DNA of 40,159 bases, taken from the NCBI GenBank assembly GCA_028291345.1, contig JAQGIF010000178.1, forward strand, positions 1 to 40,159, written 5' to 3'. The position numbers and the translations under genes were made by a program. The DNA comes from Rhodospirillales bacterium (GTDB lineage Bacteria > Pseudomonadota > Alphaproteobacteria > BOG-932 > Roseiterribacteraceae). Below the pieces are notes generated by a model, which was not told where the DNA came from, searched no databases, and saw nothing but the letters and a program-made list of their open reading frames with translations. Shown here piece after piece: positions 1 through 40,159 of the stretch (position 1 is its first letter; each line of letters begins with the position of its first letter).

Positions 1-416
1 GAGGACCGCGCGGTGGGCGAGCCCGACGGCGCGGCGGACGCGCTGTTTCTTGTCGGCCAGCGGCTGACTCTTGCGCCGGTCCCGGGCTCGCGCCACCGCC
101 ATGTCCCGCGCCGCCTGCTCGGCGGCAATTTGGGCGGTGTATTGGGCAGCCCGGGTAGGGCAAGGCAAAACCGGTGAAATTGACGGGTTTCGCTGCTCAT
201 GCCGGTCAAGCAAGTCCCAAAACGCATCTCACCTATCCCTTGCAGCACCTCCGTCCGTCTCATTACGTTCCTCCCTGGAACCGTTCTAAGACCGGACAGG
301 TCACGAGCCACCGGACATATCGCGGGCTAGCCCTACTGGAAGCGGATAGAGTCGCCTCGCCGACACGGTTGGATTAGGCTGATCAAAACCGACCACCTTC
401 TGGGGAAGACATAATC
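1..416. other. Left-edge region without a supportable gene
   Basis: I see no recognisable protein here. The minus strand is open from about position 160 to the left edge and would encode an alanine/arginine-rich stretch (contains AAQYTAQIAAEQAARDMAVA). It could be the 5' end of a gene leaving the window or a chance high-GC open frame. The last 15 or so bases before 417 carry the GGGGAAG ribosome binding site of the next gene. Confidence 0.3.
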
Positions 417-1256
417 ATGCAGATCACGCTCGATGGAAAAGTGGCACTCGTCACCGGCGGGGGCGCCGGGATCGGCAAGGCGATTACCGAGGCATTCGGC
501 GGGTTGGGCGCCAAGATCGCGGTCGCCGAGATCGACCCCAAGAAGATCGACGCCACCCGGGCGGCATTGAGCGCCGCCGGCATCGACGCGATCGTCATCC
601 AGGCGGATGTCCAGAGGACCGAGGACGTTGAGGCGGTGATCGCCGAGATCGACCGGAAGTTCGGCCGGCTGGACGTGCTGGTCAATAATGTCGGCCATCA
701 CCTGTTCAGCTTCAAGACGCTGGAGGCGATGGAAGAGGCGGAGATGGACGCGCTCTATAACATCAATCTGCGCCAGCTGTTCATCGTGACGAAATATGCC
801 CTGCCCTTGATGAAGCGCGGTGGCCATGGCGGCAGCATCATCAATGTCTCCTCGATCGAGGGCTTTCGGGGCAGCTCGTACAATATCGCCTATACCGCCT
901 TCAAACACGGCGTCACCGGCTTTACACGCGGTTTGGCCATCGAGCTTTCGGACCAGAATATCCGGGTCAATACGATCGCACCCGAGACGACGGACAGCGA
1001 GCAGGTGCCCTTGGCCGGCTTCATCAAGCCGCAATTCAAGGATATCGCCGCGCGCAGCATTCCGCTGGGTCGCTTCGGATATCCCAGCGACAGCGCCGGC
1101 GCCGCCGTCTATCTGGCAACCGACCTGTCGGTCTGGGTCACCGGCACCACGATCCATGTCGATGGCGGCGGCCTGGCCGCCGGTGGAATGCAGCGCACCC
1201 CGGACGGCGGCTGGACTGTCTCGCCAATCGTGACGGATTCGGCGATGGGGGCATGA
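417..1256 (+). CDS. SDR family NAD(P)-dependent oxidoreductase
   Basis: A classical short-chain dehydrogenase/reductase of 279 aa, predicted cytosolic and NAD(P)-dependent, acting on a hydroxyl or carbonyl substrate that cannot be named from sequence. The Rossmann glycine motif TGGGAGIG is at residues 13-20, NNVG at 90-93, the catalytic serine in NVSS near 145, and the YxxxK pair at Y159/K163 (YTAFK). A conserved-looking DGG lies near the C-terminus, as is usual for the family. The start is supported by GGGGAAG about 9 bases upstream. The gene stands alone on the plus strand and converges on a luciferase-like oxidoreductase, so the two do not form an operon. The family call is secure; the substrate is unknown. 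Confidence 0.93.
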   Translation: MQITLDGKVALVTGGGAGIGKAITEAFGGLGAKIAVAEIDPKKIDATRAALSAAGIDAIVIQADVQRTEDVEAVIAEIDRKFGRLDVLVNNVGHHLFSFKTLEAMEEAEMDALYNINLRQLFIVTKYALPLMKRGGHGGSIINVSSIEGFRGSSYNIAYTAFKHGVTGFTRGLAIELSDQNIRVNTIAPETTDSEQVPLAGFIKPQFKDIAARSIPLGRFGYPSDSAGAAVYLATDLSVWVTGTTIHVDGGGLAAGGMQRTPDGGWTVSPIVTDSAMGA

Positions 1257-1276
1257 GGATAGCTTTGCGCAGATAA

Positions 1277-1314
1277 GAAGCCGCGCTTCGCATGGCGGAA
1301 GGCGCTTCGCTTTT
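1277..1314. terminator. Possible terminator hairpins between convergent genes
   Basis: Two small hairpins lie in the 62-bp gap between convergent genes: GAAGC-CGC-GCTTC at 1277-1289 and GAAG-GCG-CTTC at 1298-1308, the second followed closely by TTTT. The position suits termination of the SDR transcript. The stems are short, so this is tentative. Confidence 0.35.
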
Positions 1315-1318
1315 CCCC

Positions 1319-2194
1319 CTACTTGAGAACCTCAGCCACCTTGTCGATCTCATCGTAATGCGGCGTCGCGGGGACGAGGAGCAGTTCGTCCGCCCCGGCG
1401 GCGCGGACGTTTTCGATGGCTTCGCGGATCGCGTCGGGGGTGTGGCGGGTCATTGAGTTCGCCATATGGTTGGCGATGTCTTCGCCCATATATTTCATAT
1501 AGCCATGGACATAGCTTTTAAGCTCGGCCTCCGCGTTCGGGGCCAGGGAGTACCAGAAGCTGCCCATGAGGTACGGCTTGTCGGTCCGGCCTTCGGCCTT
1601 CCAGGCTTCCTTTGCCATGTCGAATATCTTCTCATGGCCCTCGCGGTCGCCGGCCATCGAGGTGCCGTAGATGCCGTCGGCCCATTTGGCGGCGCGGGCG
1701 ATGCCCTTAGGTCCCATCGCGCCGGCATAGAGTGGGATGTTCGCGCCCTGCGGCGAGACCGGTCCGACCTCGTCCGCGCCTGCGAAAATCTGCTCGCCGC
1801 GCCAGACGCGCCGCATCTCGGCGGCTTGCTCGTCCATCCGCTGATGGCGGCGGGTGAAAGGTGCGCCGACCGCGCGATAATCGTTCTCGCGCCCGCCGAT
1901 CCCGACGGTGACCGCGACGCGGCCGTTGGAGATCACATCCAATGTCGCCGCCTCCTTCGCCGTCAGCACCGCAGAGCGCATCGGCAGGACATAGAGGGAG
2001 GGGATGATCCGCACTCGCTCGGTCACCGCGGCGGCGGCGGCCAGGATCGTGTTCATCTCATAGGTATGGCCGGTCATCCGTTCGCCGCAGGATAGGCTGT
2101 CGAACGGCCCCTGGTCGATCTTGCGGGCCCAGGTCAGGATCCGGTTGCGGTCGTAATCCCGCACCATATAGGGCATGCACACGCCGATCTTCAT
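1319..2194 (-). CDS. LLM class (luciferase-like) flavin-dependent oxidoreductase
   Basis: A bacterial-luciferase-like monooxygenase of about 291 aa, expected to adopt a TIM barrel and use reduced FMN or F420. The N-terminus (MKIGVCMPY), the stretch ILAAAAAVTERVRI near residues 60-75, AKEAATLDVISNGRVAVTVG and the later AGAMGPKGIARAAKWADG match the family pattern. The open frame extends 10 codons further upstream to 2224, but I prefer the ATG at 2194 because a GGGGA ribosome site sits 6 bases before it. It follows kdsD on the same strand with a gap of about 45 bases and may be cotranscribed with it, though no functional link is evident. Cofactor and substrate cannot be read from the sequence. 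Confidence 0.88.
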   Translation of the reverse strand: MKIGVCMPYMVRDYDRNRILTWARKIDQGPFDSLSCGERMTGHTYEMNTILAAAAAVTERVRIIPSLYVLPMRSAVLTAKEAATLDVISNGRVAVTVGIGGRENDYRAVGAPFTRRHQRMDEQAAEMRRVWRGEQIFAGADEVGPVSPQGANIPLYAGAMGPKGIARAAKWADGIYGTSMAGDREGHEKIFDMAKEAWKAEGRTDKPYLMGSFWYSLAPNAEAELKSYVHGYMKYMGEDIANHMANSMTRHTPDAIREAIENVRAAGADELLLVPATPHYDEIDKVAEVLK

Positions 2195-2239
2195 CGCTTC
2201 CCCGCTATCGTTTTCGTTGGTCATTTTTTTAACGTTAGA

Positions 2240-3274
2240 TCACATCACCCCGGCACGCAGCAGATCGTGGACGCTGACGATGCCGATCGGCCGGTCGCCA
2301 TCCACGACAAACATGGCTGTGAAGGGCTTAGCGCTCATATTCATCACGCCCAGCGCCTCGGCCGCCAGCGCATCCGGATCGATAGTCTTGGGGGCGCCGG
2401 TCATCACCGAATCGACGGGGCGTTCCATCAGCGCCGGTCCCATATGGCGGCGCAGATCGCCGTCGGTGACGATGCCGACCAGCCGACCAGCCACGTCCAC
2501 CACGCCGGCGCAGCCGAAGCCATGTTCGGTCATGATGATGATCGCCTCGGCCATCGGCCGATCGGGCGCGACCAGCGGCAGCGCGCCGGCACCATGCATC
2601 ACGTCGGAGACCTTCAGCAACACCCGGCCCAGCTGGCCGCCGGGGTGGAACGTCCGGTAATCTTCTTCGCTGAAACCGCGCCGTTCCATCAGCGCCACGG
2701 CCAGCGCATCCCCCAGCCCCAGCATCATCGTCGTCGAGGTCGTCGGCGCCAGCCCCATCGGGCAGGCCTCGGGCTCGCGCGGCAGCACCAGCGCCAGATC
2801 GGCGGTACGGGCCAGCGTGTTGTCAGTCCCGCCGGTGATGCCGACCAGCGGGATGAAGAAGCGCCTAGTATAGACCAGGATGGCGTCGAGTTCGGCTGCC
2901 TCGCCGGAATTAGAGAGGGCGAGCACCGCGTCGTCGGGCGTGATCATGCCAAGATCGCCATGGCTGGCCTCACCCGGATGGACGAACATGGCCGGCGTGC
3001 CGGTCGAGGCCAAGGTAGCGGCGATTTTGCGCGCAATATGGCCGCTTTTGCCCATACCAGTGACGACTACGCGGCCCTTCAGGCCAAAGAACAGCTCCGC
3101 GACCTCCCCGAACACACCGTCAAGGATATCGGCGAGAGCACCCAGCGCATGCGCTTCCTGGTTCAGGACGCGCCGCGCAGTCGCGATGAAGCTGTCGCTG
3201 GAGTGAGGCTTGCGTATCTGTCCCTGCGGCGCGCTCGGGCTCAGACGCGTGATGTTTGTCGATTTGGTGGACAT
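2240..3274 (-). CDS. kdsD: D-arabinose-5-phosphate isomerase (KpsF/GutQ/KdsD family)
   Basis: Interconverts D-ribulose 5-phosphate and D-arabinose 5-phosphate, the first step towards Kdo of the LPS inner core; cytosolic. The 344-aa protein has an N-terminal SIS domain (GMGKSGHIARKIAATLASTG, then HPGEASHGDLGM and SNSGE) and a C-terminal pair of CBS domains (GCAGVVDVAGRLVGIVTDGD; MFVVDGDRPIGIVSVHD), the normal KdsD architecture and close to the usual length. The reading frame runs 96 codons further upstream to 3562, but that extension is low-complexity His/Arg-rich sequence antisense to the neighbouring lipoprotein gene, so I start at MSTKST (3274). Transcribed divergently from the lipoprotein gene. 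GutQ-like variants are an alternative name for the same activity. Confidence 0.93.
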   Translation of the reverse strand: MSTKSTNITRLSPSAPQGQIRKPHSSDSFIATARRVLNQEAHALGALADILDGVFGEVAELFFGLKGRVVVTGMGKSGHIARKIAATLASTGTPAMFVHPGEASHGDLGMITPDDAVLALSNSGEAAELDAILVYTRRFFIPLVGITGGTDNTLARTADLALVLPREPEACPMGLAPTTSTTMMLGLGDALAVALMERRGFSEEDYRTFHPGGQLGRVLLKVSDVMHGAGALPLVAPDRPMAEAIIIMTEHGFGCAGVVDVAGRLVGIVTDGDLRRHMGPALMERPVDSVMTGAPKTIDPDALAAEALGVMNMSAKPFTAMFVVDGDRPIGIVSVHDLLRAGVM

Positions 3275-3412
3275 GGTCGGACGATAACCGCCACGACCGG
3301 CGCAAGCAACAAGCCCGGAAAACGACAATAAAGTTGGGATTTCCGGGTTGAGGCAGCGCCCGAAAATGCTAGGGTCCGCGCAACGAAACGAATTGTCAGA
3401 TTTGGAGATCGA

Positions 3413-3802
3413 ATGTCGACCTGTCGGATGGGATTTGTGGTGATGGTGCTGGCGCTCGCCGGCTGCACGATGATGAAACCTAGGCCGGCCCAGACCGCGC
3501 TGATCTTCTTCCGTCCGTGGAGCGCGGACCTGACTCCTGAGGCGAAGGTGATCGTCGATCAAGCCGCGGCCAAAGTAAAGACGACCACGCCATCAACTGT
3601 CGCCGTCGCGGGCTACACTTACAACGACGCCTCGCCCGAGGAGAATTTGCGCCTAGCCAAGCAGCGCGTGAAAACGGTGGAGACTGCGCTGATCACCGAT
3701 GGGGTCGACCCCAAGCTGCTCCTCAGCCTTCCGCTCGGCGCGCCGAACGACTCAGCTGGCATGACCGGTGACCGCAGGATCGAGATTCGCCTGACTTATT
3801 GA
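3413..3802 (+). CDS. Small OmpA-like lipoprotein
   Basis: A 129-aa exported protein. The N-terminus has a hydrophobic core ending in the lipobox LAGC (Cys near residue 18), so it should be acylated and membrane anchored. The remainder resembles a single OmpA C-terminal domain: a strand (STVAVAGYTYND), the helix ENLRLAKQRVKTVETALI where OmpA has N..LS..RA..V...L, and a closing DRRIEIRL equivalent to the usual NRRVEI. That fold binds peptidoglycan diaminopimelate, but the standard TDxxG motif is replaced by YTYND, so binding is uncertain. GGAG lies 7 bases before the ATG. It stands alone, divergent from kdsD and convergent with the flavoprotein gene. Confidence 0.8.
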   Translation: MSTCRMGFVVMVLALAGCTMMKPRPAQTALIFFRPWSADLTPEAKVIVDQAAAKVKTTTPSTVAVAGYTYNDASPEENLRLAKQRVKTVETALITDGVDPKLLLSLPLGAPNDSAGMTGDRRIEIRLTY

Positions 3803-3813
3803 CCGGACGCCTC

Positions 3814-5055
3814 TTATTGAAAGGGCTTTACCTGATTTTGGCGGGGCGGCAGGCCAAGAAAATCGGCCGCGCCTTCGCCCGCCCGCTTACCCAGGGCCAT
3901 GCAGGCGGTCAGCAGATAGCCGCCTGTGGTCACCTCCCAGTCGAGCATCTCGCCGGCGGCGAATACGCCCGGCAAGGCATCGATCATCAGCGCATCCGAT
4001 AACCCGTCCCAGGCGATGCCCCCGGCGCTCGATATCGCTTCGGCGATCGGCCGCGCGGATTTCAGCGGCAGCGGCAGGGATTTGAGGGCGCGAGCGAGCG
4101 CGGTCGGATCGGCCAAGGCGGATGGCGGGGCCAGTTCGCGGAGCAGCCCGGCCTTGACGCCGGCAATGCCGACCGTCCGGCGCAGATGTTCGGATAGCGA
4201 GCGGCTGCCACGCGGCCGGCACAGAGCGGCGGCCAGCCGGTCCGCCCCGTAATCGGGCAGCAGATCGACGGCGAGAGTGGCCACGCCATAGGCGGCGATC
4301 GCGTCGCGCAACCTCGCCGACAGCGGATAGATCCCGCTGCCCTCGATACCGGTTTCGGTTACGATGAATTCGCCGCGATCACGTGAACCCTCGAATGCGA
4401 GGATTGCCGGTTTGACCGGCTGGCCGGCAAAACGCGCGCGGAAATGATCGCTCCAGGCGGCATTGAAGCCGCAATTCGCCGGCAGCAGAGGCGACACCGA
4501 TACGCCGCGATCCCGCAAGAGGTCTATCCAGGCCGCATCCGAGCCGAGTTGCGGCCAGCTTGCGCCGCCCAGCGCCAGGATCGCGGCGTCGGCGGCAAAA
4601 ACGGCCGGGCCGTGCGGAGTGGCGAACGCCAACGCTCCGAAACCATCCCAGCCGATCCAACTATGGCGGACATGGAATTGCACTCCGGCCGTGCGAAGCC
4701 GCCTGAGCCAGGCGCGCAACAGCGGCGCGGCCTTGAAATCGATAGGGAATACCCGGCCGGAACTGCCGACGAAAGTTTCGATGCCAAGCCCTGTCGCCCA
4801 GTCCCTGACGGCGCCGGGACTGAAGGCGGCGAGGACCGGCTCAAGCTGGTCGCGGTCGCGCCCGAACCGGTCGATGAAAGCCGGAAACGGTTCCGAGTGG
4901 GTGAGGTTGAGGCCGCTTTTCCCGGCCATCAGAAACTTGCGCCCGACCGAGGGCATCGCGTCGAACAGATGAACCGCGGCGCCACGCGCCACGGCGGCTT
5001 CGGCGGCCATCAATCCGGCGGGACCGCCGCCGATGACCGCGACGGTCCTCTGCAC
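3814..5055 (-). CDS. NAD(P)/FAD-dependent oxidoreductase, BaiN/HI0933-like flavoprotein
   Basis: A 413-aa flavoprotein of the HI0933/BaiN-like family (TIGR03862-type subgroup, from memory). The FAD dinucleotide motif is VIGGGPAGLMAAEAA at residues 7-21, followed by the family signature GRKFLMAGKSGLNLTHSEP. A second FAD-contacting stretch near the C-terminus (GVFAAGEMLDWEVTTGGY) is also characteristic. The reaction of these proteins is generally not established. It begins 15 bases after uppP on the same strand and is likely cotranscribed with it. Full length for the family; no defects seen. Confidence 0.88.
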   Translation of the reverse strand: MQRTVAVIGGGPAGLMAAEAAVARGAAVHLFDAMPSVGRKFLMAGKSGLNLTHSEPFPAFIDRFGRDRDQLEPVLAAFSPGAVRDWATGLGIETFVGSSGRVFPIDFKAAPLLRAWLRRLRTAGVQFHVRHSWIGWDGFGALAFATPHGPAVFAADAAILALGGASWPQLGSDAAWIDLLRDRGVSVSPLLPANCGFNAAWSDHFRARFAGQPVKPAILAFEGSRDRGEFIVTETGIEGSGIYPLSARLRDAIAAYGVATLAVDLLPDYGADRLAAALCRPRGSRSLSEHLRRTVGIAGVKAGLLRELAPPSALADPTALARALKSLPLPLKSARPIAEAISSAGGIAWDGLSDALMIDALPGVFAAGEMLDWEVTTGGYLLTACMALGKRAGEGAADFLGLPPRQNQVKPFQ

Positions 5056-5070
5056 CGCCCGTGTCCCCGC

Positions 5071-5949
5071 CTATCCGCGCGACAGGAAGATCGCCATCGC
5101 GCCGGCCCCGACCACAATGCAATAGATCGCGAACGGCCGCATCACCTTGATTTCCGAAACCCGGAAGTAGCGGGTCAGAAATGCCACGCTTATGAAGGCG
5201 AAGATACCGGCAACAACGCCGCCGACCAGCGATTTGCTGAGATAATCGGCATCGGTATGGCCGGTATCGATGGCGTGCAGCAGCTTCGGCACCTCGAGAA
5301 GGCCGGCGCCCAGTATAATCGGCGTCGCCAGCAGAAACGAGAAATGCGCGGCTGCGTCGGGACTGAGTTTGCGGCCGAGCCCGGCGACGATCGTCATGCC
5401 CGATCGGGAAATTCCGGGGATCAGCGCCGCGACCTGCGCCAGACCGATGATCGCTGCATCCCAGACCGTCATATCCTCGATCGGCTTGCCGATCCCACCC
5501 GCCGCGCCGGCCGATTTTAACCGGTGCCTGCGATCGCCTAAAAACAGGATGATGCCGTTGATGATCAGGAAAACCGCCGCGATTCCGGGGACCGCGAAAG
5601 CCTGGCGCAGCGGCTTGTTGAAGAGCGCGCCCACGATGGCCGCCGGAACGGTACCGACGATCAGCATGACGATAAGGCGGCGCAACGCGGGCCGTTCGGC
5701 CGCATCGCCCATTCCCAGCAGCGCCAGAAGCAACTTCACCCAGTCGCGCCAGTAATAAACGAGCAGCGCAGCGGCCGTACCGAGATGGAGGATGACGAGA
5801 AAGGGCAGCAGGCCCGGACCCTTGGGGTCGAAGGGCCATAGCAGGACGGCGGGGACGATCACCGCATGGCCGAGGCTGGAGACCGGGAACAGCTCAGTCA
5901 CGCCTTGCAAGATCGCCAGGACAATGACTTCTACGAAACTAAGCGGCAT
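5071..5949 (-). CDS. uppP: Undecaprenyl-diphosphatase (UppP/BacA)
   Basis: Integral inner-membrane phosphatase that converts undecaprenyl diphosphate to the monophosphate, recycling the lipid carrier for peptidoglycan and other envelope polymers; overexpression classically gives bacitracin resistance. The protein has 292 aa and many hydrophobic segments. Signature 1 is LQGVTELFPVSSLGHAVIVP at residues 14-33, with the catalytic-region Glu19, Ser24/25 and His28. Signature 2 is PGISRSGMTI, with its conserved arginine, in the second half. It is first in a two-gene minus-strand unit with the flavoprotein. A PAP2 phosphatase elsewhere in this window (from 20577) could act on the same kind of lipid substrate. 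Confidence 0.95.
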   Translation of the reverse strand: MPLSFVEVIVLAILQGVTELFPVSSLGHAVIVPAVLLWPFDPKGPGLLPFLVILHLGTAAALLVYYWRDWVKLLLALLGMGDAAERPALRRLIVMLIVGTVPAAIVGALFNKPLRQAFAVPGIAAVFLIINGIILFLGDRRHRLKSAGAAGGIGKPIEDMTVWDAAIIGLAQVAALIPGISRSGMTIVAGLGRKLSPDAAAHFSFLLATPIILGAGLLEVPKLLHAIDTGHTDADYLSKSLVGGVVAGIFAFISVAFLTRYFRVSEIKVMRPFAIYCIVVGAGAMAIFLSRG

Positions 5950-6140
5950 AAATCCCTCGCGTTTTTAGATTTTTGCTGGTGTAGGTCGGCGGCGACCTTA
6001 GCCGCTTGCGGGTTCGGAGGCCAGAACGGTCACGCCATGATCACGCCGCAATAAGGCCCTTAATCAGCCGGGCGGGGTTCGTATCGTCATAAGCCTGAGA
6101 TCAACACGGGTAGCCATGCCTATATCACGCATGTAGGCTG

Positions 6141-7277
6141 GTGTTACGCGATCGGGAGAGTGTTTTGGCGGCACTGAGTTGCAGACGGGCGTTGGGTGCA
6201 TGCGCTGCCGCGATCACCCTTGTAGCCCTGTCCGTTGCGCCTGCGCGGGCAGCGCGAAAGCCGCAGATTGAACCCATTCAGCTTTCGATCGGCGGCGGCC
6301 CGGTCGACAGCGCCGCCTTCCGCTGGAGTTCCGCCCTAGCTGAAATGCTGTCGCGGCCGCCGGGGCTGCCGGATTGCGACCCGGCGACGCCCTGCGGCGT
6401 GCCGGGCGTGGTGGCGGGCGCCCAGACCTATGACAATTCCAAGTCGCTGCTGAGCGCGTTGACCGACGGAAAGGTGGCAACCGCAGTCATCCCGGCGCTT
6501 CCCCTGATGCGCGCGCGCTGCGACGTCGCCAAGGGACAGGCCGGGCCGCCGGTTTCCATTCTGAAAATTCTCTATCGGCATCCGCTCTATCTGCTGGTGC
6601 ATGGCGGCAGCCCGCCGATCCTGAAACCGGGCGATTGGGCCGGCAAGACGATCGTCGTCGGCCCCGCCGGCAGCGATTCCGAGACCATCGCGCTGGCGCT
6701 GATGGACGCCTATCGTTTGCCGAAGACCAAGGTGAAGCTGCAGCGCCTGCCCCCGCCGGCCGCCTTTGCCGCGCTTCGCGACGGGACCGCGGCGGCAGGC
6801 ATCTTCATGGGTCATGTATTCGACGTCCCGATCGGCGACTTCCTCAGCCGCGGCTTCACCCTGATGTCGCTGCCGGATTCGCCCGAGCGGAAGCGGCTGC
6901 TGCAGGCGCTTCCCGCCTTGGAAGCCGGTGCCATTCCGCCCGGCACCTATCCCGGCCTTCCAGCGATTTCGACGGTCACCCAGCCCGTCGTCTGGGCGGC
7001 CGGTCCCGGGCTAGATGCCACGCTGCAGGAACGGCTGATCGCCGCGATATCGGAGGTTCATAACCAGGCACGGATTGCCGACCTGGTCGATCCCGTGCTG
7101 CCGGTCCCGGATGGCGAGGCGTTCCTGCGGCTGCCGGCGACACCGTCGGAGGGCGCGAAACAATTCGCGGCATCCAAGAACCTGCCTGTCGAGATAATTG
7201 GGTGCCCGGCAAGCACCGCCCAAGCCACCAGCCAGGCCGCCGATTCGAGCGAGCCGCGACTTAAATCCGCCCGCTGA
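6141..7277 (+). CDS. TAXI family TRAP-type solute-binding protein
   Basis: A predicted periplasmic ligand-binding protein resembling the TAXI family of TRAP transporter receptors. An N-terminal signal peptide (hydrophobic core ALGACAAAITLVALSVAPARA) is followed by a two-lobed binding-protein-like chain with features such as NSKSLLSALTDGKVATAVIP, LYRHPLYLLVHGG and GKTIVVGPAGSDSETIA. The GTG at 6141 gives 378 aa, but a TTG at 6165 with GGGAG 6 bases upstream is an equally good start and still leaves a complete signal peptide. No TRAP membrane subunits (DctM-like or fused) are nearby, so it is an orphan receptor here. The ligand is unknown. Alanine dehydrogenase follows after 103 bases. Confidence 0.75.
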   Translation: MLRDRESVLAALSCRRALGACAAAITLVALSVAPARAARKPQIEPIQLSIGGGPVDSAAFRWSSALAEMLSRPPGLPDCDPATPCGVPGVVAGAQTYDNSKSLLSALTDGKVATAVIPALPLMRARCDVAKGQAGPPVSILKILYRHPLYLLVHGGSPPILKPGDWAGKTIVVGPAGSDSETIALALMDAYRLPKTKVKLQRLPPPAAFAALRDGTAAAGIFMGHVFDVPIGDFLSRGFTLMSLPDSPERKRLLQALPALEAGAIPPGTYPGLPAISTVTQPVVWAAGPGLDATLQERLIAAISEVHNQARIADLVDPVLPVPDGEAFLRLPATPSEGAKQFAASKNLPVEIIGCPASTAQATSQAADSSEPRLKSAR

Positions 7278-7290
7278 GTCGCTACGGAGC

Positions 7291-7323
7291 AATCCAGCCC
7301 CGCAAAGATCGCGTGGCTGGATT
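7291..7323 (+). terminator. Hairpin between the binding-protein gene and ald
   Basis: A perfect 9-bp stem AATCCAGCC/GGCTGGATT encloses a 15-base loop, just after the stop of the binding-protein gene and 57 bases before ald. No T-run follows, so it may be a factor-assisted terminator, an attenuating leader structure for ald, or a small repeat. Confidence 0.35.
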
Positions 7324-7380
7324 CGCGGTCGGGCGCCATATCAATGCGGCGAGCACCGCATTAGCTTTCGGGGAAATATC

Positions 7381-8499
7381 ATGATCGTCGGCGTTCCGCG
7401 GGAGATCAAGACGTTGGAGTTCCGTGTCGGCTTGGTGCCCGACGCCGTCAGCGAACTCGTCCAGGCCGGCCATCAGGTGCTGGTCGAGACCCATGCGGGC
7501 GACGGCATCAGCGTTGAGGACGAAGAATATCAGCGCGCCGGCGCCGAGATCATGATAACGCCCAAGGAAATCTATGCCGCCGCCGACATGATCGTGAAGG
7601 TGAAGGAGCCGCAGCAAGGCGAGATAAGGCTGCTGCGTCCCGGCCAGATCTTGTTCGCCTATCTACACCTTGCCGCCGATGAGATCCTGACCCGCGAGCT
7701 AGTGCAGAGCAGCGCGGTCTGCATCGCCTATGAAACCATCACCGACGATCTCGGCCGTCTGCCGCTGCTGCAGCCGATGAGCGAGGTCGCCGGCCGCATG
7801 TCTGTCCAGGTCGGAGCACACTGCCTGGAGAAGGAGGCCGGTGGTTCCGGCATCCTGCTGGGCGGCGTTCCCGGCGTGCCGGCGGCGCAGGTCGTCGTTC
7901 TGGGCGGCGGCACGGTGGGCACCAACGCCATCCGCATGGCGGTGGGCATGGAGACGCAGATCACCGTGCTGGACCGGTCGATCGCCCGCCTGCGCGAACT
8001 GGACGACATGTTCGGCAGCCGGATCCAGACCGTCTATTCCACCAACGACACGATCGCCCGCGCCGTCGCCAAGGCCGACCTGGTCATCGGCGCGGTGCTG
8101 ATTCCCGGCGCCCCCGCGCCGCGCTTGGTCACGCGGCCGATGCTGCGATCGATGCGCCGCGGCTCGGCCCTCGTCGACGTCGCAATTGACCAAGGCGGGT
8201 GCTTCGAGACCTCGCGTCCGACCACGCACGCCAACCCGACCTATATCGAGGAAGGGGTCGTCCATTATTGCGTGACCAACATGCCGGGCGCGGTGCCCCG
8301 CACCTCGACCTTCGCATTGAACAACGCGACACAGCCCTTCGTCATGGCGCTCGCCAACAAGGGCTGGAAGCAGGCCCTAGCCGACGATCTCCATCTACGG
8401 CGCGGGCTGAATGTCTGCGGCGGCCGGCTCACCAATGCCGAGGTCGCAGCGGCGTTCGGCAAGACCGCCGATGATCCGTCGGAGCTGCTGGCGGCCTGA
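7381..8499 (+). CDS. ald: Alanine dehydrogenase
   Basis: NAD-dependent oxidative deamination of L-alanine to pyruvate and ammonia (reversible), cytosolic, usually a hexamer. The 372-aa length is typical. The N-terminus [20 protein letters not shown] carries the substrate-site arginine, VKVKEPQ holds the conserved lysine, and LHLAAD the conserved His. The NAD-binding motif is [19 protein letters not shown], preceded by [10 protein letters not shown]. The frame is open for 61 more codons upstream into the preceding gene, but family homology begins exactly at the ATG at 7381. Its transcription could start in the 103-bp gap or come from the upstream gene. Confidence 0.96.
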
Positions 8500-8510
8500 C
8501 CGCCACCGGC

Positions 8511-11500
8511 CTACTCCGCCGCCGCCAGATGCGGCTGCACGGAGACTGACGCTCCGCCATGTTGCTTGAGCGCGTGATTGCCGGTCAGCCGGCGTAGCGC
8601 CACATAGAAAACAGGCGTCAGGAACAGCCCGAACAACGTTACGCCGAGCATCCCGGCAAAGACTGCCACGCCCATGGCGTTGCGCATCTCCGATCCCGCG
8701 CCGGTTGACAGAACCAGCGGGAGCACGCCCATGATGAAGGCGAGCGAGGTCATCAGGATCGGCCGCAATCTCATCCGGCTGGCTTCGATCGCCGCCTGGA
8801 CCGGAGTGCGCCCGGCGAATTCCAGCTCGCGGGCGAATTCCACAATCAGGATTGCATTTTTCGCCGACAAACCAACCAGCACGATCAGGCCGATCTGGGT
8901 GAAAATATTGTTGTCACCCCCGGTCAGCCAGATGCCCAGCATCGCCGCGAACTGTCCCATCGGCACAATCAGGATGATCGCCAGCGGTAAGGTAAGGCTT
9001 TCATATTGGGCAGCCAGCACCAGGAAGACGAGCAAGATCGCCACCGGGAAGACCAGAATGGCCGAATTGCCGGCGATGATCTGTTGATAAGTCATGTCGG
9101 TCCACTCGAACTTGAACCCCTTCGGTAGGGTTTCCGAGGCGATGCGGGTTACCGTGTCTTGGGCCTGCCCGGATGAAAAGCCCGGGGCGGCCCCACCGTT
9201 GACGTCGGCCGACAGGAACCCGTTATAGCGCATCGCCCGCTCCGGCCCGGCGCTGGTCTTGACCTTCAGCAAAGCCGAGAGCGGCACCATCTCGCCCGTC
9301 GCCGAGCGCACCTTAAGCCGGCCGATATCGTCGGCCCGCGCCCGAAATGGGGCATCGGCTTGGACGCGTACGGTGTATGTCCGCCCGAACTTATTGAAGT
9401 CATTGACATACAGCGAGCCCAGATAAATCTGCATCGTGTCGAATACATCGGTCACCGCAACCTGGAGCTGACGCGCCTTGGTGCGGTCGATATCGGCGTA
9501 AAGTTGCGGGACATTGACCTGGAAGCTGGAGAACAGCCCGGCCAATTCCGGTGCCTTGGACGCCTTGGCCAGGAACTCCTTGGTCGCCTGGTCGAGCGCC
9601 TCATAGCCCTGGCCGCCGCGATCCTCTATCTCCAGCTTGAAGCCGCCGATCGTGCCCAGTCCCTGGACCGGGGGCGGCGGGAAGACGCCGATCATGGCGC
9701 CCTGGATCGCGGAGAATTTCTGGTTCAACTGGGCGGCGATGGCAGGGCCCTTGAGGGGTGCGCTGGTGCGATCCTCAAAGGGATCCAATGCGAGGAATAC
9801 CACCGCGGAGTTCGAGCTGTTGGTCAGTCCGTTCACCGACAGGCCGGGAAACTGAACCGCCGCCTGCACACCCGGTTGTTTAAGTGCGATCGCGCTCATC
9901 TCGCGCACCACCGCCTCGGTGCGATCCAGGCTGGCACCGTCAGGCAGCTGGATGACCGACACCAGATACTGCTTGTCCTGGACAGGCACGAAGCCGCCCG
10001 GCACCGCCCGGAACAGCAGCACCGTTACGCCGGCGAGCACGGTATAGAGGCCGAGCATGACCAGCTTGCGCGACAGGGTACGACGCACGCCGCCACTATA
10101 GGCCTCGGCGCCGCGGGCGAAGACGCGGTTGAAGCCGCGGAACAGCCAGCCGAACACACGATCGATGATACGGGTCAGCCGATCCCTGGGCGCGTTATGT
10201 CCCTTCAGCAGCAGGGCCGCTAGAGCCGGCGAGAGGGTCAGCGAGTTGACGGCTGAGATGACGGTCGAGCTGGCGATGGTCAGCGCGAACTGGCGATAGA
10301 ACTGGCCGGTCAGACCGCTGATGAAGGCGAGCGGCACGAACACCGCGATCAGCACCAGGGCGATAGCGACGATCGGACCGGAAACCTCGCGCATCGCGGC
10401 ATAGGTCGCCTCGCGCGACGACAGGCCGCGCTCGATATTGCGCTCGACATTCTCGACGACCACGATGGCATCATCGACGACGATGCCGATCGCCAGAACC
10501 AGGCCGAACAAACTGAGGGCGTTCACTGAAAAGCCGAAGAGATGCAGCATCGCGAAAGTGCCTATGATCGACACCGGCACGGCCAGCAGCGGGATGATCG
10601 AGGCGCGCCAGGTTTGCAGGAACAGCACGACCACCAGCACGACCAGCGCCACCGCCTCGAGCAGAGTGTGGATGACGGCGCTGATCGAGGCACGAACGAA
10701 CTGGGTTGTGTCATAGACGAGCTGGTAATCGACCCCCTCGGGCATCGATTCCTTCACCTCGTCCATATTCGCGCGCACTTGGTTGGCGATATCGATGGCA
10801 TTCGAATTCGGGGCCTGGAAGATCGCGATGGCGACCGCGTTGGTATTGTTCAGCAGCGAGCGCAGCGCATAGTCGGACGCCCCCATCTCGACCCGCGCGA
10901 CATCGCGTAAGCGCGTGATTTGACCGTCCGCCCCCGTCTTGACGATGATATCGCCGAATTCCTCCTCGCTCTGCAGCCGGCCCTGGGCGTTGACCGAAAG
11001 CTGGAATTCGAGTCCCGGCACGTTGGGCGAGGCGCCGACCGAGCCCGCCGCGGCCTGGACGTTCTGGGCCTGAATCTCGCGCACCACATCGCTGGCAGAC
11101 AGGCCGCGCTCAGCCACCTTCTGGGGGTCGAGCCAAACGCGCATAGCGTAATCGCCCGACCCGTTCAGCTGAACCTCGCCGACGCCGGATATGCGGGCCA
11201 GCCGGTCCTTTACGTTCAGCACCGCATAATTGCGCAGATACTTCATATCATAACGACCGTTGGGCGAGATCAGATGCACAACCATCATCAGGTTGGGCGA
11301 GCTTTTGATCGTGGTGACGCCCAGTGCACGCACCTCCTGGGGCAGCCGCGCCTCGGCCTGCGAAACACGGTTCTGGACCAACTGCTGCGCCAGGTCGGGG
11401 TCGGTACCCAGCTTAAAGGTGACGGTGATCGTCTCGAGCCCATCGGTGTTGGCCTGACTGCCCATATAGAGCATGCCTTCAACGCCGTTGATCGCCTCTT

Positions 11501-11702
11501 CGATCGGCGTCGCCACAGTCTCGGCAATCACCTTGGGATTGGCGCCGGGATATTGCGCGCGGACGACAACGGAGGGCGGCACGACCTCGGGATATTCCGC
11601 GATCGGCATCACCGGTAGCGCCAACAGCCCCATGACGAAAATGAGAACCGAGAGCACACCCGCGAAAATCGGACGGTCGATGAAAAATTTGGACAGATTC
11701 AT
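8511..11702 (-). CDS. RND efflux pump inner-membrane transporter (HAE1 family)
   Basis: Proton-driven RND exporter of the AcrB/MexF type, 1063 aa, forming a trimer in the inner membrane that takes drugs or other hydrophobic compounds from the periplasm or membrane. The N-terminus (FFIDRPIFAGVLSVLI) is diagnostic. Two large periplasmic loops alternate with twelve predicted membrane segments. TM4 carries the proton-relay aspartate pair in GIVVDDAIVVVENVERN, and the hallmark LTLSPALAALLLKG follows. A strong GGGAGG site lies 5 bases before the ATG. It is third in the operon hydrolase-adaptor-pump, with 65 bases after the adaptor. No outer-membrane channel gene follows. The divergent LysR gene makes the layout resemble mexT/mexEF. 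Substrate unknown. Confidence 0.95.
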   Translation of the reverse strand: MNLSKFFIDRPIFAGVLSVLIFVMGLLALPVMPIAEYPEVVPPSVVVRAQYPGANPKVIAETVATPIEEAINGVEGMLYMGSQANTDGLETITVTFKLGTDPDLAQQLVQNRVSQAEARLPQEVRALGVTTIKSSPNLMMVVHLISPNGRYDMKYLRNYAVLNVKDRLARISGVGEVQLNGSGDYAMRVWLDPQKVAERGLSASDVVREIQAQNVQAAAGSVGASPNVPGLEFQLSVNAQGRLQSEEEFGDIIVKTGADGQITRLRDVARVEMGASDYALRSLLNNTNAVAIAIFQAPNSNAIDIANQVRANMDEVKESMPEGVDYQLVYDTTQFVRASISAVIHTLLEAVALVVLVVVLFLQTWRASIIPLLAVPVSIIGTFAMLHLFGFSVNALSLFGLVLAIGIVVDDAIVVVENVERNIERGLSSREATYAAMREVSGPIVAIALVLIAVFVPLAFISGLTGQFYRQFALTIASSTVISAVNSLTLSPALAALLLKGHNAPRDRLTRIIDRVFGWLFRGFNRVFARGAEAYSGGVRRTLSRKLVMLGLYTVLAGVTVLLFRAVPGGFVPVQDKQYLVSVIQLPDGASLDRTEAVVREMSAIALKQPGVQAAVQFPGLSVNGLTNSSNSAVVFLALDPFEDRTSAPLKGPAIAAQLNQKFSAIQGAMIGVFPPPPVQGLGTIGGFKLEIEDRGGQGYEALDQATKEFLAKASKAPELAGLFSSFQVNVPQLYADIDRTKARQLQVAVTDVFDTMQIYLGSLYVNDFNKFGRTYTVRVQADAPFRARADDIGRLKVRSATGEMVPLSALLKVKTSAGPERAMRYNGFLSADVNGGAAPGFSSGQAQDTVTRIASETLPKGFKFEWTDMTYQQIIAGNSAILVFPVAILLVFLVLAAQYESLTLPLAIILIVPMGQFAAMLGIWLTGGDNNIFTQIGLIVLVGLSAKNAILIVEFARELEFAGRTPVQAAIEASRMRLRPILMTSLAFIMGVLPLVLSTGAGSEMRNAMGVAVFAGMLGVTLFGLFLTPVFYVALRRLTGNHALKQHGGASVSVQPHLAAAE

Positions 11703-11767
11703 AGTGTCCTCCCCCCAAGGGGTTGCAGAAAATGGCTGAAAATTAGCTTGAGGCTAGAAGATCGGGC

Positions 11768-12973
11768 TTAACGCTGGGTCAGTTCGGTCGCGCCCGCCAT
11801 CGGCACGATCGTCGGATTGAGGAGGGCGCCGGGACGAATGCGCTGGAGACCGTCGATCACGATGCGATCTCCTGACTTCAGGCCGCTTTTGACGACCCGA
11901 AACCCTCCCGCTTCCGCGCCGAGGCTCACCTCGCGATAGACAGCCTTGTTGGCGTCGTCGACAACGATCACGAACCGCTTGTCCTGGTCGGTGCCGAGCG
12001 CTCGTTCGTTTACGGCCAGGACCGGCTCGGTCTTGGCCTGCCCCATGCGCAGCCGGGCGAATTGCCCGGGGATCAAGTTGCCATTCGCATTAGCGAAGAC
12101 GGCGCGCATCCGCACTGTGCCGCTCTGCGCGTCGACCTGATTGCCGATCATCTGCAGATGGCCTTTGAACGGGTCGCCATTGCCAACGGCGGTGATCATT
12201 TCGACGGGAATTTGATCGAGCAGCGCGGTCGTGTTCGCGTTGGTGCCTAGCGACGTTATCGCATTCGCCACCACCTGCTCATCGGCGTCGAAGCTGGCAT
12301 AGATCGGATCGACCGACACGAGGGTCGTCAGCACGGGGGAGCTAGGACCAGCTGCGATCAGATTGCCGATCGTGATCTCGGACCTGCCGACCCGGCCAGA
12401 GACAGGCGCGCGGATTTCCGTGTAGCTAAGATTGAGCTGTGCTGTTTGCAGGTCAGCCTGGCTGGCACGCAGGTTGGCCTCTGCCTCACGATTCGTGCTG
12501 ACGCGCTGGTCGACGCTGCTCTGCGAGATCGCACCGGCGCTCATCACGATCAGCTGCTGCGCGCGATCCTGTTCCTTGCGCGTCAGAGCGAGACGGCTTT
12601 GCGCGGCGGCGACGCGCGCGGCGGCGGCGTCGACCTCCGCCGCATAGGGCGCCGGATCGATGGTAACCAGCGGGTCGCCCGCCTTAACCAGCGCGCCTTC
12701 GCGGAAATGGATCGCCTGTACGGCGCCGGCGACGCGGGAGCGAACATCGACCCGCTCGACCGCCTCGAGCCGCCCAGAGAATTCATCCCAGCTGACGGCC
12801 TCGCGCGCCAGCACCGTCGCCACCGATACCGGAATAGCGGGCGCAACCTGACTGATCGGGCCGGCCCCATGTGCGTGATGGGCGGATAGGGCCAGGGGAA
12901 TGGCGATGGCGGCCCCGATGATCAGAGCGACGGCGGGAGCGAGAATTTTTTGACGAAAATTGGAATTTGGCAT
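11768..12973 (-). CDS. RND efflux periplasmic adaptor (membrane fusion protein)
   Basis: The 401-aa periplasmic adaptor linking the RND trimer to an outer-membrane channel. After an N-terminal signal or anchor segment (VALIIGAAIAIPLALS), the chain shows the paired lipoyl halves (GRLEAVERVDVRSRVAGAVQ with GALVKAGDPLVTIDP, and the return half SYTEIRAPVSGRVGR), an alpha-helical hairpin near residues 105-170, and beta-barrel and membrane-proximal parts (GNLIPGQFARLRMG; LKSGDRIVIDGLQRIRPG). It resembles MexE/AcrA. It lies between the degenerate hydrolase gene (30-base gap) and the pump gene (65-base gap) on the same strand, so coexpression is expected. Confidence 0.94.
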   Translation of the reverse strand: MPNSNFRQKILAPAVALIIGAAIAIPLALSAHHAHGAGPISQVAPAIPVSVATVLAREAVSWDEFSGRLEAVERVDVRSRVAGAVQAIHFREGALVKAGDPLVTIDPAPYAAEVDAAAARVAAAQSRLALTRKEQDRAQQLIVMSAGAISQSSVDQRVSTNREAEANLRASQADLQTAQLNLSYTEIRAPVSGRVGRSEITIGNLIAAGPSSPVLTTLVSVDPIYASFDADEQVVANAITSLGTNANTTALLDQIPVEMITAVGNGDPFKGHLQMIGNQVDAQSGTVRMRAVFANANGNLIPGQFARLRMGQAKTEPVLAVNERALGTDQDKRFVIVVDDANKAVYREVSLGAEAGGFRVVKSGLKSGDRIVIDGLQRIRPGALLNPTIVPMAGATELTQR

Positions 12974-13003
12974 GATGGTTGTCCAAGCGGGTTAATCGAT
13001 GAA

Positions 13004-13831
13004 CTAAGGACGGTTTTGTGAAGGCGAAATCGACAGTACGGCGGTCTTTGCGAAAAAATCGGTGAACAGACCGCGCAGTTGGGTGGGCCAGGCGCTGTCC
13101 GGCACCAGCGCTTGCTGAAACGCATTGGGCCAATCGGTCGGCGCAGGCAGGACATGATCCTCAGCGAACACCCCGCATTCGCGCAGCCGCTGTGCATAGG
13201 CGAGGCTTTCATCATGCATCGGGTCGTCCTCGGCCGTCACCACCAAGGCCGGAGCGACCCCGGCCAGGCGGGACGCGCCAAGCGGCGCAGCATAGGGATG
13301 CGACGCCTTGTCGGCTGAACCCAAATAGCTGTGCCAGCCGTCAGCCCATTTACAGCCAACCGGCCCGGCTTCGGCCGCGCGGATCGATTTGGTCGCCATG
13401 CACGGATCCAGCATCGGCGACAGCAATATCTGCCCGGCCAACGGCGGCCTCTGCTGGTCCCGCGCCAGCAGCGCCAAAGCGGCTGCCAGATTGCCGCCGG
13501 CTTCTTCGCCGGCGACGAAGGTTCGGCAATTCTTGCCGTTCGGACAATTATTATAGGCCCAGTGCAGCATTTCGAACGCACCCTCGAGCGCGCAGGGAAA
13601 TGGATTGTTCGGCGCCATGGGATAATCGGCGGACACCACCGATGCCCCCGCTTCGGCCAGCAGCTCGGCCACGGCCCGTCCGGTTTCGACCGACCCCGCA
13701 GTGAAGGCGCCGCCATGGAGGTGGAGCACCAGCGGCGTTGCGCGGCCCGCCGACGAGTTGCGGTAGACGCGAAGCCGCATCGGCGCGAACCGACCGCCTT
13801 CCAACATCTGTTCCGTCCACTCACCAACCAT
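13004..13831 (-). CDS. Alpha/beta-hydrolase fold protein (HSL-like) lacking catalytic Ser and His
   Basis: A 275-aa protein of the hormone-sensitive-lipase-like alpha/beta hydrolase family. The oxyanion-hole motif HGG is intact at residues 39-41, SADYPMAP matches the family pattern near 67-74, and the acid-residue region TAEDDPMHDE is present near 199-208. However, the nucleophile elbow, normally GDSAG, reads GEEAG (residues 108-112), which I checked on the DNA. The usual C-terminal HGF histidine is also missing (PAPTDWPNAF near 229-238). No signal peptide is evident. It is the first gene of the RND operon and divergent from the LysR gene. Ester hydrolysis by the normal mechanism seems impossible; ligand binding or a scaffold role is inference only. 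Confidence 0.82.
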   Translation of the reverse strand: MVGEWTEQMLEGGRFAPMRLRVYRNSSAGRATPLVLHLHGGAFTAGSVETGRAVAELLAEAGASVVSADYPMAPNNPFPCALEGAFEMLHWAYNNCPNGKNCRTFVAGEEAGGNLAAALALLARDQQRPPLAGQILLSPMLDPCMATKSIRAAEAGPVGCKWADGWHSYLGSADKASHPYAAPLGASRLAGVAPALVVTAEDDPMHDESLAYAQRLRECGVFAEDHVLPAPTDWPNAFQQALVPDSAWPTQLRGLFTDFFAKTAVLSISPSQNRP

Positions 13832-13888
13832 GACCTCTGCCCACCAACAAAGCTATTGCGATGCAACAGAAGTAAGTGTTCTGATTCC

Positions 13889-13900
13889 CCTATAAATAGG
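13889..13900. promoter_or_regulatory. Small inverted repeat in LysR/efflux intergenic region (candidate operator)
   Basis: The 125-bp gap between the divergent hydrolase-RND operon and the LysR gene contains CCTAT-AA-ATAGG, an AT-rich dyad. LysR regulators typically bind T-N11-A dyads between divergent promoters, so the place is right. The sequence alone does not show binding. Confidence 0.35.
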
Positions 13901-13956
13901 ACGAAACCGACTTCACTTTTTCCAGGGGTGAACAATGATGCTTAAAGGAGGTCCGG

Positions 13957-14868
13957 TTGGATCAGTTTGCGGCAATGCGAGCCTTCGTGCGGGTGGTGGA
14001 AGCGGGATCTTTCACTCGCGCCGCGGCATCGCTTGAAACACCGAAGCCGACTGTCACCAAGCTGATCCAGACTTTGGAGCAGCATTTGCGCACCAAGCTG
14101 CTAAACCGGACGACGCGGCGCGTCACTGTCACGCCCGATGGCGCTGCCTATTATGAGCGGGCCATACAGCTGATCGCCGATCTGGATGAGCTGGACAGCA
14201 GTATGGCGGCGGCACAGACCCGCCCGAAGGGAAAACTGCGCATCGACATGTCGGGAGCACTGGCAAATATCTTCGTCATTCCGGCGTTGCCGGGCTTTTT
14301 CGCGACATACCCCGATATCCAGATCGATTTCGGCGTCTCGGATCGGCAGACCGACCTGATCGGCGAGAATGTCGACTGCGTCCTGCGGGCGGGTGTCCTG
14401 ACCGACCAATCGCTGATCGCCAGGCGCATCGCGGAAATGCCCATGGTCACCTGCGCCGCGCCATCCTATCTGGCGCGCGTGGGCGAACCGCTTCACCCCC
14501 TGGAGATCGAACAGCACCACGAAACGGTCACCTATTTCAACGCCGCGACGGGGCGAACCTTCGAATTCGATTTCACCCGGAATGGCGAAACATTCGAGAT
14601 CAAGGGCCGGCACAGGGTCGCTTTTAACGAAGGGAATGCCTGCGTCGCCGCCACCTTGGCCGGGCTGGGCGTCGCCCAGGGACCAGCTTTCATGGTCGAG
14701 CGTTATCTCGCTTCCGGTGAATTGCGGGCAGTCCTGCGGGATTGGACGTCGGAGCCTTTGCCCTTGCACGTCGTTTATCCGCCCAACCGGCATTTGAGCA
14801 GCAAGCTAAGGGTGTTTGTGGACTGGGCCGCCGGGCTATTCGCCGGTGCACCCGTTCCCCAACGCTGA
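13957..14868 (+). CDS. LysR family transcriptional regulator
   Basis: A 303-aa LysR-type regulator. The N-terminal winged helix-turn-helix spans residues 1-60 (FVRVVEAGSFTRAAASLETP, then TVTKLIQTLEQHLRTKLLNR), followed by the linker helix and a periplasmic-binding-protein-like effector domain (LRIDMSGALANIFVIPALPG; AGLGVAQGPAFMVERYLASG). The start is a TTG with a near-ideal AAAGGAGG site 5 bases upstream. The gene is divergent from the hydrolase-adaptor-RND operon and is the obvious candidate regulator of it and of itself, as with MexT and MexEF. The effector is unknown. Confidence 0.93.
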   Translation: MDQFAAMRAFVRVVEAGSFTRAAASLETPKPTVTKLIQTLEQHLRTKLLNRTTRRVTVTPDGAAYYERAIQLIADLDELDSSMAAAQTRPKGKLRIDMSGALANIFVIPALPGFFATYPDIQIDFGVSDRQTDLIGENVDCVLRAGVLTDQSLIARRIAEMPMVTCAAPSYLARVGEPLHPLEIEQHHETVTYFNAATGRTFEFDFTRNGETFEIKGRHRVAFNEGNACVAATLAGLGVAQGPAFMVERYLASGELRAVLRDWTSEPLPLHVVYPPNRHLSSKLRVFVDWAAGLFAGAPVPQR

Positions 14869-14994
14869 CGCACCGATCGCCCCGGATTCGGACACTCCGG
14901 AATCGCTGCGACGCGGCGGCGAATTGCCAATCCGCTTGCACCGCGATAGTAGGACAGGCGTAATGCCCGCTCACCAGATGCCCGAGACCTAACG

Positions 14995-15312
14995 ATGCCT
15001 GAGATTTACATCACCGACCGCAACGGAACCGAATTCCCGGTCGATGCCACGAACGGCTTTACGCTGATGGAAGCCATTCGCGACGAAGGAAAATTCGAGC
15101 TCGCGGCGATCTGCGGCGGGATGATGTCCTGCTCGACGTGCCACGTCTATATCGACGATGCGTGGACGGCCAAGATGCCCCCGATGACGCGTGACGAGCG
15201 CGAGTTGCTGGAAGAATCTTCCCATTATGAGCCGAATTCCCGGCTGAGCTGTCAGATCGAGATCAAGCCGGAACTCGAAGGGCTAAAGGTCGTCGTCGCG
15301 CCGGAGGATTAA
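14995..15312 (+). CDS. [2Fe-2S] ferredoxin, adrenodoxin/putidaredoxin type
   Basis: A 105-aa soluble electron carrier. The cluster ligands are visible as C-x5-C-x2-C in ICGGMMSCSTCHVY plus the fourth cysteine in RLSCQIEI, the vertebrate/adrenodoxin-type spacing. The surrounding residues (MTRDERELLE; NSRLSCQI) are also typical. Such ferredoxins serve cytochromes P450, dioxygenases or Fe-S assembly; no partner oxygenase or reductase is adjacent, so its partner is unknown. It stands alone after the LysR gene and is convergent with the phosphoribosyltransferase gene, with 9 bases between the stops. Confidence 0.94.
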   Translation: MPEIYITDRNGTEFPVDATNGFTLMEAIRDEGKFELAAICGGMMSCSTCHVYIDDAWTAKMPPMTRDERELLEESSHYEPNSRLSCQIEIKPELEGLKVVVAPED

Positions 15313-15321
15313 GACTCCCCG

Positions 15322-16710
15322 TTATAACGCAGCATCGGCGCGGCCGCGGATCGTATCCAGCGTTGTCTGGCGCAGCAGCTTGCCGTCTCGATAAACCGGT
15401 GTCAGCTGGTTTTCGGACGTGCCGGCCGAAGGCGCGGTATGCCAGCCATTCGCGTCGCGAATGAGCGCCTGGCGGCCTCTCTTGGAGACCTTGCCCCGGT
15501 CGGTCGCCGGCTCCTTGTAGATGTCCTGCCAGAAGCCGTTGATCTTGATCGCGGATGCCTTCATCGCCCACTTCATCGTATCGCGATTGAGTTTCTGCAG
15601 CAGGCCGCCGCCCATGCCGAATGCGACATTTTCGGCGGACATCCCGGCCTGCGCCATCGCCGCGAGCACCGCCTCGATCTGGCCGAGATCCATCCCGTCA
15701 CCCTGGATGATCCTGACGCAGGGGTTGAGGACAGCATAGCCGCGCGAATTGACGGTCGTGCCGAATTGCTCGGACAGCCGCCGGGCAACCTCGACGACGA
15801 TCTCGGCCGGATCGCCGCTGTCGGGCCGGACCACCAGCGTCGCGCCACTTTGCAGCACCTGGTCCTTGAGCTTTTTGCCCCAGAGTTCGGTAACGGCGTT
15901 GAAAATGTCATAGCTGTCCGACACGACCGCTACCAGCTTTCCCGGGCTGCCGAACCGGTCGATCATGTTGCTGTAAGCATCGGCTTCCCGCTCGCGTCCC
16001 CAGCTGGTGATCGTCGAATGTTCCGCGGCCGGGATCGAGAAGCCGGCCATCGACGCGCCGTAATAGCGCCGGGCGCCCAGGATGGCCGCGAGCGTGTCGG
16101 TGCCGCGGAAATTCACCAGATGCGCCATGCCGCCGAGCATCGCGCTTTCGAGGCTGGAGACGCCCCGCGCACCGAAATCATGCAGCTTGAAGGCGATCTG
16201 GCCATCGGCATCGTCGCAGGTCCGCTGGAGATAACGTCTGATGATTCGCTTGGCCTCGAACGACAAGGTGGCGACCGTTGTCGGATACCACACCGCCCGA
16301 ACCAGCGCTGTTTCGATATAGGAGGTGACCCAGGCCAGCTCGCGGTCGGTATTGCGCACCTGGACGAGGGCGTTATGGGTCGGGATGACCTCGCCCTCCT
16401 CGGCGGCGACGATCTCGATCGGAAGGTGGCCGCCATGTTCGTTGACGATGCGCAGCCAGCCGGAAAGATTGAAGGGCAGGCCGTGCGCTGTCAGAAGCTC
16501 CTCCGCCTCACCAACGTCGTCATAGGTGATCGGGGTCAGGAGATATTGTTTGACGAAGGCCTGTAGGCCGAAGAAGAGCGTGTGGGGGAATTCACCGCCA
16601 CGGCTTTCAATATAGGACGACACCTCCTCCGTCCCCGGCGGGTATTGCAGGAAATGGCTGGCCTTGTAGCTATCGGTATTGAGAATCAGGTTGCTCAAGA
16701 TTCCATTCAT
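15322..16710 (-). CDS. nadV: Nicotinamide phosphoribosyltransferase (NAMPT/NadV type)
   Basis: Makes nicotinamide mononucleotide from nicotinamide and PRPP, a one-step NAD salvage entry. The 462-aa protein follows the animal/bacterial NAMPT pattern rather than that of nicotinate phosphoribosyltransferase: LNTDSYKASHFLQYPPGT at the N-terminus, the catalytic-histidine segment KLHDFGARGVSS, FSIPAAEHSTITSWG, VSDSYDIFNAVTELWG, VVRPDSGDP, IIQGDGMDL and the phosphate-binding AFGMGGGLLQKLNRDT. I start at MNGILSN (16710) because AAGGAG sits about 8 bases before it; the longer frame to 16740 has no such site. No nadM or other NAD gene is adjacent. The symbol follows bacterial usage; nicotinate as substrate is less likely. 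Confidence 0.92.
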   Translation of the reverse strand: MNGILSNLILNTDSYKASHFLQYPPGTEEVSSYIESRGGEFPHTLFFGLQAFVKQYLLTPITYDDVGEAEELLTAHGLPFNLSGWLRIVNEHGGHLPIEIVAAEEGEVIPTHNALVQVRNTDRELAWVTSYIETALVRAVWYPTTVATLSFEAKRIIRRYLQRTCDDADGQIAFKLHDFGARGVSSLESAMLGGMAHLVNFRGTDTLAAILGARRYYGASMAGFSIPAAEHSTITSWGREREADAYSNMIDRFGSPGKLVAVVSDSYDIFNAVTELWGKKLKDQVLQSGATLVVRPDSGDPAEIVVEVARRLSEQFGTTVNSRGYAVLNPCVRIIQGDGMDLGQIEAVLAAMAQAGMSAENVAFGMGGGLLQKLNRDTMKWAMKASAIKINGFWQDIYKEPATDRGKVSKRGRQALIRDANGWHTAPSAGTSENQLTPVYRDGKLLRQTTLDTIRGRADAAL

Positions 16711-16789
16711 GATTCGACTCCTTGCTCGCGTGAGGCGCACACGCAGGCAGTTCGGGATATCGAGAAAGAAGCGTGTATATCCCTATCAT

Positions 16790-16906
16790 CGTCATTCCCG
16801 CGCAGGCGGGAAAAAAGGGATGCCAGCGCAGACGCGGCTCTCCTGGATTCCCGCCGAAGCCTGTCCTAGGGCTCGCCTGTGGCGAGACTCGTGGGCGGGA
16901 ATGACG
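16790..16906. repeat. 117-bp palindromic interspersed-repeat element (MITE/REP-like)
   Basis: Bounded by a perfect 12-bp terminal inverted repeat CGTCATTCCCGC (16790-16801) and GCGGGAATGACG (16895-16906), with further internal copies of the core (GGATTCCCGCC near 16851). Similar CGTCATTCCCG-ended elements are commonly dispersed in alphaproteobacterial genomes (family knowledge). It encodes nothing and sits between the phosphoribosyltransferase gene and tRNA-Ala. Only one copy is present in this window, so repetitiveness is inferred. Confidence 0.7.
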
Positions 16907-16968
16907 GTAACAATGGAAGGGTGAAAAGAAGACGCCGTCGAACAGCATAATTCTCAGGCGATGCGATT

Positions 16969-17044
16969 TGGTGGAGCTAGGCGGGATCGAACCGCCGACC
17001 TCATCATTGCGAACGATGCGCTCTCCCAGCTGAGCTATAGCCCC
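16969..17044 (-). tRNA. tRNA-Ala(CGC)
   Basis: 76-nt cloverleaf on the minus strand. The acceptor GGGGCTA/TAGCTCC contains the G3-U70 wobble that identifies alanine tRNAs, followed by A73 and an encoded CCA. The D-arm (GCTC...GAGC), the anticodon loop TTCGCAA with anticodon CGC, and the T-arm (GGCGGTTCGATCCCGCC) are all intact. Confidence 0.96.
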
Positions 17045-17203
17045 AAACCCGGCATCGCCTGAAGGCGCGGAATATGGTCAGACACCTGGGCAGTGTCAAG
17101 CGGAGGTCGGCGTCGCCTTTGCAACGCCCGGGCGTCGCCCTCGGCATCGATTGCCCCACCGAGCGGGTAACGATAGATTGCCGTCCCCTCTTACAGTGGA
17201 TTT

Positions 17204-17500
17204 ATGATGCTCGCTCCGTTTATCGAAGCCATCTATTTTGCCCTCAATCTGGTCTGGTGGTTGATTATCGCCTCGGTCGTGGCGAGTTGGCTGGTCGCTT
17301 TCGGCGTGGTCAATACGCGCAACGACGTCGTCTATCGGATTCTCGACATATTGAACCGGGTCACCGAGCCGCTGCTCCGGCCGCTACGCCGTCTGCTCCC
17401 GCCCATGGGCGGGTTGGACCTGTCGCCGATGGTGCTGCTGCTGGTGATCTATATCCTGCAGCGTGAAATCATGATCGTGCTGTCCCGCGGCTACGTCTAG
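17204..17500 (+). CDS. YggT family membrane protein
   Basis: A 98-aa inner-membrane protein with two hydrophobic segments (FALNLVWWLIIASVVASWLV; SPMVLLLVIYILQREIM) flanking the conserved RVTEPLLRPLRRLLPPMGGLDLSPM, the YggT hallmark. The family is linked to osmotic tolerance and division or septum-associated functions in some bacteria, but its biochemical role is unsettled. Either of two adjacent ATG codons could start it. The deoA gene follows after 27 bases. Confidence 0.92.
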   Translation: MMLAPFIEAIYFALNLVWWLIIASVVASWLVAFGVVNTRNDVVYRILDILNRVTEPLLRPLRRLLPPMGGLDLSPMVLLLVIYILQREIMIVLSRGYV

Positions 17501-17527
17501 CTCAGCCCGAACCCCGCGCGCCTGACG

Positions 17528-18859
17528 ATGCTTCCGCAGGAGATCATTCGCCGCAAGCGCGACGGTACCCGGCTGTCCCAGGGCGAGCTGCGGGATTTCA
17601 CGGCCGGCATCGCTGACGGACGGATCGGCGAGGGGCAGATGGCCGCCTTTGCGATGGCGGCACTGCTGAACGGGCTGGATGAAGGCGAGACGGCTGCGCT
17701 GACCCGCGCCATGGCGCGCTCGGGTGTCACGCTGGACTGGTCCGGTGAAATGCTGGGCGGCCCCGTGCTGGACAAGCATTCCACCGGCGGGGTCGGCGAC
17801 AAGGTCAGCCTGATCCTGGCGGCGATCATCGCGGCCTGCGGCGGCTTCGTGCCGATGCTGGCCGGGCACGGGCTGGGGCATACCGGCGGTACGCTGGATA
17901 AGCTGGCCGCTATCCCCGGCTATCAGACACAGCTCGAGATCGCGCGATTGCGGCGGGTGGTGAAATCAGTGGGTTGCGCGATCGTCGGCGCAACCGACGA
18001 TCTGGCCCCGGCGGACCGCCGCCTCTATGCCGTGCGGGACGTCACCGCGACGGTCGAATCCATCCCGCTGATCACGGCCTCGATCCTGTCGAAAAAACTC
18101 GCCGCCGGGCTGGACGGGCTGGTCATGGATGTGAAGGTAGGATCCGGCGCCTTCATGACCGACGAAGCCCAGGCGGAGGCGCTGGCCGGCAGCCTGGTCG
18201 CCACGGCGAGCGATTGCGGACTCAAGGTAACGGCGCTGGTTACGGACATGAACGAGGTGCTGGGGCGCAGCGCCGGCAATGCCCTTGAGGTGCTTGAAGC
18301 CTTGGCATTGCTGAGAGACGGGACGGGCGACGAGAAGTTGGCGACGGTGACCTTGGCGCTGGCGGCCGAGCTGCTCCATCTGGGCGGCATATCGTCCTCG
18401 CTCGCCGCCGGAAAGGCGCGGGCCGGGCGGGCGCTCGGCGACGGCAGCGCGGCTGAGCATTTCGCGCGGATGGTCGCGGCGCTGGGCGGGCCGAGCGATA
18501 TCGTCGATGCACCCGACCGGCATTTCGAAGCCGCGCCGGTCAGAATTTCCGTGGAAGCGGACCGAAGCAGCCGAATCGGAGCGATCGATGTCCGCGCCAT
18601 TGGCATGGCGATCGTCGGGCTGGGCGGCGGCCGGACGCGCGCCGGGCAGGCGATCGACCACGCCGTCGGCCTGACGGACATCGCGCGGATCGGCGAACTG
18701 ACGGGGCCCGGCGAACGGCCGCTGGCGGTGGTTCACGCGCGCGACGCCCAGGGGGCGTTCAAGGCTGGCCAGGAAATCCAGGCCGCCTTTACTTTGTTGT
18801 CGCGCGATGCGCCGGGGCAGCCGCCCCCTCCCCTGTTCGTCGGCCGGATCGCGACGTGA
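17528..18859 (+). CDS. deoA: Thymidine phosphorylase
   Basis: Catalyses reversible phosphorolysis of thymidine (and deoxyuridine) to the base and 2-deoxyribose 1-phosphate in nucleoside salvage. The 443-aa protein has the family N-terminus (PQEIIRRKRDG), the phosphate-binding signature DKHSTGGVGDKVSL near residues 81-94, GHTGGTLDKLAAIPGY, and the active-site stretch MDVKVGSGAFM. Length is normal for the class. Its stop codon overlaps the GTG start of the next gene, implying translational coupling to a glycosyltransferase, an unusual partner; no deoC or deoB is present nearby. Confidence 0.95.
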   Translation: MLPQEIIRRKRDGTRLSQGELRDFTAGIADGRIGEGQMAAFAMAALLNGLDEGETAALTRAMARSGVTLDWSGEMLGGPVLDKHSTGGVGDKVSLILAAIIAACGGFVPMLAGHGLGHTGGTLDKLAAIPGYQTQLEIARLRRVVKSVGCAIVGATDDLAPADRRLYAVRDVTATVESIPLITASILSKKLAAGLDGLVMDVKVGSGAFMTDEAQAEALAGSLVATASDCGLKVTALVTDMNEVLGRSAGNALEVLEALALLRDGTGDEKLATVTLALAAELLHLGGISSSLAAGKARAGRALGDGSAAEHFARMVAALGGPSDIVDAPDRHFEAAPVRISVEADRSSRIGAIDVRAIGMAIVGLGGGRTRAGQAIDHAVGLTDIARIGELTGPGERPLAVVHARDAQGAFKAGQEIQAAFTLLSRDAPGQPPPPLFVGRIAT

Positions 18860-20580
18860 CCGATATGAGTTCCGAGACCGATATCAGCTCCGGCGGCATT
18901 CCAGCCGAGGCGGCCGGCGGGGCTGGGCCCCACTGGCTGATCCGCTCGCCAGTGGCCTATGCGCTGATCCTGCTGCTAGGTCTGGCACTCTATCTGCCGG
19001 GTCAGCGTACGATCCCGGCCATCGATCGCGACGAGGCGCGGTTCGCCCAGGCGACGCGCCAAATGCGCGAGAGCGGCGACTATGTCGATATCCGCCTGGG
19101 GAACGAGGCGCGGCTAAAAAAGCCGGTCGGCATCTATTGGCTGCAGGCCGCCGCGACGAAGCTGATGGGCGGCGAGAATTTCGCCAATCCGGTCTGGACC
19201 TATCGCCTGCCGTCGCTGCTGGGAGCATTGGGCGCCATTCTAGTTACGCTCGCGATCGGCAGGCGCTGGCTCGGCGCGGAGGCGGGCTTTGCCGCCGCTG
19301 CGATGCTGGCCGCAAGTTTGCTGCTGGGTGTGGAGTCGCGGCAGGCGAAAACCGACGCGGTCCTGCTGCTGACGGTTCTGGCGGGGATGGCCGGGCTGGC
19401 CGAGGCCTGGATGCCGGACCCGGGTGCGCGGCCCTTGAGCAGGGCGCGCTGGATCACATTCTGGGTGGCAATCGGGATTGGCATTTTGATCAAAGGGCCG
19501 ATCATTCTGATGGTGATCACCCTGACCGCCGCGATCCTGGCGATCCGCGACCGATCCTTAGGCTGGCTGCTGCGTTTGCGGCCCTGGCGCGGCATCGCCC
19601 TCGCGCTGGCGATCGCGCTGCCCTGGCTGATCGCCATCACAATCTCCAGCCACGGCGCCTTCATCACCCAGTCGCTGGGCAACGACATGGCGGCCAAGCT
19701 GGCCGGGGCTAAGGAATCGCACGGTGCGCCGCCGGGGGCCTATCTGGCGATGTTTCCGGTCACCTTCTGGCCGGGATCGCTATTCGCGCTGCTGGCGCTA
19801 CCCTGGATTTGGCGCAACCGGCGCGACCGGGCCGTCATCTTCTGCCTGGCCTGGATCATCCCGTCCTGGCTGGTGTTCGAAGCGGTGCCGACCAAACTAC
19901 CGCATTACGTCCTGCCGCTTTTCCCCGCCATCGCCCTGCTGGCCGGCACGGCCTTGTCCGACCGCCTGGCCGGACCGGCCGCACAGCGGCGATGGTGGCC
20001 GTGCAGCGCGACCATTCTCTGGGCGCTGATCGGGCTTGCAATGGGCGCTGTCGTGATCGCCGCCGCGCCGCTGGGCGACGGGCGGCCGTCCATTCGCGGG
20101 ATTTTGGCCGCACTGGCGATCTGGGCGATTACGGCCGGCGGCACATGGTTCGTTTGGCGCGGTGAACGTCGGCGCGCCGCCGTTCTGGTCCTGACTTCGG
20201 CAATCGTCGCCTGGGGAATCACCTTTGGCGCCGCCATTCCGGCGCTGGACGCACCCTGGATCGCGCCGCGCCTCAAGGCCGCGCTATTCGAAAAACTGCC
20301 GGCCGGACATGGGCCGGTGCTGATCGCCGGCTATTCGGAACCCAGCGCCCTGATCGCCCTGGGCACCGACACTCAATTCGGAAGCGGCGGCGACGCCGCA
20401 CGGCTGCTGGCCGGCACCGACAACGCCGTGGCGATCGTCAGCGCCGACCAGGCCGACGCATTCCTGGTCGGGGTCGCCGACGCCCATCTCACGATCGAGC
20501 CGCTGGGTTCGGTCGCCGGCTTCAACTACGCCAAGGGCAAGCGGGTGACCCTCACCCTCTATCGCCGCACGGCGCAATGA
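18856..20580 (+). CDS. ArnT-like glycosyltransferase (GT83/GT39 family), polytopic
   Basis: A 574-aa inner-membrane glycosyltransferase with a dozen or so hydrophobic segments. The first periplasmic loop contains the family motif IDRDEARFAQATRQM with the catalytic-region acidic residues, followed by the conserved LKKPVGIYWLQA. These enzymes move a sugar from a polyprenyl-phosphate donor onto lipid A or another acceptor on the periplasmic face; ArnT itself adds 4-amino-arabinose, but nothing here proves that sugar and no arn genes are adjacent. GTG at 18856 overlaps the deoA stop (GTGA); an ATG at 18865 is an alternative. The gene overlaps the next one by ATGA. Confidence 0.88.
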   Translation: MTDMSSETDISSGGIPAEAAGGAGPHWLIRSPVAYALILLLGLALYLPGQRTIPAIDRDEARFAQATRQMRESGDYVDIRLGNEARLKKPVGIYWLQAAATKLMGGENFANPVWTYRLPSLLGALGAILVTLAIGRRWLGAEAGFAAAAMLAASLLLGVESRQAKTDAVLLLTVLAGMAGLAEAWMPDPGARPLSRARWITFWVAIGIGILIKGPIILMVITLTAAILAIRDRSLGWLLRLRPWRGIALALAIALPWLIAITISSHGAFITQSLGNDMAAKLAGAKESHGAPPGAYLAMFPVTFWPGSLFALLALPWIWRNRRDRAVIFCLAWIIPSWLVFEAVPTKLPHYVLPLFPAIALLAGTALSDRLAGPAAQRRWWPCSATILWALIGLAMGAVVIAAAPLGDGRPSIRGILAALAIWAITAGGTWFVWRGERRRAAVLVLTSAIVAWGITFGAAIPALDAPWIAPRLKAALFEKLPAGHGPVLIAGYSEPSALIALGTDTQFGSGGDAARLLAGTDNAVAIVSADQADAFLVGVADAHLTIEPLGSVAGFNYAKGKRVTLTLYRRTAQ

Positions 20581-21272
20581 CAGCGGTTCGGCGAAAGGGC
20601 GCAATTGTTTTGGCTGTGGTCCTGGCGATTCTTATCGCCTTCGCCGTCGACCAACCGATCGCGCGCGCCATGGTCGGGATGGACCCGCATATGCTGCGGA
20701 TTGCCCGCTTCGTCACCTGGTTCGGCCAGGGCGCGGTCGTGCTGTATCCGACGGGGGTCCTGATCGTAATCGGCTTGGCGATACGGTATCTGCGGCCGGA
20801 ACTGCGCGGGAGGCTGGACGGTCCGCTGCGCGCCATCGCGGCGATTTTCATCGTCGTGGCGGCGGCGGGGCTGGCCGATGACGCGCTTAAAATCGCTTTC
20901 GGCCGCGCCCGCCCCTATCGCTGGCTGGCCGGCGATCTAAGCGGGTTCGGCTTTTTCAGATATGGCGCGAAATTCGCCTCGTTTCCGTCGGGCCACACCA
21001 CCACCTCGATCGCCGCGGCCCTCGCGTTCGGGGCGCTGTTCCCCCGCTGGCGGCCGGTATTCCTAACCGCCGCCCTGGCGGTCGCGATCAGCCGAATTGT
21101 TCTCGACGTCCACTATTTGTCCGATATAATCGCAGGAGCCGCGCTGGGCGGCCTCGTCGCGGTAGTCGTTCTGGGCTACCTCCGCAGGCGCGGTTGGCTG
21201 CCGGCAGGGGCTCCGCACAAAGCGACGCAGGACTCTGGCCCCAGCTGCGTTGACGATAATAGGGAGGAATAA
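20577..21272 (+). CDS. PAP2 family lipid phosphatase
   Basis: A 231-aa membrane phosphatase with the three-part PAP2 active site: KIAFGRARP (K-x6-RP), FPSGHTT (PSGH) and SRIVLDVHYLSDI (SR-x5-H-x3-D). About six hydrophobic segments place the site at the periplasmic side. Candidate substrates are undecaprenyl diphosphate, lipid A phosphate or phosphatidyl phosphates. The start overlaps the end of the ArnT-like gene by four bases, so the pair probably works on the same envelope lipid, for example by removing phosphate from the acceptor or recycling the carrier (inference). Confidence 0.92.
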   Translation: MTAVRRKGAIVLAVVLAILIAFAVDQPIARAMVGMDPHMLRIARFVTWFGQGAVVLYPTGVLIVIGLAIRYLRPELRGRLDGPLRAIAAIFIVVAAAGLADDALKIAFGRARPYRWLAGDLSGFGFFRYGAKFASFPSGHTTTSIAAALAFGALFPRWRPVFLTAALAVAISRIVLDVHYLSDIIAGAALGGLVAVVVLGYLRRRGWLPAGAPHKATQDSGPSCVDDNREE

Positions 21273-21318
21273 TACCGGCGCGCCGGAACTGAATCTGGCT
21301 GTAACTCCTTAGGGATGC

Positions 21319-21792
21319 ATGGATAGAACGATCTTAATGTCTTTAGGTCCAACCGCTCGGGCGAGCAAAGCAGCGCCATTCTCGGCCTCGTCTTCCGCTT
21401 ACCACCTTGAGGTCAGGTATCCCTGGTATCTGCGCCCCCGATGGGCGCTAAGCATCTGGGCGGTCCTCTCGGTCATATGGGGATTGGCCGTCTGCTACGA
21501 TTTATGCCAGCGGGTCAGCATGCAGGCAGACATGTCGCGTGATGTCGAAAAAGATCTCGATCAGGGCTTCGTTACCGCTAACTGCAGCGGTCGGCAATGC
21601 GGGGGTTCTACCAACGCCCTACGTACACAGAACTGGTCGCGCATCGCCTCGACCTTCATCAAGTTTGGCGGCGATGAAATGGCCGAATTCGTACTCGGCC
21701 CGCCAGCGGCCGTACTCGTGATCGGGCTGGGATCGATCTTCGTGTTGCGCCGGCGCCCGGCGAGCGGACGCAAATCTCAAGCTGATACTTAG
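21319..21792 (+). CDS. Hypothetical two-segment membrane protein
   Basis: Unrecognised 157-aa protein. It has two probable membrane segments (residues about 44-63, ALSIWAVLSVIWGLAVCYD, and about 126-143, ending in an RRR anchor) separated by a polar loop of about 60 residues containing a close cysteine pair (CSGRQCGG). The loop would lie on one side of the inner membrane. AGGG is spaced 6 bases before the ATG. It follows the PAP2 gene by 46 bases on the same strand and may share its transcript. No function can be assigned. Confidence 0.6.
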   Translation: MDRTILMSLGPTARASKAAPFSASSSAYHLEVRYPWYLRPRWALSIWAVLSVIWGLAVCYDLCQRVSMQADMSRDVEKDLDQGFVTANCSGRQCGGSTNALRTQNWSRIASTFIKFGGDEMAEFVLGPPAAVLVIGLGSIFVLRRRPASGRKSQADT

Positions 21793-21843
21793 TTCGGCCG
21801 CCCGGTCGGATTTTTCGGCCTGCCCGAACCGGAAAGCGGCTGC

Positions 21844-22137
21844 TTAGGCAGCGCGCGCGCTGACAATTTTTTCGACCTGCTTCTTCAGGCTGCGCATCTC
21901 GGTGCCGAGTTCCGAGGAACGGGCGTCGATAAGGTAGGAGTCGAGGCCCCCCTTATGCTCGATCGTGCGCAGGCCGTTGGTCGAAACGCGGAAGCTGATA
22001 TTCCGGCCCAACGCTTCGCTGAACAACGACGTCTCCTGCAGATTCGGCAGGAAGCGGCGACGCGTCTTGTTGTTCGCATGGCTGACATGGTTTCCGGTCT
22101 GAACGCCTTTACCGGTCACGGCGCAACGACGGGCCAT
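21844..22137 (-). CDS. rpmB: Large-subunit ribosomal protein L28
   Basis: A 97-aa component of the 50S ribosomal subunit. The N-terminus MARRCAVTGKGVQTGNHVSH, then NNKTRRRFLPNLQ and the later RVSTNGLRTIEHKGGLD are diagnostic. The frame is open 8 codons further upstream, but the family start MARRC and a GGGGA site upstream favour 22137. Monocistronic here; the gene upstream on this strand is about 0.5 kb away and there is a plus-strand ORF in between. Confidence 0.97.
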   Translation of the reverse strand: MARRCAVTGKGVQTGNHVSHANNKTRRRFLPNLQETSLFSEALGRNISFRVSTNGLRTIEHKGGLDSYLIDARSSELGTEMRSLKKQVEKIVSARAA

Positions 22138-22366
22138 GGTGAAATCCCCAAACTGTAGCAAACACTGAGTGCGCTGGACCGATGGCCCCGCGCGAAGGGC
22201 CGGAAACTACGCGAACGCCACCGCCTTCGTCAAGCCACGCCGATCGGGCTTGGCCACGAAAAATGTTTCCCGAGGGAACCTCACCCTAACAAAGACGATT
22301 ATTAGTTCTGGTTGGCTTGAAAGCCACCCGCCGAAAATGTCGCGTGCCATTCCAGGAGGATACACC

Positions 22367-22774
22367 ATGGCCCTCAACTTAAGGCCCTCGGTCTCGGTTA
22401 CACCGCTCAAATCGGGGAGAGGGTTTTCGGCGAAGATCATATGGCCCACCGGCGAATCCGAGGTTGTCGGCTATTTCCGCCACCGGAGCGAGGCGCTGTC
22501 GTGGATCGTCAATGATGCGGACGCCTGGCTGGCAAGCCATCGCGCCGAAACAGCCAAGCCCGTCTATGCAAGAAGCGCCATCGATACGCCGCGTGCCGGC
22601 CAATTCAAACGCGCGTTGTCCAGCGGGACGATCGTATATGACACCCTATCGCCAGGGGACGCGTCCCTCCATCGCAATGTCCCAGTTCCGTCCGTCGAAA
22701 GGACAGATCTCGATCGCCGTCAAATCGATATCGTCCAGGCACCGTACATTGACGTCGATCTTATCCGGATCTGA
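22367..22774 (+). CDS. Hypothetical protein, small
   Basis: Unrecognised protein of about 135 aa. The ATG at 22367 has a clear AGGAGG site 7 bases upstream; the frame also extends 66 codons further 5', but that part looks non-coding. The first 60 residues look like a compact alpha/beta unit (SGRGFSAKIIWPTGESEVVG followed by a helix with SEALSWIVNDADAWL), and the rest is low in recognisable features. Its last 129 bases overlap the 3' end of the GFA-like gene on the opposite strand, so either the overlap is real or the functional part is only the N-terminal half. Confidence 0.5.
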   Translation: MALNLRPSVSVTPLKSGRGFSAKIIWPTGESEVVGYFRHRSEALSWIVNDADAWLASHRAETAKPVYARSAIDTPRAGQFKRALSSGTIVYDTLSPGDASLHRNVPVPSVERTDLDRRQIDIVQAPYIDVDLIRI

Positions 22775-23023
22775 GCGGGGGACATAAAAGGAATGGATGC
22801 CGCAATGGCGGCAGAACATATGCTTCGCGGTGCCTGTATTGAACTGATAAGTCGATAGCGCATCGCCGCCGCTCAGCAGGTCGAACTGTTCGGGCGGGAC
22901 GATCAGATGCAGAAAGCCCTTCCGTGTGCAAACCGAGCAATTGCAGTCCGACACGCGCGACAGATCGGCGGTAACGCGGAACCGGACCCGCCCGCAATGA
23001 CAGCCGCCTTCCCAAGTTTTCAT
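22646..23023 (-). CDS. GFA (glutathione-dependent formaldehyde-activating) family protein
   Basis: A 125-aa zinc-binding fold protein. Cysteine ligands are seen in GGCHCGRVRFRV, SDCNCSVCTRKGF and MFCRHCGIHSFY, the standard arrangement, and the C-terminal EICPFDGRNWD is also typical. The founding enzyme joins formaldehyde to glutathione, but most family members have no proven activity. I start at MKTWEGG (23023), 5 bases after the stop of the Atm1-type exporter gene on the same strand, so the two are almost certainly cotranscribed. That pairing and the nearby GST suggest glutathione chemistry (inference). Confidence 0.9.
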   Translation of the reverse strand: MKTWEGGCHCGRVRFRVTADLSRVSDCNCSVCTRKGFLHLIVPPEQFDLLSGGDALSTYQFNTGTAKHMFCRHCGIHSFYVPRSDPDKIDVNVRCLDDIDLTAIEICPFDGRNWDIAMEGRVPWR

Positions 23024-23028
23024 GGCCT

Positions 23029-24906
23029 TTACTCCGCAGCCTCGGCCGAGGGCGCGACATCTTCCGCCGTCACACCGCGCGCCGCCGCTTCCTGCTGCTT
23101 GCGCCACATTTCCGCGAACATGCCGTCCTCGACCAGCAGCGACCGGTGCGTGCCGCGCTCGACGATACGCCCGCCCGACAGCACGAGAATTTCGTCGGCA
23201 TCGATTATGGTCGACAGCCGGTGGGCGATGATGAGCGTGGTCCGCCCTTCGCTGGCGGTTTTCAGATTGCCCTGGATTTCCTTTTCGGTCGCCGTATCCA
23301 GCGCCGAGGTCGCCTCGTCGAACAGCATGATCGCCGGGTCTTTCAACAGCGCCCGGGCGATGGCGACGCGCTGCTTTTCGCCGCCCGAAAGCTTCAGCCC
23401 GCGCTCGCCGACCATGGCGTCGTAGCCATCGGGCAGGGTGCGGATGAAGCTGTCGATATTGGCCATGCGGGCGGCGCGCTCCACCTCCTCGCGGGTCGCG
23501 TCGGGACGGCCATAGGCGATGTTGTAATAGATCGTGTCGTTGAACAGCACCGTGTCCTGCGGAACGATGCCGATCTCGCCGCGCAAGGATTGCTGAGTGA
23601 CGTCGCGGATATCCTGGCCGTCGATAACGATGGCCCCGCCAGTTGCGTCGTAGAAGCGGAATAGCAGACGGGCGATGGTCGACTTGCCCGCCCCCGACGA
23701 ACCGACGATGGCGACGGTCCGGCCGGCCGGCACGGTGAAGCTGACCCCACTCAGAATCGGCCGGCGCGGATCGTAAGCGAAATCGACATCGCGGAATTCG
23801 ACCGTGCCGCCGATGACGGTCAGCGCCTGGGCGCCGGGGCGGTCGGCGATATCCCGCCCCTCGCGCAGCAGCGCGAACATGCCCTCGATATCGACCAATG
23901 CCTGCTTCAGTGCCGAATAGACCGTGCCGAAAATGCCTAGCGGCTGGGCCAGCTGAATCAGGTAGGTGTTGAGCGTGACAAATCCGCCGATACTCATCGT
24001 ACCGGCGACGATATCGCGCGCCGACATCAGCATGATGATCGTGACGCCGGCGCCGACGATCGCTGCCTGGCCTATATTCAGCACGGACAGCGAGGTCACG
24101 GTCTTGACAGCCGCCTTCTCGTACCGCGCCAAAGCGAGGTCATAGCGCTTGGCCTCGTGCTCCTCATTGGTGAAATATTTCACCGTCTCGTGGTTGAGCA
24201 GGCTGTCGATCGCCTTTGTGTTGGCGGAGCTGTCGCTGTCGTTCATCTGGCGGCGGATGACGATGCGCCAGTTGCTGACTTTGATGGTAAAAACGATATA
24301 GGTGCCGACCGTGAGCACCGTCGCCATAGCGTACCAGCCATCGAAGCGCCGCCAAATCACCAGCGCCGACAGGATCAGCATCAGGATCGTCGGAAAGACG
24401 TTGAACAGCGAGAAGGACAGCAGGCTGTCGATCGCAGTCGTGCCGCGCTGGATCGCGCGGGACAGGCCGCCGGTTTGCCGGTCGAGGTGAAATTTCAGCG
24501 ATAGGCTGTGCAGATGGCGGAAGACCCCCAGCGCGATCTGCCGGATGGCGCGCTGCGACACTTTCTGGAAGATCGCGTTGCGGACTTCGTTGAAGAACTG
24601 CGTCAGCAGCCGCGCCAGCCCATAGGCGGCGATCAAACCCACCGGAATCGCGACCAGCGCCACCGTCTTACCCGACAGGACATCGACCGCCTTGCCGTAG
24701 ACGATCGGGATGAACAGCGTCGCAATGTTGCTGAACAGCAGCGCCAGCATCGCCAGGACGACGCGGATGCGCAGCTCGAGGGCGTTTTTAGGCCAGAGAT
24801 AGGGCGCCAGACTTTTCAGCGCGCGCAGATCGCCGACCGGCTTAGCGCCTGTCTTTGCGGATATCTCGGAAGTGGGCGGGGCGTGTAGATGACGGGGCGG
24901 ACTCAT
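23029..24906 (-). CDS. Atm1-type ABC exporter (fused permease-ATPase)
   Basis: A half-transporter of 625 aa that should work as a homodimer in the inner membrane. The N-terminal half has six predicted membrane segments, and the Atm1/HMT1 signature FHLDRQTGGLSRAIQRGT, whose region forms the glutathione-binding part in alphaproteobacterial and mitochondrial Atm1 (family knowledge). The ATPase half has Walker A GSSGAGKST, the Q-loop region VPQDTVLFNDTI, signature LSGGEKQR, Walker B IMLFDEAT and the H-loop IIAHRLST. It likely exports glutathione conjugates, persulfides or metal-glutathione complexes. The longer frame to 25194 is rejected because its extension lacks family similarity; I start at MSPPRHL. 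It is cotranscribed with the GFA-like gene. Confidence 0.93.
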   Translation of the reverse strand: MSPPRHLHAPPTSEISAKTGAKPVGDLRALKSLAPYLWPKNALELRIRVVLAMLALLFSNIATLFIPIVYGKAVDVLSGKTVALVAIPVGLIAAYGLARLLTQFFNEVRNAIFQKVSQRAIRQIALGVFRHLHSLSLKFHLDRQTGGLSRAIQRGTTAIDSLLSFSLFNVFPTILMLILSALVIWRRFDGWYAMATVLTVGTYIVFTIKVSNWRIVIRRQMNDSDSSANTKAIDSLLNHETVKYFTNEEHEAKRYDLALARYEKAAVKTVTSLSVLNIGQAAIVGAGVTIIMLMSARDIVAGTMSIGGFVTLNTYLIQLAQPLGIFGTVYSALKQALVDIEGMFALLREGRDIADRPGAQALTVIGGTVEFRDVDFAYDPRRPILSGVSFTVPAGRTVAIVGSSGAGKSTIARLLFRFYDATGGAIVIDGQDIRDVTQQSLRGEIGIVPQDTVLFNDTIYYNIAYGRPDATREEVERAARMANIDSFIRTLPDGYDAMVGERGLKLSGGEKQRVAIARALLKDPAIMLFDEATSALDTATEKEIQGNLKTASEGRTTLIIAHRLSTIIDADEILVLSGGRIVERGTHRSLLVEDGMFAEMWRKQQEAAARGVTAEDVAPSAEAAE

Positions 24907-24974
24907 CCGGCCTATATAAGGCCGATCCGGGGTTTGCGCGAGGGTGCAACGCTTAACGAATCGCGACGGTCCTG

Positions 24975-25295
24975 CTAGCGGCGGATTCGAATCGCTCGGC
25001 GGGCCGGCACGCCGACCCGCCGAGCGCGGCCGGCCAAGGTGGCGAAGCAGAGGACGAGCATGGTGCGCACCGCGAAAGCGGCGCCTGCCAGCGCCAATAT
25101 CCAGGCCAGAGCCATCAAGGCCGTGACTAGAGCCGCCAGCTGGACATCGATCCGGTGGGCGCGCAAGGCGCGGATGGTTCTTCGCACGCGCCAAGCGCGA
25201 CCGGGTTCACGGGTCGACGAAAGCTTGGCAGCAGTTGCCCTGCACGCGAGCCCGGGCCCGCGGGTGAATTCAGGCGGTCGAATTACCACTCCCAT
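24975..25295 (-). CDS. Hypothetical small membrane protein
   Basis: Unrecognised protein of about 106 aa. A strongly hydrophobic central stretch (about residues 50-85; LAALVTALMALAWILALAGA) would make one or two membrane helices between arginine-rich ends. The ATG at 25295 is favoured by a GGAGG site 5 bases upstream; the frame continues 5 codons further. It lies 68 bases upstream of the Atm1-type exporter on the same strand and downstream of the GST gene. High-GC antisense frames also exist here, so coding is only moderately supported. Confidence 0.42.
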   Translation of the reverse strand: MGVVIRPPEFTRGPGLACRATAAKLSSTREPGRAWRVRRTIRALRAHRIDVQLAALVTALMALAWILALAGAAFAVRTMLVLCFATLAGRARRVGVPARRAIRIRR

Positions 25296-25434
25296 CAAGC
25301 CCTCCGACAATCGCCGCTATGACAGGCGCTATGTAGGCGCCGCACGGGCGCCGCCATCGCGGCATGCGTCATCCCCAGCAGACGAATTCAGCCGGTCATA
25401 ATTTCGGAACGGCCGTCCGTCTTAAAATGTTCCC

Positions 25435-26067
25435 TCACTCGATCTGCTCTTCATCCGCCGCACGGTACCATTCGGTCATCGAGTGAAGACTGAGAACGGC
25501 TAGCATATAGGCGGCGCAAACAGGGTCCACCGGAATATTGTAGGTGCGAAAACGCGTCACTACTGGTGCGTACATTGCATCGGCGTTACTAAAACGCCCA
25601 AACAGAAAATGTCCTGCGCCGCCGAAACGGCTTCGCGCATCGCGCCAGATGGCCTGCACACGCTCCACATCGGCAGTGGCGGCCGGGGAGAGAGTGGGTG
25701 TCGGCAGGTCGGCGCCGATATCCATCGGCAGTTCCCGCCGGAGATCGGGAAAGCCGGAGTGCATCTCTGCCGAGACGGAGCGCGCACAGGCAAGCGCGGC
25801 AAAATCGTGGGGCCAAAGTTTCGCCTCGGGAAAGCGCGCCGCGAGGTAGTCCAGGATCGCCAGCGACTCCCATATCATGTCCCGCCCGTCGATCAGGATC
25901 GGCACCTTGCCGGCGGGGCAGTATTCCAGAATCCGCGCCCTGGTGTCGGTCTGGCGCAGATGAATGACGATCTCCTTGAACGGGAGCTTGGCCTCCTTCA
26001 TCGCGACCCAAGGCCGAAGCGACCAGCTGGACCATGTCTTCGTGCCGATGATCAGGGTTAAGCTCAT
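25435..26067 (-). CDS. Glutathione S-transferase family protein
   Basis: A 210-aa two-domain GST. The N-terminal thioredoxin-like domain (residues 1-80) includes TKTWSSWSLRPWVAMKEA, the cis-proline segment GKVPILIDG and the glutathione-gamma-glutamyl contact ES in IWESLAILDYLA; a helical C-terminal domain follows (FSNADAMYAPVVTRFRTY resembling the N-capping region). It conjugates or reduces substrates with glutathione; the substrate is unknown. It lies upstream of the Atm1-type exporter and GFA-like genes on the same strand. Confidence 0.93.
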   Translation of the reverse strand: MSLTLIIGTKTWSSWSLRPWVAMKEAKLPFKEIVIHLRQTDTRARILEYCPAGKVPILIDGRDMIWESLAILDYLAARFPEAKLWPHDFAALACARSVSAEMHSGFPDLRRELPMDIGADLPTPTLSPAATADVERVQAIWRDARSRFGGAGHFLFGRFSNADAMYAPVVTRFRTYNIPVDPVCAAYMLAVLSLHSMTEWYRAADEEQIE

Positions 26068-26179
26068 GTGAATTCCCCCTATCTCAGTCTATTCGAGGTC
26101 GCATGCTGCACGGCGGATTGCAACCGTTTAAACAGGATGATAAACAGCGCGCCTTCCTCTGGAAGACGCCGTTATCGGC

Positions 26180-26254
26180 GGGCGCGTAGCTCAGCGGGAG
26201 AGCACTTCCTTGACATGGAAGGGGTCGCAGGTTCAATCCCTGCCGCGCCCACCA
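26180..26254 (+). tRNA. tRNA-Val(GAC)
   Basis: 75-nt cloverleaf: acceptor GGGCGCG/CGCGCCC, D-arm GCTC...GAGC, anticodon stem CTTCC/GGAAG with loop TTGACAT (anticodon GAC), T-arm GCAGGTTCAATCCCTGC, encoded CCA. Complete and presumably functional. Its 3' part from the anticodon stem onward is duplicated 1.39 kb downstream, marking it as the attachment site of an integrated element. Confidence 0.96.
26205..26249 (+). repeat. attL: 3' part of tRNA-Val, left copy of 45-bp direct repeat
   Basis: Starts CTTCCTTGACATGG and ends CTGCCGCGCC, running from the anticodon stem to within the acceptor stem. It is identical over 45 bases to 27598-27642. A tRNA 3' end duplicated around an integrase remnant is the standard footprint of site-specific integration. 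Confidence 0.88.
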
Positions 26255-26268
26255 GATATTTCAACGAC

Positions 26269-27039
26269 TTAGCTGATTTGTAAGGCGCCTGGTTTTGCGC
26301 CATTGGCGTTCAATGTAAGGCGCCCTACCCCCCGCGATGCCCTAATGCTCCACTTCTCGACCGTCTCAGTCAGGATCGAGGCAACGCCGAACGAGAGCGG
26401 AATCGACACCCAAAGCGGCAACCCGAGGTCCCACATGATCGGCCAGTGGCATAGGTATAGTGGATAAGAAATCTTCCCAAGCCACTGCGGCACAGACATT
26501 TCTAACGGCGCCCAATGGAACTCGAACCGAGACAACCAGGCGCCCGCAAAGAAGCCCGCCCCGAATAGTGAATATCCGTTAAAGCTTCCAGCGACCACGC
26601 ACATCAAGAGGGCTATTATGAGCCGCGCACCCGATGCTCGGCCGACCCATACGAACAGGGGCATCGCAAACATTGCCCACGCTTCTACAGTGAGGGACCA
26701 AGCTGGCGGATCGACGACGGGTCCCGAGCTGGCGTCGCTCACGGGCAACCACAAAAACTGCAACGGGGAAGGGCTTTTATTGAGCAGCAGATAGCCCGCA
26801 GCAAGGCAGAGCGCGTAGACAGGCCATAGGCGAACAAATCGACGGGCTAAAAAATTGAAATAGCGCCCGTCCCATGACCGCGCAAGAACCTAGCCTGATA
26901 AGACAAAAAACATCAGAACGGCGATTTCCGATGGAGCCGCCAATGCGTAATAGCCGTGCATATTGGAGGCGTGCCCTGCCAGCACCACTACGGCGAGACA
27001 GCCGCGGAGGCCGTCGAGTGTTTGATTACGGGGCGCCAT
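26269..27039 (-). pseudogene. Acyltransferase-3 (OafA/YrhL-like) gene broken by an in-frame TAG
   Basis: Reading on the minus strand from ATG 27039 gives MAPRNQTLDGLRGCLAVVVL, the classic acyltransferase-3 N-terminus, running to VLMFFVLSG and then a TAG stop (26890-26892, codon 50) exactly where the family has FFVLSG-F/Y-VLA. The same frame continues VLARSWDGRYFNFLARRFVR, then the WSLTVE motif and KISYPLYLCHWPIM, to a stop at 26269. The full frame is about 256 codons, shorter than the usual 330-400. Such membrane proteins acylate O-antigens or other glycans. The start overlaps the end of the small upstream ORF. A single base change (or sequencing error) explains the break. Confidence 0.85.
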
Positions 27040-27217
27040 CCCGCTTGGTTATCGCGGCAGGCGTAATGGCGTTGTTATCGAACTCGCGGCCAAAGGCTAC
27101 CCTTTCCCGCGCCCTTAGCAATCGTTCGTTCCTAGCTGCCTGGGCTTTAACATAATCGGGGTCTGTCAGCGCGGACTTAGCCCAGAGGCTGACAAATGGG
27201 ATCTCCAGCTCGGTCAT
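27026..27217 (-). CDS. Hypothetical short ORF within the tRNA-Val element
   Basis: About 63 aa, unrecognised, charged and helical in appearance (ARNERLLRARERVAFGREFD). AAGGA lies a few bases before tandem ATGs at 27220 and 27217. Its stop overlaps the start of the broken acyltransferase gene by 14 bases, the arrangement of a coupled pair. It may be a true cargo gene or the tail of a larger gene truncated by the deletion that shaped this element. Confidence 0.3.
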   Translation of the reverse strand: MTELEIPFVSLWAKSALTDPDYVKAQAARNERLLRARERVAFGREFDNNAITPAAITKRDGAP

Positions 27218-27220
27218 CAT

Positions 27221-27525
27221 TTCCTTCTTGCCGGATTAACGAAGGCGCTTGCCACCAGCGATTATGTGATCAGTTATCGCGGTGAGAAGGTTAGCACGAT
27301 CAAACGCGGCTTTTCCTTGGCATGTAAGAGTGCCGGGTCGAAGGGTGTCTCCCCGCCCATTCTGCGTCATCCGGCGCCGACTTGGATGGCGCTGAACGGC
27401 GTTCCGATTAGCGAGATTGGACGTATGTTAGCGACGAAGGGAGAACCGTAGCGAAGGTCTATGCCAAGCATAAGCCGGAATATCTTCAGCGCACGGCGAA
27501 CGTCTTACAGCTCGATTTGGAGTAA
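27221..27525 (+). pseudogene. Tyrosine recombinase/integrase C-terminal remnant, frameshifted
   Basis: The plus frame through 27266-27451 encodes SDYVISYRGEKVSTIKRGF, then GVSPPILRHPAPTWMALNGV and PISEIGRML, clearly the C-terminal catalytic part of a phage-type integrase. The box-II motif HxLRHT has become PILRHP (His lost) and LGH has become LAT. A stop at 27449 is bypassed by shifting frame: VYAKHKPEYLQRTANVLQLD follows to a stop at 27523-27525 and contains the nucleophile tyrosine. The N-terminal two-thirds are gone. It sits about 70 bases from the right att copy, as expected for the element's own integrase. Confidence 0.83.
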
Positions 27526-27597
27526 GGAAAGGCACCTTAATTGTACGGCGCCCCTGGAAAATCTGAAAGGCTAAGTTATTGATAAAGCAGGTGTATC

Positions 27598-27642
27598 CTT
27601 CCTTGACATGGAAGGGGTCGCAGGTTCAATCCCTGCCGCGCC
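27598..27642 (+). repeat. attR: right copy of 45-bp direct repeat
   Basis: Perfect 45-base copy of 26205-26249, after which the match continues imperfectly (GCGCCACCCGATAT against GCGCCCACCAGATAT). It lacks the 5' half of a tRNA and is not itself a tRNA gene. Confidence 0.88.
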
Positions 27643-27702
27643 ACCCGATATCCACCTGATATCGCTGCCATGTCTAAAGCGCTTTATTCAGCCTCCGCCG
27701 AC

Positions 27703-28563
27703 CTAATGCGCCAACAGCACAGGAATCTTGGCAGTGGAAATGATCTGCCGCGTGGTTCCGCCGAACAGGATTTCCCGCGCGCGGCTGTGGTGATAACCGC
27801 CCATGACCAGGAGACCGGCATCGATCTCTTTCGCCTCGCGCAGGACGGCCTCTCCGACGCTGCCCGATCCGGCAGGCGCGTCGTGGGTGCTGGCGACGAT
27901 TCCGTGCCACGCAAGATGCCACGCGAGTTCTTCGGCCTTGTTCCCTGAATCGCCGTCCACCGTCAGGATGCGTACGGTTTCCATGCGCGTAAGAAGCGGC
28001 AATGCCGAGGTCACGGCGTGCACGGCCTCCCGTGCGCCGTCCCAGGCGATCAGCGCGGTACCAGACAATGTATCGACCGGCCTTCCGGGAACCAGGAGAA
28101 TGGGCCGGCCGGCGTCGAACAAAACCGCCTCCAGCATCGCGTCGCCGTCGATCGGCGCTTTCTCGCTCAAACCGCGCATCACCACCAGATCAGCAAATCG
28201 TGCAAGATCGCGCAGCACGTCGTCCGATGCTGCCGCGTATTCATGCCAGGAAACCGAAACGCCGATGCTCTGCGCAGGCTTCGAGACGATCGGCAGCTGG
28301 TGGCACAGGCGCCAGCGCTCGAACATCGCCGCAGCCCTACGGCCCACTGCGACCGAATGATGCTCGGCCGTCGCGATCGCGGAGTCCAGTAGGATCGGAT
28401 AGGACCATTCCACGGCATATTGCACGACCGCGGTCGGGTTGGGCCGAATGCAGGCCACCGAGATATGCGCGTGGAAGCTGCGCGCGAGCGAGAATGCCGC
28501 ATCGAGGACGATTTCATCCGCGGCCTGACCGGTGATTGGAACGAGCAAGGTTCGTAGTGACAT
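27703..28563 (-). CDS. Universal stress protein, UspA family (tandem type)
   Basis: A 286-aa protein, long enough for two Usp domains. The first begins LRTLLVPITGQAADEIVLDA; the second (from about residue 150) ends with the ATP-binding-type signature GGYHHSRAREILFGGTTRQI and IPVLLAH, the G-x2-G-x9-G-like pattern of nucleotide-binding UspA proteins. I start at MSLRTLL (28563), with an AAAGGGGG site about 6 bases upstream; the 40-codon upstream extension is not conserved-looking. Divergent from the ferritin-like gene, it may belong to the same stress response, though this is inference. Confidence 0.88.
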   Translation of the reverse strand: MSLRTLLVPITGQAADEIVLDAAFSLARSFHAHISVACIRPNPTAVVQYAVEWSYPILLDSAIATAEHHSVAVGRRAAAMFERWRLCHQLPIVSKPAQSIGVSVSWHEYAAASDDVLRDLARFADLVVMRGLSEKAPIDGDAMLEAVLFDAGRPILLVPGRPVDTLSGTALIAWDGAREAVHAVTSALPLLTRMETVRILTVDGDSGNKAEELAWHLAWHGIVASTHDAPAGSGSVGEAVLREAKEIDAGLLVMGGYHHSRAREILFGGTTRQIISTAKIPVLLAH

Positions 28564-28759
28564 AAGACGCCCCCTTTGATTGAGCCGCAATGAAATGTCG
28601 GAGCGCGGTAGCCGTCTTTGATTCATCGCAAGGCTGTCGCCCTCGTTATCGGCCAATCTGGCCGCGAACTGGAGGCAGGACATGCAAAGTTATATGGAGT
28701 GCCGCGCTTGCCGCGGTAGCACGAATAGCGCCGGGGCCACCTGAGTTGCTGACAATCGT

Positions 28760-28785
28760 CACCATTTCAGTCACACTGAATGGTG
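28760..28785 (+). promoter_or_regulatory. 26-nt near-perfect palindrome upstream of ferritin-like gene
   Basis: Left arm CACCATTTCAGT (28760-28771), spacer CAC, right arm ACTGAATGGTG (28775-28785). The arms are complementary except for one extra T on the left. It ends about 15 bases before the GGAGGA ribosome site of the ferritin-like gene, in the 245-bp divergent gap with the usp gene. It could be an operator or an mRNA hairpin; the sequence does not decide. Confidence 0.5.
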
Positions 28786-28808
28786 AAACTTGTCCCCGGA
28801 GGAAACGC

Positions 28809-29294
28809 ATGTCCAAGCTGCCCGCCCACCTGCCGCAAACAGTGGATGGCGCCTCCGCGCATATTTATACCGTGACCACCCCGTCGGCTGACGATCTGAA
28901 GCTGATGGTGTTTCTCGAAGCCGCCGGCCAGGGCTTTTACGGCGCCTTCGCCGAAGCCGCGCCCAACGACGAAATCCGGGCGATCTTCAACAAGAATGGG
29001 CAAGAGGAAGTCGGCCATGCCCATCGCGTCAGCCGCGCGCTGAAGCTGCTGTTCAACGAGGATTTCGACGTGCCCGAGCCGGCGGACAATCCCTATTATG
29101 CCTGGCCCAAGGACGTTGTGCTGTCGAAGGACATGATCAGCGGCATCGCGCAGCAGGAGCTGGCGGGCGACGCACTCTACGATCTATGGGCCACCAATCT
29201 CGGGCATGAGGAGGCCAGCCGCCTGCTGCGCCGGAACGGCAAAGAAGAAAAAGGCCATGGCGAAAGAATGCAGCGCGCCGCCGGCATGCTGTGA
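28809..29294 (+). CDS. Ferritin-like diiron domain protein (rubrerythrin-type fold)
   Basis: A 161-aa four-helix protein with a complete carboxylate-bridged diiron pattern: Glu in VFLEAAGQGFYGAF (helix 1), EEVGH (helix 2), QQELAGDALYD (helix 3) and EEKGH (helix 4), that is E...ExxH...E...ExxH. No rubredoxin cysteine domain is attached. Possible roles are peroxide reduction or iron handling under oxidative stress. The ATG at 28809 is set by GGAGGA 6 bases upstream; the frame extends further 5' through non-coding-like sequence. A 26-nt palindrome precedes the ribosome site, and the usp gene is divergent. Confidence 0.85.
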   Translation: MSKLPAHLPQTVDGASAHIYTVTTPSADDLKLMVFLEAAGQGFYGAFAEAAPNDEIRAIFNKNGQEEVGHAHRVSRALKLLFNEDFDVPEPADNPYYAWPKDVVLSKDMISGIAQQELAGDALYDLWATNLGHEEASRLLRRNGKEEKGHGERMQRAAGML

Positions 29295-29319
29295 CCCAGA
29301 ATGCATGAGCTGGGCCGTT

Positions 29320-29342
29320 CCTTGTCGGATTCCTTGACAAGG
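29320..29342 (+). terminator. Hairpin after the ferritin-like gene
   Basis: Stem CCTTGTC/GACAAGG with a 9-base loop, 26 bases after the stop codon, followed by TGAATTTT. It could end the ferritin-like transcript with weak T-richness. The right arm also contains TTGACA, which might serve as a -35 element for the next gene. Confidence 0.4.
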
Positions 29343-29420
29343 TGAATTTTCTGGCAAACTGGAAACCCGCTAAAACAATGAGTTGTGTCGGTTGGCGCGG
29401 AATTTGCATTGTTGCGCATT

Positions 29421-30425
29421 ATGATGCTCACGCTTGAATCGCAGTTCGCAGCCCGGTCTGCCACGGCCGGCGCCTCGCCCATTGCGCGCGGCTTTATCGC
29501 CGCCGCCGCGGCCGTGCTCGGCCTTTTCGGCAGCGCCAGAGAGGCAACGGCGATCTCCGCGCCGATCACTCTGGGAACGGCAAGCAACTATGGCGTGCTG
29601 ACCGGCGACGGCGATACGCTGACCTTGGGCGGCGGGTTCAACCTTTCCGGCAATGTCGGCATCGGCAAGAACAGCACCGTCAATCTGGACGGCAACAATG
29701 CAATCGCGGGCAATACCTACGAGGATAGCGGCATTACCACCAACTATAATGGTGGCATGACCTGGCTTTCCGGCACCATCTATACCCAAAGCATGGCGAT
29801 CGCGATCGCGGACGCGAGCGCGGCCGCGACCAACGCCGCAGCCCTGGCCGCGAATCTGAGCGTTACGGGCAACACGATCAACCTGAGCAGCTCGTCGATC
29901 ACCATCAAAGCGCTGACCAACCTTAGCGAAAACGTGCTGAACATCAGCGCACTGAGCGTGGCGAACAGCACGCTGACTTTCGACGATAACGGGTTCACCG
30001 GCGCGAAATTCATCATCAACGTCACCGGGGCCTTTACCGTCAGCTCTTCCGGCACCGGCAAGAGCATCATCAAGGGCATCAACGGCGCCTCGGGGGCAGA
30101 CATCCTGTTCAATATCGAGGGCAGTTCCGGCACGGTTTCGATCACCGGCAACAGCACGAACCAGATCATCGGTACCTTGCTGTCGCCGGCGAGAAGCGTG
30201 ACCGTTGGTGGTGGCGGTAGTTTGGCCGGCAATATCATCGCGGGCGTGAAAAATATTTCGGGCGGCAGCACTATCTCGGACCAGTCCACCGGCTTCAACG
30301 TCAACGCCCTGGCATACGTCCCTCGGTCGGTCGTCAAAACGCCGGAACCGTCTTCGATCGCGCTTTTCGGCGCGGGCGGCCTGGCCTTGCTGGTGGTCCG
30401 CCGACGGCGGCCCACCAGCCGCTAA
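29421..30425 (+). CDS. PEP-CTERM exported beta-rich protein (ice-binding-like/choice-of-anchor-like)
   Basis: An exported protein of about 334 aa. A signal peptide (ARGFIAAAAAVLGLFGSAREATA) is followed by a Ser/Thr/Asn/Gly-rich beta-repeat body, and the C-terminus has the tripartite PEP-CTERM tag: PEPSS, a hydrophobic segment IALFGAGGLALLVV, and RRRR. Exosortase removes such tags and routes proteins to the surface or matrix (family knowledge); no exosortase gene is in the window. The body (LGTASNYGVLTGDG; SGNVGIGKNSTV; ADILFNIEGSSGTVSITGNS; SLAGNIIAG) recalls DUF3494 ice-binding and choice-of-anchor A proteins, without certainty. Neither the ATG pair at 29421/29424 nor GTG 29385 has a clear ribosome site, so the start is uncertain. 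Confidence 0.82.
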   Translation: MMLTLESQFAARSATAGASPIARGFIAAAAAVLGLFGSAREATAISAPITLGTASNYGVLTGDGDTLTLGGGFNLSGNVGIGKNSTVNLDGNNAIAGNTYEDSGITTNYNGGMTWLSGTIYTQSMAIAIADASAAATNAAALAANLSVTGNTINLSSSSITIKALTNLSENVLNISALSVANSTLTFDDNGFTGAKFIINVTGAFTVSSSGTGKSIIKGINGASGADILFNIEGSSGTVSITGNSTNQIIGTLLSPARSVTVGGGGSLAGNIIAGVKNISGGSTISDQSTGFNVNALAYVPRSVVKTPEPSSIALFGAGGLALLVVRRRRPTSR

Positions 30426-30431
30426 GGCGGC

Positions 30432-31928
30432 TTACTGTGTCAGCAGCGCCGTGACCCTCTTGCCGCCTTGGATCAAGGACAGGCTTCGCGCCCTGCCGCC
30501 GCTGTCGGTCTGGAAAATCACTTCACCATCGACGACACGCAGGAAAAACTTGCCGTCGCCTTCGGAATAAAGCTCCGCCCGCGGCTGGCCGGTTCCCTGG
30601 ATATAGAGCCGGTTTGCGTCACTGGTGATGTTCAGGAAGAACGTCTCGCTGACCTCATAGCGCCCGATATAACCGTCGAAATCGCTGGGTTTGACAGCCA
30701 CCTCGCGATGCAGATTTCTAAGCGGCGTATCCTTGTCGAGGATATGGACGCCGATATCGTCGATCGCGTTGACGGAATTCGACAGTACGACGACCCCGAC
30801 CTTGCTTTTCGGCACGAAGCCGATGAAAGCGCGATATCCAGCCGTCTGGCCGTTCTCCCAGATCATTTCGATGCCGTGCAGGGTCGCCACGTGCCAGCCC
30901 AGCGCCGCCTTCAATTCGCTATATTGCGTCGGACGCTGAAACTTCACCATGTCCGCCATGGCGGGCGCCAACGGCAAATTCGTCAGGCCGATATTCGCGG
31001 CGATGAAATTGAGCAGGTCGTTGGCGGTCGACCGCACGCCGTCGGATCCCAGCAGAGTGGGCGCCCGTGCATGCGGCACGGGCTCCAGATGAGCGTCATA
31101 GCCGGCGGAGAGCCGGTCCTTTTCCTCAAGGGACGACGCGATCCGCGTATTTTCCATATGCAGCGGCCCGAAAATCCGCGACTTCAGCAAAGTCTCGAAA
31201 TCGGTATGGCCGGCGTTCGTCACCGCTATCCCCAGCAGATCGTAGCCGGCATTGGAATATTCGTAAGCCGACCCGACATCACGCGTCAGCTCATAGGCGG
31301 CGACCGATTGCAGGAACTGGTTCGCCGTCATGTCGGCGTTCGGATCGTTGAAGTTCGTGATCGCGACATTGGCGGGCATCTTCGGCAGGCCCGACATATG
31401 GGTGCCGAGATCGAGCAGGCTGATCGGCCGGGGGCCGCGCTGCGGCAGCTTTGTCCCCGGCGGCAGATACTTTGCCGCAGGGTCGCTGAGCGACAGCTCG
31501 CCACGCGGGGCCTCATCCGCCAGCGCTAGTGCGGTGAACACCTTGGACACCGAGCCGATCTCGAAGATTGTGTCGCCATCCACCGAATCGTCATTGCCCA
31601 CCTTAGCCGGACCGCGCGCGAATAGGCGCCGGCCGGACGGCTCGACCACGCCGACGATCAGCCCGACGCTGTCGTGATAGGTTACGACGCGGTCGTCGAC
31701 GATACGCTGCAGGTCGGCGTCGCCCGGCAGGATCGAGGGCACTTTGCCGGGATTGGACACGGCCGGCGCGGATCGCATAGTCGGCGCGGATGTCGGCGCG
31801 GCCGCGGCGCCGATGCTCAGCGACCTGAGGAGGACCAGGGCCGCTACGCCGGAAAGCAGCGCATTGCGGCGTGTCTGATTCTTATCGTTCACGGATAAAA
31901 GATCCTCGCCAAGCTTGCCAGCATCCAT
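30432..31928 (-). CDS. Serine hydrolase of the beta-lactamase (class C/PBP) family, Tat-exported
   Basis: A 498-aa penicillin-binding-protein-like hydrolase. The N-terminus has a twin-arginine signal (QTRRNALLSGVAALVLL), so export is probably in the folded state. The active site shows SxxK as IGSVSKVFTALA and YxN as YEYSNAGYDLLG; the third box is WENGQTAGYRAF, replacing the strict KTG with NGQTAG, as in esterase/peptidase-like members. A C-terminal extension of about 100 residues (from SDFDGYIGRYEV) resembles the DUF3471-type domain common in this group. A genuine beta-lactamase is less likely than a peptidase or esterase. ATG 31928 is used; a GTG at 31892 nearer the twin-arginine motif is an alternative. 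Convergent with the PEP-CTERM gene, 6 bases apart. Confidence 0.9.
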   Translation of the reverse strand: MDAGKLGEDLLSVNDKNQTRRNALLSGVAALVLLRSLSIGAAAAPTSAPTMRSAPAVSNPGKVPSILPGDADLQRIVDDRVVTYHDSVGLIVGVVEPSGRRLFARGPAKVGNDDSVDGDTIFEIGSVSKVFTALALADEAPRGELSLSDPAAKYLPPGTKLPQRGPRPISLLDLGTHMSGLPKMPANVAITNFNDPNADMTANQFLQSVAAYELTRDVGSAYEYSNAGYDLLGIAVTNAGHTDFETLLKSRIFGPLHMENTRIASSLEEKDRLSAGYDAHLEPVPHARAPTLLGSDGVRSTANDLLNFIAANIGLTNLPLAPAMADMVKFQRPTQYSELKAALGWHVATLHGIEMIWENGQTAGYRAFIGFVPKSKVGVVVLSNSVNAIDDIGVHILDKDTPLRNLHREVAVKPSDFDGYIGRYEVSETFFLNITSDANRLYIQGTGQPRAELYSEGDGKFFLRVVDGEVIFQTDSGGRARSLSLIQGGKRVTALLTQ

Positions 31929-31957
31929 CGTCTTCGCTCATTCTAAGCACTATCTAT

Positions 31958-32064
31958 ATCGAGCGGGGGTGCTTGCCGACATCGGCAGGCTGAGATCATA
32001 CCCTAAAGCAGGACTGTTAAAGCCTGCTTATAACCTGATGCGGGTAATGCCGCCGTAGGGAGAA
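31958..32064 (+). ncRNA. TPP riboswitch (THI element)
   Basis: All conserved blocks are present in order: the GCGGGGGTGC 5' strand, a P2 hairpin (GCCGAC/ATCGGC), CTGAGA at 31990-31995, ACCC at 32000-32003, an extra P3 hairpin (AAGCAGG/CCTGCTT), ACCTGAT at 32033-32039, GGGTAATGCCG and the closing GTAGGGAGA. It binds thiamine diphosphate and turns down thiO-thiS-thiG-thiE. The only ribosome-site-like sequence for thiO, GGGAG at 32058-32062, lies inside the closing strand, which suggests control of translation initiation. Boundaries are approximate. Confidence 0.95.
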
Positions 32065-32071
32065 TGAGTTC

Positions 32072-33231
32072 TTGAACGCGACCCCACCTCCACGGCCAGG
32101 AAAAATCGCCATCGTCGGCGGCGGCGTCATTGGATTGTCGATCGGCTGGCGGCTGGCGGCGGCCGGGTGCGCGGTCGAGATATTCGAACGCGGCGCGGCC
32201 GGCCATGGCGCAAGCTGGGCGGCGGCCGGCATGCTAGCCGCCGGATCGGAGGTGGAGCCGGGCGAGAGGGTCTTGTTCGGATTGCTGAAACATTCGCAGT
32301 CGCTATGGCCGGGTTTCGCCGCCGAGCTGGCCGAGGCCAGCGGGATTGACGTCGAACTGCGCACCGAGGGCACGATCTCCGTTGCCTTGTCCCAGGACGA
32401 GCTGGGCCGGCTGCGCCAGACCTATGCGTTGCAGCAGCAGTTGGGGGTAAATTCACGCTGGCTCGGCCGCGCGGAGTTGCTGGAACGCGAACCGCATCTG
32501 AATCCGCGGCTGGCTGGCGCAATACTGGTTCCAGGCGACTTTCAGGTCGAAAACCGTATGTTGGTCGAGGCGTTGAAACTAGCCTTTGCCCGAGCGGGGG
32601 GCGTGCTCCGCGAGAATGTCGGCGATGTTGCCGTCAGAACCGGGACCGACCGGGCGGTGGGGGTCACGGCCGGCGGCTCCGACTATACGGCGGAGACCGT
32701 CATCGTGGCGGCGGGCGCCTGGACGCCCGATGTGGCGGGATTACCGGCTGCCGCCTGCCCACCAGTACGGCCGGTCAAGGGTCAGATGATGGCCGTGAGA
32801 ATGGACCCTGCGGCCCCGATCCTGAACCATGTGCTGTGGACGCAAAAAGCCTATCTGGTCCCGCGCCTGGATGGGCGGCTGCTGATCGGTGCGACGACGG
32901 AGGAGCGCGGGTTCGACACCTCCCTGACCGCGGGGGGCATGCTGTCGCTGCTGGAATCGGCATGGCGCGCCTTGCCCGGCATCGAGGAACTGCCCATCAT
33001 CGAAAGCTGGGTCGGCTTCCGCCCCGGATCGCGCGATGATGCGCCGATATTGGGCGGGACGGCTATCGAAGGTTTGGTCCTGGCGACCGGCCATCATCGC
33101 AACGGCATCCTGTTGACGCCGATCACCGCCGACGCCATCGCGGGGTTGGTGATGACCGGCGAGACCGACCCGGCCATTGCACGGTTCGGACTGGCGCGGT
33201 TCGGACCTCACGAGTTTGAAAGGACGAAATC

Positions 33232-33247
<16 letters not shown>
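32072..33247 (+). CDS. thiO: Glycine oxidase ThiO
   Basis: FAD-dependent oxidation of glycine to dehydroglycine (iminoacetate), which supplies part of the thiazole ring made by ThiG. The 391-aa protein has the FAD motif IAIVGGGVIGLSIGWRLAAAG near residues 12-32, GASWAAAGMLAAGSE, VRPVKGQM, and the C-terminal GLVLATGHHRNGILLTPITA typical of ThiO. The start is TTG, 9 bases after GGGAG in the riboswitch; the nearer ATG at 32064 reads only three codons (M-S-S-stop). First gene of the thi operon; overlaps thiS by 16 bases. Confidence 0.94.
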
Positions 33248-34856
<1,609 letters not shown>

Positions 34857-34860
<4 letters not shown>

Positions 34861-35237
34861 CGTGCCGGCTTCTGGTAAGGCGAGAATTTGCCGAGCAGGC
34901 AAGGCTGTCCGGTCGGCCGTACCTTGATGGTTTCCAGATTGTCGCAATATTGCGGATTGCTGCTGACCCAGACGAACCCTTCATCATAACGAAGCGCGCT
35001 GCACTTATTGGGTAGATTGTTCACCCAGACCTTATGGCCCGTCATATAGAACAGGATCTGGTGATCGTTGAGGACCTTCGTGTGGTCGATCTCCCGGGCT
35101 TCGATGCAGACCTGACTGTCTGAGGCAGGCTTGGCGTCATCGGCCAGCGCGGAGGGGATGCCCGAAATAGCCGCAGTGGCAGCAAGGATAAAACCTGCGA
35201 CGCGCGCTGCCTTGGTAGCGCCGGATAGAGTGCTCAT
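34857..35237 (-). CDS. Exported four-cysteine protein, paralogue 1
   Basis: A 126-aa protein with a signal peptide (VAGFILAATAAISGIPSALA) and a mature domain of about 90 residues with four cysteines (VCIEAREIDHT, NKCSA, YCDNLE, QPCLLG), well spaced for two disulfides. The central IDHTKVLNDHQILFYMTGHK and VWVNNL are shared with the next gene upstream. It may belong to a DUF6491-like group, but I cannot confirm that. MSTLSG at 35237 has a GGAGAGGG site upstream. The pair lies tandem on the minus strand, divergent from the second RND pump. Function unknown. Confidence 0.8.
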
Positions 35238-35259
35238 ATTGCCCTCTCCTCTTTCGTCC

Positions 35260-35649
35260 CTAGGACGCCTTCTCATACGGCGTGAATGCGCCAAGCGTAC
35301 AAGTCTGCCCGGTGCGAAGTACGCGGATGATCTCAAGATTATCGCAATATTCAGGAAGACTGCTCTCCCAGGCGAACCCGTCCTGAGATGTCAGGGTGCT
35401 GCAACGGTTACTCAGGTTATTGACCCAGACCTTGTGCCCATCCTGACGCCCGTTCATGTAGAACAGGATCTGATGATCGTTCAGCACTCGGGTATGGTCG
35501 ATCCGGTTGATCTGAAGACAAACCGGCTTATGCGCGTCGTCGGACTGCGCAAAGGCCGGGACCGGCGCGATCGACGTCGCGACCGCCGCGAGTGCAAATA
35601 GAATGCTCTTGGCGCGCGGGACCAAGCTACTGTCGGACGTATAGGTCAT
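35260..35649 (-). CDS. Exported four-cysteine protein, paralogue 2
   Basis: A 129-aa paralogue of the following gene with signal peptide SILFALAAVATSIAPVPAFA. It conserves the four cysteines (VCLQINRIDHT, NRCST, YCDNLE, QTCTLG) and the block RVLNDHQILFYMNG ... GHKVWVNNL, with a short NGRQD insertion. GGGAGG lies 6 bases before the ATG. It ends 22 bases before paralogue 1, so the two form a small operon derived from tandem duplication. Function unknown; a periplasmic ligand-binding or protective role is only a guess. Confidence 0.82.
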   Translation of the reverse strand: MTYTSDSSLVPRAKSILFALAAVATSIAPVPAFAQSDDAHKPVCLQINRIDHTRVLNDHQILFYMNGRQDGHKVWVNNLSNRCSTLTSQDGFAWESSLPEYCDNLEIIRVLRTGQTCTLGAFTPYEKAS

Positions 35650-35920
35650 ATTCGCCTCCCATTGGTTGATTGGCCCCTGTTCGATCGACGATCGATCCGG
35701 TCGGCTGATCGGGTAGTGGTCTTTTGAGACAATCTTGACGCTACCTTTATTCCCAAAGGGGATCGTAAGAAGTAAAATGGTGCCACGCTAGCGTTTCGCA
35801 AGCGCGCAACGGGCGCCGAGCCCTTACGAGAACCTCGTATCATGTTGAACGATCCTGTCGAGATATTCCGGCGGCTGAGCGGGCACCAGTGCCGGCATGC
35901 GCCCCTTTTGCCGAGTCATT

Positions 35921-37075
35921 ATGAAGCCAAACTATAAATTGCTGGCCGGCGGCGCGGGATTGCTGATCGTCGGTTTGCTGATCTTCGGACGTGGAACCGT
36001 AGATAAATCGGCCGCGCAACATATGCCCTCAGTGCCGGTGACCGCTGGCGTGGTGACCGCGCACGACGTCCCGCTGACCCTGACCGGGATCGGCACGGTG
36101 CAGGCCTATAACACGGTCACGATGCGCGCGCGGGTAGACGGCGAACTCATGAAGGTAGCCTTCACCGAAGGGCAGGACGTTAAGAAGGGCGCCATCCTGG
36201 CCCAGATCGATCCGCGCCCCTATCAGGCCGCGCTCGACAATGCGACCGCCACCTTGGCGAAGGACCAGGCCGCGCTGAACAATGCCCGGCGCGATCTTGC
36301 CCGCTACCAGGGCACGGCCGCGAAGGGCTATTCGTCCAAGCAGCAGCTCGACACGCAGGCCTCATCGGTTGACTCGCTCGCCGCCATGGTTCAAGCCGAT
36401 ATCGCCAATGCCGAGAATGCCAGGGTGCAGCTGGGCTATACGACGATCACCTCGCCGCTCGACGGCGTCACCGGCATCAGGCTGGTTGATCAGGGCAATC
36501 TGGTCCATGCCAGCGACGCCACCGGGCTGGTCGTTATCACCCAGCTTCAGCCGATCTCTGCGATCTTCACCCTGCCGCAGTCCGAATTACCGCAGATCGC
36601 AGCGGCGCGCGACAAGGGCGTGCTCGCCGTCACGGCGCTGGATGCCGACGGCGCGACCGAGCTGGGTCAGGGAACTCTGACGCTGATCGACAACCAGATT
36701 GATCCGGCGACCGGCTCGATCAAGCTCAAGGCGAGCTTTCCCAATGACAAGCGAACCTTATGGCCGGGCCAGTTCATCAATGTCCGGCTGCGGATCGGTG
36801 AGGTGCATGACGGCCTGACCGTCGCATCGCGGGTGATCCAGCGCGGGCCCAAGGGATTCTTTGCCTTCGTCATCAAGCCCGATAACACCGTGGAGATGCG
36901 GCCGGTCGAGACCGGGCAGGAAGATCGCGGGCAGATTCTGGTGACGAAGGGGCTGAGCGCGGGCGAGCGCGTGGTGATTGACGGCCAGCTTCGCCTGCAG
37001 CCGGGATCGATGGTCCAGGCGACCGAGGAAAAGACCGCGGCGATCGAGCCCGCAACGCCACAGCAAAGCCGGTAA
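35921..37075 (+). CDS. RND efflux periplasmic adaptor (MdtA-like)
   Basis: A 384-aa membrane fusion protein. After the N-terminal membrane segment (LLAGGAGLLIVGLLIFG) come the barrel-sandwich halves (GIGTVQAYNTVTMRARVDGE with GQDVKKGAILAQIDPRPYQ; the return half YTTITSPLDGVTGIRLVDQG), a coiled hairpin between them, and the beta-barrel (LIDNQIDPATGSIKLKASFP; LWPGQFINVRL). These resemble MdtA of MdtABC. The longer frame starting at 35897 lacks a ribosome site; I choose the ATG at 35921. The RND pump gene begins 4 bases after its stop. Substrate unknown. Confidence 0.93.
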   Translation: MKPNYKLLAGGAGLLIVGLLIFGRGTVDKSAAQHMPSVPVTAGVVTAHDVPLTLTGIGTVQAYNTVTMRARVDGELMKVAFTEGQDVKKGAILAQIDPRPYQAALDNATATLAKDQAALNNARRDLARYQGTAAKGYSSKQQLDTQASSVDSLAAMVQADIANAENARVQLGYTTITSPLDGVTGIRLVDQGNLVHASDATGLVVITQLQPISAIFTLPQSELPQIAAARDKGVLAVTALDADGATELGQGTLTLIDNQIDPATGSIKLKASFPNDKRTLWPGQFINVRLRIGEVHDGLTVASRVIQRGPKGFFAFVIKPDNTVEMRPVETGQEDRGQILVTKGLSAGERVVIDGQLRLQPGSMVQATEEKTAAIEPATPQQSR

Positions 37076-37078
37076 CCG

Positions 37079-40000
37079 GTGGGATTTTCAAAAACCTTCA
37101 TCGACCGGCCGATCGCCACGGCGCTCCTGATGGCCGCCATCCTGCTGGCGGGTATTCTGGCCTTCGGCCAACTTCCCGTAGCGTCGATTCCCAAGGTCGA
37201 TTTCCCGACCTTGCAGGTCACGGCAAACCTGCCGGGCGCCGACCCCGAAACCATGGCCTCGTCGGTCGCGACACCGCTGGAGCGTCAGTTCGCACAGATT
37301 TCCGCGCTGGGGCAGATGACATCGACCAGCACTCTGGGCAGCACCCAGATCGTTTTGCAGTTCGATCTATCACGCAATATCGACGCCGCGGCACAGGATG
37401 TGCAGGCGGCGCTGGCCGCGGCGGCGGGCCAGCTTCCGAAGAATCTGCCGAATCCGCCGACCTGGCGCAAAACCAACCCGGCCGATCGCCCGGTCCTGCT
37501 GTTCGGCATCACCTCCGACGTCCTGCCGCTCGACCAGCTCGACGATATTGTCGATACCAAGCTCGCGCAGCAGCTGGCGCAGATTCCCGGAGTGTCGCAG
37601 ACGATCATCTTCGGCGAGCAGAAGCCGGCTGTTCGGGTCCAGATCAACCCGGCCCAGCTGGCGAACCAGGGCCTATCGCTCGAGGATGTCCGCTCCGCGA
37701 TTGCCACGGCCAGCGTGGATGCGCCGAAAGGCACGTTCGACGGCCGTTACCAGTCCTCAACCATCGCATCGAATGATCAGATTCTGAACGCGGAAGGATA
37801 TCGGCGGATCATTATCGCCTATCGCAATGGCGCGCCGGTCCGCGTGTCGGACGTCGGCAGTGCGATCGACGCGGTCGAGAATGTCCAGCTCGCCGCCTGG
37901 GCCAATCAGACGCGCGGCATCACCATGGCGATCTTTCGTCAGCCCGACGCCAACGTCATCACCACGGCCGATCTTGCGAAGGCCGAACTGCATCGGCTTC
38001 AGGCATTCCTGCCGCCTTCGGTCAAAGTCGAGGTCTTGGCGGATCGGACCCTCACCATTCGCGCGTCGGTCGCCGACGTCGAAATGACCCTGATGATCAC
38101 CATCGTGCTGGTGGTTATGGTCATATTTCTGTTCCTCAGAAAGCTATGGGCCACAGTGATTCCGGGGCTGGCGGTCCCCCTATCGCTGATCGGCACATTC
38201 GGCGGCATGTTCCTGTTGGGATACAGCCTGGATAACCTGTCGCTGATGGCGCTGACCATCGCCGTCGGCTTCGTGGTCGATGACGCTATCGTGATGATCG
38301 AGAACATCGTCCGCTATATCGAGAAGGGCGACAGCGCCTATGAGGCGGCGGTGAAGGGTTCGCGCCAAATCAGCTTCACGATTATCTCGATCACCGTGTC
38401 GCTGATCGCGGTCTTCATCCCCCTATTGCTGATGGGTGGAATCGTCGGCCGGCTGTTCCATGAATTCGCCATGACCGTGACGATGGCCGTGGTGATTTCC
38501 GCCTTCGTGTCATTGACCCTGACACCAACGATGTGCGCCCGCTTTCTTGGCCGCCACGAAGATAATCACGGCCGCTTCTATCTCGCGCTGGAGCGGTTCT
38601 TCGACTGGCTGGTGCATGGTTACGGCAAGCTTTTGAAGATTGTGCTCAAGCATCGGCGGCTGGCGATTCTGTCGCTTGCCGTCACGATCGGCATTACCGT
38701 GCTGATGTTCGTGATCGTTCCCAAGGGATTTTTCCCGCAGCAGGATAACGGACTAGTCATCGGCGCGACCGAAGCCGCGCTCGACATATCCTCGGCCGAA
38801 ATGGCGCGCAAGCAGGAGCAGGCGAGCGCGATCATCTTGTCCGATCCTGGGGTAGCTACGATCATGTCGAACGTAGGGGCGGGCGGCGGCAATACCTCGA
38901 ACACCGGAAAGTTGTTCATTTCGCTGAAGCCGTTTCAGGAACGCCCGGGAATTACGGCCGACGACATCATCAACCGCCTGCGGCCGAAACTGGCGCGATT
39001 GGAGGGGTTTCGGGTGTTCATGCAGGCGGCGCAGGACATCACCGTGGGAACGCGGCAATCCCGCACGCAATATCAATATACGCTGCAATCGCCGGATATC
39101 GCGGAGCTGGGCCATTGGGCCAATGTCATGGTCGATAAGATGCGATCACTGCCACAGCTGCAGGACATCACGACCGACCAGCAGGACACCGCGTCGCGCA
39201 CCATGGTGAAGATCGACCGCGATCTGGCTTCGCGTCTGGGAATCACAACCCAGGCGATCGACGACACGCTCTATGATGCCTTCGGCCAGCGTCAGGTCGC
39301 GACCATCTTCACCCAACTGAACCAGTATCATGTCGTACTGGAGGTCGATCCCAAGTTCCAGCAGGACCCATCGGCGTTGCGGCTGATCTATGTCAAATCG
39401 GCCAGCGGCGCACAGGTGCCGCTCAGCGCCTTCACAACGTTCGAGCCCACAACTTCGGCGCTGTCGATCAACCATCAGGGTCAATTCCCAGCGATAACGA
39501 TCTCGTTCAATCTGGCGCCGGGTGTCGCGCTGGGCGAAGCCACCGCATTGGTCGAGCGCACGGCCGCCGATGCGCACATGCCGGCGACGGTGACCCCGAC
39601 CTTCCAGGGCAACGCCCAGGCATTCCACGATTCGCTATCGACCATCCCGCTCCTGATCGCGGCGGCGCTGGTCGCGGTCTATATCGTGCTGGGCATATTG
39701 TATGAGAGCTTCATCCATCCCCTGACTATCCTGTCGACCCTGCCATCGGCCGGCGTCGGCGCATTACTGATGCTGTGGATATTCCACTATCCGCTCGACA
39801 TGATGGCGTTGATCGGAATCATCCTGCTGATCGGGATCGTCAAGAAGAATGCCATCATGATGATCGACTTCGCCTTGGAGGCGGAGCGCCATCAAGGTAT
39901 GTCGCCGGAGGATTCGATCTATCAGGCGGCGCTGCTGCGTTTCCGCCCGATCATGATGACAACCATGGCCGCCTTGTTCAGCGGTTTTCCGCTGATGCTG

Positions 40001-40159
40001 GGTTCGGGCGCCGGTTCGGAACTCAGACGACCGCTCGGCTTCGCCATCGTTGGCGGGCTGCTGCTGTCGCAGGCGCTGACCCTGTTCACCACGCCGGTCG
40101 TCTATCTTTATCTCGACCGCTTCGGCGCTTGGCTCCGCGGCGACAAACGCACCGGCAGA
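37079..40159 (+). CDS. RND efflux transporter, MdtB/MdtC-like, 3' end cut by the window
   Basis: Inner-membrane RND exporter. GTG at 37079 opens a frame uninterrupted to the window end (1027 codons), so only the last few residues and the stop are missing. The start reads GFSKTFIDRPIATALLMAAI; TM4 contains the relay aspartates in VGFVVDDAIVMIENIVR, followed by SLTLTPTMCARFLG; the second half has QQDNGLVIGATEA and the TM10-12 region GIVKKNAIMMIDFALEAE. These details fit MdtB/MdtC better than AcrB. It is coupled to the adaptor gene. A second MdtC-like pump or an outer-membrane factor could follow outside the window. Confidence 0.94.
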   Translation, partial: MGFSKTFIDRPIATALLMAAILLAGILAFGQLPVASIPKVDFPTLQVTANLPGADPETMASSVATPLERQFAQISALGQMTSTSTLGSTQIVLQFDLSRNIDAAAQDVQAALAAAAGQLPKNLPNPPTWRKTNPADRPVLLFGITSDVLPLDQLDDIVDTKLAQQLAQIPGVSQTIIFGEQKPAVRVQINPAQLANQGLSLEDVRSAIATASVDAPKGTFDGRYQSSTIASNDQILNAEGYRRIIIAYRNGAPVRVSDVGSAIDAVENVQLAAWANQTRGITMAIFRQPDANVITTADLAKAELHRLQAFLPPSVKVEVLADRTLTIRASVADVEMTLMITIVLVVMVIFLFLRKLWATVIPGLAVPLSLIGTFGGMFLLGYSLDNLSLMALTIAVGFVVDDAIVMIENIVRYIEKGDSAYEAAVKGSRQISFTIISITVSLIAVFIPLLLMGGIVGRLFHEFAMTVTMAVVISAFVSLTLTPTMCARFLGRHEDNHGRFYLALERFFDWLVHGYGKLLKIVLKHRRLAILSLAVTIGITVLMFVIVPKGFFPQQDNGLVIGATEAALDISSAEMARKQEQASAIILSDPGVATIMSNVGAGGGNTSNTGKLFISLKPFQERPGITADDIINRLRPKLARLEGFRVFMQAAQDITVGTRQSRTQYQYTLQSPDIAELGHWANVMVDKMRSLPQLQDITTDQQDTASRTMVKIDRDLASRLGITTQAIDDTLYDAFGQRQVATIFTQLNQYHVVLEVDPKFQQDPSALRLIYVKSASGAQVPLSAFTTFEPTTSALSINHQGQFPAITISFNLAPGVALGEATALVERTAADAHMPATVTPTFQGNAQAFHDSLSTIPLLIAAALVAVYIVLGILYESFIHPLTILSTLPSAGVGALLMLWIFHYPLDMMALIGIILLIGIVKKNAIMMIDFALEAERHQGMSPEDSIYQAALLRFRPIMMTTMAALFSGFPLMLGSGAGSELRRPLGFAIVGGLLLSQALTLFTTPVVYLYLDRFGAWLRGDKRTGR

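Follow-up and report, generated by a model that had tools for sequence, protein, structure and literature searches.

Eroded scar of an integrative element at tRNA-Val(GAC) in a Rhodospirillales genome, with a damaged far repeat

When a tRNA gene is followed within 1.4 kb by a second copy of its own 3′ part, the question arises whether a mobile element once integrated there and, if so, how much of it can still be read. We examined such a locus in a Rhodospirillales bacterium (assembly GCA_028291345.1), within a 40,159-nucleotide stretch of DNA that we call the window and that is contig C320 of the 401-contig assembly. The preliminary description had proposed the scar of an integrative element at tRNA-Val, and this reading is upheld by the structure of the att sites, an integrase remnant, arm-like motifs, a drop in GC content and two larger islands in relatives. 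We consider it very probable that an element entered at tRNA-Val(GAC) by means of its integrase, later shrank and is now eroding. The coordinates of the features are collected in Table 1.

A complete tRNA gene stands at one end of the locus, and a fragment of its 3′ part lies downstream in the same orientation. The two 45-nt direct copies are 100% identical over their length and 1393 bp apart, so the perfect repeat reported earlier is confirmed, and an exact match of this length is far beyond chance. With one gap allowed in a whole-genome BLAST search, the repeat grows to ~55 bp (26205–26259 and 27598–27651, 96% identity), and the gapped match takes in the acceptor end and five further bases, GATAT. 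Nor is the repeat spread over many sites, a pattern that had been named as one that would weaken the integration reading: BLAST found no third copy of the tRNA-Val(GAC) tail in the 5.6-Mb assembly of 401 contigs, where the next best match is a complete tRNA-Val(CAC) gene on contig C394, at 89%.

Table 1. Coordinates of the tRNA gene, the att copies and the features between them
Feature	Position	Strand	Basis
tRNA-Val(GAC), putatively regenerated target gene, attL side	26180..26254	+	ARAGORN + Rfam
Left copy of exact 45-bp att repeat; starts at 5′ edge of anticodon stem	26205..26249	+	repeat search, BLAST
Anticodon stem-loop CTTCC-TTGACAT-GGAAG, proposed core site with 7-bp crossover region	26205..26221	+	sequence, fold prediction, comparison with G184 att copies
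TCAACGACTTAGC motif just past tRNA, proposed integrase-binding site	26261..26273	+	motif search
Acyltransferase-3 (O-acyltransferase) pseudogene, 256 codons, cargo	26272..27039	-	Pfam, PHROG
TGTAAGGCGCC, proposed arm-type site 1	26279..26289	+	motif search
TGTAAGGCGCC, proposed arm-type site 2, 35 bp after site 1	26314..26324	+	motif search
64-aa ORF, just upstream of acyltransferase	27026..27220	-	no significant match
Tyrosine integrase C-terminal fragment, two frames (break near 27430)	27233..27525	+	Pfam, PHROG, alignment to relatives
TGTACGGCGCC, degenerate third copy of arm-like motif	27542..27552	+	motif search
TCAATAACTTAGC, the 26261 motif in inverted orientation, lying between the end of the integrase and the right att copy	27570..27582	-	motif search
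Right copy of 45-bp repeat, putative displaced tRNA 3′ fragment (attR); extends to 27651	27598..27642	+	repeat search, BLAST

The anticodon loop is bracketed by the inverted repeat CTTCC/GGAAG in the predicted fold. In another genome of the class (G184), the att copies match each other from TTGACAT on and diverge immediately before it, and we therefore place the crossover, by comparison of these sequences, most likely in the anticodon loop. The motifs that flank the repeat are proposed as putative integrase-binding and arm-type sites. The sequence TCAAnnACTTAGC has exactly two sites in the window, 26261 (+) and 27570 (−), each within ~30 bases of an att copy; with up to one mismatch, 2 sites are found in the window against 0.19 expected, a figure that, like any chance figure for these motifs, is optimistic, the motifs having been picked after inspection. 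Similar sequences follow the tRNA in G184 and in a further genome of the class (G221) and precede the tRNA fragment in G184. A further TGTACGGCGCC site at 12717 is probably a chance occurrence. The 35-bp spacing of the arm-like pair recurs in the same genome (G000) on contig C394 (4226–4381, L037), where tRNA-Val(CAC) is followed by a TGTAAGGC(G/A)CC pair spaced as at the window's tRNA-Val(GAC). No second copy of the tail was found at that tRNA-Val(CAC), and a sister element may have left an older scar here. Hits to the arm pair in other contigs (Prevotellaceae, Xanthobacter and Nonomuraea) were set aside as incidental: there is no tRNA within the DNA fetched for any of the three, and the Xanthobacter hit is a short tandem repeat between other genes.

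Between the ends, where a tRNA island has an integrase, lies a frame-broken C-terminal fragment, a remnant rather than a gene. Its match to the Pfam Phage_integrase family is weak (E 0.0064, or 0.0027 with both frames), its match to a PHROG integrase family reaches E 3.8e-5, and open integrases of other genomes of the class match it up to E 2.5e-22 at 36–47% identity; the tyrosine-integrase remnant noticed beside the right copy is therefore real. Alignment with 12 open relatives (265–439 residues) indicates that the last ~98 residues alone are left and that about 250 or more N-terminal residues are missing. The HxxR motif has Pro for His and the GH box was lost at the frame break, and the Tyr region can still be read (VYAKHKPEYL). 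The active site of tyrosine recombinases is known, and judged against it a protein without its N-terminal region, the HxxR His and the GH box is not catalytically complete and cannot be active. A search of the rest of the genome and of four further genomes of the order found no related integrase, and the target specificity of the enzyme is consequently deduced from the relatives at 36–47% identity. Phage and plasmid integrases, those of Azospirillum, Ruegeria and similar among them, gave distant matches alone (<40% identity), and viral contigs gave none.

Relatives of the remnant across the class point to the same kind of target. Among 289 genomes, 12 others carry an integrase that matches at E ≤ 1e-10, and a tRNA lies within 1.5 kb at 7 of the 12 aligned loci: Val(GAC) twice (G184 and G167), Val(CAC) once (G221), Thr twice, Gly and Arg. 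The G184 island has a full tRNA-Val(GAC) (2981942–2982016) and a 52-nt 3′ fragment (2920737–2920788) over a span of 61 kb, and the G167 island has a full tRNA-Val(GAC) and a 45-nt 3′ fragment over 4.1 kb; the integrase lies by the tRNA in both. At tRNA-Val(GAC), then, integrases of this kind accompany larger islands with ends of the same type. The two islands resemble the relic in their tRNA, in the type of 3′ fragment and in their related integrases (44% identity in G184, 37% in G167). They differ from it in that the integrase, a 439-residue ORF in G184, adjoins and faces the complete tRNA, and in their cargo, which in G167 includes an OLD/AAA-type ATPase (L094, contig G167:C1, 2859–4973, +) that resembles anti-phage defence proteins.

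The orientation of the remnant bears on whether all parts of the scar have one origin. The remnant points toward the displaced tRNA fragment, whereas the integrase faces the complete tRNA in six relatives (L074, L075, L076, L079, L084 and L089; convergent). L078 is the sole relative with a codirectional layout, and it was rejected as a parallel to the relic, a search of the first 20 kb of its contig having found no tRNA fragment. Insertions at the tRNA, in tandem or one after another, could have left an att pair from one element and an integrase fragment from another, or an internal inversion could have turned the fragment around, and a composite scar of this kind would account both for the unusual orientation and for a deletion joint near 27225–27235, between the small ORF and the integrase fragment. 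We regard such an origin as unlikely, if still a serious alternative; TCAAnnACTTAGC reads from the core to the integrase (27582–27570), as it likewise does in G184 and G221, which suggests that the integrase belongs to this att site.

The insert stands out in composition. Its GC content is 55.7% against 62–63% in the flanks, among the lowest 0.3% of 1343-bp windows. The acyltransferase has a single in-frame TAG (26890–26892, codon 50); read through with X, it matches Acyl_transf_3 at E 1e-20 and a phage O-acetyltransferase family of PHROG at E 4e-23. A search at E 1e-15 did not find it in 384 further genomes of the class, nor did phage records or viral contigs give a match. A PHROG hit of the 64-aa ORF, to 'tail assembly chaperone', is not significant (E 0.043), and the ORF has no match in viral contigs. 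The insert DNA matches no plasmid, and neither 42 bases of the att repeat nor the arm pair match any viral contig. Phage structural genes, by which a prophage would be known, are not recognisable in the insert. With one in-frame stop in 256 codons and a readable domain, the acyltransferase might be taken for a functional gene that was retained, which would make the locus a small living island; the position of the stop at codon 50, the dead integrase and the damaged right att end make this very improbable.

On the preferred reading of an integrated and later reduced element, the attP of a prophage, satellite or small genomic island, of a type no longer readable, would have contained a copy of the tRNA-Val(GAC) 3′ part. 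The tyrosine integrase of this element would have joined attP to the tRNA gene by crossover, most likely at TTGACAT in the anticodon loop, so that the tRNA was rebuilt with the element's 3′ end and the original 3′ end moved to the far side (27598–27651). Deletion would later have cut the interior to about 1.35 kb, so that an acyltransferase cargo gene, the small ORF and the integrase C-terminus are what is left. These remaining genes appear to be eroding, the acyltransferase through its TAG and the integrase through its frame break and lost active-site residues.

The one mildly unusual point of the relic is its damaged far repeat, with which excision would spoil the tRNA. The repeats had been described as intact, which holds for the identical 45 bp and fails just 3′ of them, where GCGCCCACCAGATAT in the tRNA corresponds to GCGCC-ACCC-GATAT in the right copy. 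The displaced fragment (CGCGCC-ACCC; in the tRNA, CGCGCCCACCA) has one C fewer in the run of the acceptor stem, and ACCC stands in place of ACCA. ARAGORN still recognises the modelled product of excision, the left half of the tRNA joined to the right copy, as a tRNA, in which the first acceptor pair is mismatched (G-A) and the 3′ end reads CCC. No second tRNA-Val(GAC) gene was found in the assembly, which is 97% complete, so that one may be missing; excision would therefore probably be harmful. Because the lost C and the change from CCA to CCC would give the tRNA a mismatched acceptor end, the relic is probably locked in place. A more far-reaching idea is that damage to the fragment acts as a genetic lock, loss of the scar being lethal or costly because it would leave a faulty acceptor end on the only tRNA-Val(GAC) gene detected, and that small scars with two att sites persist for this reason. 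We consider this unlikely. If it were true, and if damage near the discriminator proved enriched in long-resident islands, the effect would be a general stabilising one. Because one integrase family turns up at tRNA-Val again and again in the class, a simple survey could set fragment damage near the discriminator against loss of the integrase.

The preliminary description had also called the tRNA-Val locus a proven hotspot in this lineage, and here our results ask for a narrower statement. Across the class, repeated use of tRNA-Val by the integrase family is supported (G184, G167 and G221 and, more weakly, this genome's own tRNA-Val(CAC)). For the lineage, the wording is too strong: among five genomes of the order, one per species, the single syntenic relative, G001, has a contig with the window's right-hand genes (rubrerythrin-like, beta-lactamase-like and FAD oxidoreductase) that ends inside the tRNA-Val tail. 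An empty site was looked for in the relatives; besides the G001 contig, which stops within the tRNA, there is no GAC match in G002, and G003 and G004 have tRNA-Val(GAC) in a different, non-syntenic neighbourhood, where a second copy was not found. The tRNA-Val tail of G001 adjoins a block of ~8 kb (L030, G001:C152, 6250–14251) that was found in no other genome searched and encodes a decarboxylase, an aminotransferase, an outer-membrane protein and a TPR-S plus nucleotide-cyclase protein (11925–13808 of L030, minus strand); a motif like TCAAnnACTTA follows the tail. The block fits a different occupant of the site, seen at one end, and is not proof of one. N-formylglutamate-amidohydrolase-like genes, so named by resemblance, lie just upstream of tRNA-Val(GAC) in G003 (L033, 10218–11162) and G167 (L094, 6952–7872); the gene, absent from the window, is perhaps an ancestral neighbour. 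Further along the window (29385–30425, +) is a secreted-looking protein with a PEP-type C-terminal sorting signal and no Pfam match, which has a syntenic counterpart in G001.

The contigs of G001 also bear on the assembly. A false join of two contigs at the 45-bp repeat could be suspected in a genome of 401 contigs, the more so as G001 breaks inside this very repeat, and is rendered barely credible by one G001 contig that joins the tRNA-Val tail to the same right-hand genes and another that aligns with the part of the window on the left side of the tRNA, as far as about 22.2 kb, from which we conclude that the tRNA and its right flank belong together. Plain duplication of a tRNA fragment, with no site-specific recombination, is equally hard to credit: partial tRNA genes are reported as common in prokaryotic genomes (PMC9897764), whereas a 3′ part that starts at the anticodon stem, lies downstream, keeps the orientation of the gene and has an integrase remnant and motif pairs next to it is the signature of the islands catalogued by Islander (PMC4383910).

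In summary, the relic is a real and ordinary tRNA-island scar, new as an instance and known as a kind, and enlarges a familiar class by one well-documented relic of the end stage. The tRNA-Val-targeting prophage FhaGI-1 of Francisella hispaniensis, a distant host, and its integration vectors are described as likewise using a tRNA-Val gene, attL and attR and a site-specific integrase (PMC5861138, PMC7924643). The closer comparison is with the tRNA islands of Islander (PMC4383910), which share the complete tRNA, the downstream 3′ fragment in the same orientation and a tyrosine integrase between them, here a remnant, and whose 'A' crossover class begins, like the relic's repeat, at the anticodon stem. 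The relic differs in being 1.4 kb long with a dead integrase, which makes it hard to call automatically; it falls below the 2–200 kb length range of the Islander filter (PMC4383910), a search setting and not a biological definition, and relics of this kind would escape any search that demands a length of 2 kb or more and an integrase gene. Damage to the fragment has been recorded there too: 148 of 3919 islands are listed 'with damage', and islands are described whose tDNA fragment carries a small deletion located 3 bp before the discriminator (PMC4383910). The lesion in the relic's right copy is much like this, of a known kind and possibly the same.
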